In this document: one piece after another, positions 1 through 46,671 of the stretch
Position numbering within the stretch: position 1 is the stretch's first letter
Layout of the letters: each line of letters opens with the position of its first letter
Origin: a virus
DNA: 46,671 nt
Virus record (IMG/VR): IMGVR_UViG_3300035199_000589
Coordinates: 1 to 46,671 of that record
Direction: 5' to 3' (one strand)
Translations under genes and position numbers: made by a program
Notes under the pieces: model-generated
The model's database searches: none
The model's input: the letters and a program-made list of their open reading frames with translations, nothing else
Told to the model about the DNA's origin: nothing

Positions 1-1275
1 GTCAAGAAAGTAAAAAGCGTCATGCGAAATCTCCCCGACTGGCTCAAAATATCAACTATTGACGTAGATAACAGAACATCTTTTGAGCTTTCAAATGGCT
101 CATCTATTAAAGCCGCCTCTACCTCCGGAGATGCCGGCCGTTCTGAGGCGCTGTCTCTCTTGGTCCTCGACGAGGCCGCTCACATCGAGAACCTCGACGA
201 ACTTTGGACCGGTCTGTATCCCACACTATCAACAGGTGGTCGATGTATAGCGCTGTCTACGCCCAACGGTGTCGGTAACTGGTTTCATAAGACATGCGCC
301 GATGCCGAAGATAATTCCAATAACTTTCATTTAACAACGTTGCCTTGGGATGTACACCCAGATCGAGATCAGGAGTGGTATAATAAAGAAACCAAGAATA
401 TGTCCAAGCGCCAAATTGCGCAGGAGCTTAAATGCAACTTTAATACATCTGGCGAGACTGTTATCGATCCAGACGATATGGAATGGCTTTTGGCCAACAC
501 AGTAGAGCCAAAGCATCGAACAGGGTTTGATAGGAACTTTTGGATTTGGGAAGAGTTTGATCCGACATGCAATTATTTATTGGTTGCAGATGTAGCTAGA
601 GGCGATGGAGCCGATAACTCTGCGTTCCATGTTATAAAACTTGAAACACTGGAGTGTGTCGGAGAATATCAAGGAAAACCGACACTCGATATGTATGCTC
701 ATCTGCTTAACCAGGCAGGAAGAGAGTTTGGAAACGCCATGCTTGTGGTCGAGAACAACAACATTGGTTATTCTGTATTGGAAAAACTTATTGATTTTCA
801 ATATCCAAATGTCTATCACTCTATTAAGTCCACACACGAATACATTGAACAATATCAAGCAGAAACCAAAACCAGCGCTGTGCCTGGTTTTACGACATCA
901 ATGAAAACACGCCCTCTTATCGTGGCGAAATTAGAAGAGTTTATCAGAAATAAACTAATTAAGATATATTCATCTCGCACAGTCAATGAAATGAAGACAT
1001 TTATTTGGAGGAATGGAAAGCCCCAAGCTATGAAAAGTTATAATGATGATTTAATTATGGCTCTTGCAATCGCCTGTTGGGTTAGAGACACCGCACTTCA
1101 AGCAAATGCAAGAGATTTAAATTATCAAAAGGCCTTTGTAAATGCGATTCACACAACGAAAACAACAATGAATACACAAATAAAAGGACAAGATGGCTAC
1201 AAGAAAGGCAATATATTTGATAAAATGTCTGAAGCAGAACAAATGTATAAACAATACAAATGGATTATAAAGTGA
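1..1275 (+). CDS. Terminase large subunit (gp17-like), 5'-truncated by window edge
   Basis: This is the packaging motor ATPase-nuclease that pumps DNA through the portal and cuts the concatemer. The frame is open from base 1, so the real start and the Walker A half of the ATPase lie upstream; the Met at base 22 is probably internal. Counting from that Met, LLVLDEAAH (about 47-54) is the Walker B plus catalytic Glu, and LSTPNG (about 78) is the coupling motif. The RNase H-like nuclease follows, with acidic residues in VADVARGD (about 190), VVENNN (about 245) and YNDDLIMA (about 345), matching the three metal-binding acids of T4 gp17. The portal gene starts 9 bases downstream, the usual packaging pairing. 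Confidence 0.93.
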   Translation, partial: VKKVKSVMRNLPDWLKISTIDVDNRTSFELSNGSSIKAASTSGDAGRSEALSLLVLDEAAHIENLDELWTGLYPTLSTGGRCIALSTPNGVGNWFHKTCADAEDNSNNFHLTTLPWDVHPDRDQEWYNKETKNMSKRQIAQELKCNFNTSGETVIDPDDMEWLLANTVEPKHRTGFDRNFWIWEEFDPTCNYLLVADVARGDGADNSAFHVIKLETLECVGEYQGKPTLDMYAHLLNQAGREFGNAMLVVENNNIGYSVLEKLIDFQYPNVYHSIKSTHEYIEQYQAETKTSAVPGFTTSMKTRPLIVAKLEEFIRNKLIKIYSSRTVNEMKTFIWRNGKPQAMKSYNDDLIMALAIACWVRDTALQANARDLNYQKAFVNAIHTTKTTMNTQIKGQDGYKKGNIFDKMSEAEQMYKQYKWIIK

Positions 1276-1284
1276 GAAAAATAA

Positions 1285-3237
1285 ATGGCACCAATTGATA
1301 AAAACCCAAAGAACAGAGATTCAAATCTTTTTAAAGCATTAACAAGACTATTCTCTGGCCCAATCATAAATTACCGTTCTCAGTCAGGGCGTCGAATTAG
1401 AAGGCAACACCTAGACAAATTTTCCTCCCGGTTCAAGTCTACCTCTGGACAACAGTTTAAAAAGTCACTATACAACCCTCTAGACACAATGGCCACCAGT
1501 GCGATTCAAAGTCAGAGACGAGGAGAACGTTATGTTGATTTTGACCAGATGGAATACATGCCGGAGATAGCTTCGACGATGGATATTTATGCAGACGAGA
1601 TGACAACATATTCTGAGCTGCGTCCGATGTTAAACATCAAATGTCCGAATGAGGAGATTAGAGCAGTGTTATCTGTTCTCTATGAGAACATTCTTAATGT
1701 TCAATACAATTTATTTGGTTGGAGCCGAACCATGTGCAAGTACGGCGACTTCTTTTTGTACTTAGATATAGATGAGAAATACGGAGTGCAGTCAGTCATC
1801 GCTCTTCCGTCGCCTGAAATCGAGAGATTAGAAGGCCAAGACTCTACCAACCCAAATTATGTTCAATACCAATGGAACTCAGCAGGAATGACATTTGAGA
1901 ACTGGCAAATGGCCCATTTTCGTATTTTAGGAAACGACAAGTATGCTCCCTATGGGACTTCTATTCTTGAGCCAGCCCGTCGTATTTGGCGGCAGCTTAC
2001 ATTGATGGAAGACGCCATGATGGCTTATCGTGTTGTACGCTCATCCGAAAGAAGAATGTTCAAGATTGATGTAGGTTCTATCCCCCCACAAGAAGTAGAG
2101 CAATACATGCAGAAAGTTGTTTCACAACTTAAGCGTCACTCCATTGTGGATGCTGACACCGGTAGAATAGATCTAAGATACAATCCGATGAGTATTGAAG
2201 AAGATTATTTCATTCCTGTTCGTGCTGGATCAGCAACAGATATCCAAACACTAGCAGGTGCATCAAACATTACGCAGATTGATGATGTTAAGTATCTTCG
2301 AGATAAGCTGTTCTCAGCACTAAAGGTGCCACAGGCTTATCTTTCTATGGGAGAAGAGGCATCAGAAGATAAAACCACTCTCGCTCAAAAGGATATTCGT
2401 TTTGCGAGAACTATTCAGAGATTACAAAGAGTTATTATCTCCGAGCTTGAGAAGATCGGTATTATTCATCTTTACACATTGGGCTTTCGCGGAGATGACT
2501 TGTTGGCTTTCAGCCTAAGTCTTAACAATCCTTCTAAGATCGCCGAGCTTCAGGAGCTAGAGCACTGGAAGCAAAAGTTTGACATTGGTGCGGCCGCAAC
2601 CGAAGGATACTTCTCGCGTAGGTGGGTATCAGAAAATATCTTTGGTATGTCACATGAAGAGATCATGCGTAACCAAAGAGAAACATATTTTGATCGTAAG
2701 CATGACGCTGCACTACAAGCGGTCGCAGAGGCCGCCGCAGCAGGTGAAACTGCTGGCGCACTTGGTGGCGGCGACATGGGCGGCGAGATGGATATGGGCG
2801 GCATGGAAGATATGGGCGGCGAAGAGATGCCAGCCGGAGAAGCCGGTGCCGAAGAACCCGCCGGAGAAGAGTCCCCATTATTGGCGGTTCCCCCCGGTTC
2901 GCGCAACTCACCAAGACTAACGCCCGGCGCAAAAGGAAAGGCATATAAGCCAGTTAAAAATGATCGCAGGAAAGACACGGGCCCTCGAACCCGCTCCTAT
3001 GCCGGCAAAAGAAGCGCAGAAAAAAGCAGCAGTACTATGAGGAACGTTTTCCCGGGTTCCGAGATCAACACTATTCCCAGCATCTCGAAAGGGATTTATG
3101 AAGAAGAGCAGTCTATTTATACATTGAGAGAAAAGTCTGAAGAAGATAAATTATTTGAGATTAATGATTCTATTCGAAATCTTTTATTAGGCATGGAAAA
3201 TAAGAATCGATTAACGGAGCATAAGGATGAAAATTAA
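1285..3237 (+). CDS. Portal protein (gp20-like)
   Basis: The portal is the dodecameric ring at the head vertex through which DNA is packaged and to which the neck attaches. The core (about residues 60-480) has the T4 gp20 pattern, including the YGDFFLYLD, SSERRMFKIDVG and FSALKVPQAYL segments. At 650 residues it is longer than T4 gp20 (about 520). The excess is a C-terminal extension: a Gly/Met/Glu-rich stretch at about 490-540 with repeated MGG and DMGG units, then a basic Ser/Arg/Lys region, then a helical end. That extension may contact the scaffold, which has a similar Met/Gly/Asp-rich stretch. Its stop overlaps the next start by 11 bases. Confidence 0.93.
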   Translation: MAPIDKNPKNRDSNLFKALTRLFSGPIINYRSQSGRRIRRQHLDKFSSRFKSTSGQQFKKSLYNPLDTMATSAIQSQRRGERYVDFDQMEYMPEIASTMDIYADEMTTYSELRPMLNIKCPNEEIRAVLSVLYENILNVQYNLFGWSRTMCKYGDFFLYLDIDEKYGVQSVIALPSPEIERLEGQDSTNPNYVQYQWNSAGMTFENWQMAHFRILGNDKYAPYGTSILEPARRIWRQLTLMEDAMMAYRVVRSSERRMFKIDVGSIPPQEVEQYMQKVVSQLKRHSIVDADTGRIDLRYNPMSIEEDYFIPVRAGSATDIQTLAGASNITQIDDVKYLRDKLFSALKVPQAYLSMGEEASEDKTTLAQKDIRFARTIQRLQRVIISELEKIGIIHLYTLGFRGDDLLAFSLSLNNPSKIAELQELEHWKQKFDIGAAATEGYFSRRWVSENIFGMSHEEIMRNQRETYFDRKHDAALQAVAEAAAAGETAGALGGGDMGGEMDMGGMEDMGGEEMPAGEAGAEEPAGEESPLLAVPPGSRNSPRLTPGAKGKAYKPVKNDRRKDTGPRTRSYAGKRSAEKSSSTMRNVFPGSEINTIPSISKGIYEEEQSIYTLREKSEEDKLFEINDSIRNLLLGMENKNRLTEHKDEN

Positions 3238-4060
3238 ACACAATAAAAAACGCAATACTGCTTTTGTATATGAGGCCCTCATTAGAGAGGCAACGGTCGC
3301 CACACTCAAGCATAACAAAGACACGAGGGACAAGGCACTTCAAATTATAAAGAAGCATTTTACGCCAGATAGTGAACTAAAAAGGGATCTAGGTTGTTAT
3401 AAATCCCTTTGTGGAAAACAAGGTCTCGAAAAAACAATTTCTGAGAAAATAATGAGAGAAGCAAAAATTGCTCAACGTTTAATTGACCCTTCCGGGCTAT
3501 TCAAAGCCCAAACAGAACTAATAGATGATATCAACAAGGAACTTTCCCCTTCTGTTTTTGGAAACTTTGTTCCAAACTATAAGACCCTGGCAACCATATC
3601 TCAAATTTTCCATGGTAGGCTATCTCCCAAGAAAGTTGTTATGCTAGAAAATCAGATTGTAGATGGTATGACTCGCACATTAGAGCAAAAAGCCAATGAG
3701 CATAGAGTTGACGATATAGTTCTTAAGACATTTGTCAGCAAGTTTAACGATAAGTATACCGACGGTCTTTTGGAAGAGCAGAGGGATTTGTTGTCGTATT
3801 ACATTTCTTCTTTCGCAGACAACTCAGTGGAGTTGAAAATGTTTTTAAATGAAGAAATATCGAGACTAAAGAAAAAAGTGGCCGCGGCCAAGGGCATTTC
3901 AGAGTTTAAAGAAGATAACGAGATGTTAGCAAAGACAAATAAAATTATTGAAAAGTTAGATAACTTTGCTAGCCAAAGTATCAACGAAGAAGTACTACTT
4001 ACAGTTATGAGAACCCAAGAATTGGTTAAGGAAATTTATAGCGATGGCGATAATAATTAA
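3227..4060 (+). CDS. Unknown head-cluster protein, mostly helical
   Basis: I do not recognise the family. The 277 residues are charged and predicted helical, with a basic start (MKIKHNKKRNTAF) and no membrane segment or catalytic motif that I can see. It overlaps the portal by 11 bases and the following gene by 17, so it is probably translated with them. In T4, small core proteins (gp67, gp68) occupy the space between portal and protease, so a role in the prohead core or in portal assembly is a reasonable guess from position only. Confidence 0.72.
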   Translation: MKIKHNKKRNTAFVYEALIREATVATLKHNKDTRDKALQIIKKHFTPDSELKRDLGCYKSLCGKQGLEKTISEKIMREAKIAQRLIDPSGLFKAQTELIDDINKELSPSVFGNFVPNYKTLATISQIFHGRLSPKKVVMLENQIVDGMTRTLEQKANEHRVDDIVLKTFVSKFNDKYTDGLLEEQRDLLSYYISSFADNSVELKMFLNEEISRLKKKVAAAKGISEFKEDNEMLAKTNKIIEKLDNFASQSINEEVLLTVMRTQELVKEIYSDGDNN

Positions 4061-4583
4061 AGTTGGCGAATTCGCCAATGAAAAAAAGGTCAAATTAGAG
4101 CTAAACATAAGAAAAAGCCTTAGCGGCGATCTTATGATTTTTGATCATGGAGATATTGATATTGTCCTGTCTCCATCAAACAATAAAGTTGTTGCATTTC
4201 CGAAGGAAACTATGAATGACTTGGTATACGGCGCCCAAAATAGATTAATGAGCTTCTTAAGAAAAAGAGGTGTATTGGTTGCTGAGTCGATTCAAGCAGG
4301 CGCCTTTTATGGTTCGGTAGAAGGCACACTAGAGGCCCCGGTGAACGAAGATCTCAGTGCGTCGAAGATGGCGCTTGTAAATATTTCAAGCTTTATTGAT
4401 GAAGAGCGTCCCTACTTTGAGAATGTTGAAGCGATTGTTTCAATGGCAGATGATGAGCTTGTCCACCCAGACAAGGAACACTCAACAGAGCTAGGCGAGG
4501 TACCGCATTCTACAGATCAGGGCTCCGTCAGGAAGGGATATGTTAGAGATCCTTACGCGCTAAACTACTTGTACACACTATAG
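4044..4583 (+). CDS. Unknown head-cluster protein
   Basis: A 179-residue protein of unknown function. An AAGGA sequence about 10 bases upstream supports the ATG at 4044, inside the end of the preceding gene. The N-terminal half looks mixed alpha/beta (IIKVGEF, DIDIVLSP). The C-terminal half is acidic and ends in a Tyr-rich segment (DPYALNYLYTL). I see no signal peptide or metal-binding motif. Its place between portal and prohead protease suggests a head or head-vertex role, but nothing in the sequence proves it. Confidence 0.72.
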   Translation: MAIIIKVGEFANEKKVKLELNIRKSLSGDLMIFDHGDIDIVLSPSNNKVVAFPKETMNDLVYGAQNRLMSFLRKRGVLVAESIQAGAFYGSVEGTLEAPVNEDLSASKMALVNISSFIDEERPYFENVEAIVSMADDELVHPDKEHSTELGEVPHSTDQGSVRKGYVRDPYALNYLYTL

Positions 4584-4591
4584 AGGCATCA

Positions 4592-4933
4592 GTGGAATTA
4601 ATATATTTTGTTTTAATAGCTTACGGGCTCACTCAAATTCTGGTATATGGTAAGATATTTGATCGATGGCGCCCCAAGACTGGTGCCCTGCGAAAGTTGC
4701 TAGAGTGCCCAATGTGTATGGGATTTCATGTAGGTTGGTTTTTAATGCTACTTTCTCCATTCACAGAACTATTTAGTTTTGATGTAACCGTTGTAAATCT
4801 CTTTCTTTTGGGGTGGTTATCTTCGGGCACATCTTATATTATGAACATGACGTTTGGAGACGAAGGAATTAAACATGAACACAAACATTTGGACACAAAA
4901 GTGGATGTTACAGCCAGTAAGACATTGTTGTAA
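4592..4933 (+). CDS. Small membrane protein with CPMC motif (DUF1360-like)
   Basis: A 113-residue protein starting with GTG. A hydrophobic N-terminal segment (about residues 2-20) is followed by a basic stretch, the motif CPMCMGFHVG (about 40-49), and one or two further hydrophobic segments (about 48-85). The tail is His/Lys-rich. The layout of a membrane segment followed by a Cys-Pro-x-Cys-x-Gly-Phe motif recalls the DUF1360 family of small membrane proteins, known in bacteria and phages but without an assigned function. It is odd to find it between head genes. It could act at the host membrane or may only be co-expressed with the late genes. Confidence 0.7.
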   Translation: MELIYFVLIAYGLTQILVYGKIFDRWRPKTGALRKLLECPMCMGFHVGWFLMLLSPFTELFSFDVTVVNLFLLGWLSSGTSYIMNMTFGDEGIKHEHKHLDTKVDVTASKTLL

Positions 4934-4945
4934 GGGCTCTTAGCT

Positions 4946-5554
4946 ATGGGCAAAGTACTTTTACGAGAATACTACGAGCTTTGTGAAGGCGGCGTATGTC
5001 AAGACCTTCTTACAGAAGAAGAGAAAAGATTTGTGTCAGACGGAGGCATGATCCTTTCAGGAATTATGCAAAAATCTGACACCCAAAACGGCAATGGCCG
5101 TGTTTATCCGCACAAGGTTTTAATGCGCGAAGTTGAAAACTACAAGAAGCTCGTGAAAGAGCGCCGGGCATTGGGAGAACTAGACCACCCGGATGATTCA
5201 GTCATCAATTTAAAGAATGCCTCCCATATGGTCACAGATGTATGGTGGAATGGTCAAGATGTGATGGGAAAAGTTCAGGTTCTTAACACTCCTTCTGGTG
5301 GCATCCTGCGGTCACTAGTGGAATCTGGTGTTAAGCTGGGTATCTCTTCAAGAGGCATGGGCTCTGTTAGCGAGAACCAAGGGAGTACGGTCGTAGAAGA
5401 TGATTTTCAATTGATTTGTTTTGACTTTGTGTCAGAGCCCTCAACACCCGGCGCATTTATGATGAAAGAAGCCAAAGACCTTTCTGTTCCAAATATTTTA
5501 ACAAAAGCAGATAGAATTAATAGACTATTAAACGAGGTGTTGGAAAATGAGTGA
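4946..5554 (+). CDS. Prohead core protease (gp21-like)
   Basis: This serine protease matures the prohead by cutting scaffold, core proteins and the capsid N-terminus. The 202 residues show the gp21 pattern: NGNGRVYP (about 49-55), GELDHPDD with the likely catalytic His81, GISSRGMGS with the candidate nucleophile Ser134 or Ser135, and an acidic FDFVSEPS segment (about 153-160). Length and motif order match the T4 gp21 family of Herpesvirus-assemblin-like proteases. T4 gp21 cuts after (L/I)xE; such sites occur in the N-terminal regions of the scaffold and capsid proteins in this window, which fits. Confidence 0.88.
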   Translation: MGKVLLREYYELCEGGVCQDLLTEEEKRFVSDGGMILSGIMQKSDTQNGNGRVYPHKVLMREVENYKKLVKERRALGELDHPDDSVINLKNASHMVTDVWWNGQDVMGKVQVLNTPSGGILRSLVESGVKLGISSRGMGSVSENQGSTVVEDDFQLICFDFVSEPSTPGAFMMKEAKDLSVPNILTKADRINRLLNEVLENE

Positions 5555-6824
5555 TTGGTCAAGCTTCGAAGATGAAAAGAAGTACATTGATGCATGGCGT
5601 CTGTATTTAAATGAGAGCGAAGAAGAATTAGATGAAGGCCTTTGGGACAGAATTAAAACAACTGCGGCCGGCGCGAGAGAAAAGATTCAACAAGCCAAAG
5701 TAAGCTACGGTACCGGCAAGCGCCAAGCCAAGCTTGCTGCAGGTTATCCTGTTGACCCGCTTATGCAACCCCGCCAGGCCCAGGGCACTGCAGCGACCGG
5801 ATCCGCAGCGACAGGATCTGCAGGTCAGGGCCCCGACGGCGCAGGGAGTGCCGGCACCCCCGGCACCCCCGGTATGTCTCCAGACGATCAGCCGCAAATT
5901 CAAATGCCGGATGCACCAGTTGCCTTGTTTTCTGGAGACAATGCGCTATACTCAAAGCTTTTTAGCACAATTATGTCACGCTTCAATAATAAAGAAATTG
6001 TCGGTGGTGCCATAAAACTTGATAAGCAAACAGTTCAAAATACCGTAAAGCAGATATTGAAAGATTTGTCCGCACAACTCAGAGCGAATGGCTTAAAGGT
6101 GCAAGAATCTACCATTCCAATACTAGCCGACCTGATCGTTGAAGAGTTAGAAAGGACATTGATAACTGAAGCCACAGGCAAACTCGCTTCCAGATCTGCT
6201 CGCAAGCGTGCCCGGGTAGCGGCCCAAGCAGAAAAAGGCGCCACGATGGGTACGGACACTGCTTATACAAGCACCGCAACTGCCGGCAGAGCAAAGCCTT
6301 CGAACGCAGCCGAAAAATGGGTTGCCGCCGGCAAGCCAGAAATCACAACAGTTAGCGGGAACAACCTAGTCACCAGAGATGCCGATCATTATGCCAATGC
6401 AAAGAAGGGTACCCTCAAGCCTGAAGCGCTAGAGTTTGCAAAAGCCCAAGTAGCATGGCTGCAACAGAATAAGCCTGATCAAAACATTCCCGACATGTTA
6501 ACCAAGGCCATTCAGAAAACCGAAGCCGATCCTCAAGCTAAGAATTACGGCGCTGATAAGACAGGAACTGGCTCTAGAGTGGAGCCCCAAAAGGGCCAAG
6601 TTGATGCCGGCCGCGCCGTTGGTGGCAAAATTACCGCCCTGGTTGGCCAGGCTGCAGGCGCTGACATAGCCGACCGCGAACAGAGAAAGATGGTAACAGC
6701 AGACATCCAACAGGATTTGAAGGCAATCATAATGAAAATTGTTAAGCCGCACCTGCAGAAGCACCTGCAGGCTAAAAATATTAAATTAAAGGAAGCCAAA
6801 GCGAGGGCAAATGAAAAAAAGTGA
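5547..6824 (+). CDS. Putative prohead core or internal head protein
   Basis: A 425-residue protein of low complexity, overlapping the protease gene by 8 bases. The N-terminal part has an acidic segment (ESEEELDEGLWDRIK, about 23-38), then a Gly/Ala/Ser/Thr/Pro-rich linker (about 75-115). A folded-looking helical domain follows (about 125-215), and then a second Ala/Lys/Gly-rich region up to a basic end. I recognise no enzyme motif. Position between the gp21-like protease and the scaffold, together with several (L/I)xE tripeptides, suggests a core protein processed during maturation. This is inference; a head-vertex or internal protein is an alternative. Confidence 0.68.
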   Translation: MSDWSSFEDEKKYIDAWRLYLNESEEELDEGLWDRIKTTAAGAREKIQQAKVSYGTGKRQAKLAAGYPVDPLMQPRQAQGTAATGSAATGSAGQGPDGAGSAGTPGTPGMSPDDQPQIQMPDAPVALFSGDNALYSKLFSTIMSRFNNKEIVGGAIKLDKQTVQNTVKQILKDLSAQLRANGLKVQESTIPILADLIVEELERTLITEATGKLASRSARKRARVAAQAEKGATMGTDTAYTSTATAGRAKPSNAAEKWVAAGKPEITTVSGNNLVTRDADHYANAKKGTLKPEALEFAKAQVAWLQQNKPDQNIPDMLTKAIQKTEADPQAKNYGADKTGTGSRVEPQKGQVDAGRAVGGKITALVGQAAGADIADREQRKMVTADIQQDLKAIIMKIVKPHLQKHLQAKNIKLKEAKARANEKK

Positions 6825-7206
6825 ATTAAAACAGTTGATCAAACCCGTAGTTAAAGAGTGTATACACGAGGTCCTTTTAGAAGAGGGGCTCTTGTCCAAT
6901 GTAGTCTCTGAGGTGGTTAAAGGAATGCACACTACTCCGTTGGTAGAGGCGGCCACCACATCACAAAAGACGGTAGCAAATAAAAGTAATGAAGCGAGAG
7001 CCAAATTGGCCGAGCATCGTAAGAAGGTGCTAGATGCTGTTGGCAGGGATTCATATAATGGAGTAGACTTATTCGAGGGTACAACACCGATGACTCATTC
7101 AGAGCCCAAGGCCGGCCGCACAGACTTAGGTGCACCGGAGGATGCAGGTGTGGATATTAGTTCGATTGTAGGAGACGCAGCCAAGATTTGGCAGCACATG
7201 AAGTAG
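6811..7206 (+). CDS. Small helical head-cluster protein
   Basis: A 131-residue protein that overlaps its upstream neighbour by 14 bases. It begins with a charged helix (MKKSELKQLIKPVVKECIHEVLLEEGLLS), a type of N-terminus I have often seen in small proteins of the head cluster of marine T4-like phages. The middle is Ala/Lys-rich, and the C-terminus (DISSIVGDAAKIW) is again helical. LVE and LLE tripeptides could be protease sites. The function is unknown; a role as a core or internal protein is suggested only by the neighbours. Confidence 0.66.
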   Translation: MKKSELKQLIKPVVKECIHEVLLEEGLLSNVVSEVVKGMHTTPLVEAATTSQKTVANKSNEARAKLAEHRKKVLDAVGRDSYNGVDLFEGTTPMTHSEPKAGRTDLGAPEDAGVDISSIVGDAAKIWQHMK

Positions 7207-7221
7207 AAGAGGGGGGAGTCA

Positions 7222-7467
7222 ATGTCTCATAAAGCAGTAAATGTATCAGTCAGCAGTAGAGAAACCAGGGGTAATGTAGAAAAGATGATCCGAAGGTTTC
7301 TTAAGAAAACAAAAAAAGCAAAGATTGTAGAACAAATTCGAGATAGAAAATATTATAAAAAGCCTTCGGTTAAGAAAAAAGAGAAACGACAAAGAGCTAT
7401 AAAGGCGGCTCTTCGTGAGCAACAAAAACGCCGTAGAGCACAAGAAAGACGTAATAGAAATAAATAG
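7222..7467 (+). CDS. rpsU: Phage-encoded ribosomal protein bS21
   Basis: The 81-residue, strongly basic product aligns by eye with bacterial bS21. It has the RRF element (IRRFLKK), the KIVEQIRDRKYYKKPS segment equivalent to AEVRRREFYEKPT in E. coli S21, and then a long basic helix. Length is close to the bacterial protein (71 residues). bS21 sits on the 30S platform next to the 16S 3' end and helps mRNA binding, so a phage copy could exchange into host ribosomes late in infection. A purine-rich SD (GGGGGGAG) precedes the ATG. It lies among head genes, so it is probably expressed late. Viral bS21 genes are known from marine phages. Confidence 0.85.
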   Translation: MSHKAVNVSVSSRETRGNVEKMIRRFLKKTKKAKIVEQIRDRKYYKKPSVKKKEKRQRAIKAALREQQKRRRAQERRNRNK

Positions 7468-7469
7468 AG

Positions 7470-7481
7470 ACTATTTATATT
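7470..7481 (+). promoter_or_regulatory. ACTAYTTA element, putative late promoter
   Basis: ACTATTTATATT starts 40 bases before the ATG at 7510, just after the bS21 stop. It is one of eight similar elements, each shortly upstream of a structural gene unit. It is AT-rich like the T4 late -10 box (TATAAATA) but not identical, and no -35 box is visible. Confidence 0.5.
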
Positions 7482-7509
7482 GAAAGACCATTGAGACAGG
7501 AGAAATATT

Positions 7510-7965
7510 ATGGCAGGTTTTAACAGTTGGGGCCGTACAAGAAGCCCAAAGAGTCTGAACCCCGGCGCCGGTCGCGGTGTTGCAGTTGAGGTTTTGGCTG
7601 ATACCACACGTCTATTAGGCGTTACCGCAACAACTGCAGGCTATGATACAGAAAATCAAAGATATTTGCATGTTCTCATTTGTGATGCACATACGACAGC
7701 GCCAGCAGCGACGAAGATTTTTGGGTATTGCCATGCTTTTCAAAGGTGGTTTGAAATCCCGGAAACCGAAACAGGTGGTGAGGGTCAGAACACTGCGAAT
7801 GCTGCGTCCTCAATTGCGTGTGCCGATTCTGGCCGCGCCCCCGCAGCACAAGTGCCATCTGATAGAGAGTATCGACGCTATGATATAGCAGGAATAGATA
7901 AGATTGCTTTCGTCAATGCGGATCCAACCGAAGTTAATGTTTTTGCCGCTTGCAGCACGTTTTAA
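7510..7965 (+). CDS. Putative virion or head surface protein
   Basis: A 151-residue protein with a basic Gly/Ser-rich N-terminus (MAGFNSWGRTRSPKS) followed by beta-rich sequence and a central Ala/Thr-rich stretch. I do not recognise the family. It has its own upstream ACTATTTATATT element and an SD (GACAGGAGAAA), so it begins a transcription unit between bS21 and the fibre-like gene. A small structural or decoration protein is the likeliest role given the context. No enzyme motifs, signal peptide or membrane segment are evident. Confidence 0.65.
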   Translation: MAGFNSWGRTRSPKSLNPGAGRGVAVEVLADTTRLLGVTATTAGYDTENQRYLHVLICDAHTTAPAATKIFGYCHAFQRWFEIPETETGGEGQNTANAASSIACADSGRAPAAQVPSDREYRRYDIAGIDKIAFVNADPTEVNVFAACSTF

Positions 7966-7976
7966 GGAGAATGAGT

Positions 7977-8054
7977 ATGAGAAGACCTAACAAAAATTCA
8001 ATTATACAGCCTATCTTATACTCAAGATCTTCGAGTTCTATTGGGGTAGGATAG
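7977..8054 (+). CDS. Micro-gene encoding a 25-residue basic peptide
   Basis: The frame encodes 25 residues, beginning MRRPNKNSIIQPILYS and ending in a Ser/Gly-rich tail. A consensus AAGGAG (7964-7969) lies 7 bases before the ATG at 7977, and the TAG is 4 bases before the next start at 8059, so the frame fills the gap exactly. An in-frame ATG at 7971 is too close to the SD to be preferred. The SD, the basic composition and the exact fit make translation likely. The function is unknown; it may be a peptide in its own right or may couple translation to the downstream gene. Confidence 0.5.
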   Translation: MRRPNKNSIIQPILYSRSSSSIGVG

Positions 8055-8058
8055 GCCT

Positions 8059-9249
8059 ATGGCTACTTTTGGGTGGGCATATGTAGACTGCACCGATGTC
8101 GGGCCTGACGTTGCAGGTCCGACTGGTTCAGTTCAGTTCCTAACGGGAACAAACGCACTTAGTGGTACAACAAGTTTTATGTACCACACTGCGGCTGTGC
8201 ACGGCTATGCCGCTAGCACGCTCGTTCTCACCGGCGCGCTTGTCGTCTCAGGTGCCATCTCAGCCAGCAGCTATCATATAAAAAGTATTTCTGAAATTCA
8301 CTCTAGTGGGTCATCTTATTTTGGCAACTCGGCCGATGATGTCCACGCGAGAACAGGAAGCCTTGATTTATACTCAAACTCCACCAGGGTATACAATATT
8401 GAATCATCGGCCGGTAACATCTCTGGGTCTGGTACCCTTCACAATGTTGGCGCCGCAACGTTTAGCAGCACAATTGCAGCCAGCGGTTCACTTACCTCAG
8501 TAGGTTTAACTTCCACTGGGCCCATCTCAGGCTCAAGCACGTTGCAAGCTGTTGGCGCCACCACTCTTGGAAACACTCTATCGGTTTCGGGATCTACTAC
8601 ACTAGCCGGCTCGACATCAGCGCAAGCAGTGACAGCCACAACAATCTCTGGTTCAGGCGCACTCACAGTTACATCAATCAGCGCTAGCGGAGAAAGTCAC
8701 TTCTCGGGGAATCTTGGTGTAGGTCTTACAAACCCCTTATACGACTTGCATGTTAACGGCCCCGGTGCAACGGTAGTAGCTGTAGACGCCGCGTCTGGCA
8801 CAGATGCTTATCTTAGATTCCTCACTAACCATGTAGAAAAAGCATATGTTAAACAGGGCGGCGGCGGAAATCTTCTTATTGTAAACCAAGGCACTGGCGG
8901 CGAAATTAAGCTTCTCTGCGACAACACCACTGAAGCGTTATCGGTTAGCGACTCAGATCTATCAGGCTCTACCACATTACATATGGTGGGAGCCGCCACG
9001 CTGGGCTCTACTCTAGCAACGAGTGGTTCCGTCACAGCCGGCAGCCATGTTTTGCCAGCTACAGACAACAATCTCAACCTTGGATCACCCGCCAAACGCT
9101 GGGCCAACTTATATACGGGCGACTTACACCTTAAAAATGATAGGGGTGACTGGACCGTAGTTGAGGAAGAAGATTACCTGTGTGTAATTAATAACAAAAC
9201 CGGAAAGAAATTTAAAATGGCACTTATCCCGATAGAGGAAGATGAGTAG
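8059..9249 (+). CDS. Fibre-like trimeric virion protein
   Basis: A 396-residue Ser/Thr/Gly/Ala-rich protein. The N-terminal two-thirds consist of short beta-type repeats, with at least three copies of a TLxxVGAxTLxxTLxxSGS unit, as in beta-helical or triple-stranded fibre shafts. A central segment (LGVGLTNPLYDLHVNG, about 222) resembles modules common in marine phage fibres. The C-terminal module (KRWANLYTGDLHLKNDRGDW... near 345-370) is also frequent at the ends of such proteins. It could be a head fibre, whisker or short tail fibre; its place inside the head cluster favours a head-attached fibre. The RGD triplet is probably incidental. Confidence 0.72.
   Translation: MATFGWAYVDCTDVGPDVAGPTGSVQFLTGTNALSGTTSFMYHTAAVHGYAASTLVLTGALVVSGAISASSYHIKSISEIHSSGSSYFGNSADDVHARTGSLDLYSNSTRVYNIESSAGNISGSGTLHNVGAATFSSTIAASGSLTSVGLTSTGPISGSSTLQAVGATTLGNTLSVSGSTTLAGSTSAQAVTATTISGSGALTVTSISASGESHFSGNLGVGLTNPLYDLHVNGPGATVVAVDAASGTDAYLRFLTNHVEKAYVKQGGGGNLLIVNQGTGGEIKLLCDNTTEALSVSDSDLSGSTTLHMVGAATLGSTLATSGSVTAGSHVLPATDNNLNLGSPAKRWANLYTGDLHLKNDRGDWTVVEEEDYLCVINNKTGKKFKMALIPIEEDE
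8434..9030 (+). repeat. Three degenerate 19-residue coding repeats in the fibre-like gene
   Basis: Copies at 8434-8490, 8539-8595 and 8974-9030 encode the pattern TLxxVGAxTxxxTxxxSGS. The spacing is irregular, and the protein is conserved better than the DNA, which points to shaft modules kept by selection on the protein. Confidence 0.65.
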
Positions 9250-9313
9250 ACAAGCATTTTTGTCTTCACTTTGAAGTTAAACATGGTATAAAAGGGCTTT
9301 AATGTTTAATAAT

Positions 9314-9325
9314 ACTATTTATTTT
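9314..9325 (+). promoter_or_regulatory. ACTAYTTA element, putative late promoter
   Basis: ACTATTTATTTT starts 40 bases before the scaffold ATG at 9354, within the 104-base gap after the fibre-like gene. Spacing and sequence match the element at 7470. Confidence 0.5.
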
Positions 9326-9353
9326 GAGTCATTGTCAAATAGGAGTTTAATTT

Positions 9354-10550
9354 ATGTCCAATCTGCTTAAGGAGGCAATCGTTGATGCCAAAGCGCTACG
9401 CGAAAGCGCATTAAAAAATGCAGAAGATATTGTAATAGAGAAATATTCTGATGAAGTTAGGAAAACCCTAGAACACATCTTAGAACAAGATGAAATGGCC
9501 CCTGATATGGGCGGAGATATGGCACCCGATGAGATGGGCGCCCCCCCTGCCGACCCGGCGATGGATCCGATGGCAGCCGACGTCGATATGGGTGATCCCA
9601 TGGCAGCCGAAGAAGAGGGCGAAGCTGAAGAGGTCGCCGAGAACGAAGGCGACATTCCTTACGCGGCCACCAATGGTCTAGCTGACTTTGATGGCAAAAA
9701 CTTATCAGACATGCCAGTCGATGGCGAGCAAGTAGACGTGTCTATTGATCTTGGCGCCCTCCGAGAAGCACTTCAAGAGCTTCAAGACGGAGAAGAGGTT
9801 GAAATCAACCTTGGTGAGGCCACTGATGCTGGTTCTTTTGCCGGTGAAGAGGCAGAGGAAGACGAGGATGACGATGCCTCTGCTCTTGCCGGCTCTGCCG
9901 CCGCAGAAGAGGCTGACTCCGATGCGATGAAAAATGCCGGCCTCGAAGAAGAAAACAACAACGATACAGGTACCCAAGAGAAGGATTTAGGTTCTCTTGT
10001 CGATGCTATCGCAGAGAAGCTCACAGTTGATTTAGGCGCAGAGCTATCTGGCTGGGCAGGACGTCCCACATCACAACTCAAGCATGAGCAAGAATTAGAA
10101 CTTGCCGGCACACAGAGCGACGATGTAAAAGAAGATTTAAAAGATTTGAACAAAGCTCAAGAAGAGTTGGTTGCAGAAAATAACCAACTTAAAGAGCAAA
10201 ATGATCAATATAAGCAAGCAATTGACGAGCTACGAGAAGGCTTACAAGATGTAAACCTTTCCAATGCTCGCTTGCTTTATACGAACCGCGTATTGAGAAA
10301 TACCTCCCTAAATGAGCGACAAAAAACAAAAATTGTCGAAGCTATTTCCAATGCTGGTTCTGTAACAGAAGCGAGAACGATGTATGAAACACTTCAAAGC
10401 ACAATGGAGACTACTCCCAGGAGAGGTCCACAATCATTGAGCGAAGCTATCGGTCGTAATCGTACATCTGTTATTCGTGCGACTCGTCATGAGTCCACGG
10501 CGTCCGATCCATTCCAAGATCGGATGAAAAAACTAGCTGGAATAAAATAA
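9354..10550 (+). CDS. Prohead scaffold (gp22-like)
   Basis: The scaffold is the internal core on which the capsid protein assembles and which is then degraded. The 398 residues are very acidic. A short helical N-terminus contains LKE and LRE sites of the type cut by gp21. A Met/Asp/Pro/Gly-rich stretch (about 45-85) and a Glu/Asp/Ala-rich middle follow, then a coiled coil (about 255-305, ELVAENNQLKEQNDQYKQ). The conserved end has NARLLYTNRVLRNTSLNERQ, the pattern of the T4-like scaffold C-terminus. It lies directly before the capsid gene, as gene 22 does in T4. Confidence 0.87.
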   Translation: MSNLLKEAIVDAKALRESALKNAEDIVIEKYSDEVRKTLEHILEQDEMAPDMGGDMAPDEMGAPPADPAMDPMAADVDMGDPMAAEEEGEAEEVAENEGDIPYAATNGLADFDGKNLSDMPVDGEQVDVSIDLGALREALQELQDGEEVEINLGEATDAGSFAGEEAEEDEDDDASALAGSAAAEEADSDAMKNAGLEEENNNDTGTQEKDLGSLVDAIAEKLTVDLGAELSGWAGRPTSQLKHEQELELAGTQSDDVKEDLKDLNKAQEELVAENNQLKEQNDQYKQAIDELREGLQDVNLSNARLLYTNRVLRNTSLNERQKTKIVEAISNAGSVTEARTMYETLQSTMETTPRRGPQSLSEAIGRNRTSVIRATRHESTASDPFQDRMKKLAGIK

Positions 10551-10561
10551 TCATAAAAATA

Positions 10562-10573
10562 TAAGGAGGTGAT
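10562..10573 (+). promoter_or_regulatory. Extended Shine-Dalgarno of the capsid gene
   Basis: TAAGGAGGTGAT matches the complement of the canonical 16S rRNA 3' end over 12 bases. GGAGG ends 10 bases before the ATG at 10580. It is the most complete SD in the window and stands before the gene expected to be most highly expressed. Confidence 0.85.
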
Positions 10574-10579
10574 TTTAAA

Positions 10580-12388
10580 ATGTCTAGTATTGTAGAAAGA
10601 TTGACAGAAGGTATTGTCAATCGTGATATGCGTGCTGAAGGTCATGCTCTTCTTTCCAAGTGGGAGAAGACTGGTCTCTTAGAGGGGATTGGCAATGATC
10701 AAAACCGTCAAAGTATGGCGCGCCTGCTTGAAAATCAAGCAAAAGAGTTGCTACGCGAAACTAGCACAATGAAGGGTGGTTCTGTTGAGGGCTTCGCGGC
10801 CGTCGCATTCCCCATCGTTCGTCGTGTTTTCGCTGGCCTAATTGCTAACGACCTTGTTAGCGTACAACCGATGAGCCTACCGAGTGGTCTTATCTTCTTC
10901 CTTGACTTTACTGTCTCCACTGATGGCGCGGGCTTGCCCCGTCTAGGTTACGGTAATCCTCAAGGTGATGAAGAGTCACTATATGGTGGCGGTCGTGTTG
11001 CTAAGGGCATCGTTGATGGTGTTCTAATTAGTGAGGAAAAAGCTGAGGAAGGTGCATATAACCTTAACAACGCCTACTCGTCTCCGACGGGTTCCGGAAT
11101 GTTAACAATTGCATACATTACATCAAGTGTGTATAGTTCTTCCGCCGGCGATGTTCCGAAGCTTTGCCAGTTCGATCCTGAGCTTGAGTCTCAGTCTGGT
11201 ACCGCAACCGTTGCCGTTGGTCGCATAGTTATGAGCGGCCTTACCGACTTCGACGTAGTTGAGGGTGTTCGTAACCTAAATGCAATTGTGCTTTCGAGTT
11301 CGTCCGGCCATGGTGGTATGGGCAAGATTGCTTCATCAGGTTCTGCTACACAGTATGGTGTTCAGCTTAAGCGTCTTACGCGCTTTACTGGCTCAGCATC
11401 AACTCACGCTATTGTTGTTATCGCATCTTATGATGGTGCCGCAAGCGCCCTGCAACTGCAGGAGCTTCTGACCGGTTCAGGACACACCCCGGTTGCGGAC
11501 ACGGCAACAGTAATGTCGGCATCTTGGCCTATCGTTGACGACTTCGTCACTGGTGGTGCTCTTGGTTCTGTGGTCGGTGACGATCCGTGGGGCTTGGAGA
11601 ATAACGAGAAGATCCCCGAGATCGACATCAAGGTCGATTCCGTGGCTGTGACCGCTATCACCAAGAAGCTGAAGGCTAAGTGGACACCGGAGTTGGGTCA
11701 AGACCTCAACGCCTACCACAACCTTGATGCTGAGGTTGAGCTTACCAGTATTCTCTCTGAGCAGATTGCTCTTGAGATCGACCGCGAGATCCTTGAGGAT
11801 CTTATTAAGGGTTCGAAAGCTGGTACGCAGTATTGGTCCCGTTCACCGGGTCTGTTCGTGAACCGCTCAACTGGCGCCGAAATTGGTGCTAGCTCAGCTG
11901 CTCCGGACTTCACCGGTACTGTTAGTGAGTGGTATGAGACTCTTGTCGAGACCATTAACGATGTATCAGCCGCGATCCACCGCAAGACTCTGCGTGGTGG
12001 CGCTAACTTCGTCGTCTGCGGACCCGAAGTTGCCAACATTCTTGAGTTCACTGCTGGTTTCCGTGCTTCCGTCACTGCTGACGACGAGCGTGGTTCCATT
12101 GGTGCGGTTAAGGTCGGTTCTCTAACCAAGAAGTTCGATGTGTACGTTGATCCGTACTTCTATCGTAACCTCATCTTGGTTGGTCGACGTGGATCCTCTT
12201 TCCTTGAAAGCGGATATGTATACGCACCTTATGTGCCGCTACAGACCACACCTACTATCTTTGGACCGGATGACTTCGTGCCCCGTAAGGGAGTCATGAC
12301 TCGTTATGCGAAGAAGATGGTTCGTCCCGATATGTATGGCCTAGTTGTTGTACGAGGTATGATCGGTGAGGCTGGCGCTACTGCTTAA
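10580..12388 (+). CDS. Major capsid protein (gp23-like)
   Basis: This is the shell subunit of the head, with the HK97 fold. The 602 residues include the gp23 signature near the start of the mature protein: FPIVRRVFAGLIANDLVSVQPMSLPSGLIFFLDF (about 75-112), plus the C-terminal YVDPYFYRNLILVGRRG region (about 520). An N-terminal propeptide of roughly 40-65 residues is likely, with LLE and LRE sites that the gp21-like protease could cut. Length is somewhat above T4 gp23 (521). The extra sequence lies mainly in a Ser/Gly/Ala-rich insertion at about 165-315, plausibly a surface domain. Folding may need the GroES-like protein encoded at 42.8 kb. Confidence 0.96.
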   Translation: MSSIVERLTEGIVNRDMRAEGHALLSKWEKTGLLEGIGNDQNRQSMARLLENQAKELLRETSTMKGGSVEGFAAVAFPIVRRVFAGLIANDLVSVQPMSLPSGLIFFLDFTVSTDGAGLPRLGYGNPQGDEESLYGGGRVAKGIVDGVLISEEKAEEGAYNLNNAYSSPTGSGMLTIAYITSSVYSSSAGDVPKLCQFDPELESQSGTATVAVGRIVMSGLTDFDVVEGVRNLNAIVLSSSSGHGGMGKIASSGSATQYGVQLKRLTRFTGSASTHAIVVIASYDGAASALQLQELLTGSGHTPVADTATVMSASWPIVDDFVTGGALGSVVGDDPWGLENNEKIPEIDIKVDSVAVTAITKKLKAKWTPELGQDLNAYHNLDAEVELTSILSEQIALEIDREILEDLIKGSKAGTQYWSRSPGLFVNRSTGAEIGASSAAPDFTGTVSEWYETLVETINDVSAAIHRKTLRGGANFVVCGPEVANILEFTAGFRASVTADDERGSIGAVKVGSLTKKFDVYVDPYFYRNLILVGRRGSSFLESGYVYAPYVPLQTTPTIFGPDDFVPRKGVMTRYAKKMVRPDMYGLVVVRGMIGEAGATA

Positions 12389-12445
12389 TATATAAACATT
12401 TGTTACATATTAAGTAAAAAGCACGGCTAAACGTGATACGGAAGA

Positions 12446-12477
12446 CCCTCACCTTGAAAAAGGTGGGGGTTTTCTTT
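12446..12477 (+). terminator. Rho-independent terminator after the capsid gene
   Basis: CCCTCACCTT, loop GAAA, AAGGTGGGGG (12446-12469) forms a 10-bp stem with one G-U pair, followed by a T-rich tract. It would end transcripts from the scaffold-capsid unit. Confidence 0.87.
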
Positions 12478-12486
12478 ATGTAAAGT

Positions 12487-12497
12487 GCTACTTATAG
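12487..12497 (+). promoter_or_regulatory. ACTAYTTA-like element, putative late promoter
   Basis: GCTACTTATAG lies just after the capsid terminator and about 74 bases before the ATG at 12562. It is a weaker match to the ACTAYTTA family (first base G instead of A), but its position between terminator and gene fits a promoter. Confidence 0.4.
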
Positions 12498-12561
12498 GCG
12501 AGGCAGAGGGTAACTTTTGTCTCACCTAAATTATAAACACATAAATGGAGGGTTTTAAATT

Positions 12562-13134
12562 ATGGGATCAAAAAGAGTGGGCTTGGCGAGAACTCAAGCT
12601 CTATTAGAAAATTTGCAAAGACAGATTGACTTAAGCAATTCTACTGTAATACAGAGAAAGGATTTTAAGTATATTACTACGACTGGCAACAAGGATTACA
12701 GTGCCCTGACCGGTGACACTACTATTATGGTAAATGTCGCTATGGCAGACACAAATTACATTAGATTACCGGAAGCAACCACATCTAACGGTGGAATGCA
12801 TATCAGGGTAGTTATTGGTATAGCTTGTTTAGATAAGCTTTATGTTGGATGTGTAACAAGTAATCTTCAAGGCGCCGCAAGTGCAGTTGGCGATACCAAC
12901 GAAGGTAATTCCCCTACGGATGTCGCAACGGCAATTGCCGATGTTGGTGATACTTTTAAGAGAGTGGAATTCGACTTAGATACAGTGGCTAAAGCTGGTG
13001 GAACTGGTGGAACAATATTGGACTTCTACTATACTGGCGCCGCCAACGTGATCATCTATAGAGGCGATCTGATCAGTGAGATAGATGACCCAACTTTGGC
13101 AACTCACTTTACGACAACTACGATCATCGCTTAA
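12562..13134 (+). CDS. Putative virion protein, head decoration or head-tail type
   Basis: A 190-residue protein with a helical, basic N-terminus (MGSKRVGLARTQALLENLQRQ) followed by a beta-rich, Gly/Thr/Val-rich domain. The composition suggests a compact beta-barrel. It forms its own unit, bounded upstream by the capsid terminator and downstream by a strong terminator, with a GGAGGG SD. Insulated single-gene expression next to the capsid gene suits an abundant capsid decoration protein, but I recognise no family and this is inference. Confidence 0.68.
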   Translation: MGSKRVGLARTQALLENLQRQIDLSNSTVIQRKDFKYITTTGNKDYSALTGDTTIMVNVAMADTNYIRLPEATTSNGGMHIRVVIGIACLDKLYVGCVTSNLQGAASAVGDTNEGNSPTDVATAIADVGDTFKRVEFDLDTVAKAGGTGGTILDFYYTGAANVIIYRGDLISEIDDPTLATHFTTTTIIA

Positions 13135-13177
13135 TAAATAAACTTTTAGTTTTACTAAAATAAACCTTTAAAGTTAT

Positions 13178-13207
13178 GCCCCCTTCTTCGGAAGGGGGCT
13201 TTTCTTT
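13178..13207 (+). terminator. Rho-independent terminator with UUCG tetraloop
   Basis: GCCCCCTTC, loop TTCG, GAAGGGGGC gives a perfect 9-bp stem (13178-13199) closed by the very stable UUCG loop and followed by TTTTCTTTT. It is the clearest terminator in the window. Confidence 0.93.
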
Positions 13208-13289
13208 TAGAGGCCAAGATCCAAAAACGCCGATCTGTCAAATTTTTTTCGCTTACAATTTTTGAGATTTTCGTTTTTGGCATTATGAA

Positions 13290-13301
13290 ACTACTTATTT
13301 T
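13290..13301 (+). promoter_or_regulatory. ACTAYTTA element, putative late promoter
   Basis: ACTACTTATTTT starts 27 bases before the ATG at 13317. The sequence GAAACTACTTATTT nearly repeats the one at 13619 (GAAACTATTTATTT). Confidence 0.5.
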
Positions 13302-13316
13302 AAAGGAGAACGTATC

Positions 13317-13559
13317 ATGAACCCAAGAAAAAGATTAATGCTCAGAAGGCGTGATGCAGCTAAGAGAGCCGCAGCCACGACCCACGTCGAGCAGTCAGTC
13401 CACATCGAGCACTCAGCCCACGTCGAGGAGCCAGATCTGCAAGAGATTGTTCAGAAAGTTGCGAAGAAGGTTGTTGCCGAAGAAGCGGTACCCGTTAAGC
13501 CCAAGAAAACAACCAAGAAAAGAAGCACACGAAAAACAACTACTACTAAGAAGAAATAA
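13317..13559 (+). CDS. Small Lys/Arg-rich protein with a His-Val-Glu repeat
   Basis: An 80-residue protein in three parts: a basic N-terminus (MNPRKRLMLRRRDAAKRAA), a short pseudo-repeat of HVEQS, HIEHS and HVEEP (about 23-39) leading into an amphipathic helix (EIVQKVAKKVVAEE), and a Lys/Thr-rich histone-like tail (KKTTKKRSTRKTTTTKKK). The SD AAAGGAG and a flanking element and terminator give it a unit of its own. A nucleic-acid-binding or packaged internal protein is possible from the tail. No family is recognised. Confidence 0.68.
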   Translation: MNPRKRLMLRRRDAAKRAAATTHVEQSVHIEHSAHVEEPDLQEIVQKVAKKVVAEEAVPVKPKKTTKKRSTRKTTTTKKK

Positions 13560-13583
13560 CAAATTTATTGGTTATTTAAAACG

Positions 13584-13613
13584 AAGCTCAACATATGGTT
13601 GAGCTTTGTGTTT
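13584..13613 (+). terminator. Putative terminator
   Basis: AAGCTCAAC, loop ATATG, GTTGAGCTT (13584-13606) is a perfect 9-bp stem shortly after the stop at 13559. The following tract (TGTGTTT) is only moderately T-rich, so termination may be partial. Confidence 0.6.
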
Positions 13614-13618
13614 ATGAA

Positions 13619-13630
13619 ACTATTTATTTA
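13619..13630 (+). promoter_or_regulatory. ACTAYTTA element, putative late promoter
   Basis: ACTATTTATTTA starts 29 bases before the GTG at 13648 and directly after the putative terminator at 13584. Confidence 0.5.
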
Positions 13631-13647
13631 GTAGGAGGGCCCTTCGC

Positions 13648-14922
13648 GTGGCGCATAACTTAGATCCAGCATCAACTCAAAGTTCAATAGTATTAACTTC
13701 CACAGGAAGCACAGACTTAGTAACCGGATCGTTGCCGTTTGGAATTTACACAGCATCAGCAGAATTTATTAGTGGCGCCAGCGCGCAAGTCGCGTATGTT
13801 TATAAAAAGCTAGGTGGAGATGTTGTTGATATCGAGATTACCGCCAATCAGGTGTATGCTGCGTACGAAGAAGCAGTCTTAGAATATTCATATATTATTA
13901 ATTTACACCAGGGCAAAAATGTTCTATCTAGCGTCTTGGGCGCCACAACAGGAACGTTCGATCACAAGGGAGAGCGTCTCACTGGTCCCACAAGTGCCAG
14001 CCTGTCATACCCAAGGTTCCAGGCTAGCTATAGCAAGAAAGTTGGTGATACAATGATGGCTATGCAGGGAATAGGCGGAACTGTTCCGCAATATTCCGCC
14101 TCATTTAAGCCAACAACAAATAAACAAGATTATGATTTACAGGAAATCATCGAAGACGCGTCCTCATCCGGTTTGGACGACTCCGGAAATGCTGTGCCGT
14201 TTTCCGGCAAGGTCGGCACCAAAAGAGTTATAGTAACAAAGGTGTTTTACATTACTCCACGCGCAGTTTGGAGGTTTTATGGCTATTATGGAGGGATTGG
14301 TGCTGTTGGAAACATGTCCACGTATGGTCAGTTTGCAGATGACTCATCGTTCGAGATAGTTCCCGTCTGGCAAAACAAATTACAGTCAATGATGTATGAA
14401 GACTCAATTAACACCAGAACATCTAACTTTTCATATGAAATTATAGATAACAAATTGCGTCTTTATCCAGATCCTGGTTACTGGGACTTTTCTGATGTCG
14501 ATAGAATGTGGGTGAGGTTCTATGTTGATGATCAGACTCCCTGGGAAGAGAATTCTGGCTATACAGACGGCACCCAGGGTGTAAATAATTTAAATACAGT
14601 GCCCTTTGACAATCTTCCATATACAAATATAAATTCAATAGGTAAACAGTGGATCCGAAAATATGCGCTAGCGCTATGTAAAGAGATGCTGGCTCAAATT
14701 CGAGGTAAATTCACCCAAATCCCGATTCCGGGCGAAAGTGTGACATTGAATCACTCAGAATTACTATCCCAAGCAAAAGAAGAGCAAACCGCGCTTAAAG
14801 ATAAACTTATGGAGATGCTCAAGGAGGTTGAATACAAGGAGTTGGTTAAATACGATTCAGAAACAGCTGAAGCCACAGCAACCGTATTTAAGGCATCGCC
14901 ATTACCAATTTTTGTAGGATAA
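13648..14922 (+). CDS. Putative neck protein (gp13-like by position)
   Basis: A 424-residue protein starting with GTG behind a strong AGGAGGG SD. It has a Ser/Thr-rich N-terminus, and around 60-90 an Asp/Glu-rich stretch DIEITANQVYAAYEEAVLEYSYIIN, typical of phage head-completion or neck proteins that contact the portal. Aromatic-rich segments (WRFYGYYGG, about 210) and a helical C-terminus follow. In T4, genes 13, 14 and 15 encode neck and tail-completion proteins; here three genes lie between the capsid cluster and the sheath, of which this is the first. The gp13 assignment rests on order and general features. Confidence 0.7.
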   Translation: MAHNLDPASTQSSIVLTSTGSTDLVTGSLPFGIYTASAEFISGASAQVAYVYKKLGGDVVDIEITANQVYAAYEEAVLEYSYIINLHQGKNVLSSVLGATTGTFDHKGERLTGPTSASLSYPRFQASYSKKVGDTMMAMQGIGGTVPQYSASFKPTTNKQDYDLQEIIEDASSSGLDDSGNAVPFSGKVGTKRVIVTKVFYITPRAVWRFYGYYGGIGAVGNMSTYGQFADDSSFEIVPVWQNKLQSMMYEDSINTRTSNFSYEIIDNKLRLYPDPGYWDFSDVDRMWVRFYVDDQTPWEENSGYTDGTQGVNNLNTVPFDNLPYTNINSIGKQWIRKYALALCKEMLAQIRGKFTQIPIPGESVTLNHSELLSQAKEEQTALKDKLMEMLKEVEYKELVKYDSETAEATATVFKASPLPIFVG

Positions 14923-14928
14923 TAGAAA

Positions 14929-15417
14929 ATGTCTAACGAATGGAAACGACCAGAACAAGCTCCTCCGCCACTATTCTTTGGTAAGAAAGAGCGAGACCTC
15001 GTAAAGCAAGTCAATGATGAACTTATTGAAAAGGTCATCGGGCAGCAGATTCTTTATTATCCCATAGACATGGAAACAACAGATTTCCATGATATGTACG
15101 GCGAAGCTATAGAAAAGACATATCTCCCCCCCGTTAGGGTTTTCGCGCTAGTTGAGTTTACGGAGTTGGCAACAGAATACATGGCTGGAGCCGGAATAGA
15201 CAAAAGTTGGGAAATTAATGTTCATTTTCACAAAAGAAGGTTGGAGGATGACCAAGACCTTTATGTTCGCGAGGGAGATTTTGTTTTGTACGGAGATTAT
15301 TACTACGAGATAGTTAAATTAAGCGAAGATACAAAGCTCTTCGGCCAGGTGCAACACGGTTTCGAGATCTCGGCCCGATGTCGCCGCGCAAGAAAGGGGC
15401 TATTCGATGCTACCTGA
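14929..15417 (+). CDS. Putative neck or head-closure protein (gp14-like)
   Basis: A 162-residue protein with the N-terminal segment PPPLFFGKKERDLVKQVNDE and then GQQILYYPID, a pattern I associate with gp14-type neck proteins of T4-like phages. The remaining sequence is beta-rich (NVHFHKRRL, DFVLYGDYYYEIVKL), as expected for a head-closure fold. T4 gp14 is longer (256 residues), so this would be a compact version. It is followed by an 11-base overlap with the tail-completion gene. Confidence is moderate. Confidence 0.68.
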   Translation: MSNEWKRPEQAPPPLFFGKKERDLVKQVNDELIEKVIGQQILYYPIDMETTDFHDMYGEAIEKTYLPPVRVFALVEFTELATEYMAGAGIDKSWEINVHFHKRRLEDDQDLYVREGDFVLYGDYYYEIVKLSEDTKLFGQVQHGFEISARCRRARKGLFDAT

Positions 15418-16288
15418 TAATTTCGATTTCGCAATGCTGCCCGAAGGCGCTAGCTCTAGTACTTTAAAAGAATTGGGAGTGTTGGCGTCTGACGTCGAGA
15501 ATATAGATTATTCTATAGTTTCGTGGCTAAAAGAGAATTTAAGGCTACGCTCAAACACCAATGAAGGATTCACAGAAGTGCCAGTTTTGTGGCAGACACC
15601 AGAACGCGCATATCAAATTAAAAATGACAAAAGTCTTCGTGATGATGGCGGCGCATTGAAAATGCCGCTTTTGAGTATTGAAAGAACAACCATCACTAAA
15701 GACCCAACAAGAAAAGGTAGCTACCAGGCTCATATATACTCAGATAGAAAAAATGGCCGTACAGGAAGAATGGTTGTAGCGAAACGAATGGTTCCTGATA
15801 AAACAAGAAATTATGCTGTTGTTGGCAATACTCGGGACCTTCCGGGCGGCGCTGGCGGTGGTAACCCCTGGTTCCCAAGAACCGGCAAAAAATACGTTAT
15901 TCAATACCTTTCTATTCCAATTCCGATATATGTGAACGTTGAATATAAGATATCGATCAAAAGTGAATATCAACAACAGATGAACGAACTGCTAACACCA
16001 TTCATGGTTCGCACAGGCCAGATCAATTCCTTCCTTTTGAGGCGAAATGGGCACCTCTATGAAGCTTTCATTGACAAAGACTTTAGCCACAACAACAATG
16101 TTAATGATTTGGGCGAAGATTCACGCATGTTTACGACCGAATTTACAATTAGAATATTGGGATATCTGATAGGAGAGGGCCCCAACGATGATCGCCAGCT
16201 AGTGAGAATTGATGAGAATGTGGTAGAAATAACATATCCAAGTGAAACAGTTCTGAGTGCGTTTCCTGGGGACGACTCCATTACATAA
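15407..16288 (+). CDS. Tail completion and sheath stabiliser (gp15-like)
   Basis: A 293-residue protein, close to T4 gp15 (272), which caps the finished tail tube and sheath before head joining. The segment IPIPIYVNVEYKI followed by EYQQQMNELLTPF (about 180-205) is the recognisable gp15 region. Basic loops and a Gly-rich stretch (LPGGAGGGNPW, about 145) precede it. It overlaps the gp14-like gene and lies directly before the sheath, consistent with the T4 order 13-14-15-18-19. Confidence 0.78.
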   Translation: MLPDNFDFAMLPEGASSSTLKELGVLASDVENIDYSIVSWLKENLRLRSNTNEGFTEVPVLWQTPERAYQIKNDKSLRDDGGALKMPLLSIERTTITKDPTRKGSYQAHIYSDRKNGRTGRMVVAKRMVPDKTRNYAVVGNTRDLPGGAGGGNPWFPRTGKKYVIQYLSIPIPIYVNVEYKISIKSEYQQQMNELLTPFMVRTGQINSFLLRRNGHLYEAFIDKDFSHNNNVNDLGEDSRMFTTEFTIRILGYLIGEGPNDDRQLVRIDENVVEITYPSETVLSAFPGDDSIT

Positions 16289-16320
16289 AGGATAAAGGAA
16301 TTTATTGGCAAAAAACCACT

Positions 16321-16363
16321 TCCGGAAACATTTGCTCGTTTGTTAGTATAGTTCCGGATTTTT
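16321..16363 (+). terminator. Putative terminator before the sheath gene
   Basis: TCCGGAA (16321-16327) and TTCCGGA (16352-16358) form a 7-bp stem with a 24-base loop that may fold further (AAAC with GTTT), followed by TTTTT. The large loop makes this less certain. Confidence 0.5.
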
Positions 16364-16385
16364 AGAGACTTTTGAATTCTGAAAT

Positions 16386-16396
16386 ACTATTTAAAG
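16386..16396 (+). promoter_or_regulatory. ACTAYTTA element, putative late promoter
   Basis: ACTATTTAAAG is preceded by AT, as at 9314 and 19502. It lies 77 bases before the sheath ATG and after the putative terminator at 16321. Confidence 0.45.
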
Positions 16397-16462
16397 ATGA
16401 TCGCGGGGATAATTTAGTCTATAATTTGATAGAACCCCAGCAAATATAAGGAACCAAAAAAA

Positions 16463-19400
16463 ATGGGCATAAGCAGCTTTAGATTCATGAGCCGGGACAG
16501 CGCTCCGGGCGTTCAAGTTATCGAGACAGATAATTCTCAGATGCCGGCATCAGCAGACGCTATAGGCGCTGTAATAATCGGCCGCGCCAAGAAAGGGCCG
16601 GCCATGGTACCAATTAAAGTAAAATCATGGGAACAATTTGTTGCTAATTTCGGTGACACAGTCCCAGGCTTCCAGGGTGGTGATGTTTACCGTGTTGGAA
16701 ACAGCAGCCAGTCACCAATGTATGGTACCTACGCAGCCAAAGCATACTTAAAAGCCAATATAGCCCCACTAACATACATTAGAGTTTTGGGAGAAGAGTA
16801 CTACGGTGAGAAAAATTCTGGAGATGACCCGCAGGCTGGTTGGAAAACCGACAACCTATTAACTGCAAATGAAGGCACGCGCGGCGGCGCCATTGGTCTT
16901 TGGGTAGCTCCCTCGGGGTCAGCCGAATTACATGGCAATGTCAATTTCGCATACACTGGCTCTAACTCGTTCCAACTAGCTGCTGTATGGTATTTAGATG
17001 GCGGCTCAATTGCTCTTAAGGGAACGCTTCATGGAACAAGCTCGACAGACGGCGGATCAGTTACAGCAGCTTCCACTATGATTGAATCTGATTCCAACGG
17101 TAGGTTTAAGGTCGCCATCAGCGGCTCGAACGGCCGCAACGAAACGATTAACTTTAACCTCGATGATACTAGTGCAGATTTCATTAGAAAGAAGTTTAAC
17201 ACTAACCCACAATTGAGGGTTGGCGGCAACTTTTACCCCACCACATCCGAAAGAGATTATTGGTTAGGAGAAACTTACGAGCAGGAGCTAAGAGATGCGT
17301 CTTTGACAAGTGGCAATCTTATTGGTGTGATCGCCGGCCTTCAGCTAACTGGATCAAGCGACAATGAAACTCCCGCAAACATGCTCGGCCAGGCCGCATT
17401 GACGGCAGGTTCGACAGCTCGAACTAGCTGGATCGTTGGCCAGGACCAGGGTAGCGCCACTAGCTTTAAGGCTGAAGACACGCAAAGACTTTTCCGCATT
17501 ATCGACCGCGGTCATGGTGAGTGGACACAGAGAAACCTTAAGATCTCAATTGAAAGACTTAAGCAATCACAGTCTACGGCCAACCCTTACGGAACATTTT
17601 CTCTTGTAGTCAGAAAGTTTGGTGATACAGACAACGATGTACAGGTCGTAGAAAGATTCGATAATCTTAGCCTCAATCCAACCTCTCCCAACTATATTGC
17701 ACGCCAAATTGGTACCCAGGAGTGGACGTTCGACACAACATCCGGCTACACTTACCCGAGATTGGTAGCGAAAATTCCGGGCGGGTACCCCAATGTTTCC
17801 AAGTACATTAGGGTGCAGATGGATGATAGTATTGATGCCGGCGCCGGTGGACTTGAGACGCTTCTGCCATGGGGATATTTCGGGCCACCGAAATATTCAG
17901 ATTCGACATTCTCCGGCTCGTATGCCCAGGCGACATCTGGTTCGAACGCCCTGGCTAATAAGTTTATCATTGTGGATGGATACTTGCCAAGCTCAGGTCT
18001 TAAGCACGTCGCTCAGCGGGTGCTTTCTGGTGGCTTTGGAACGGCGAACTCAATCACGGCTTCATTCAAGTTCCCGTCCGTGAGAATTCGTAACTCTGCC
18101 TCTGATGGCGGCTTAAGCCAGGCAACACGCGCCTACTTTGGAGTGCAAACCACTCGGACAGCCACTAGTACGCGTCATGACCAAAGTTGCGCTGATGTGC
18201 ATAGACTGCTTTATAAGAGCTTCGCAGATAACCCGATAGATAGCACCGATCTCACTGGTATCGATGCGTTTGCATACTTCTTTACGCTAGACGATGTCGT
18301 TAATAGCTCTGTGGCAACCAGCGGCAGCAACTACTTCCACAGATCTGGCTCCAGAGTCGGCGGCACAAGCTATACAGCCACAGGTTCCAATACTTATAAG
18401 AGCCTTCTAGACGCCGGCTATGACAAGTTCACTGTTCCCTTCTGGGGCGCCAGCGATGGTTTCAACATTCGTGTACCGGATCCGATGTATAATAACGGAA
18501 TTGGCACTAGTACCGAAGCCGGTAGCTCCATTTACTATACGTGGAACAAGGCCATCGCCCTAACCAGAGATCCTGAATCTGTCGATATGAATATGTTGTT
18601 GGCCCCAGGTCTCACAAATACTGGCTTAAATAACAAGATTACTGAGGTGTGCACAAACCGCGGCGATTCGTTGGGCATAGTTGACCTAGCAAGCGTTTAT
18701 ATCCCAACACACGAAGTCTATTATGCAGATAAGTCAAGCCGAGTTGGAACAACGCCAGTTGCAGTCGCAAACAACAGAGCCGTCGGCACACCACAGAATA
18801 GTAGCTACGGTTGCACATTTTATCCATGGGTTCAAACCCGCGATGCTAACACAGGACAGCTTGTGTGGGTGCCGCCTTCTGTAGCCATGGTAGGTGTCAT
18901 AGCTAGTTCAGAGAAAAGAACAAAGCTTTGGTTCGCTCCAGCTGGCTTTAACCGCGGCGGCCTTACGGATGGCGCGGCCAATATCCCAGTTGTGAATGTC
19001 AGTGAAAGATTGACGTCTGATGATAGAGATACCCTTTATGCGGCCGGCATCAACCCAATTGCCTCCTTCCCGGGAAGCGGAGTTGTAGTCTTTGGCCAGA
19101 AGACACTACAGGGCGAATCATCAGCCTTAGATAGAATTAATGTCAGAAGGCTCATGAACTATGTTAAGAAGTCGATTGCAGTTCTTGCTAACCAAGTTCT
19201 GTTCGAGCAGAACGTAGAGGCCACATGGAATAACTTCCGAGGCCTAGTAGATCCATTCTTGTCGAATATTCTGACACAACATGGTATCACAAACTACGAG
19301 CTAGCCGTGCAGAGTGATGCTGATATTCCGCCGGAGCTTCTTGCGACTACTGGCCAAACAGATCAAGACTGGCTCATTGATCAGAACATCCTATACGCTA

Positions 19401-19486
19401 AGATTAAGATACAGCCGGCGAGAGCAATTGAATTTATTGCGCTTGACTTCGTTGTTACCCGAACTGGCGTAGGATTTAATGATTAA
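16463..19486 (+). CDS. Tail sheath protein (gp18-like), unusually long
   Basis: The contractile sheath subunit polymerises around the tail tube. The N-terminus (APGVQVIETDNS, then AVIIGRAKKGPA) is the typical sheath start, and the C-terminal end (RRLMNYVKKSIAVLANQVLFEQN, then TWNNFRGLVDPFL) is the conserved core that forms the sheath mesh. At 1007 residues it is about 350 longer than T4 gp18 (659). The extra Ser/Thr/Gly-rich beta-type sequence occupies the middle (about 150-720) and is likely surface domains. It is preceded by an AAGGA SD and an ACTATTTA element. Confidence 0.93.
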   Translation: MGISSFRFMSRDSAPGVQVIETDNSQMPASADAIGAVIIGRAKKGPAMVPIKVKSWEQFVANFGDTVPGFQGGDVYRVGNSSQSPMYGTYAAKAYLKANIAPLTYIRVLGEEYYGEKNSGDDPQAGWKTDNLLTANEGTRGGAIGLWVAPSGSAELHGNVNFAYTGSNSFQLAAVWYLDGGSIALKGTLHGTSSTDGGSVTAASTMIESDSNGRFKVAISGSNGRNETINFNLDDTSADFIRKKFNTNPQLRVGGNFYPTTSERDYWLGETYEQELRDASLTSGNLIGVIAGLQLTGSSDNETPANMLGQAALTAGSTARTSWIVGQDQGSATSFKAEDTQRLFRIIDRGHGEWTQRNLKISIERLKQSQSTANPYGTFSLVVRKFGDTDNDVQVVERFDNLSLNPTSPNYIARQIGTQEWTFDTTSGYTYPRLVAKIPGGYPNVSKYIRVQMDDSIDAGAGGLETLLPWGYFGPPKYSDSTFSGSYAQATSGSNALANKFIIVDGYLPSSGLKHVAQRVLSGGFGTANSITASFKFPSVRIRNSASDGGLSQATRAYFGVQTTRTATSTRHDQSCADVHRLLYKSFADNPIDSTDLTGIDAFAYFFTLDDVVNSSVATSGSNYFHRSGSRVGGTSYTATGSNTYKSLLDAGYDKFTVPFWGASDGFNIRVPDPMYNNGIGTSTEAGSSIYYTWNKAIALTRDPESVDMNMLLAPGLTNTGLNNKITEVCTNRGDSLGIVDLASVYIPTHEVYYADKSSRVGTTPVAVANNRAVGTPQNSSYGCTFYPWVQTRDANTGQLVWVPPSVAMVGVIASSEKRTKLWFAPAGFNRGGLTDGAANIPVVNVSERLTSDDRDTLYAAGINPIASFPGSGVVVFGQKTLQGESSALDRINVRRLMNYVKKSIAVLANQVLFEQNVEATWNNFRGLVDPFLSNILTQHGITNYELAVQSDADIPPELLATTGQTDQDWLIDQNILYAKIKIQPARAIEFIALDFVVTRTGVGFND

Positions 19487-19501
19487 AAAAGAAAATAAGA
19501 T

Positions 19502-19512
19502 ACTATTTAAAA
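19502..19512 (+). promoter_or_regulatory. ACTAYTTA element, putative late promoter
   Basis: ACTATTTAAAA starts 42 bases before the tail tube ATG at 19544, in the short gap after the sheath gene. Confidence 0.45.
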
Positions 19513-19543
19513 TAAGAACGCACACAACAGGAGTACCCAAATA

Positions 19544-20137
19544 ATGTCATTCTGGACAACCGATTTTTCAGATCCAAGCCCCACTAGCCCTCTCAAAGAT
19601 CCAAAAAGAAAATTTAGATTCCAGGTGCAGATGACCGGTCTGACCAACGACACCCTGCTTTGGTATGCAAAGACCGTATCAAAGCCATCCTTCACTATTG
19701 CAGCCGCAGAACACAAGTATTTAAACCATACATTTTATTATCCCGGCTCGATTACTTGGAATGATGTGGTCATGACACTGGTCGACCCCGTTAACCCAGA
19801 CGCAGCCGCAACCTTTTCTGATATTATGCAGGCATCTGGTTATGCGCCGCCACCGAATTCGACCTACCCGGCCACTATATCCAAATCATCCGCAGCAGGT
19901 GCCTTGGGAAAAGTGAAGATCATTCAGTATGATGGTGATGGCGCCGCGGTCGAGACATGGACTCTTAATAACTCCTTTATGACAGAAGTTAAATACGGCG
20001 ATATGGCGTATGGAGAAGATGATTTATCAGAAATTTCGGTCACTTTCAAGTACGACTGGGCCACCATAGAGACGGCCAACGACGGCGCGAAGTCGTCGGG
20101 CGCGACAACGTTCTTCGATAAGGTCGTCTCAACATAA
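19544..20137 (+). CDS. Tail tube protein (gp19-like)
   Basis: The inner tube subunit of the contractile tail. At 197 residues it is near T4 gp19 (163). The pattern fits: DPKRKFRFQVQMTGL near the N-terminus, KTVSKPSFTIAAAEHKYLNHTFYYPG (about 44-69), then SITWNDVVMTLVDP and a C-terminal VTFKYDWA. These are standard landmarks of T4-type tube proteins. It follows the sheath with a 57-base gap, the canonical 18-19 order. Confidence 0.92.
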   Translation: MSFWTTDFSDPSPTSPLKDPKRKFRFQVQMTGLTNDTLLWYAKTVSKPSFTIAAAEHKYLNHTFYYPGSITWNDVVMTLVDPVNPDAAATFSDIMQASGYAPPPNSTYPATISKSSAAGALGKVKIIQYDGDGAAVETWTLNNSFMTEVKYGDMAYGEDDLSEISVTFKYDWATIETANDGAKSSGATTFFDKVVST

Positions 20138-20163
20138 ACAATATTTTAAAATAGAGGTGTATA

Positions 20164-21027
20164 TTGTCAAGAAATAAAAGTCGTGTCGGCGCGAAAAAGA
20201 CCGCGGCAGATTCGGTCCCCCAACACGTAATGCAAGATGACAACAAAGGTGGCATGCCGCTGTCGTTTGTTGTACCAACGGAGTTTGTTGATCTGCCATC
20301 AGAAGGGAAGTTTTACCCGGAAGATCATCCGCTGCACGGCAAAGATAGTATCGAGCTTAAGCAGATGACCGCCAGGGAAGAGGATATTTTGACATCCCAA
20401 ACCCTTCTCAAGAAAGGTGTCGCTTTGGATAGAGTTATCGAAAGTGTTATCGTAGACAAAAGAATTGATGCAAACACGCTGCTTATTGGAGATAGAAACG
20501 CAATTATTATTGCAATCAGGTCTACAGGGTATGGTAGCGATTATTCAACAAGTGTTACTTGTCCAAGTTGTGGCGAGACTAACCGCTACGAGTTTGATTT
20601 AAAAGAGGCGAATATTTACAGAGGCGAGGACGCACACCAGCTTGATTTAGTAGACCATGAAGATGGCACATTTACGACTACGCTGCCCAGAACAAGCTTA
20701 GATATTCGTTTTAGGCTTCTTGTCGGCCATGACGAGAAGAGGCTTCTTACCTCAGTCGAGAGAGCGCGCAAAAGAAAGGGTGACGAACACAGTGTAACCG
20801 CCCAGTTAGCCAATTTACTTGTTGCAGTAAATGAAGACGACAGCGCCGAGGCAAGAAATTACGTTATTAACAATCTTCCGTCCATGGATTCTCGACATTT
20901 GCGAATGGCATATAAACTAGCAGCGCCAAACATAGATCTTAAGCAGTATTTCGAGTGCCCCGAGTGTGAACACTCACAGGACATGGAGGTACCGCTGGGA
21001 GCGGAGTTTTTTTGGCCTGACCGATAA
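20164..21027 (+). CDS. gp26-like baseplate or tail assembly chaperone
   Basis: A 287-residue protein starting with TTG behind a GAGGTG SD. The segments FVDLPSEGKFYPEDHP (about 41-56) and IELKQMTAREEDILTSQ (about 63-79) match the family of T4 gp26, a baseplate hub assembly factor. Two CxxC pairs (about 133-136 and 265-268) could make one four-Cys zinc site. It lies between tail tube and tape measure, where most tailed phages keep a tail assembly chaperone with a programmed frameshift. Its last codons run through seven T's (21007-21013), from which a +1 shift would enter the next ORF. Confidence 0.78.
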   Translation: MSRNKSRVGAKKTAADSVPQHVMQDDNKGGMPLSFVVPTEFVDLPSEGKFYPEDHPLHGKDSIELKQMTAREEDILTSQTLLKKGVALDRVIESVIVDKRIDANTLLIGDRNAIIIAIRSTGYGSDYSTSVTCPSCGETNRYEFDLKEANIYRGEDAHQLDLVDHEDGTFTTTLPRTSLDIRFRLLVGHDEKRLLTSVERARKRKGDEHSVTAQLANLLVAVNEDDSAEARNYVINNLPSMDSRHLRMAYKLAAPNIDLKQYFECPECEHSQDMEVPLGAEFFWPDR

Positions 21028-21031
21028 TTAC

Positions 21032-21265
21032 ATGGAGAACGTCTATGAGCAGTTCTTCTTTCTAAAATATTCTGGTGGGTGGTCATTTACAGAGGCATAT
21101 AACCTCCCTGTTGGTCTTCGAAAGTGGTTTGTTGAAAGATTGGTCCAACAGATAAAACAAGAAAATGAAGCGATAGAGGAAGCTTCGAAGGGTGGAAGCA
21201 GCAAATCACAAACACTCACAGCACACAATAACCCGGATCCGCGCGCCCAGGCTCCAAAGAAGTAA
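21032..21265 (+). CDS. Small tail-cluster ORF, independent gene or frameshift extension
   Basis: From the ATG at 21032 the product is 77 residues: an aromatic-rich start (MENVYEQFFFLKYSGGWSF), a helix with QQIKQENEAIEE, and a polar end. No good SD precedes this ATG. The frame is open further upstream, through the T-run in the end of the preceding gene, so it may be translated as a +1 frameshift extension of the gp26-like protein. The segment YSGGWSFTEAYNLPVGLRKWF is like the second part of tail chaperone pairs. It could also be an independent gene of gp51 type. A terminator follows immediately. Confidence 0.62.
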   Translation: MENVYEQFFFLKYSGGWSFTEAYNLPVGLRKWFVERLVQQIKQENEAIEEASKGGSSKSQTLTAHNNPDPRAQAPKK

Positions 21266-21266
21266 A

Positions 21267-21294
21267 GGCAAGACTAGCTCTTGTCTTTTTTTTT
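21267..21294 (+). terminator. Rho-independent terminator before the tape measure gene
   Basis: GGCAAGA, loop CTAGC, TCTTGTC (21267-21285) gives a 7-bp stem with one G-U pair, extendable by two A-T pairs, directly followed by nine T's. It begins 2 bases after the stop at 21265. Confidence 0.87.
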
Positions 21295-21299
21295 ATAAA

Positions 21300-21310
21300 A
21301 CTATTTACTT
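21300..21310 (+). promoter_or_regulatory. ACTAYTTA element, putative late promoter
   Basis: ACTATTTACTT starts 27 bases before the tape measure ATG at 21327 and follows the terminator directly. Confidence 0.5.
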
Positions 21311-21326
21311 CTAGCGAGGACACTAG

Positions 21327-23972
21327 ATGGCTAAAAAAACCAGAGATGAAATCGAAGAAGCAGTTAATAAAGCGCTTAAAGAGCAGCCAGAGTTATTGGC
21401 CGACGTCAAGAAAGCAATTGATGAGGTTAATACTGCTTCAGCGAAAACCACCGACCAACTCTTCGAACAATACGAAACATATAAGACTTTGGGCGATTCT
21501 GCGGACGCACAGATCCTTCAACAACAGGCCCTCCTCGAATTGGAAAAGTCGCGTATAAAAGACTTAGAAAAAGAAGTAGCCCTTGGCGGCGAGGAGGGCG
21601 CCCTGGCCCTAGAGAAGCTTAAAGTTGCCAAGGCAAACCTAGCTGTACAAGAAGAAACACTCCTGAAACTAACCAACTCCACCCAAGCCATCAAAGAGGG
21701 TATCGAAGCCGCCAAAGGCCTAGGCGATGCCATGGGCGGCGTACTTGGGGCATATGGCAAGCACAGCGTCCTTAACACAGACAACCTAAAGAATGTTGCA
21801 AAGGCATTCCGAGGCGGTACCGCCGGCGCGATTGAATTTGCTAAAAGTTTAGGTTTAGGTCTTCTTAAATCCTTCGTTAACTCGTTGATTAATCTAGCCA
21901 TTCAGGTTGATGAGGCAGAAAGCGCATTCAAGCGTAATGCCGGCGCCAGTGATAAGATGGCGAAGCAAATGACCGCCAACTATGAGGCAACTCGTTTATA
22001 TGGCGTTGAATTGAAAGAAATGAGTGCTGCCATGACAGCGCTAAAGAGCACATACACTGACTTTACAATGCTTAATTCGTCTGCGCAAGACGAAATTGCA
22101 AAAACCGGCGCATTGCTAGCTGAGGTTGGCATTAAGAACGAAGACTTCGCAAAGTCCATGCAAACAGGCACTAAGGCCTTTGGAATGACAGGCCCAGCCG
22201 CGGCCGCTGCCGGCCGTGACATTGCAGACTTTGCCAATGTGATCGGTGTTATACCGTCGGAATTAGGCGCAGACTTTGCCGCCATGGGCGATGGGCTAGC
22301 GAAAATGGGAGATCAGGGTGTTCGAGCCTTTAAAGACCTGGCCATTGTTTCCAAGACAACCGGTCTAGAAATGAAAAAGATTCTTGCCATTACAGACAAG
22401 TTTGATACATTTGAAGGCGCCGCCGAGCAGGCCGGCAAGCTAAATGCAGCACTGGGGGGTAATTTTGTCAACGCGATGGACTTGATGATGGCAACTGACC
22501 CGGCAGAGCGCTTTAACATGATTCGAGACTCTATCTTAGATACCGGTCTTACCTTTGACAACATGTCATACTACCAGAGAAAGTTCTACACAGATGCTCT
22601 CGGCCTAAGTGATGTGAGCGACTTAGCAGCAGTCCTTTCTGGCGATATGAGCAACTTAGAGGGCACCACACAAAAATCCTCCAAAGAATACGCAAAGCTT
22701 GCAAAACGCACGAAAGATATTCAAAGCATGACTGAACAATTTAAAACAGCCATGGCCGATCTCATTCCGATCATGTCGGGTGTGATTAAAGAACTTCAAG
22801 ATTGGGTTAAGGGACTTTCTGAGGCCGAGAAAGCAGATATTAAAGATAGTTTGGTGACCTTCGCAAACGCGCTTGTGGAAGTTGGAAGGTTTGTTATTAT
22901 GCTCACAGAGTACTGGTATCTGTTTGGGGTTGCGTGGATCACATGGAAAGCGTTGAATGCCGCCGGCGCCCTGGGCAAGCTTGGCGGAACAATCATGGAT
23001 CTTGCTAAGAAAATTGCATTCAAAACCACACTGCAAGAAGGCTCCAACGTGGCGGACAGAGCCAGTCTAACGACGTCGCAATCCATGGGTAGGGCCATCG
23101 GCAATGTAGGCCGCGCAGCCTCCCGAAGCGCTTCGGGACTTCTTGCTCTAGGTGCCGCAATTCTTATGGTCGGCGCTGGTGTTGCGCTCGCAGCGCTTGG
23201 AGTAGCAGAGATTGTGAAGGCCTTTGGAGAAGCTGGCGATAATGCTTGGGCTGCAGTTGTGGGCATTCTTGCGTTTGGGGCATCTATGGGCTTCATAATT
23301 GCCTTATTTTTGACGATGGCCCCAGCCGCCGCCATGGCCGCCGGCCCAATGTTGGCTCTAGGTGCTGCCGTATTCTTGCTTGGTGCAGGAATCGGTTTAG
23401 CTGCTTTGGGAGTCGGAGAGATGGCCAAGGGCCTGGCAGTGATGTTTGAAGCCATAGAACAAGAAAAGATGATAGGTTTCGCAGTATTCATCGGTACCCT
23501 GGCCTACCTCGCGCCCGGCCTCGCGATAGCCGCAATAGCTCTTACTATCGTTACCACAGCTATGTTTGGTTTGGCCTTGGCTTTGGCACTCGCCCCCACT
23601 GACGTACTTGAGAATTATGCGACATTCTTTTCCTCACTGGCAGAGTTTGAAGTTACCAAGCTTGCGAAAATTGCACTGGGCTTCGGAAAGATTAATGACG
23701 AGATAGAAAAGCTGCCCACCACCAAGGCGATAGCACTAACCGCCACGATGACCGCGGCAGCCCTCGCCGGCGCAACCGCTGGCACTAAAGCGACTGCCGC
23801 GGCAGTCAAAAGTGCCGTCGCCGGCGGCGCCCCGGGCCGTGGAGGTGTATCAGGAGAAGTTAATGTTAATGTTGAGGGAGTTGTTATGATGGATGGCAAG
23901 AAGGTCGGAAAGTTTGTAGACCAGCGCTTCGGTAAGCTGGCCGGTAATGCCATGGCAGGGAGAGGGACGTAA
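21327..23972 (+). CDS. Tail tape measure protein
   Basis: The tape measure sets tail length and occupies the tube lumen before DNA ejection. The 881 residues show the usual layout: a charged coiled-coil N-terminal region (about 1-130), a long helical middle, and a strongly hydrophobic Ala/Gly-rich region (about 590-770) with several candidate membrane segments such as GLLALGAAILMVGAGVALAA. The C-terminal region is Ala/Gly/Val-rich. T4 gp29 is 590 residues; length varies with tail length. Position after the chaperone-type genes and before baseplate genes supports the call. Confidence 0.88.
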   Translation: MAKKTRDEIEEAVNKALKEQPELLADVKKAIDEVNTASAKTTDQLFEQYETYKTLGDSADAQILQQQALLELEKSRIKDLEKEVALGGEEGALALEKLKVAKANLAVQEETLLKLTNSTQAIKEGIEAAKGLGDAMGGVLGAYGKHSVLNTDNLKNVAKAFRGGTAGAIEFAKSLGLGLLKSFVNSLINLAIQVDEAESAFKRNAGASDKMAKQMTANYEATRLYGVELKEMSAAMTALKSTYTDFTMLNSSAQDEIAKTGALLAEVGIKNEDFAKSMQTGTKAFGMTGPAAAAAGRDIADFANVIGVIPSELGADFAAMGDGLAKMGDQGVRAFKDLAIVSKTTGLEMKKILAITDKFDTFEGAAEQAGKLNAALGGNFVNAMDLMMATDPAERFNMIRDSILDTGLTFDNMSYYQRKFYTDALGLSDVSDLAAVLSGDMSNLEGTTQKSSKEYAKLAKRTKDIQSMTEQFKTAMADLIPIMSGVIKELQDWVKGLSEAEKADIKDSLVTFANALVEVGRFVIMLTEYWYLFGVAWITWKALNAAGALGKLGGTIMDLAKKIAFKTTLQEGSNVADRASLTTSQSMGRAIGNVGRAASRSASGLLALGAAILMVGAGVALAALGVAEIVKAFGEAGDNAWAAVVGILAFGASMGFIIALFLTMAPAAAMAAGPMLALGAAVFLLGAGIGLAALGVGEMAKGLAVMFEAIEQEKMIGFAVFIGTLAYLAPGLAIAAIALTIVTTAMFGLALALALAPTDVLENYATFFSSLAEFEVTKLAKIALGFGKINDEIEKLPTTKAIALTATMTAAALAGATAGTKATAAAVKSAVAGGAPGRGGVSGEVNVNVEGVVMMDGKKVGKFVDQRFGKLAGNAMAGRGT

Positions 23973-23974
23973 AA

Positions 23975-25177
23975 ATGGCATCAGAAACCCCACCCTCGGG
24001 ATACTTTAACGTACACAAAAACAAAGATTCGAGAGAAAAAGACGGCAGGACTACTTTTGTTTCCCCGTCGGATTCGATTGCTTCGACCGATGGCCATGCA
24101 ATGGTTGCTTCTTTTAGACATGAGCAATCTGGCAAAAGTGTATTTTTTAAAGCATTTATTTCCTCTTTGACAGAGACGTATAATTGTGATTGGACAGAAG
24201 AGAATATTTTTGGTAGAACAGACCCCAGTCGTCTATTTAGACAAACAACGCGAAGAATCTCTCTTGGCTTAAAAGTGCCGGCAGAGTCTTTTAGCGAGGC
24301 ATACGATAACCTAGGCAGAGTCTCTATGCTCGAACAGTTTTTGTACCCAAACTACACGCCAGTTGGCCTCCACAAGACCATATCCCAGGGCCCATATGTT
24401 AGAATGAAGGTTATGAATCTTATAGCGAAAGCTGGCACCCAGGCCGCCGGCGATGCTACCACTGGAGAAGCCAAAGATGCAACGAGTAAAGCCTCAGCAG
24501 CAAGTTACGGCTCCTATAAATCAACCCCGGACGCTGCCCATGGTCTTCTTGGTGTTATCACAAGTCTTACGGTCAACCACAATCTGGAAAATTCAGACGT
24601 AACCACCTTTGCGAAAGATGGTAATACAGTCCTCCCTGGCCTTATTGAACTTAATGTGGATTTTGCGGTTATTCATGAAAAAAGATTGGGATGGAATAAA
24701 ACCGATTTTAATGATGGTGTCTTTCCTTACGGCGTTACACTAATGAGCGATGCAGATGCTGAGGTTGCCGCAGACAAAGTCAAAGAAGAGATTGCTGCGC
24801 GTCATCGCCCAAAGGTCAAACCAGCTGAGAACCTCCCCAGTCAGGCATCCCTTGACGCCCAGGCGCGCTATGGAAAAGCGATCCCTGGTGCCGTTAGTCG
24901 TCTTGCAAAGGATTTGGAGTTCCTTGCAAAGATGAAAGAGAAGATGTCGACCGGCAAGCTGAGCCCCAAAGAGGCTGCGAATTATAACTATATCAATAGT
25001 GCCGTCAATGGCGCCAAGAGTAGCTGGACCAGTTCGCAGCAGACCGGAAACGTCGAATTTATGCTCTCCGGGCTCACCGGTCTCACAAGCTGGGAGTCTA
25101 AGGCAGCAGCGCTTCTAGGATCCGGCCCCACATCAGCAGAACTTACGTCGTATGACCTTAGCGCTTTCAACCTCTAA
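23975..25177 (+). CDS. Baseplate or tail-tube-junction protein, paralogue 1
   Basis: A 400-residue protein 2 bases after the tape measure. The N-terminal 150 residues are closely related to the next gene: GYFNVHK, GRTTFVSPSDSIAS, SVFFKAFISSL, TTRRISLGLKVPAESF, AYDNLGRV and FLYPNY occur in both. The C-terminal third differs. Location right after the tape measure is that of the T4-type proteins that cap or initiate the tail tube (gp48 and gp54, themselves related). I infer an equivalent role, but I do not recognise gp48 or gp54 sequence. It includes a helical Ala/Lys-rich part (about 255-330). Confidence 0.72.
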   Translation: MASETPPSGYFNVHKNKDSREKDGRTTFVSPSDSIASTDGHAMVASFRHEQSGKSVFFKAFISSLTETYNCDWTEENIFGRTDPSRLFRQTTRRISLGLKVPAESFSEAYDNLGRVSMLEQFLYPNYTPVGLHKTISQGPYVRMKVMNLIAKAGTQAAGDATTGEAKDATSKASAASYGSYKSTPDAAHGLLGVITSLTVNHNLENSDVTTFAKDGNTVLPGLIELNVDFAVIHEKRLGWNKTDFNDGVFPYGVTLMSDADAEVAADKVKEEIAARHRPKVKPAENLPSQASLDAQARYGKAIPGAVSRLAKDLEFLAKMKEKMSTGKLSPKEAANYNYINSAVNGAKSSWTSSQQTGNVEFMLSGLTGLTSWESKAAALLGSGPTSAELTSYDLSAFNL

Positions 25178-25205
25178 AACAAGAAAGAATTAAAGGAAAC
25201 AAAAC

Positions 25206-26375
25206 ATGTCAGAAAATGCACCCCCAGGATATTTTAACGTACACAAATATGCTGACCCCAGAGAGGAAGCCGGCAGGACTACCTTTGTTTCTCCGTCGGA
25301 TTCGATTGCTTCGAGCGAAGGTCATGCGATGGTTGTTTCTTTTAGGCATGAGCCATCAGGGCGCCGTGTATTTTTTAAAGCATTCATTAGTTCTTTAAAT
25401 GAAAGTTTCTCTAGTGAATGGACTGAAGAGGTTGTTTACGGCAGAACCGATCCAATTCAAATATTTAAATCTACCACACGAAGAATCTCTCTTGGCTTAA
25501 AAGTGCCGGCGGAATCGTTCGGAGAAGCATATGACAACCTTGGCCGCGTTGCCCAACTCACACAGTTCTTATATCCAAATTATACAGCACATGGTTCTGG
25601 AATGGTGCCTTCTCAGGGCCCGATGCTTAGACTTAAGGTCATGAACCTCATAGCAAAGTCCGATCCAACCGGCGCCGCAACAGACTACAGTTCTTACAAA
25701 TCAACCCCGGATCCAACAAAAGGCCTTCTTGGTTCTATTACAAGCCTTACTATTAATCATAGTCTGGAAAATTCAGACGTAACCACCTTTGCGAAAGATG
25801 GCAATACGGTCCTCCCGGGTTTGATAGAACTTTCTATAGACTTCACAGCTATGCACGATGAGACACTTGGGTGGGACAAAGATAAATTCAATGACGAATC
25901 GTTCCCATATGGCGTAACGCTGATGGGCGCGGATGCAGCCACCAGCGAGTTAAAAGCCCTCCGCGATGACATTGCACTGGCCATGAAACCAAAACCCGAC
26001 CCAGAAGAGTCAGAAGCTTCGTATGCAGAACAAGCACGCCTGGCAGCACTGAAAAGATATGGAACCAAAACAGGACTCTTTAGGCGTAACCCCGCAAAAA
26101 CTCTTAACAGAGATATCGAATGGTTGAAGGCGAACGCCGCGGCCTACAATGATGGCAATATGACAGCAGATCAAATGGCAAGCTACGAATATTTAAAGGC
26201 CGCGTCCGATTATTTAATAGGTGAAGCCGACGTGACGACGTCTGTCATACACTCTGAGGGCTTGGCCCCGATAACGATGACAATGGCCACCACGCACTAT
26301 GACGAATTTGGTATGGATGCACCCTTCGACGAAGAATCCGAGACCTATGGCGCCTTTACAATGATAGATCAATAA
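25206..26375 (+). CDS. Baseplate or tail-tube-junction protein, paralogue 2
   Basis: A 389-residue tandem paralogue of the preceding gene. Similarity is strong over the first about 250 residues, with DNA patches that are identical for 32 and 39 bases, and then fades. The start is supported by AAAGGAAA upstream of the ATG. A pair of related proteins beside the tape measure would fit two stacked rings at the tube-baseplate junction, as with T4 gp48 and gp54. The specific C-terminal part ends in an acidic segment (FDEESETYGAF). Confidence 0.72.
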   Translation: MSENAPPGYFNVHKYADPREEAGRTTFVSPSDSIASSEGHAMVVSFRHEPSGRRVFFKAFISSLNESFSSEWTEEVVYGRTDPIQIFKSTTRRISLGLKVPAESFGEAYDNLGRVAQLTQFLYPNYTAHGSGMVPSQGPMLRLKVMNLIAKSDPTGAATDYSSYKSTPDPTKGLLGSITSLTINHSLENSDVTTFAKDGNTVLPGLIELSIDFTAMHDETLGWDKDKFNDESFPYGVTLMGADAATSELKALRDDIALAMKPKPDPEESEASYAEQARLAALKRYGTKTGLFRRNPAKTLNRDIEWLKANAAAYNDGNMTADQMASYEYLKAASDYLIGEADVTTSVIHSEGLAPITMTMATTHYDEFGMDAPFDEESETYGAFTMIDQ

Positions 26376-26390
26376 CAGGAGAACACAAAA

Positions 26391-26726
26391 ATGTCAAGAT
26401 ATAATTCAGAAACACCAATGGTAAATGAAAGTGAATATTATGACTTTCTAAAGAAAAAGAGAGGAGTCAAGAAAATTGTACAGTTTGGAACTCCGGTCAT
26501 GTTCCATCCGGGCCTCGTTTCGCGTACATTGCTCACCACAACCTCTTATATTTGGGCCACCGGCGATCATTTCTATAAATTAGCACACACCTATTACGGC
26601 GACTCTCGCTTTTGGTGGGTTATAGCATGGTACAACGGGTACCCGACTGAGGCTGACATTAAAAAAGGGGCACTCATAGAAATTCCATCCAATTTAGAAG
26701 ATGGTCTCAGGGTGCTAGGCAGGTAA
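26391..26726 (+). CDS. Baseplate wedge protein with LysM-like domain (gp53-like)
   Basis: A 111-residue protein. The C-terminal half is a LysM-like module: a GDHFYKLAHTYYGDSRFWWVIAWYN core followed by IKKGALIEIPSN, which matches the usual GDT-IA-YG-N-I-G-L-IP landmarks. Small LysM-containing proteins of this type act in phage baseplates, either binding peptidoglycan or holding wedge components; T4 gp53 is the nearest functional analogue. The preceding GGAG SD and the 1-base gap to the next gene place it in the baseplate operon. Confidence 0.78.
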   Translation: MSRYNSETPMVNESEYYDFLKKKRGVKKIVQFGTPVMFHPGLVSRTLLTTTSYIWATGDHFYKLAHTYYGDSRFWWVIAWYNGYPTEADIKKGALIEIPSNLEDGLRVLGR

Positions 26727-26727
26727 C

Positions 26728-29700
26728 ATGGCGAAATGCGTATTAAATAGAGGCGCCTCCCCACCAGAAAAAGAATGGCTAGAGGGTAAGGATGATGTTT
26801 ATCAGACGGGCACAAGGTGCGAGAATATCGTACATACCATCAACGAGTACAAAAAGTCTGTAGGATGGCTCTCTGCGGGTGCACCCACGGAGACACCATC
26901 CGGCTACAATTATGTGGAACTAACCAAAGAAATGAATTCTTTCATTGAACAGGGTACGTACGAGTGGATGACAAGCTTCGAGCAGCTCGGCCCGCGCTGG
27001 GGTAAAACAGGCGCCGCTGGCACCGGCCAGGATACGACGCGTGAGGACGGCCACATCTACGAGGACGCGTCTTTTGTTGCAACACCACAGGAACTGACCA
27101 TCCTTCCCATCGAGGGCGATCCCGAAAATGCCACTGATATGACGAACGTCTTTAACACCCTTTATAAACAAAACGCGTCCGGACTGGGTTTTGCTGGGAA
27201 AGCGGAGGAGATAGTCCGGAAGGAAAGTTTCTTCCATGGTAAAGAGATCATCGTCCACTCAAGAACAGTTGAATCCGAAGTAAATATCAGATACAGGATC
27301 CAGCAGTTAAAGGGGATGATGGACATGTTGAGTGTTATGGAAACAAAGACCCTAGGCTTCGAGAACGCGAAGTCCAAGCCGAAAGGCAGAGATTACATCG
27401 ATGTCTGGACGGACTGGGATAACGCAGCAGAAGAATATTTGAAACTTCTTGAGGCCCTGCAAGATGAAGGTCAAAGGCTTATTTCCTATAACGAGCAGCA
27501 TAAAGAAATCATCAACAAAAATGCTGATGCAGCCCGCGGTGAACTAGAAGAACTTCAGCACAAAAAGATTGCATGTAAAATGAAGGCACAGGGCAAAGGT
27601 GAGCAGGACGTGCCTGGTACCGGCGCCAATAACCGTGCTCGCACCGGTGCAAAGACGGCCAACGAGCTATGTTCAGATAATCAGCTCAGTGCGACTGAGG
27701 AGGCGCGCCTAAAAGAGTTGGCAGCCGTCGTCGAGCGCGCCGACAGCGCGGGCAACTCAGCGTTGAGTCAACTGATAGCGGCATCCCAGGAACCAACCAG
27801 AAGAACATTTAAAGAGCAATGTCTTTTGTTATCACACATAGAACAGTTTGTTAAATATCGCTATGTGATGGATGATGATGGGACTACCGAAAAAAGGCTT
27901 CCGTACAAAAGCTCAAACTTGTCCTACCGCGCCCCAGGTTCTGCAGGTGGGCCGTCGACCACCAAAACAACGAAGGTCAGAACAAATGCTTGCTTGTTGG
28001 CAGACCGAGAGCCATGGGGCTTCATGAACCAGCTTGTTTCCGACCCATCATACTCGGCATTATTTAATATTGAAAATAAGTACCTGTCACAGTTGCAGCC
28101 AATGATAAAACTCTATAAGATCTCCATGGACTCTACAAAAGACGAAAAGGAAATTGAGGTAAATTTTGATAATGCCTTTAATTCTAAATTTGATGCAGTA
28201 CTTGGAAATACAAAAAAAAGAGGCTTTGGCGTAGGCATACAAAATTTTACCTTTTCTTACGAAGGTTCTGATCCATTTGCGGTAAAAAAGAGCATTAAAG
28301 CAAAATTGTCCATCTTTGCTGCTTCTTTTGACGATTTGCTTGTTGATAGGGGAGGCTATAAATATGCCGATTTGGCCCTAAAGACTGGCCGCGGATATAA
28401 AGATAGGCTTTCATTCGACAATCAGGCAAAAATGCCTGCCCTTGAAGACCTTAACTTCAGGCTTAAGGCGGTCGTTGGTTGGTCCATTCCTGCCGGCGGA
28501 GAGATTCTTGGCGCCACCGACAGCCAATCTCGCAGCCTTAAGGATGCCATTAACAATTCTTTTGTGACACTGAATTTGACTCCTACAATTCATGAGTTTG
28601 ATATTAATGACCAAGGGCAGGTGGTATTTCACATTAATTATTTAGCTTATGTTGACCACTTTTTTGATGGACCGAATTTTAATATTTTCGCAGACCCGGA
28701 GATCCAAAAGAAAGAAGTTGTACGAAAAATCAGAATGGCTGAAATTCAGCGTGATTGCGCGCGCGCCGACGCTGAGAAAAAACTTGACAACCTAAAAGAA
28801 GACATGAAAGATGAAATATATGATGATAAAATAAATCAATTGGCCAGTCTTGTCGGCAGTTTGTTATTTTATAAAAAGATTTACTACAAAAGGCTGCCTA
28901 AAAAAGAATTGAACAATTTCAATAGCCAGGGCCCTTACTGGAAGTTTGATCTTTTTTCGGATGAGGCCTTCGCCGGTGATGCTAACCCAGATAGCTTAGA
29001 TCAATCCGTCATCGACGGCCAGTCCGAACAGATAGGCACTAAGATAGCGCGCGCACACACGCCGCCCACCGGAGAGGTTCCAGATCTGGCGGATACCGTT
29101 GTAAGTGACATAGACCAGAATGAATATGTTGCCTGGTTTTATTTGAGTGATTTGATTGACGTTATTATGAATAACATCGGTAGTGTTCTTGATGATATGC
29201 CGGCAGCGATTATGGCGTCGAATGAGATCGGCAGTGCCTCAAAGAAGATGGAGAGCGACAAATATAAGAGGCTGTCTGAGAACTATAAGAAATTTAGGGT
29301 TGTGCTTGGGCCTCTTGAATTGGTGACGCCCAAAAGCATAGGATTAGAGCATTTTAATGCAAATTTGGGAGATATACCAGTCTCGCTTTCTTATTTCATG
29401 GACTGGCTCACCGATAGAACAATAAAAAATGACCAGTTTTCATATAGTCTGCCAATATTTCTAAAAGATCTGTTGAATAACCTAGTTAGAAATTTTTTGA
29501 ATGAAGATCGTTGTTTTGATATTAACGCCAAACAAAGAATCCGCGTGTTCTCTTCCGCAGTGACCTCAATTAGTGACCCCAACTGGACACCCAGTCACGC
29601 CGACGGCGACGAAATAACAAAATGGATTATAGGTCAATGGGACGGCGGTTATAGCGGCCCCGGCCCCGGTATAGGCCTCGATGGAAAGAGCGCAGGCAAC

Positions 29701-30384
29701 AAAAAGATGAGGAGATTGGATATGTACCACTTAGCCCAAAATCCAAAGCGCTCTGGCCATGTTTCGCAGCCACTTCTTCATGTGTTTGGAGATCGGAACT
29801 CCCCAATAAATTACCGCGGAGTTGATCATACTTACAACTATCAAGTTTTTTACGCCGGCCGCACCCAGCCGCAAGCCTTAATGAGTGGCGATGAAACCCT
29901 CGATTCTGCCGCAGGAGTATTCCATTTTGTTCTTGGAAAGCCCAACGGGATAGTCAAAAATATTCAATTAACTAAAACAGATGCACCAGGCCTTAAAGAG
30001 GTTCGTTTCGAGCAAGAGGGCTATGATGGCTTAATGCAGTTGAGAGAGGTGTATGATGCCACTATTACGTGCTATGGGTCTCCAAATATTTTCCCGGGAA
30101 CCTACATATATGTTAATCCGCGCGGCTTTTCTCCGGAATCTAAACACTACAAGGACCTGGCGCGCTCAGTGAATGGCAAAAACGTGATAGATAACGCTTC
30201 ATTGACAAGGTATGGCATAGGAGGATATTATATGGTAACCCGCGCAGAAACGACTTTCGGGCCCGGTGAATGTGAGACAGAAATCACAGCGAAATGGGTC
30301 GCCGAGCTAGCAACACAGAAGTCTCCATCTCAACACAAGGGTGGCTCCCCCGGTCCACGTAAGCCAACCAAGTGCCAAACTTAA
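26728..30384 (+). CDS. Large baseplate hub candidate
   Basis: At 1218 residues this is the largest protein in the window. A charged N-terminal region with several coiled-coil stretches (about 225-290) leads to a structural core. The C-terminal domain has hub-like landmarks: FPGTYIYVNPRGF (about 1120), then GIGGYYMVTRAETTFGPGECETEITAKW (about 1167-1195). That is the pattern of gp27- or gp44-type hub proteins, which end in a beta-domain with a Gly-Gly-Tyr-Tyr-x-Val strand. Much larger than T4 gp27 (391), it could fuse hub and other functions. I see no lysozyme or needle motif. The hub role is inferred. Confidence 0.68.
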   Translation: MAKCVLNRGASPPEKEWLEGKDDVYQTGTRCENIVHTINEYKKSVGWLSAGAPTETPSGYNYVELTKEMNSFIEQGTYEWMTSFEQLGPRWGKTGAAGTGQDTTREDGHIYEDASFVATPQELTILPIEGDPENATDMTNVFNTLYKQNASGLGFAGKAEEIVRKESFFHGKEIIVHSRTVESEVNIRYRIQQLKGMMDMLSVMETKTLGFENAKSKPKGRDYIDVWTDWDNAAEEYLKLLEALQDEGQRLISYNEQHKEIINKNADAARGELEELQHKKIACKMKAQGKGEQDVPGTGANNRARTGAKTANELCSDNQLSATEEARLKELAAVVERADSAGNSALSQLIAASQEPTRRTFKEQCLLLSHIEQFVKYRYVMDDDGTTEKRLPYKSSNLSYRAPGSAGGPSTTKTTKVRTNACLLADREPWGFMNQLVSDPSYSALFNIENKYLSQLQPMIKLYKISMDSTKDEKEIEVNFDNAFNSKFDAVLGNTKKRGFGVGIQNFTFSYEGSDPFAVKKSIKAKLSIFAASFDDLLVDRGGYKYADLALKTGRGYKDRLSFDNQAKMPALEDLNFRLKAVVGWSIPAGGEILGATDSQSRSLKDAINNSFVTLNLTPTIHEFDINDQGQVVFHINYLAYVDHFFDGPNFNIFADPEIQKKEVVRKIRMAEIQRDCARADAEKKLDNLKEDMKDEIYDDKINQLASLVGSLLFYKKIYYKRLPKKELNNFNSQGPYWKFDLFSDEAFAGDANPDSLDQSVIDGQSEQIGTKIARAHTPPTGEVPDLADTVVSDIDQNEYVAWFYLSDLIDVIMNNIGSVLDDMPAAIMASNEIGSASKKMESDKYKRLSENYKKFRVVLGPLELVTPKSIGLEHFNANLGDIPVSLSYFMDWLTDRTIKNDQFSYSLPIFLKDLLNNLVRNFLNEDRCFDINAKQRIRVFSSAVTSISDPNWTPSHADGDEITKWIIGQWDGGYSGPGPGIGLDGKSAGNKKMRRLDMYHLAQNPKRSGHVSQPLLHVFGDRNSPINYRGVDHTYNYQVFYAGRTQPQALMSGDETLDSAAGVFHFVLGKPNGIVKNIQLTKTDAPGLKEVRFEQEGYDGLMQLREVYDATITCYGSPNIFPGTYIYVNPRGFSPESKHYKDLARSVNGKNVIDNASLTRYGIGGYYMVTRAETTFGPGECETEITAKWVAELATQKSPSQHKGGSPGPRKPTKCQT

Positions 30385-30408
30385 ACAATATAAAAGGAAA
30401 AATACTTT

Positions 30409-31659
30409 ATGTCAAAATTTTCAACTGGTAATTCTGATGGCCCCATTAATAGTTTTTATAGAAAATATTCCTACCAATTTGAAATGGTGGATGCCGCGGC
30501 CACATATGGGAATGTGGTTCATTTCCAAGCAGAGAAGCAGTTATATGGGCGCGTTGATCGGCGCTATGTTCCCATAGTCTTAAATACAGATGCTGTGGAA
30601 ATGAAATACTTTACCGATTCTCGTTCTAGCGACATCAACACTCTTGCTGCGCCTGCCTTTGTTGTGGATGCATTCAACGAAATGAAAACTCAGTTCCAGA
30701 AGGCATTGATGACTAATAAAATATCTTCAAAAGACCCATATCTTACTGCGCTAAAAGTCTATAATGCATATGAGAACCCAAAAGGGCTGTACGGAAACTA
30801 TTTAGACAGTCTAACTAGCACCATATACGGACAGTTTACTGCGAATGATATAAAGTTTAAAAATTTTGATGAGTTCATTGTTAATTTTATGCTGGTGATT
30901 GAAGCAATAGCCAGCGTATCTGCGCCCTACACTTACCCTGCATACGTAAAGAACAAGTTATGTCCCATATCCGTTAGTGGGCTTGCGATTGAAATTGCCG
31001 ATCTTGACTGTGCAAATGATGAAGAAAAAATAAAACAGTTTGTCAACAGCCCAAATTGGAAGTATTATTTAAATGCATGTAGGAGTTACGGGTTTTTGGT
31101 CGATATGAAAACGCCATGGCGGTTAGTCGCAGACATAGGCTCTAACACTACGCTGCAGTATTCCAGAAGATACAATTTACCTTCTACCTCCGTGTTGCTG
31201 GGAAGCGCATATAAATTCGCCCATACAGAATACTACGATGGGTTTAAGCGCGCTTTGTTAGCGATGTATGACGCTGTGAAACCCAACAGTTATATAGAAT
31301 ACTGGTCTTGTGAGTCTGGGAGCACAGAAAGAAAAGTCACAATACCAACAAATTATACCGAGGAAGCTTTGCTGGGTATCTATGGTGAAGTTTATTTTCT
31401 TAGGTTATATTTGCAAATTAGACTTCTTGAGATGGAGGCCAAACTTAGTGATTCGGAAACCAACAGGCTTGTGGGCGATACCATTGATCTTTATAGGTCT
31501 TCCGATATTGACGAAGCACTTATGGCATTCGAGCGCGTCATTGGAAAGACATATAATTACAATGGCTCCTTGACATCCATAGAAAGAGGTGCTAAATTAA
31601 GAAAGGAAGCAGAACTCCAAGAGGAAGAATTAAACGGTGTTGTTTCAACCTATCGATGA
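30409..31659 (+). CDS. Putative baseplate or tail-associated protein, unknown
   Basis: A 416-residue protein with an AAAAGGAAAA SD. It is predicted mostly helical and aromatic-rich, with segments such as PYTYPAYVKNKLCPISVSGLAIEIAD (about 172-197) and an acidic helical C-terminus. I do not recognise the family. It is the last gene before the replication block and overlaps the polymerase start by 23 bases, so the two are co-transcribed. A virion role follows from the upstream baseplate genes only. Confidence 0.64.
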   Translation: MSKFSTGNSDGPINSFYRKYSYQFEMVDAAATYGNVVHFQAEKQLYGRVDRRYVPIVLNTDAVEMKYFTDSRSSDINTLAAPAFVVDAFNEMKTQFQKALMTNKISSKDPYLTALKVYNAYENPKGLYGNYLDSLTSTIYGQFTANDIKFKNFDEFIVNFMLVIEAIASVSAPYTYPAYVKNKLCPISVSGLAIEIADLDCANDEEKIKQFVNSPNWKYYLNACRSYGFLVDMKTPWRLVADIGSNTTLQYSRRYNLPSTSVLLGSAYKFAHTEYYDGFKRALLAMYDAVKPNSYIEYWSCESGSTERKVTIPTNYTEEALLGIYGEVYFLRLYLQIRLLEMEAKLSDSETNRLVGDTIDLYRSSDIDEALMAFERVIGKTYNYNGSLTSIERGAKLRKEAELQEEELNGVVSTYR

Positions 31660-32830
31660 TAAAACTCAGTGTGTCGGCGTGTATGTTGATGGTAACTTAA
31701 TTTTTGACGAAAATAAAATACCAGAGAACCTAACAAGAACTTGGCGCCCCAGTGGCTCGCTGCTTGATGCGAATATAGAATATGCATGGATATACGCGCG
31801 CGGAAAGTCATTGGACGAAGTGTGTCCTGACCACCTTAAAGAAGCGTGGGATAATGTGTCAAGAAAGATGCGCGCATATAAGAAGTCATTTGACATTGCA
31901 AAAATTGACCTTAGAAATCATTGTTTTTTCGATCTTGTGCCACATGATGCATTGCTTGAATTCTGCGAGATCAGGAATCAAATCACAGAATACGTTTTTG
32001 AAAACTATGAAAAACCGGAAAACTATGAGTACGCGTGCTCAGCGGCAAAGCTGCTATATAAGATAAAGTATCAGGATCTTTTTCTGGACAGTTCAGAGTG
32101 TCGCAGCCTGTTTGTTTCTAGCGGCTTGAGGAATGCCTCACAGAAAATATTAAACGGCCAGAAACACATCGACTATAACCTCTTTGGAACGGTCACAGGG
32201 CGCCTCTCTACGCGCTCCCAGTCCTTCCCTATACTAACGATGAAAAGAGAGCTTAGACGCCTTATAAAGCCGCACAATGACTGGTTCTTGTCGTTTGACT
32301 ACAATGGCGCGGAGGTTCGCACGTTGTTGGCGCTTTCGGATCAAAAACAACCAGTCGGCGATATTCATGAGTGGAACATTCGCAATGTGTTTGAGGAGCC
32401 GGAGATGCCCCGCGAAGAGGCAAAGACTATATTCTTCGCATGGCTATATAACCCGGAATCGGATAGCATCAATACAAATTATTATGACCGCAAAAAAGTA
32501 CTTGACAAGTACTACGATGGTGACTATATTAATACTATATTTGGGAGGCACATCAAGGTTGATGAATGGCGCGCCTTTAACTATCTGATTCAGAGCACAA
32601 CTGCTGACCTTGTGATTGATCGTGCAGTAGCCATTGATCGCATGCTGGAAGGCAGAAAATCATTTATATCGCATATCGTACATGATGAGATTGTGATTGA
32701 TTTTGATGATGAAGACCGTGAACTTTTGACAGAAATTAAAGAGACATTCGCTGCAAACAAGCTTGGGATATTTATGGTTAACTTAAAGGCTGGAAAAAAC
32801 TATTACGACCTAGAGAATTTAGTGTTATGA
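31637..32830 (+). CDS. Family A DNA polymerase, polymerase domain only
   Basis: A 397-residue DNA polymerase of the Pol I type. All core motifs are visible: TGRLSTRSQSFPI (TGR at 187-189), motif A SFDYNGAEVR with Asp221, motif B RxxxKxxxFxxxY at R259-K263-F267-Y271, YLIQSTTADLVIDRA (about 316-330) and motif C HDE at 349-351. No 3'-5' proofreading domain fits in the 180 residues before the TGR motif, and no 5' nuclease domain is present; a separate 5'-3' exonuclease is encoded at 38.2 kb. T4 uses a family B enzyme (gp43), so this is a real departure. The start is a GTG inside the preceding gene. Confidence 0.9.
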   Translation: MLFQPIDDKTQCVGVYVDGNLIFDENKIPENLTRTWRPSGSLLDANIEYAWIYARGKSLDEVCPDHLKEAWDNVSRKMRAYKKSFDIAKIDLRNHCFFDLVPHDALLEFCEIRNQITEYVFENYEKPENYEYACSAAKLLYKIKYQDLFLDSSECRSLFVSSGLRNASQKILNGQKHIDYNLFGTVTGRLSTRSQSFPILTMKRELRRLIKPHNDWFLSFDYNGAEVRTLLALSDQKQPVGDIHEWNIRNVFEEPEMPREEAKTIFFAWLYNPESDSINTNYYDRKKVLDKYYDGDYINTIFGRHIKVDEWRAFNYLIQSTTADLVIDRAVAIDRMLEGRKSFISHIVHDEIVIDFDDEDRELLTEIKETFAANKLGIFMVNLKAGKNYYDLENLVL

Positions 32831-33684
32831 TATCAGTTATTGGAATCGGCACAGGCCCATCTGCTATTGCTGAAAAATTTGCAGCAGTTCCTCAATATGA
32901 CGTTTACGTGTTAAACGACAGGGTTTCTAGAAGCACCAAAAAGAAGCGAAAGCTAAAGTCTTTCAAAAAACCAGAAGAGTACGAAAAAAATATCCCAGAC
33001 CTAAAAACCTTTTTCAAAGAACTTCATGACCATGTACAGGTCTTCATTATGGGCACCTCTTATAGCTCGAACTATTCCCTAGGGATTCTTGAGCAGATAA
33101 AAAACAAGAAAATTGATGTTTTTTACATTAAGCCAGACATTGAACTTGTTACAGGAGAGAGGCGCCTTATTGAAAATGTTACGTTTGGGGTTCTGCAAGA
33201 ATATGCACGTTCGGGGCTCTTTAACTCGCTGACTGTGTTTTCAAATCTGCAAATTGAGAACGCACTGGGAAGCGTACCCATCAAGGGTTATCATGATACG
33301 CTTAATGGCGCCATTTTTTCAGCAGTCCATTATTTAAATTATTTTACTCATTCTGATCCTGAAATTGGCCAAGTGGCTAAGCCTGCGGAAATAAACCGCA
33401 TTCGCAGCATGGCTGCTTTAGATACTAAAAATTTAGAAGAAAAGTGGTTCTTTGAGCTTGACGTTGAGCGAGAACTGTGTTATTATTTATGTATAAATGA
33501 GCAAAGACTTGCGGGAGAAGGTACGTTGCATAGAAAGATTGTAGACATACTAAAGAAAAAGCCCTCGAATGCGTTTCGTAAAATTTCTTATGCAATTTAC
33601 GAGACACCACATAAAGATTTTGGGTATGTCGTGGCCCATACAAACACGATACAACAACAAAAAACTCTTGACAAGGTAGATTAA
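32827..33684 (+). CDS. Tubulin/FtsZ-like protein, degenerate GTPase motifs
   Basis: A 285-residue protein overlapping the polymerase gene by 4 bases (ATGA). The N-terminus MISVIGIGTGPSAIAEKF resembles the first nucleotide-binding loop of FtsZ/tubulin. The central stretch VFIMGTSYSSNYSLGILEQIKNKKIDVFYIKPD (about 72-104) follows the FtsZ plan of a loop, a helix and then a strand ending in KP. The FtsZ tubulin signature GGGTGTG is replaced by MGTSYSSNYS, so GTP hydrolysis is doubtful. A polymerisation-competent homologue such as PhuZ or TubZ is possible, but a non-filament role in replication is equally open. The fold call is inference. Confidence 0.55.
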   Translation: MISVIGIGTGPSAIAEKFAAVPQYDVYVLNDRVSRSTKKKRKLKSFKKPEEYEKNIPDLKTFFKELHDHVQVFIMGTSYSSNYSLGILEQIKNKKIDVFYIKPDIELVTGERRLIENVTFGVLQEYARSGLFNSLTVFSNLQIENALGSVPIKGYHDTLNGAIFSAVHYLNYFTHSDPEIGQVAKPAEINRIRSMAALDTKNLEEKWFFELDVERELCYYLCINEQRLAGEGTLHRKIVDILKKKPSNAFRKISYAIYETPHKDFGYVVAHTNTIQQQKTLDKVD

Positions 33685-33696
33685 GAGTATTATATT
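33668..33696 (+). promoter_or_regulatory. Sigma70-type promoter for the SSB gene
   Basis: TTGACA (33668-33673), a 17-base spacer and TATATT (33691-33696) make a near-consensus promoter overlapping the end of the upstream gene. Transcription would start near 33703, giving a leader of about 53 bases for the SSB gene. Confidence 0.83.
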
Positions 33697-33698
33697 AG

Positions 33699-33719
33699 AT
33701 ATCAAGGAACGCTTGATAT
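33699..33719 (+). promoter_or_regulatory. Perfect dyad at the SSB transcription start
   Basis: ATATCAAG, spacer GAACG, CTTGATAT is an 8-bp perfect inverted repeat 2 bases downstream of the -10 box, spanning the predicted start. It could be an operator or a 5' RNA hairpin. It is followed by an unstructured A/C-rich leader up to the SD AAGGAG. Confidence 0.6.
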
Positions 33720-33755
33720 ACTTTAACCATAACAACAAAAAAAAGGAGACAAAAT

Positions 33756-34523
33756 ATGTCAATTAATATGGAACTAATGAGAAAGAAGCTCGCCACTTTA
33801 CGTGGTGAGGGAGAGGGTAGAGAGAATTCGCCCTGGTTTAAGCCCGATGAAGGGGACCAGGATATCCGGATTGTTCCTGCCCCTGACGGCGATCCCCTAA
33901 AGGAGATGTATTTCCACTATAACGTTGGAGATCATCGCGGCGGAATCGTTTGTCCAAAGCGCAATTTCGGTGATCCGTGTCCAATCTGTGAATTTGCTTC
34001 TTCCTTATGGAAGGAAGGAGTTTCCAGCAACGATGAAGAGAGCAAGAAGCTCGCTAAGTCACTATTCGTTCGTGCGCGATTCTTCTCACCTGTAGTGGTG
34101 CGAGGTCGCGAAGATGAAGGAATTAAGTACTATGGGTACGGAAAGCGCGCCTATGAGAACCTGCTGGGCTATATTCTAGACCCGGATTATGGTGATATCA
34201 CCGACACCCTTGAGGGCACCGATATCGCCCTCACATACACCAAGCCAACAGCGCCTGGTGCATACCCGCAGACAAGCCTAAAGATGCGTCGGAACACTTC
34301 CCCGCTTCTGGAGGATACGGAAGCTATCCCTGCCCTCCTTGATGGTATGCCTGAATTTGATGCACTATTTGAGCGTCATACTCCAGAGCAAATCGACGCC
34401 ATCCTTGATGAACAGCTTGCTGGTGATGGAAGTGCAGAGTCCCGCTCGAAGGAAACCACAAGATACAGCAATGGCAAAAATGATGTGGACCGAGCGTTCG
34501 ATGAACTGATGGCCACCAAGTAA
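33756..34523 (+). CDS. Single-stranded DNA-binding protein (gp32-like)
   Basis: This protein coats single-stranded DNA in replication, recombination and repair. The 255 residues begin with a basic, helical N-terminus (MSINMELMRKKLATLRGEG), which in gp32 mediates cooperativity. The core has SPWFKP, IRIVPAPDGDP and the zinc-binding region with CPKRNFGDPCPICEFA (about 68-83). The C-terminal part has an Asp/Glu-rich segment (about 205-235) for partner contacts. T4 gp32 is 301 residues. It is followed by a hairpin with a T-tract. The promoter, dyad and A-rich leader upstream suggest autoregulation as for T4 gp32. Confidence 0.9.
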   Translation: MSINMELMRKKLATLRGEGEGRENSPWFKPDEGDQDIRIVPAPDGDPLKEMYFHYNVGDHRGGIVCPKRNFGDPCPICEFASSLWKEGVSSNDEESKKLAKSLFVRARFFSPVVVRGREDEGIKYYGYGKRAYENLLGYILDPDYGDITDTLEGTDIALTYTKPTAPGAYPQTSLKMRRNTSPLLEDTEAIPALLDGMPEFDALFERHTPEQIDAILDEQLAGDGSAESRSKETTRYSNGKNDVDRAFDELMATK

Positions 34524-34541
34524 GGCTTGCATGAGGCCGCT

Positions 34542-34577
34542 GGCACCCCGGCCGGAAGAATAGGGTGCCGCATTTTT
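34542..34577 (+). terminator. Putative terminator after the SSB gene
   Basis: GGCACCC (34542-34548) and GGGTGCC (34563-34569) form a 7-bp stem around a GC-rich loop, followed by GCATTTTTAAT. It separates the SSB gene from the nuclease-methyltransferase pair, which has no promoter that I can see in this gap. Confidence 0.65.
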
Positions 34578-34600
34578 AATAATTAATGTTCGGAGGGAAC

Positions 34601-35080
34601 ATGGATAAACATAATGGTGCTCGTAATGGTCTTAAGGGCGAGCGCATACTGCGAGAGGCACTTGATAGTCACGGACTTTCTTTGTGGAAAGTAATGGAAG
34701 ATTTTAAGGGGTCTGAATTTTCTTACGATGGAACGGTGAGGTTTGACTCACCTTATGACGATGGTAGCTTTAGTTCGGACGGATTCATCCCTGAGCTGCA
34801 GCGCATCGTCGAAATTAAATATGGCGAGAAGCACGGTACAACCGAAGAGAAGGTCATGGTCGATCTTGAGAAGATTCGTGATGATGTCTATGGCTCAGAG
34901 TATCCACTAGTATATTTCTTTTGGGGAACACCAGAGGTGCCCGGAACAAAAACGACCGGTCGCTGTTGGGCAAATGTTTTTCGAGACAAAGTAGAGAAAG
35001 AAGGTCTACCTGTTGAAGTGGTTTTTGCAACCACGAATGGTGGCTTCGACAAATGGGTTAAAGAGGCTCTTCAACAATGA
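34601..35080 (+). CDS. PD-(D/E)XK-type nuclease, putative restriction endonuclease
   Basis: A 159-residue protein. The start is placed at 34601 because GGAGGG (34592-34597) directly precedes it; the upstream in-frame ATG at 34586 has no SD. The sequence SSDGFIPELQRIVEIKYG gives Asp60, then Glu71-x-Lys73, the PD-(D/E)XK metal-binding arrangement, with a conserved-looking helix containing Glu14 before it. The fold family includes many type II restriction enzymes. The ORF overlaps the following methyltransferase by 4 bases (ATGA), suggesting a co-translated restriction-modification pair. Other options are a host-DNA-degrading nuclease or a Holliday-junction-type enzyme. Specificity cannot be read from the sequence. 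Confidence 0.66.
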   Translation: MDKHNGARNGLKGERILREALDSHGLSLWKVMEDFKGSEFSYDGTVRFDSPYDDGSFSSDGFIPELQRIVEIKYGEKHGTTEEKVMVDLEKIRDDVYGSEYPLVYFFWGTPEVPGTKTTGRCWANVFRDKVEKEGLPVEVVFATTNGGFDKWVKEALQQ

Positions 35081-36138
35081 CAACCAAAATCGAAACTAAG
35101 GGCGTCCGGTATCTCGGAAGCAAGAACAAGTTAGTACCATTAATCACGGAAGTGATCGAGAGCCTGGACACAGAAGAGAAAACACTCATCGATGTGTTCA
35201 CGGGTACCACCCGAGTAGCGCAAGCGTTTAAGTCGCTTGGTTATGAAGTTACCACTAGTGACTTATCTTGGGCGTCGGAGACTTATAGTCATGCCATGGT
35301 ATGCAACGACGGCAACATTGGACACCTACAGCCATATATTAATGAGCTTAATACAATTGAGTCGTCACCAGGCTGGCTAACAAACAATTATTGTGATGCG
35401 CTAAATGAAGTCGGGGACCTCATTCAAGTGTGGAAGAAGCACAATGGAGCGAAGGCAGACGCGATCCGAGACAAGATCGAAGAATATGATTTGTCTCATG
35501 GCGATAAGATGACACTTGTTGCATCGCTTATTTTTGCGCTAGACAAAGTTGATAACACAGTCGGACTACAACAGGCCTACCTTAAGGGGTGGAAGTCTCC
35601 TCGCGTTGACACAAAACTTGAACTCAAGTTGTTACCATCGTACGCAGGCCCTGCTGGTACACATATTGTTGGGGACGCACTTAAGATCGACTACCCAAAG
35701 GCTGAGATTGCTTACTTAGATCCACCTTACACGCCGGCAGACTATTCTACTTATTACCACATTTGGGACAGTATTGCTCGCTGGGATAAGCCGGAAGTTT
35801 CACTTAAAACCAATAGGCGCCTAGACCGTATTAAGAAGAGGAAAGAAACCCACGATAAGGAAATGCTGAGCCCCTGGTATAGCAAAAAGACCGCATACGA
35901 TGCGACTTTGCGATTAGTTGATAGACTTCCTGTTCGTTATGTGGTATTCTCTTATAGTGACGAAGGACTGATAACTTTTGATCAAATGAGAGAAATGGGT
36001 GCAAAATACAAGAACTTTACCATTTATGAAAAAGAACATTCGCGCCATCTCATGAGTCGGATGGGTGCCGGCGGGAAAGAAGCAAAAAACGCCGACAAAA
36101 AGAAAAACACTGAATACGTCATTGTGATAGAAAAATAG
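35077..36138 (+). CDS. DNA adenine N6-methyltransferase (D12 class)
   Basis: A 353-residue methyltransferase that transfers a methyl group from S-adenosylmethionine to adenine in DNA. The N-terminal GVRYLGSKNKLVPLI (about 9-23) and DVFTGTTRVAQAFKSLGY (about 39-56) form the cofactor site, and LDPPYTP with DPPY at 215-218 is the catalytic motif. The order is that of the D12 class (Dam, M.FokI type). The segment between them (about 65-200) would be the target-recognition domain. It overlaps the nuclease by 4 bases, so it is likely the protecting half of the pair. The C-terminus is Lys/Ala-rich. Confidence 0.86.
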   Translation: MTTKIETKGVRYLGSKNKLVPLITEVIESLDTEEKTLIDVFTGTTRVAQAFKSLGYEVTTSDLSWASETYSHAMVCNDGNIGHLQPYINELNTIESSPGWLTNNYCDALNEVGDLIQVWKKHNGAKADAIRDKIEEYDLSHGDKMTLVASLIFALDKVDNTVGLQQAYLKGWKSPRVDTKLELKLLPSYAGPAGTHIVGDALKIDYPKAEIAYLDPPYTPADYSTYYHIWDSIARWDKPEVSLKTNRRLDRIKKRKETHDKEMLSPWYSKKTAYDATLRLVDRLPVRYVVFSYSDEGLITFDQMREMGAKYKNFTIYEKEHSRHLMSRMGAGGKEAKNADKKKNTEYVIVIEK

Positions 36139-36147
36139 GAGGCATTA

Positions 36148-37275
36148 ATGGCAAGAAAAGCTAAAGAAACAAAAGCTGGCAGAGTTTCAATGCAAGATTT
36201 AATGAAGCTTGTTAACAAGAAAGCCGGCCGCAACGTAGCCCACGATCTTACCGGGGAAAACCCGACAGGCGTGAAGGAGTGGATTCCTACCGGATCCCGA
36301 TGGCTAGATAGCATCATTTGCAAAGGTCAGGCTGCGGGCATTCCCGTAGGCAAGATCACTGAACTAGCAGGCTTGCAGAGTACAGGCAAATCATACATGG
36401 CAGCACAGATTGCGGCGAATGCACAAAAGACGGGCAAACTTATTGTTTACTTTGATTCTGAGTCCGCTATTGATCCTGACTTTCTTGAGCGTGCAGGGTG
36501 TGACCTCGGTAGGCTCATGTACATTCAGGCGGCCTCTGTTGAATTCGTGCTAGAAACTGTAGAGGAACTGCTGGGAGCAGCAGATGAACAGCTTGTGTTT
36601 ATTTGGGACTCCCTTGCGTTAACTCCGTCTATCTCAGATGTTGAGGGTGACTTTAATCCACAGTCTTCAATGGCTGTGAAGGCTCGCATTCTTGCAAAAG
36701 GTATGTCGAAGCTGATTATTCCTATTGCCGATAAGCAGGCAACATTTTTGGTGCTCAACCAGCTAAAGACTAACATTCCCAGTGGTCCCAACGCACGTAT
36801 TATTGCAATGACCACCCCATACATGACGCCGGGAGGTAAAGCGATGCACTATTCGTATTCGCTGCGCATTTGGCTTACAGGAAGAAAGTCAAAAGCTGCG
36901 TTTATTGAGGATGAGAAGGGCTTCCGCATCGGGTCAGAGGTAAAAGTTAAGCTAGAGAAGTCGCGCTTTGGGACACAAGGTAGAAATTGTGTTTTCCGTA
37001 TTTTATGGGGCACCGAGGATGTAGGAATTTGCGATGAGGAGAGCTGGTTTGAGGCTATAAAAAGCTCAGATTGTCTGACAAGCGCTGGTGCTTGGTATAC
37101 ATTAACAATGCCAAGCGGCTATGCGAAAAAGTTTCAGCCATCGAAGTGGGCCGAACTAATAGCATCTGATGAAGAGTTTAAAAAGAACGTCATTGAGCTA
37201 ATGGATGAAGAGGTTGTTCAGAAGTTCCACAAGCGTGAAGGATCTGCAGAACAATTTTATTCCGATCCTGAATAA
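36148..37275 (+). CDS. uvsX: Recombinase UvsX (RecA-like)
   Basis: This strand-exchange protein drives recombination-dependent replication and repair. The 375 residues have Walker A GLQSTGKS (75-82), Walker B LVFIWDS (149-155) and the RecA-type segment LVLNQLKTNIPSGP (about 201-214), corresponding to the DNA-binding loop region. The lysine-rich N-terminal region (about 1-30) is like that of T4-like UvsX. Length is near T4 UvsX (391). The SD GGAGG lies 7 bases before the ATG. A strong promoter-hairpin follows immediately after its stop. Confidence 0.92.
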   Translation: MARKAKETKAGRVSMQDLMKLVNKKAGRNVAHDLTGENPTGVKEWIPTGSRWLDSIICKGQAAGIPVGKITELAGLQSTGKSYMAAQIAANAQKTGKLIVYFDSESAIDPDFLERAGCDLGRLMYIQAASVEFVLETVEELLGAADEQLVFIWDSLALTPSISDVEGDFNPQSSMAVKARILAKGMSKLIIPIADKQATFLVLNQLKTNIPSGPNARIIAMTTPYMTPGGKAMHYSYSLRIWLTGRKSKAAFIEDEKGFRIGSEVKVKLEKSRFGTQGRNCVFRILWGTEDVGICDEESWFEAIKSSDCLTSAGAWYTLTMPSGYAKKFQPSKWAELIASDEEFKKNVIELMDEEVVQKFHKREGSAEQFYSDPE

Positions 37276-37280
37276 AACAC

Positions 37281-37309
37281 TTGACAGCCCTCCTGTGATG
37301 CGTTATACT
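37281..37309 (+). promoter_or_regulatory. Sigma70-type promoter for the deaminase unit
   Basis: TTGACA (37281-37286), a 17-base spacer and TATACT (37304-37309) make a near-consensus promoter starting 6 bases after the uvsX stop. Transcription would start near 37316, about 20 bases before the ATG at 37336. Confidence 0.87.
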
Positions 37310-37333
37310 TATGTATAAGCTTGTAGGAGGGCT
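37286..37333 (+). promoter_or_regulatory. Long hairpin covering promoter and ribosome-binding site
   Basis: GCCCTCCT (37287-37294) pairs with AGGAGGGC (37325-37332), closed by A37286-T37333. The stem continues through G-U pairs and two one-base bulges to an inner TTATAC-TTAT-GTATAA hairpin (37303-37318). The 3' arm contains the SD AGGAGG. mRNA reading through from uvsX would form the full hairpin, whereas mRNA from the internal promoter starts near 37316 and lacks the 5' arm. Confidence 0.72.
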
Positions 37334-37335
37334 TC

Positions 37336-37779
37336 ATGTCATCAGTAAAGGAGTATGATTCATCCTATGGTGCTGAAAAGTTTCACAATTATTCTGGCAA
37401 GATTCGAAGATACATGGATCTAGCAAAGAGAACCGCTAGCCAGTCACTGTTTCCGGACTATCGCCATGGCGCTGTGTTGGTAAAGGGCTCATCGGTTCGT
37501 AATACATCCTTTAATAAGGATAACTACTGTGCATTTGGCACCCGTTTTCAAAAGCAGCACAACGGCAGGACTACGCTCCACGCCGAGCTTGGTGCTATTC
37601 TGGGCCTAGACCGCAATATTACAGAAGGTGCTACGGTGTATGTTGCCAGAATAGGACGAGAAGATGACTACAAGTTGTCAAAGCCTTGCCACATGTGCCA
37701 CCAAGCAATGAAGCATGTTGGCATCAAGAGAGTTGTATATACCATTAATGATAAGATAGCAGGGAGTTATAAGCTATGA
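37336..37779 (+). CDS. Cytidine/deoxycytidylate deaminase-like protein
   Basis: A 147-residue zinc deaminase-fold protein. HAE (82-84) carries the zinc ligand and catalytic Glu, and KPCHMC (Cys118 and Cys121) is the PCxxC zinc-binding motif. The likely reaction is hydrolytic deamination of dCMP or (deoxy)cytidine for dTMP supply, as by T4 gene cd, but substrate residues were not checked, so other members of the fold are possible. The SD sits in the hairpin described at 37286. The next gene overlaps by 4 bases (ATGA). Confidence 0.8.
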   Translation: MSSVKEYDSSYGAEKFHNYSGKIRRYMDLAKRTASQSLFPDYRHGAVLVKGSSVRNTSFNKDNYCAFGTRFQKQHNGRTTLHAELGAILGLDRNITEGATVYVARIGREDDYKLSKPCHMCHQAMKHVGIKRVVYTINDKIAGSYKL

Positions 37780-38237
37780 ATATATTTGTTTTACACACAG
37801 AACCAGAGAAAGCAGCCAAAATGGCCTGCGACAAGCATGTTATTAAGATGATTATAGAAACTGCACAGATGATGTGCACTGTTGTTGCATCATATGGCCA
37901 TGCCACCCCTTACCGACCTACACATGCCAAGCATCCATGTACTATTTGGGCCGGCCAGTCCAAAGCTAACTGGGATTGGCTCGTCGAATATGGAATGGGG
38001 CTATGTGAAGAGTATACCGAGAGATATGGCAAAACTCACAAGAGTCAGAGTGTCATCGAGTGGTGTGCAATGAAGCATATCAATCTTCCAAATATTTCAC
38101 AGACACCATTTGCACAAGCTATGCCGTCACAGTATCGAAACGAGTGTGCCGTTACTGCCTACCGCGCATATTACCATGGTGAGAAGGCTGGCTTTGCAAC
38201 TTGGAAAACCCAGACACCGGACTGGTGGAGAGCATGA
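37776..38237 (+). CDS. Conserved phage protein of unknown function
   Basis: A 153-residue protein with the N-terminal pattern MNIFVLHTEPEKAAKMACDKHVIKMIIETAQMM and a central HPCTIWAGQSKANWDWL. I recognise this as a family common in marine and T4-like phages, sometimes given DNA-repair names that I cannot support here. It is rich in Cys, His and Trp (for example KHPC about 50, WCAMKH about 92), so metal binding is possible. It overlaps the deaminase and the exonuclease by 4 bases each, so it may act in nucleotide or DNA metabolism. Confidence 0.74.
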   Translation: MNIFVLHTEPEKAAKMACDKHVIKMIIETAQMMCTVVASYGHATPYRPTHAKHPCTIWAGQSKANWDWLVEYGMGLCEEYTERYGKTHKSQSVIEWCAMKHINLPNISQTPFAQAMPSQYRNECAVTAYRAYYHGEKAGFATWKTQTPDWWRA

Positions 38238-39202
38238 ACAAAAGAGTACTGATTATTGATGCGCTCAATCTTTATCTGAGAGCATATATTATGGACCCAA
38301 GCCTGACAATGCAGGGGGAGCCTTGCGGGGGTATCAAGGGGTCCTTAAAAATTCTCCAAAAACTTGTGCGAGAATCAAAGCCAGATGAGATTGTTATTGT
38401 GTGGGATGGCCCTAATGGCTCCCGCAAGCGCAAGGCTCTCAACAAAGACTACAAGGCCGGCAGAAAGCCCATTCGCCTCAACCGCACAGTAAAAAATCTT
38501 ACAGAAGATGAGGAAATACAGAATAAGGTATGGCAGCAAATGCGCCTCATAGAATACCTTAATGAGATGCCCATCATCCAGACGATTATTCCAGAAGTAG
38601 AAGCCGATGATGTTATCTCTTATCTTACGCGAATGAGCTATTATGACGGTTGGCAGAAGGTTATCGTCTCCAACGATAAAGACTTCTATCAGCTATGTGA
38701 CGAAGAAACTGTGGTATTCCGTCCCGTGAGCAAGACAGTTTATAATAAGAAGCGCATCATTGAAGAACTTGGTGTGCACCCGCGCAATATGGCGCTCGCG
38801 AGAGCGCTCGTTGGAGACGCGTCTGACAACCTACCAGGGATTAAGAGTGTTGGCTTCAAGACCATCCAAAAGCGCCTAAGTTTTTTAGCATCTGACAAAG
38901 ATTATACAATAGATGACGTGATTGATTTTTGTGAAAATACGGGTTCGAAATTGAAATTTCATACAAATATTGTGGAAGGAAAAAAAATAATTGAGCACAA
39001 TTACCAAATGATGCAACTTTATTCTCCGATGATTTCTGTGCAGTCAAAAGACTTCGTTAAGAATGCTGTAGAGAACTTCGAGTGCAATTTCAACAAGATA
39101 GAGATTATGAAGAAAATGCGCGATGATGGTTTCGGAGAATTGAACTGGAAGGATCTTGAACTGCATTTAAATAAAATCAATTCTGAGTGCCGAAGTGCTT
39201 GA
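38234..39202 (+). CDS. 5'-3' exonuclease (Pol I N-terminal / FEN family)
   Basis: This enzyme removes RNA primers and flap DNA during lagging-strand synthesis. I place the start at 38234, not at the earlier in-frame ATG at 38201, because GGAG lies just before it and it gives the usual N-terminus MNKRVLIIDALNLYLRAY. The FEN landmarks are present: Asp9 in IIDALN, VWDGP (about 57), EADDVISYL (about 122-130), SNDKDFYQL (about 144-152) and GDASDNLPGIKSVGFKT (about 196-212). The 322 residues fit the T4 RNase H family. Together with the polymerase at 31.6 kb it makes the two halves of a split Pol I. Confidence 0.88.
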   Translation: MNKRVLIIDALNLYLRAYIMDPSLTMQGEPCGGIKGSLKILQKLVRESKPDEIVIVWDGPNGSRKRKALNKDYKAGRKPIRLNRTVKNLTEDEEIQNKVWQQMRLIEYLNEMPIIQTIIPEVEADDVISYLTRMSYYDGWQKVIVSNDKDFYQLCDEETVVFRPVSKTVYNKKRIIEELGVHPRNMALARALVGDASDNLPGIKSVGFKTIQKRLSFLASDKDYTIDDVIDFCENTGSKLKFHTNIVEGKKIIEHNYQMMQLYSPMISVQSKDFVKNAVENFECNFNKIEIMKKMRDDGFGELNWKDLELHLNKINSECRSA

Positions 39203-39226
39203 CTTTCACGACATATCGGTTATAAT
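39199..39226 (+). promoter_or_regulatory. Sigma70-type promoter for the helicase unit
   Basis: TTGACT (39199-39204), a 16-base spacer and a perfect TATAAT (39221-39226), starting at the end of the exonuclease gene. Transcription would start near 39233, with the SD GGAGG at 39239-39243. A weak pairing of GTGCTT (39195-39200) with AGGCAC (39241-39246) could partly cover the SD on read-through mRNA. Confidence 0.82.
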
Positions 39227-39251
39227 TAGTACTGTATCGGAGGCACAATAA

Positions 39252-40628
39252 TTGGCAACTCAAGCAAGTTTCAGTCGGTACGGAAAAGCATTTCAAGAGG
39301 GCCTGGTCCAACTCATTTACGAGGATAGGCCCTTTGCTGATCAGATAACTGAGGTTCTCAATACTAACTTTTTAGAGTTGGAATATCTCCGCGTATTTGT
39401 TGATAAGATTATCAACTATCGCGACAAGTACGCAACCCACCCTTCCGCAGAAGCCGTTATTACGATATTGCGTACCGCGCTCGACGAGGAAGAAGAGGTT
39501 ATACGCCAACAGGTGCGAGATTACTTTGCCAGGATCACAAGCAAAGAATTAGCGGATATTGAATATATCAAAGAACAATCACTTGATTTTTGTCGTAAGC
39601 AAAATCTTAAAGAGGCGATGCTTAAGTCCGTCGGGCTTTTGCAAACATGCTCATTTGATGAAATCTCAAAAGTTATCAATGACTCTCTAAAGTTGGGGTC
39701 CGACAATAACTTCGGTTACGACTATCTTGCAGATTTTGAACAACGATTTGTTCCAAAGCATCGTCTACCGGTTACAACAGGTTGGAAAGAGATTGACAAG
39801 ATCTGTGGTGGCGGCCTGGGAAAGAGTGAACTTGGGGTGGTGATTGCACCAACTGGCGCAGGAAAATCTTTCTGCCTTGTGCACCTTGGCGCGCAAGGAC
39901 TCAAAGAAGAAAAGGTGGTTGTTCACTACACGTTGGAGCTACAGGATACTATTATTGCAAATAGGTACGATAGTTGCTTAACAGGCTACCCTCTTTCTGA
40001 TATTATTAACTTCAAGGATGAGATTTATGAAGAGATTAAGGATATTAATGGAAAGCTAATTATTAAAGAATACCCAACCAAGTCTGCAACAACAAATACT
40101 ATAAAATCTCATTTGACCAAGTTGCTGAAAAGAGGTATTAAGCCTGGAATAATCATTGTTGACTACGCCGATCTTTTGAGGCCCATAACAGTAAGAAAGG
40201 AAAAGAGAACCGAATTGGAATCTATCTACGAAGACCTGCGCGCAATATCCACAGAGTTTGGGTGTCCAGTCTGGACCGCATCCCAAACGAATCGTTCAGG
40301 ACTGAACGCGGAAGTCATTACGATGGAGCAAATATCAGAAGCGTTTAGCAAATGTTTTGTTGCTGACTTTATTTTTTCTGTTTCTAGAACAATTGAAGAC
40401 AAGCAGAACAACCAAGGCAAAATTTTTATTGCCAAAAATAGAAATGGCCCCGATGGAATTATTTATGATATATTTATGGACCCATCAAATGCAAGTATCA
40501 AGGTGATGCCACAAACTACGACTACGATGAATGGGCCCATCCCAATGAACCCAGTGGCACTAAGTACAAGCACTCAAAGAGATTTGTTGCAAAACAAATA
40601 CGACAAATTTAGAAACAGGAAACAATAA
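39252..40628 (+). CDS. Replicative DNA helicase (gp41/DnaB-like)
   Basis: This hexameric helicase unwinds DNA at the replication fork. The start is a TTG 8 bases after GGAGG. The 458 residues contain an N-terminal helical domain (about 1-150), then GGGLGKSELGVVIAP leading into Walker A APTGAGKS (199-206), Walker B GIIIVDYADL (299-308), WTASQTNRSG (about 342) and the C-terminal FIFSVSRT region. This is the RecA-core layout of T4 gp41 (475 residues). No primase domain is fused. It is followed by the ribonucleotide reductase 1 base later. Confidence 0.9.
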   Translation: MATQASFSRYGKAFQEGLVQLIYEDRPFADQITEVLNTNFLELEYLRVFVDKIINYRDKYATHPSAEAVITILRTALDEEEEVIRQQVRDYFARITSKELADIEYIKEQSLDFCRKQNLKEAMLKSVGLLQTCSFDEISKVINDSLKLGSDNNFGYDYLADFEQRFVPKHRLPVTTGWKEIDKICGGGLGKSELGVVIAPTGAGKSFCLVHLGAQGLKEEKVVVHYTLELQDTIIANRYDSCLTGYPLSDIINFKDEIYEEIKDINGKLIIKEYPTKSATTNTIKSHLTKLLKRGIKPGIIIVDYADLLRPITVRKEKRTELESIYEDLRAISTEFGCPVWTASQTNRSGLNAEVITMEQISEAFSKCFVADFIFSVSRTIEDKQNNQGKIFIAKNRNGPDGIIYDIFMDPSNASIKVMPQTTTTMNGPIPMNPVALSTSTQRDLLQNKYDKFRNRKQ

Positions 40629-40629
40629 A

Positions 40630-42597
40630 ATGAGAACAATTGAGAATATTCGCAGATTTAGATTATCAGATACATTTATCGAACCTTACAAAGAGGCAAA
40701 AGTGCCATGGGGACCTATAGGGTATATCACCTTTAAGCGTACCTATTCGCGACGATTATCTGAGTTTGACCCCGCGGCAACTGGCACCGAAGAGTGGTGG
40801 CAGAGCTGTAGACGCGTTGTAGAAGGGATGTTTAACGTCCAGAAGGAACATGTTGTGCGCCTGGGTCTTGAGTGGAACGATGGAAAAGCACAGCAGACCG
40901 CGAAAGATGCTTACGACCGCCTTTTTAATCTTAAGTGGACCCCGCCTGGCCGCGGCCTGTGGATGATGGGTACAAAGTTTGTCGAAGAAAAGACAGGTGC
41001 GGCCCTCTTTAACTGCGCATTTCGAAGCACAAAAGAACTAGCGACAAAGGGAGGCTATCTCTTTGCGTGGATGATGGATGCTTTGATGCTTGGTGTGGGG
41101 GTGGGTTTTGATACACTTGGCGCCGGGACGGTCACCATTAAGGAGCCCGAATATACAGGGGATACTTTAATTATTGATGATTCCCGCGAAGGCTGGGTGA
41201 ACTCAGTCCACAGTTTGCTGGATGGATTTTTCCTGGGACACAAGGTACCGAAGTTTGACTACTCTGCAATTCGCCCTGCCGGCGCAAAGATTAACGGCTT
41301 TGGGGGTACCTCCAGTGGCGCTGGTCCGCTAAAGGAACTCCACAAAGATTTAACAGAGCTATTCTCTTCAAAAATTGGAGAACCCATTACGTCTGTTGAT
41401 ATTGTAGACACAGAAAATCTTATTGGCCGCTGTGTTGTGGCAGGAAATGTTCGCCGTTCGGCCGCTCTTGCTATGGGTGAATACGATGATAAAAGATATT
41501 TGGAAATGAAGAACGACCAAGAGAAACTTTACCACCACCGATGGGGATCCAACAACTCTTTCAATGCCGAGGTTGGCATGGATTACACGTGGCACGCAGA
41601 ACAAAGCAAGACCAATGGCGAGCCTGGATATATTTGGCTTCAAAATGCTAAGACTCGTGGCCGCTTTAAGGACGATGAGCGGTTTGATGATATTAATGTG
41701 GCCGGCTTTAATCCCTGCGTGGAACAGCAACTGCATGATGGAGAGTGTTGCTGCTTGGTTGAAACATTTCCTGCAAAGCATGATAGTTATGAAGATTATT
41801 TGAAAACTCTAAAGTGTGCGTATCTTTACGGGAAGACGGTTACCTTGGTAAATACGCATTGGCCAGAAACGAACGCCATGATGTTAAAGAATCGTCGTAT
41901 TGGCCTCTCACAGTCAGGTATTGTGCAGGCATTTAATAAGCACGGCCGCCGCACCATGTTGAATTGGTGTGACAAGGCATATGATCATATTCAACAACTT
42001 GATAAAGAATACTCCGATTGGCTATGCGTGCCAAAGTCAATTCGGACGACTTCTATCAAGCCAAGTGGTACGGTATCTCTTTTAAACGGCTCTACCCCTG
42101 GAATTCATTTCCCGGAAGACGAGTACTATATTCGTCGAATTAGATTTTCAAGTGATTCTAAGTTGCTTGATAGTATTCGAAAGGCCGGATACGTTGTGGA
42201 AAAAGACGAATATTCGCCCAATACAGTTTGTGTAGAATTTCCTGTGCATGAGCCCTACTTTCAAAAAGGAAAGAGAGATGTATCGATGTGGGAGCAGCTT
42301 GAGATAGCTGCGCAGTATCAATATTACTGGGCAGACAATGCAGTATCAGTAACCGTAACGTTCAGGGAAGAGGAAGCACCCCAGCTAAAGAGTGCGCTAG
42401 AGATGTATGAAACACGACTAAAAGCAGTGTCGTTTTTGAAATACCAGAAGACAGGATATAAACAGGCGCCATATGAGCCGATCACCAAGAAGGAATATGA
42501 AAAGAGAATAAAGAATGTTACGCCAATCCAGAGAATTAAAACAAATGTTGCTGGGGCGGGCACGAGATTTTGCGATGGAGAGAGTTGTGAACTTTAA
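40630..42597 (+). CDS. Class II (B12-dependent) ribonucleotide reductase
   Basis: The enzyme reduces ribonucleotides to deoxyribonucleotides for phage DNA synthesis with adenosylcobalamin as radical source. The 655-residue monomer carries the expected residues: Cys129 in LFNCAF, Cys363 and Glu365 in NPCVE, Cys374 eleven residues later, and a C-terminal redox pair RFCDGESCEL (Cys648 and Cys653, the CxxxxC of Lactobacillus leichmannii-type enzymes). T4 has a class I enzyme (nrdA, nrdB) instead. The next gene in another frame overlaps its end if the upstream start is used. The SD is weak, and the gene is probably translated with the helicase. Confidence 0.92.
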   Translation: MRTIENIRRFRLSDTFIEPYKEAKVPWGPIGYITFKRTYSRRLSEFDPAATGTEEWWQSCRRVVEGMFNVQKEHVVRLGLEWNDGKAQQTAKDAYDRLFNLKWTPPGRGLWMMGTKFVEEKTGAALFNCAFRSTKELATKGGYLFAWMMDALMLGVGVGFDTLGAGTVTIKEPEYTGDTLIIDDSREGWVNSVHSLLDGFFLGHKVPKFDYSAIRPAGAKINGFGGTSSGAGPLKELHKDLTELFSSKIGEPITSVDIVDTENLIGRCVVAGNVRRSAALAMGEYDDKRYLEMKNDQEKLYHHRWGSNNSFNAEVGMDYTWHAEQSKTNGEPGYIWLQNAKTRGRFKDDERFDDINVAGFNPCVEQQLHDGECCCLVETFPAKHDSYEDYLKTLKCAYLYGKTVTLVNTHWPETNAMMLKNRRIGLSQSGIVQAFNKHGRRTMLNWCDKAYDHIQQLDKEYSDWLCVPKSIRTTSIKPSGTVSLLNGSTPGIHFPEDEYYIRRIRFSSDSKLLDSIRKAGYVVEKDEYSPNTVCVEFPVHEPYFQKGKRDVSMWEQLEIAAQYQYYWADNAVSVTVTFREEEAPQLKSALEMYETRLKAVSFLKYQKTGYKQAPYEPITKKEYEKRIKNVTPIQRIKTNVAGAGTRFCDGESCEL

Positions 42598-42604
42598 TCA
42601 TTTA

Positions 42605-42817
42605 ATGGAAAAAAGAATCCTAAAGCGTAAATGCCACGCGCTCGATCATCAAGAGTGCTACTATGAGCCTGTGGGTGAGGGCCGCTCTACTAGCGGCGCT
42701 AATGTGCACGTTCAAATGATGTGTCGAAATTGTGGACGCAGAGAGGATGTTTTCTTATCAAAAAAACAATACGACACACATAGAAAAACACTACAAAGGG
42801 AGGTGAGTAATGTTTAA
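42605..42817 (+). CDS. Small zinc-ribbon-like protein
   Basis: From the ATG at 42605 this is 70 residues, with KCHALDHQEC (Cys/His) and MMCRNCGRRE (CxxC) that together could bind one zinc. An upstream in-frame ATG at 42575, inside the reductase gene, would add 10 residues; neither start has a strong SD, so the start is uncertain. The C-terminal helix is basic (KKQYDTHRKTLQ). The function is unknown. It is adjacent to, and overlaps by 8 bases, the co-chaperonin gene. Confidence 0.66.
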   Translation: MEKRILKRKCHALDHQECYYEPVGEGRSTSGANVHVQMMCRNCGRREDVFLSKKQYDTHRKTLQREVSNV

Positions 42818-43082
42818 TCCAGTGAACCGTTATATTTTAATTGATGTACCTGCTGTTCGAGACAACAATACCGAGTCGTTAATCGTGCTGCCAGAAGACT
42901 ACAAGCCAGAGGAAGAGAGGTTTATCGAAGTATCAGCGATAGCTTCGGCACCAGATGTTAGGTTTTCAGTGCGACATAATGTCGGGTTGGTGGTAGACCG
43001 GTCTATGATTGAGGAAATAAGTATTGGCGGAACTATTTATAATGTTATTTTAGACAATTACGTTGTGGGAATGATTGAATAA
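42810..43082 (+). CDS. GroES/gp31-like co-chaperonin
   Basis: A 90-residue protein matching the GroES beta-barrel plan: NRYILIDVPAV at the N-terminus (compare RPLHDRVIVK), a mobile-loop-like segment ESLIVLPEDYKPEEERF (about 23-39), then VSAIASAPDV, the NVGLVVDRSMIEEI strand and the final NVILDNYVVGMIE (compare LIMSESDILAIVE). T4 gp31 is the cognate example: it replaces GroES on GroEL and is needed to fold gp23. A strong SD, GGGAGGTGAG, precedes the ATG. The acidic loop lacks the exact GroES IVL pattern spacing, so direct GroEL binding is inferred. Confidence 0.75.
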   Translation: MFNPVNRYILIDVPAVRDNNTESLIVLPEDYKPEEERFIEVSAIASAPDVRFSVRHNVGLVVDRSMIEEISIGGTIYNVILDNYVVGMIE

Positions 43083-43099
43083 ATGGAGGCACAAAATGT

Positions 43100-44032
43100 A
43101 TGGACAAACATTTTTATAATGAGGCTTCATCCAAAAAACTTGGATGGGAGCCGAGTTGGTTTGGTGAAAAGTATTTCGACGATAAACTCGTAAGAGCCAT
43201 TAAAAAGTGGCAGAAAGCCAGAGGCCTAGCCCGAGATGGACTTTGTGGTCCGATGACTTTCCGGCGTTTATGGACTGAGAGACAAGCGGAAATCGATGAA
43301 TACAAACCAAAGGATCCTCATTATTCAAACTACATTGTGTTCAACGGCGAACTTCACCCGATTGAGTGGGACAAGTTTGTTTTATGGTCAGAACAAGGAG
43401 GCCTAGAAACAAAGCCTGGTCACTATTACGATTATTCAGGGCGCCCAAAACGCCGAATTCGTTATTTTGTAAATCACTGGGACGTATGCTTAAGTGCTAC
43501 ATCATGCCAGAGCGTACTCAATAAGCGCGGCGCATCTGTACACTTCTTGATCGACAATGACGGCACCATTTATCAAACACTCGACATGCAGCATGCGGCA
43601 TGGCATGCTGGGTCATCGCGTACCAATAGACCCTCTGTTGGGGTAGAGATCTCAAACGCATACTATACAAAATATCAGGATCGATATGTAAAAAATGGGT
43701 TTGGTGAACGCCCTATTATGGAAGATGCATGGGTCCACGGTAAAAAATTGGATCCGTTCCTGGGGTTCTACCCAGCACAAATAGAGGCCGTCAAGGCTCT
43801 ATGGAAAGCGATTCATAAAGCTACCGGAATTCCATATGAGACCCCGCTTAACCAGTTCGGCAGCACCTCAACAAAATACGAGCAAGACGTAGCATACGGA
43901 AATTTTTCGGGGTTCGTTAGTCACTACCACATAAGCAAGGGAAAGATTGACTGCGCCGGCTTAGACATCAAAACACTTCTAGATGAAGTAGAATACGACA
44001 TAGACGTTCTAGATAAGATAAAAAATGGCTAA
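43100..44032 (+). CDS. Endolysin: PG-binding domain plus amidase_2
   Basis: This enzyme cleaves the N-acetylmuramoyl-L-alanine bond of peptidoglycan for host lysis. An N-terminal peptidoglycan-binding motif lies at about 28-58 (LVRAIKKWQKARGLARDGLCGPMTFRRLW). The amidase_2 domain follows, with zinc ligands His126 (NHWDVC) and the pair His277 and Cys285 in HISKGKIDC, with the same spacing as T7 lysozyme (H122, C130). SVHFLIDNDGTIYQT is the typical strand region. The 310 residues make it larger than T7 lysozyme because of the added binding domain. No signal peptide is seen, so a holin is probably needed. Confidence 0.87.
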   Translation: MDKHFYNEASSKKLGWEPSWFGEKYFDDKLVRAIKKWQKARGLARDGLCGPMTFRRLWTERQAEIDEYKPKDPHYSNYIVFNGELHPIEWDKFVLWSEQGGLETKPGHYYDYSGRPKRRIRYFVNHWDVCLSATSCQSVLNKRGASVHFLIDNDGTIYQTLDMQHAAWHAGSSRTNRPSVGVEISNAYYTKYQDRYVKNGFGERPIMEDAWVHGKKLDPFLGFYPAQIEAVKALWKAIHKATGIPYETPLNQFGSTSTKYEQDVAYGNFSGFVSHYHISKGKIDCAGLDIKTLLDEVEYDIDVLDKIKNG

Positions 44033-44056
44033 TTTTAGACCCTCTCTAGTTATTAC

Positions 44057-44587
44057 GTGGGTTTATTATTGGTTATATTCTTAAGTTGTTTCACGCCGCA
44101 GCAGCAGGAGTCATACACTTTTAAAACAATATCTGTTGTTGAAACATTTGCACTTGGCCGACCACAACAGAAAGCGGAATGGAAAATGAAACCCACATTA
44201 AGGGTTTGTAGTGCTACAAAGCTCTCGATTACTAGGATACAGAGGGCTGTTAGGTATTGGGAAATGTTAGGATATGAGTTCGATGGAGTTAACATGGATT
44301 ATAATATAAACTGTATGGAACCGAAATATGGAGAAATCATAATAACACTGCCAGAAGGCAATATTGACTCAGATCATATGGCTGCAACAAGAATTTACAC
44401 GGCGACTGGGACACTAAACATAGCGAAGGCAAAGATTTTTATATACCCCAAAGAGGCAAGCAAGCAGAGAGTGGTAGAACACGAATTGGGGCATGCCCTG
44501 GGGTGGATGCACTACAGTCAGAAGTATCACATAATGCATCCCCTTTGGCACCTAGGCGGTTTTGATGCATCTGGGTTAAGGAAATGA
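44057..44587 (+). CDS. Secreted metzincin-like zinc protease, possible lipoprotein
   Basis: A 176-residue protein with VVEHELGHALGWMHY: His142, Glu143, His146, Gly149 and His152 form the HExxHxxGxxH zinc site of metzincins, and a Met160 eight residues later (YHIMHP) fits the Met-turn. The N-terminus is hydrophobic (GLLLVIFLS) and ends at Cys11, which may be a lipidation site, although the lipobox (FLSC) is imperfect and no basic residue precedes it. The start is a GTG without a good SD; the frame is closed further upstream at 44036. Two more Cys (51 and 86) could form a disulfide. Likely targets are periplasmic or surface proteins. Confidence 0.76.
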   Translation: MGLLLVIFLSCFTPQQQESYTFKTISVVETFALGRPQQKAEWKMKPTLRVCSATKLSITRIQRAVRYWEMLGYEFDGVNMDYNINCMEPKYGEIIITLPEGNIDSDHMAATRIYTATGTLNIAKAKIFIYPKEASKQRVVEHELGHALGWMHYSQKYHIMHPLWHLGGFDASGLRK

Positions 44588-44588
44588 A

Positions 44589-45470
44589 TTGGTTGAGTAT
44601 GATAAAATAGTAATGGGTAGCTCATTATCGGCGGTTTTGTATGCATTCAGTAACAAATACCCCATTTTTTTTGCCGAGGAACGAAGGCCCTTTCGGTTCG
44701 ACCATTTAGATCCAGCGCTGGACCTATCTTGTCTTAAAATCCCTGGAGCTGCAAAAAGTTTAACGACGTTTGATGGTGTTAAGCCTGTGGGCTGCCCCAA
44801 AGAATTGTTATGGGAGCGGCTTCTTTTTCTATTGTCTCTTGAAGGCAACGCTCCGCTTTCAAATTTGTGTCATAGTATAAGGTACGATGGCAACAGGGTA
44901 GTGTGTTCTAACGAGTATTCTAAAATAATGGAATTTAATTTTAATGAATGCATTTACTTTGGAGATGAAAAGAGTATTGGGTTTGTGACGCAAAAAGGAC
45001 TTGACGAAGATAAGTACATATGTTATGATTATGTTGCGTTCAATAAAGGCGGCAAGCATGAAGTCGACTACATTAGCACAGATGATGATTTTGTGCGCGA
45101 GATATGGTTTTATTCTTCCGACCGCATTGATGGAAATACTCCTGTTAGAGATGCTTGTGCGGTATCAGAGTTAACAAGAGAACAATTAATAGATTTTGAC
45201 TTTTCAGAAACCATGGCTCGCTTTAAAGTCGTACACGAAATGGAACAACGAGGCATGAAAGGATTATTTGCAGGTGGATATACAACAGCAGGAAACCCAA
45301 AACATTACAAATTTAGAACAACTAGCATCAGACGTGAAACGAATAAGCAAACAAATGAGTCCACACCGCAAGCCGACAATATTAAAGTTTCGAAAGATAG
45401 CGAACACGGTTTGCTCAAAAGTTTATCATCGGCTTGTGTGGCCTACGATAGATTTTTGAGGCACTGGTGA
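44589..45470 (+). CDS. Rossmann-like protein (possible flavin- or nucleotide-binding)
   Basis: A 293-residue protein. The N-terminus VEYDKIVMGSSLSAVLYAFSNKYPIFFAEERR has the strand-GxSxxxxxYA-helix-strand plan of FAD- or NAD-binding Rossmann proteins, as at the start of amine-oxidase-type enzymes or UDP-galactopyranose mutase. The usual GxGxxG is relaxed to MGSSLSA. The rest is unrecognised. The start is a TTG, with AAGGA 6 bases upstream and overlapping context with the preceding stop; the end overlaps the next start (GTGA). Function is unknown; a modification or surface-sugar role is speculative. Confidence 0.62.
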   Translation: MVEYDKIVMGSSLSAVLYAFSNKYPIFFAEERRPFRFDHLDPALDLSCLKIPGAAKSLTTFDGVKPVGCPKELLWERLLFLLSLEGNAPLSNLCHSIRYDGNRVVCSNEYSKIMEFNFNECIYFGDEKSIGFVTQKGLDEDKYICYDYVAFNKGGKHEVDYISTDDDFVREIWFYSSDRIDGNTPVRDACAVSELTREQLIDFDFSETMARFKVVHEMEQRGMKGLFAGGYTTAGNPKHYKFRTTSIRRETNKQTNESTPQADNIKVSKDSEHGLLKSLSSACVAYDRFLRHW

Positions 45471-46354
45471 GTCGTCCAAAGTTACATTTAGCTGGTATTG
45501 TGCCCGTTGCCAATCTTAAGACAGACTTCGAGTTACAAACGCCCGATGTGCTGACGCCAGTAAACGCTGGCTTTACCGCAATTCAGAAGTCAGTGTTTGA
45601 GTGTGCCATGGCGGGTTGTAATACCATCTGGATTGTTGCCAATGATGATCTGGCGCCTATTGTACGTAAAATTATTGGCGAATGGACTTACGATCCTGTA
45701 TATTATTCGTCTCCTGTCGGTTTTAGTTCGGAAGGAAGAAAAGAAATACCTATTTATTATGTACCAATTCATCCGAAGGACCGCGAGAGACGTGATTCTT
45801 ACGGGTGGTCGGTACTATATGGAGCATATTCTGCATGGAAGGTGGCTTTTAAGATATCTAAATGGATAACCCCAGATAAATATTATGTATCTTTCCCGAT
45901 GTCAGTATATGATGTATACGATATTCGCCAACACAGGCAGTTGATCAACCATAAGACCAACAATTTTTTTCTAAGCTATGACGGCGAAACTGTCAAACAC
46001 AACAAACCAATAGCATTCACATTTACAGGAGATGATTTTAAACAATGCAGACGTTCGGTAAACAAACTAACAACAAGGGAATATTTACCCCCTTCACCCG
46101 GCCAGCAATACCCCACCAAGAAGAGGCCATTGAACGAGAGGTGGAGTGCTCGCCACTTCGACTTCCAAACGATATTCGACAAAGTGAGCGAGAAGAGCGC
46201 GACAAAGATCAATCTTGATTGGTACTACGACATTTCTAGCTGGCGTGGCTATCGTAATTTTCTTGCATCAGAATTTTGTATAGAAACACCTCCAAAACAC
46301 TTGACAAAGCCTCACCAATACGTTAAGATACCATATATAGAGGGCAAAGAATGA
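45467..46354 (+). CDS. Nucleotidyltransferase-like conserved phage protein
   Basis: A 295-residue protein starting with GTG. The N-terminal half has LHLAGIVPVAN, then DVLTPVNAGFTAIQKSVFECAMAGCNTIWIVANDD (about 27-61), the layout of NTP-transferase or GT-A folds: a strand, a substrate loop, a helix with the base-binding region and a strand ending in acidic residues. I have seen similar proteins in marine T4-like phages labelled as nucleotidyltransferases; the function has not been shown to my knowledge. Classical catalytic residues (GxGTRL) are absent. It overlaps both neighbours by 4 bases. Confidence 0.66.
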   Translation: MSRPKLHLAGIVPVANLKTDFELQTPDVLTPVNAGFTAIQKSVFECAMAGCNTIWIVANDDLAPIVRKIIGEWTYDPVYYSSPVGFSSEGRKEIPIYYVPIHPKDRERRDSYGWSVLYGAYSAWKVAFKISKWITPDKYYVSFPMSVYDVYDIRQHRQLINHKTNNFFLSYDGETVKHNKPIAFTFTGDDFKQCRRSVNKLTTREYLPPSPGQQYPTKKRPLNERWSARHFDFQTIFDKVSEKSATKINLDWYYDISSWRGYRNFLASEFCIETPPKHLTKPHQYVKIPYIEGKE

Positions 46355-46665
46355 GAAAGGCATACAACTGGGTTGTGCACAGAATTAAGCACAAGCTGTC
46401 CCACCTAAAGCCGTCTCATTTAATGGATGTTTTAGTAGAACACGGTGTGGCTCTTTTTATTATTATAGTGATATGGGAGATTATTGAAGACATACTCTTC
46501 CCTATCCTTTTCATCTGGTTGGGCAAGAATGTGAACCCGTGGTTCCTCACGGGCGCACCCATCAGTTGGCTTTTGTGTCTTCACCCGATTGCGGTGCCCC
46601 TATTGTGGGCCCTGTGGATTAAAATTTCAAGGAGTAAAAATGACCCCAACGCGCTCAAGCATTAA
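46351..46665 (+). CDS. Small integral membrane protein
   Basis: A 104-residue protein with a basic N-terminus (MRKAYNWVVHRIKHKLSHLK), then two hydrophobic segments (about 31-57 and 68-90) and a basic C-terminal tail. This is the layout of a two-pass membrane protein with both ends in the cytoplasm. It could be a holin for the endolysin at 43.1 kb, but holins vary too much to assign, and three unrelated genes intervene. It overlaps the upstream gene by 4 bases (ATGA), and the next gene starts inside its 3' end. Confidence 0.72.
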   Translation: MRKAYNWVVHRIKHKLSHLKPSHLMDVLVEHGVALFIIIVIWEIIEDILFPILFIWLGKNVNPWFLTGAPISWLLCLHPIAVPLLWALWIKISRSKNDPNALKH

Positions 46666-46671
46666 ATTTGT
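46640..46671 (+). CDS. Start of a further gene, truncated by window end
   Basis: An AAGGAG (46629-46634) is followed 5 bases later by an ATG at 46640, giving MTPTRSSIKF up to the last base. It overlaps the membrane protein's stop by 26 bases in another frame. The SD quality supports a real start; nothing more can be said. Confidence 0.6.
   Translation, partial: MTPTRSSIKF

What the first reader, a model, noticed from the sequence alone, without database searches (positions are those of the whole stretch)
37281..37335. Promoter inside a hairpin that hides the deaminase ribosome-binding site
A sigma70 promoter (TTGACA-17-TATACT) sits inside an almost continuous hairpin from 37286 to 37333. The outer stem GCCCTCCT/AGGAGGGC contains the SD in its 3' arm, and the inner stem TTATAC/GTATAA overlaps the -10 box. 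mRNA reading through from uvsX would fold the whole hairpin and block translation. mRNA starting near 37316 lacks the 5' arm and leaves the SD free. This is the logic known for T4 gene e (lysozyme), where early transcripts are silent and late ones translated. It would make the deaminase, and genes coupled to it, depend on a specific promoter, a timing switch in 55 bases.
Basis: partly seen in the sequence, partly recalled or inferred. Interest (0 to 1): 0.78.

Follow-up and report, generated by a model that had tools for sequence, protein, structure and literature searches.

The report
Hairpin lock with a built-in promoter
At the end of its recombinase gene, a marine virus of bacteria carries a 50-base RNA hairpin that should switch off the next genes in any message running in from upstream, while a promoter buried inside the same hairpin can start a fresh, unlocked message; relatives keep the design, some of them as a transcription stop signal.

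Summary
TTGACA-17-TATACT (37281-37309) lies inside a hairpin (37286-37333) whose 3' arm is the Shine-Dalgarno (SD) of a dCMP-deaminase-like gene. Predicted energy to open the SD is 14.7-17.0 kcal/mol in read-through RNA and 4-6 in RNA starting near 37316. T4 gene e, run as a control, gave 12-14 against 4-5.
I compared 123 distinct uvsX 3' junctions. Of 88 with a TTGAC promoter, 65 have a read-through hairpin at z < -2. A sister clade has the same layout as a textbook intrinsic terminator (T-run after the stem) with the promoter's -10 box in the loop. Its 12-pair stem covaries strongly. In six relatives the SD lies outside the hairpin.
The element is best read as a read-through barrier with a built-in restart promoter: an SD lock in the window, a terminator in the sister clade. 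The "timing switch" is unsupported, because this promoter and the upstream one are both sigma70-type. No transcript was measured.

The parts
36148..37275 (+). uvsX-like recombinase gene; upstream gene whose read-through transcript would carry the hairpin
   Evidence: Pfam RecA 1.5e-32; PHROG UvsX-like recombinase 5.4e-58
37281..37286 (+). -35 box TTGACA
   Evidence: TTGAC invariant in both element alignments
37287..37296 (+). 5' arm of outer stem (GCCCTCCTGT), within the promoter spacer
   Evidence: folds; transcripts that start at or after 37291 no longer mask the SD strongly
37303..37318 (+). inner stem TTATAC/GTATAA with TTAT loop
   Evidence: fold
37304..37309 (+). -10 box TATACT, in the inner stem and loop of the hairpin
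   Evidence: spacing to -35 is 17 in nearly all relatives
37316..37317 (+). predicted transcription start, 7-8 nt after the -10 box
   Evidence: inference from promoter geometry; not measured
37323..37333 (+). 3' arm of outer stem, containing the Shine-Dalgarno AGGAGG 37325-37330
37333..37335 (+). short T-rich tail after the stem (TTC); possibly a remnant or weak form of the U-tract seen in relatives
   Evidence: terminator score d = -6.8; element SD-start spacers 62% T and 4% A, other SD spacers in the same genomes 23-35% T and 29-35% A
37336..37779 (+). dCMP-deaminase-like gene, first gene behind the lock
   Evidence: Pfam PF00383 1.6e-11; PHROG dCMP deaminase 4.3e-21
37776..38237 (+). PF03013 pyrimidine-dimer-glycosylase-like gene, ATGA overlap with the deaminase gene
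38234..39202 (+). 5'-3' exonuclease-like gene, ATGA overlap with the previous gene; in several relatives it follows the element directly

Best explanation
The element is a read-through barrier with a built-in restart promoter at the uvsX boundary. RNA polymerase coming from uvsX copies the whole inverted repeat; the RNA folds and pairs the deaminase SD into the 3' arm, so read-through RNA is translated poorly or not at all at the deaminase, and the genes overlapping it by ATGA may suffer with it. A polymerase that starts at the embedded sigma70-type promoter omits the 5' arm, so its roughly 20-nt leader leaves the SD mostly free. In the window the main effect is most likely this SD lock, perhaps with weak termination; in sister lineages the same layout carries a T-run and acts as an intrinsic terminator. 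Shown: sequence anatomy, predicted folds, conservation across relatives, stem covariation in the terminator-type lineages. Inferred: the start site, the size of the translation effect, and that the purpose is to uncouple the downstream genes from uvsX transcription and not to time them.
For: SD opening energy 14.7-17.0 (read-through) against 4-6 kcal/mol (start 37314-37318); masking vanishes as soon as RNA starts at or after 37291. T4 gene e, same calculation: 12-14 for RNA from upstream of its late promoters, 4-5 for RNA starting 20-25 nt before the ATG, also with the promoter inside the hairpin. At this junction 65 of 88 promoter-bearing relatives have z < -2 against shuffled spacer, and 50 of 62 hairpin-type members have a read-through minus native difference of at least 5 kcal/mol, against 0 of 20 members without a hairpin. 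The same element stands before different genes: deaminase, exonuclease, MRNYGYACIN protein, PF03013-type protein. Terminator-type relatives: 92.9% of cells paired, 48 double-change cells against 13.6 in shuffles (0/500), and collapse when slid by 1-3 columns. In the five of seven genome sets where it forms a hairpin, the element has the most stable promoter-enclosing duplex.
Against: In the window's clade the SD arm is invariant, so pairing has no real covariation support (70.6% paired against 68.5% in shuffles; 7 double-change cells against 4.5), and RNAalifold finds no consensus structure for that set. At least seven lineages with the same or a near-identical SD arm have lost the masking stem. 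The native transcript itself keeps some SD structure (4-6 kcal/mol). No RNA data; host unknown, so sigma70 recognition is assumed. Energies ignore co-transcriptional folding and ribosomes.
Confidence: 0.62

Rival explanations
1. Intrinsic terminator with a nested promoter: the hairpin's main job, in the window too, is to end the uvsX transcript, and the SD in the 3' arm is incidental.
For: Sister clade and L209, L212, L228 have terminator scores d of +20 to +48 with T-runs right after the stem; six relatives have the SD outside the hairpin (L146, L147, L157, L158, L212, L228); SD-start spacers of the element are 62% T and 4% A against 23-35% T elsewhere; window-clade members L013 and L014 score +16 to +20.
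Against: Window score d = -6.8 with a TTC tail before ATG; most of its clade lies between -22 and +5. The stem is longer than typical terminator stems. A canonical AGGAGG with tight spacing is kept almost invariant in that clade.
Confidence: 0.22
2. Palindromic operator: the inverted repeat is a double-stranded binding site for a phage or host regulator of the embedded promoter.
For: The repeat overlaps -35 to SD; some lineages without SD masking have a compact dyad between -35 and -10 (L010, L026, L093, L129, L133).
Against: Arm sequences are replaced outright (CCCCATCCA/TGGATGGGG in L212; GCCCTTC/GGAAGGGC in L080 and L082), the arms shift by about 3 nt relative to the -10 box (L043, L135, sister clade), and the gap between arms varies; compensatory changes follow pairing, not a fixed motif.
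Confidence: 0.06
3. 3'-end or processing hairpin: the stem protects uvsX mRNA from 3' exonucleases or is cut by RNase III, separating the two messages.
For: Long, almost continuous stem beginning about 11 nt after the uvsX stop codon.
Against: Does not explain why the promoter lies inside the stem with fixed 17-bp spacing or why the SD is in the arm; no such hairpin was seen by eye at junctions without the promoter, though those were not folded.
Confidence: 0.05
4. Unselected coincidence: a strong promoter next to a strong SD, with pairing by composition.
For: Pairing lost in several lineages; no covariation in the window's clade; randomised windows give about 0.45 comparable weak sites.
Against: 65 of 88 junctions at z < -2 against spacer shuffles and strong covariation in the element at the same place in the sister clade.
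Confidence: 0.05

Closest known systems
T4 gene e (lysozyme) leader, and the soc, 49, I-TevI, I-TevII, I-TevIII, segB and Aeh1 mobE leaders (PMC3014915, PMC2988022)
   Same: Read-through RNA sequesters the SD; a promoter inside the region coding for the 5' strand gives RNA without it. Opening energies of the T4 e control are nearly equal to the window's.
   Different: T4 e uses late promoters (TATAAATA, no -35), with early/late timing shown by experiment. Here the promoter is a full sigma70 -35/-10 with the 5' arm in its spacer, there is no evidence of timing, the element sits at one genomic junction before many different genes, and sister lineages carry the hairpin as a terminator.
Rho-independent terminators close to promoters (terminator-promoter proximity and RNA polymerase recycling, PMC6978380, PMC11347151)
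   Same: Sister-clade elements have a GC stem plus T-run with a promoter close by; recycled polymerase could restart there.
   Different: Here the promoter's -10 box lies in the hairpin loop and the 5' arm in the -35/-10 spacer, not merely near it; the window's own element has a poor U-tract.
Mycobacteriophage cluster K start-associated sequences (SAS/ESAS, PMC3203893)
   Same: SD-containing short motif before start codons, some with upstream inverted repeats.
   Different: SAS/ESAS recur through the genome as a conserved sequence with the repeats upstream of the SD motif; here there is one locus, the SD is itself one arm, and in terminator-type relatives the sequence changes freely if pairing is kept.

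Membership tests
T4 gene e-type SD-sequestering leader with internal promoter | SD paired in read-through RNA | tested here: met
   mean unpaired probability 0.00, opening 14.7-17.0 kcal/mol, by prediction
T4 gene e-type SD-sequestering leader with internal promoter | Promoter located so that its transcript lacks the 5' arm | tested here: met
   -10 box 37304-37309, predicted start about 37316, downstream of the 5' arm; opening falls to 4-6 kcal/mol
T4 gene e-type SD-sequestering leader with internal promoter | Two transcript classes from different promoters, produced at different times | not testable with these tools
   No transcript data; both promoters look sigma70-type
T4 gene e-type SD-sequestering leader with internal promoter | T4-type late promoter TATAAATA | tested here: not met
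   TTGACA-17-TATACT instead
T4 gene e-type SD-sequestering leader with internal promoter | Pairing kept in relatives | tested here: inconclusive
   Kept in most window-clade relatives, lost in at least seven, SD arm invariant so no covariation
Rho-independent terminator | GC-rich stem followed directly by a U-tract, d score above 0 | tested here: not met
   Window d = -6.8; met in sister clade, d about +20 to +48
Rho-independent terminator | Measured 3' ends at the element | not testable with these tools
   No Term-seq data
Described RNA families (Rfam 15) | Match at gathering score | tested here: not met
   No match in 33000-41000

The most novel reading that the evidence does not exclude
A dual-use boundary element: one 50-bp inverted repeat that ends (or, when read through, translationally silences) the upstream message and, from a promoter whose -10 box is inside the same hairpin, starts the next one, possibly re-using the polymerase it has just stopped. 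Lineages have moved between the terminator form and the SD-lock form while keeping the promoter, and the element serves as a fixed control site behind which cargo genes are swapped.
Probability: 0.35. Interest if true: 0.72.

Novelty: new variant of a known kind. Interest (0 to 1): 0.56.

Why it matters
It would put termination or translational silencing and initiation in one short stretch, and relatives show both outcomes of the same layout, with compensatory changes in the terminator form. It extends the T4 gene e logic to uncultured marine phages with a sigma70-type promoter, and gives a compact part that could be tested as an insulator between neighbouring genes. It also marks the uvsX 3' junction as a place where repair and nucleotide genes are exchanged behind a constant control element.

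Tried and rejected
Rfam search of 33-41 kb: nothing. RNAalifold on the 34 window-type elements gave no consensus structure, because several rows have unrelated 5' arms and the SD arm is invariant; I therefore do not claim covariation for that clade. A genome pattern search with a minimum gap of 10 nt between -10 and GGAGGG found nothing, even where the element is known, because that gap is 9 in that clade; replaced by a duplex scan. I asked whether the spacer dyads of L010, L026, L093, L129 and L133 are short terminators: scores of -5 to -25 say no, and their role is unexplained. Two genome-fetch runs failed on region length and were repeated. Paper searches for a promoter nested in a terminator found only terminator-promoter proximity work; a rare phrase in unheld journals could have been missed. 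IS10 fold-back inhibition was considered as a parallel from memory; the held papers gave no usable text, so it is not used as evidence.

Full report
What is there. The sequence is as described: uvsX-like gene ending at 37275, TTGACA at 37281, 17-nt spacer GCCCTCCTGTGATGCGT, TATACT at 37304-37309, then TATGTATAAGCTTGTAGGAGGGCTTC and the ATG of a dCMP-deaminase-like gene at 37336. The spacer pairs with the Shine-Dalgarno (SD) arm. The 91-nt fold is -29.4 kcal/mol, z -3.6; with only the spacer shuffled, z is -3.4. RNA from 37316 has no significant structure. Deaminase, PF03013-type glycosylase and 5'-3' exonuclease genes overlap by ATGA, so they could be affected together.

SD accessibility. Opening AGGAGG costs 14.7-17.0 kcal/mol in read-through RNA and 4-6 in RNA starting at 37314-37318; the change comes sharply when the 5' end passes 37291. 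As a positive control I ran the T4 gene e leader, where a 100-fold translation effect is reported (PMC3014915): 12-14 kcal/mol for long RNA and 4-5 for RNA starting 20-25 nt before the ATG, with the late promoters inside the hairpin.

Relatives. Six viral-contig scans gave uvsX and element relatives. I extracted 123 distinct uvsX 3' junctions; 88 have a TTGAC promoter directly after uvsX, almost always with 17-bp spacing. 65 of 88 read-through folds have z below -2 against spacer shuffles. The element precedes different genes in different phages: deaminase, exonuclease, a MRNYGYACIN protein, a 67-aa protein, a PF03013-type protein. A search for the 3' arm alone found it downstream of uvsX in every case except one family of coding-region matches without the promoter. 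In seven related genome sets, five have a promoter-enclosing duplex of -18.8 to -26.5 at this junction and it is the strongest in the set; the other two (G008, G009) belong to lineages without the masking stem.

Two forms. The window's clade has the SD in the arm and a short T tail (terminator score -6.8 for the window, mostly -22 to +5 in the clade, up to +20 in L013 and L014). A sister clade of 21 junctions, and separately L209 and L212/L228, have the same layout with a T-run (mostly T5-T8) directly after the stem and scores of about +20 to +48, L158 with a broken run +8: textbook terminators with the -10 box in the loop. On the uvsX tree these sister-clade junctions group together and the window's clade is mostly SD-lock type, with promoter-only and no-promoter junctions scattered among them (at least 32 changes of state, so gains and losses are frequent and the direction is not known). 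In L146, L147, L157, L158, L212 and L228 the SD is outside the hairpin and the read-through/native difference is under 2.5 kcal/mol, so in those the hairpin cannot act by masking the SD, and termination is the likely role.

Is pairing selected? For the terminator-type set (20 sequences): 92.9% of cells paired, 10 of 12 pairs with two-sided changes, 48 such cells against 13.6 in shuffles (0/500), and near collapse when the register is slid by 1-3. I chose these rows because they fold, so the percentage paired is partly built in; the two-sided changes are the informative part. For the window-type set (34 sequences) there is no such support: the SD arm is invariant, paired cells are 70.6% against 68.5%, and double changes are within shuffles. 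Support there rests on spacer-shuffle z-scores, on 3-nt arm shifts that keep pairing (L043, L135), and on the element's identical position in the sister clade. At least seven lineages keep promoter and SD but not the masking; some of these have a dyad inside the spacer, which I cannot explain.

T-rich tail. SD-start spacers of the elements are 62% T and 4% A; other SD spacers in the same genomes are 23-35% T and 29-35% A. Rows are related, so this is suggestive only, but it hints that the window form is a shortened terminator or keeps some termination.

Timing. The promoter upstream of the ssb-like gene (33668) and the embedded one are both sigma70-like. Without a distinct late signal there is no basis for a timing switch; uncoupling from uvsX transcription is the more economical reading. 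In relatives without the promoter the next gene mostly starts a few bases after uvsX, as in a plain operon.

Limits. All of this is sequence and thermodynamic prediction. The host is unknown; nearest named phages are distant (about 33% protein identity for uvsX and 37-45% for the major head protein). Terminator scores use a rule derived from E. coli, recalled from the literature and coded by me. The shuffles do not remove phylogenetic relatedness.

Noticed in passing
33668-33720: Promoter TTGACA-17-TATATT before the gp32-like ssb gene, followed by a separate leader hairpin AGATATCAAG/CTTGATATACT.
   Followed up: no
37276-38237 and the uvsX 3' junctions of L009-L281: The uvsX 3' junction is a cargo hot spot: relatives carry different repair or nucleotide genes, or small histidine-rich, secreted-looking ORFs, at the same place.
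   Followed up: partly
L010, L026, L093, L129, L133 (element spacer): Lineages with little or no SD masking have a compact GC dyad between -35 and -10; scores argue against short terminators; role unknown.
   Followed up: partly
37776-37779 and 38234-38237: ATGA overlaps chain the deaminase, PF03013-type glycosylase and exonuclease genes.
   Followed up: no
39199-39226: Another good promoter (TTGACT-16-TATAAT) at the end of the exonuclease gene, just before the DnaB-like helicase gene; no comparable SD-masking hairpin was seen there.
   Followed up: no
L175, L185, L189, L199 (uvsX 3' junctions): Junctions with the promoter but no hairpin and a different SD region, showing that the promoter can persist without the lock.
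   Followed up: partly
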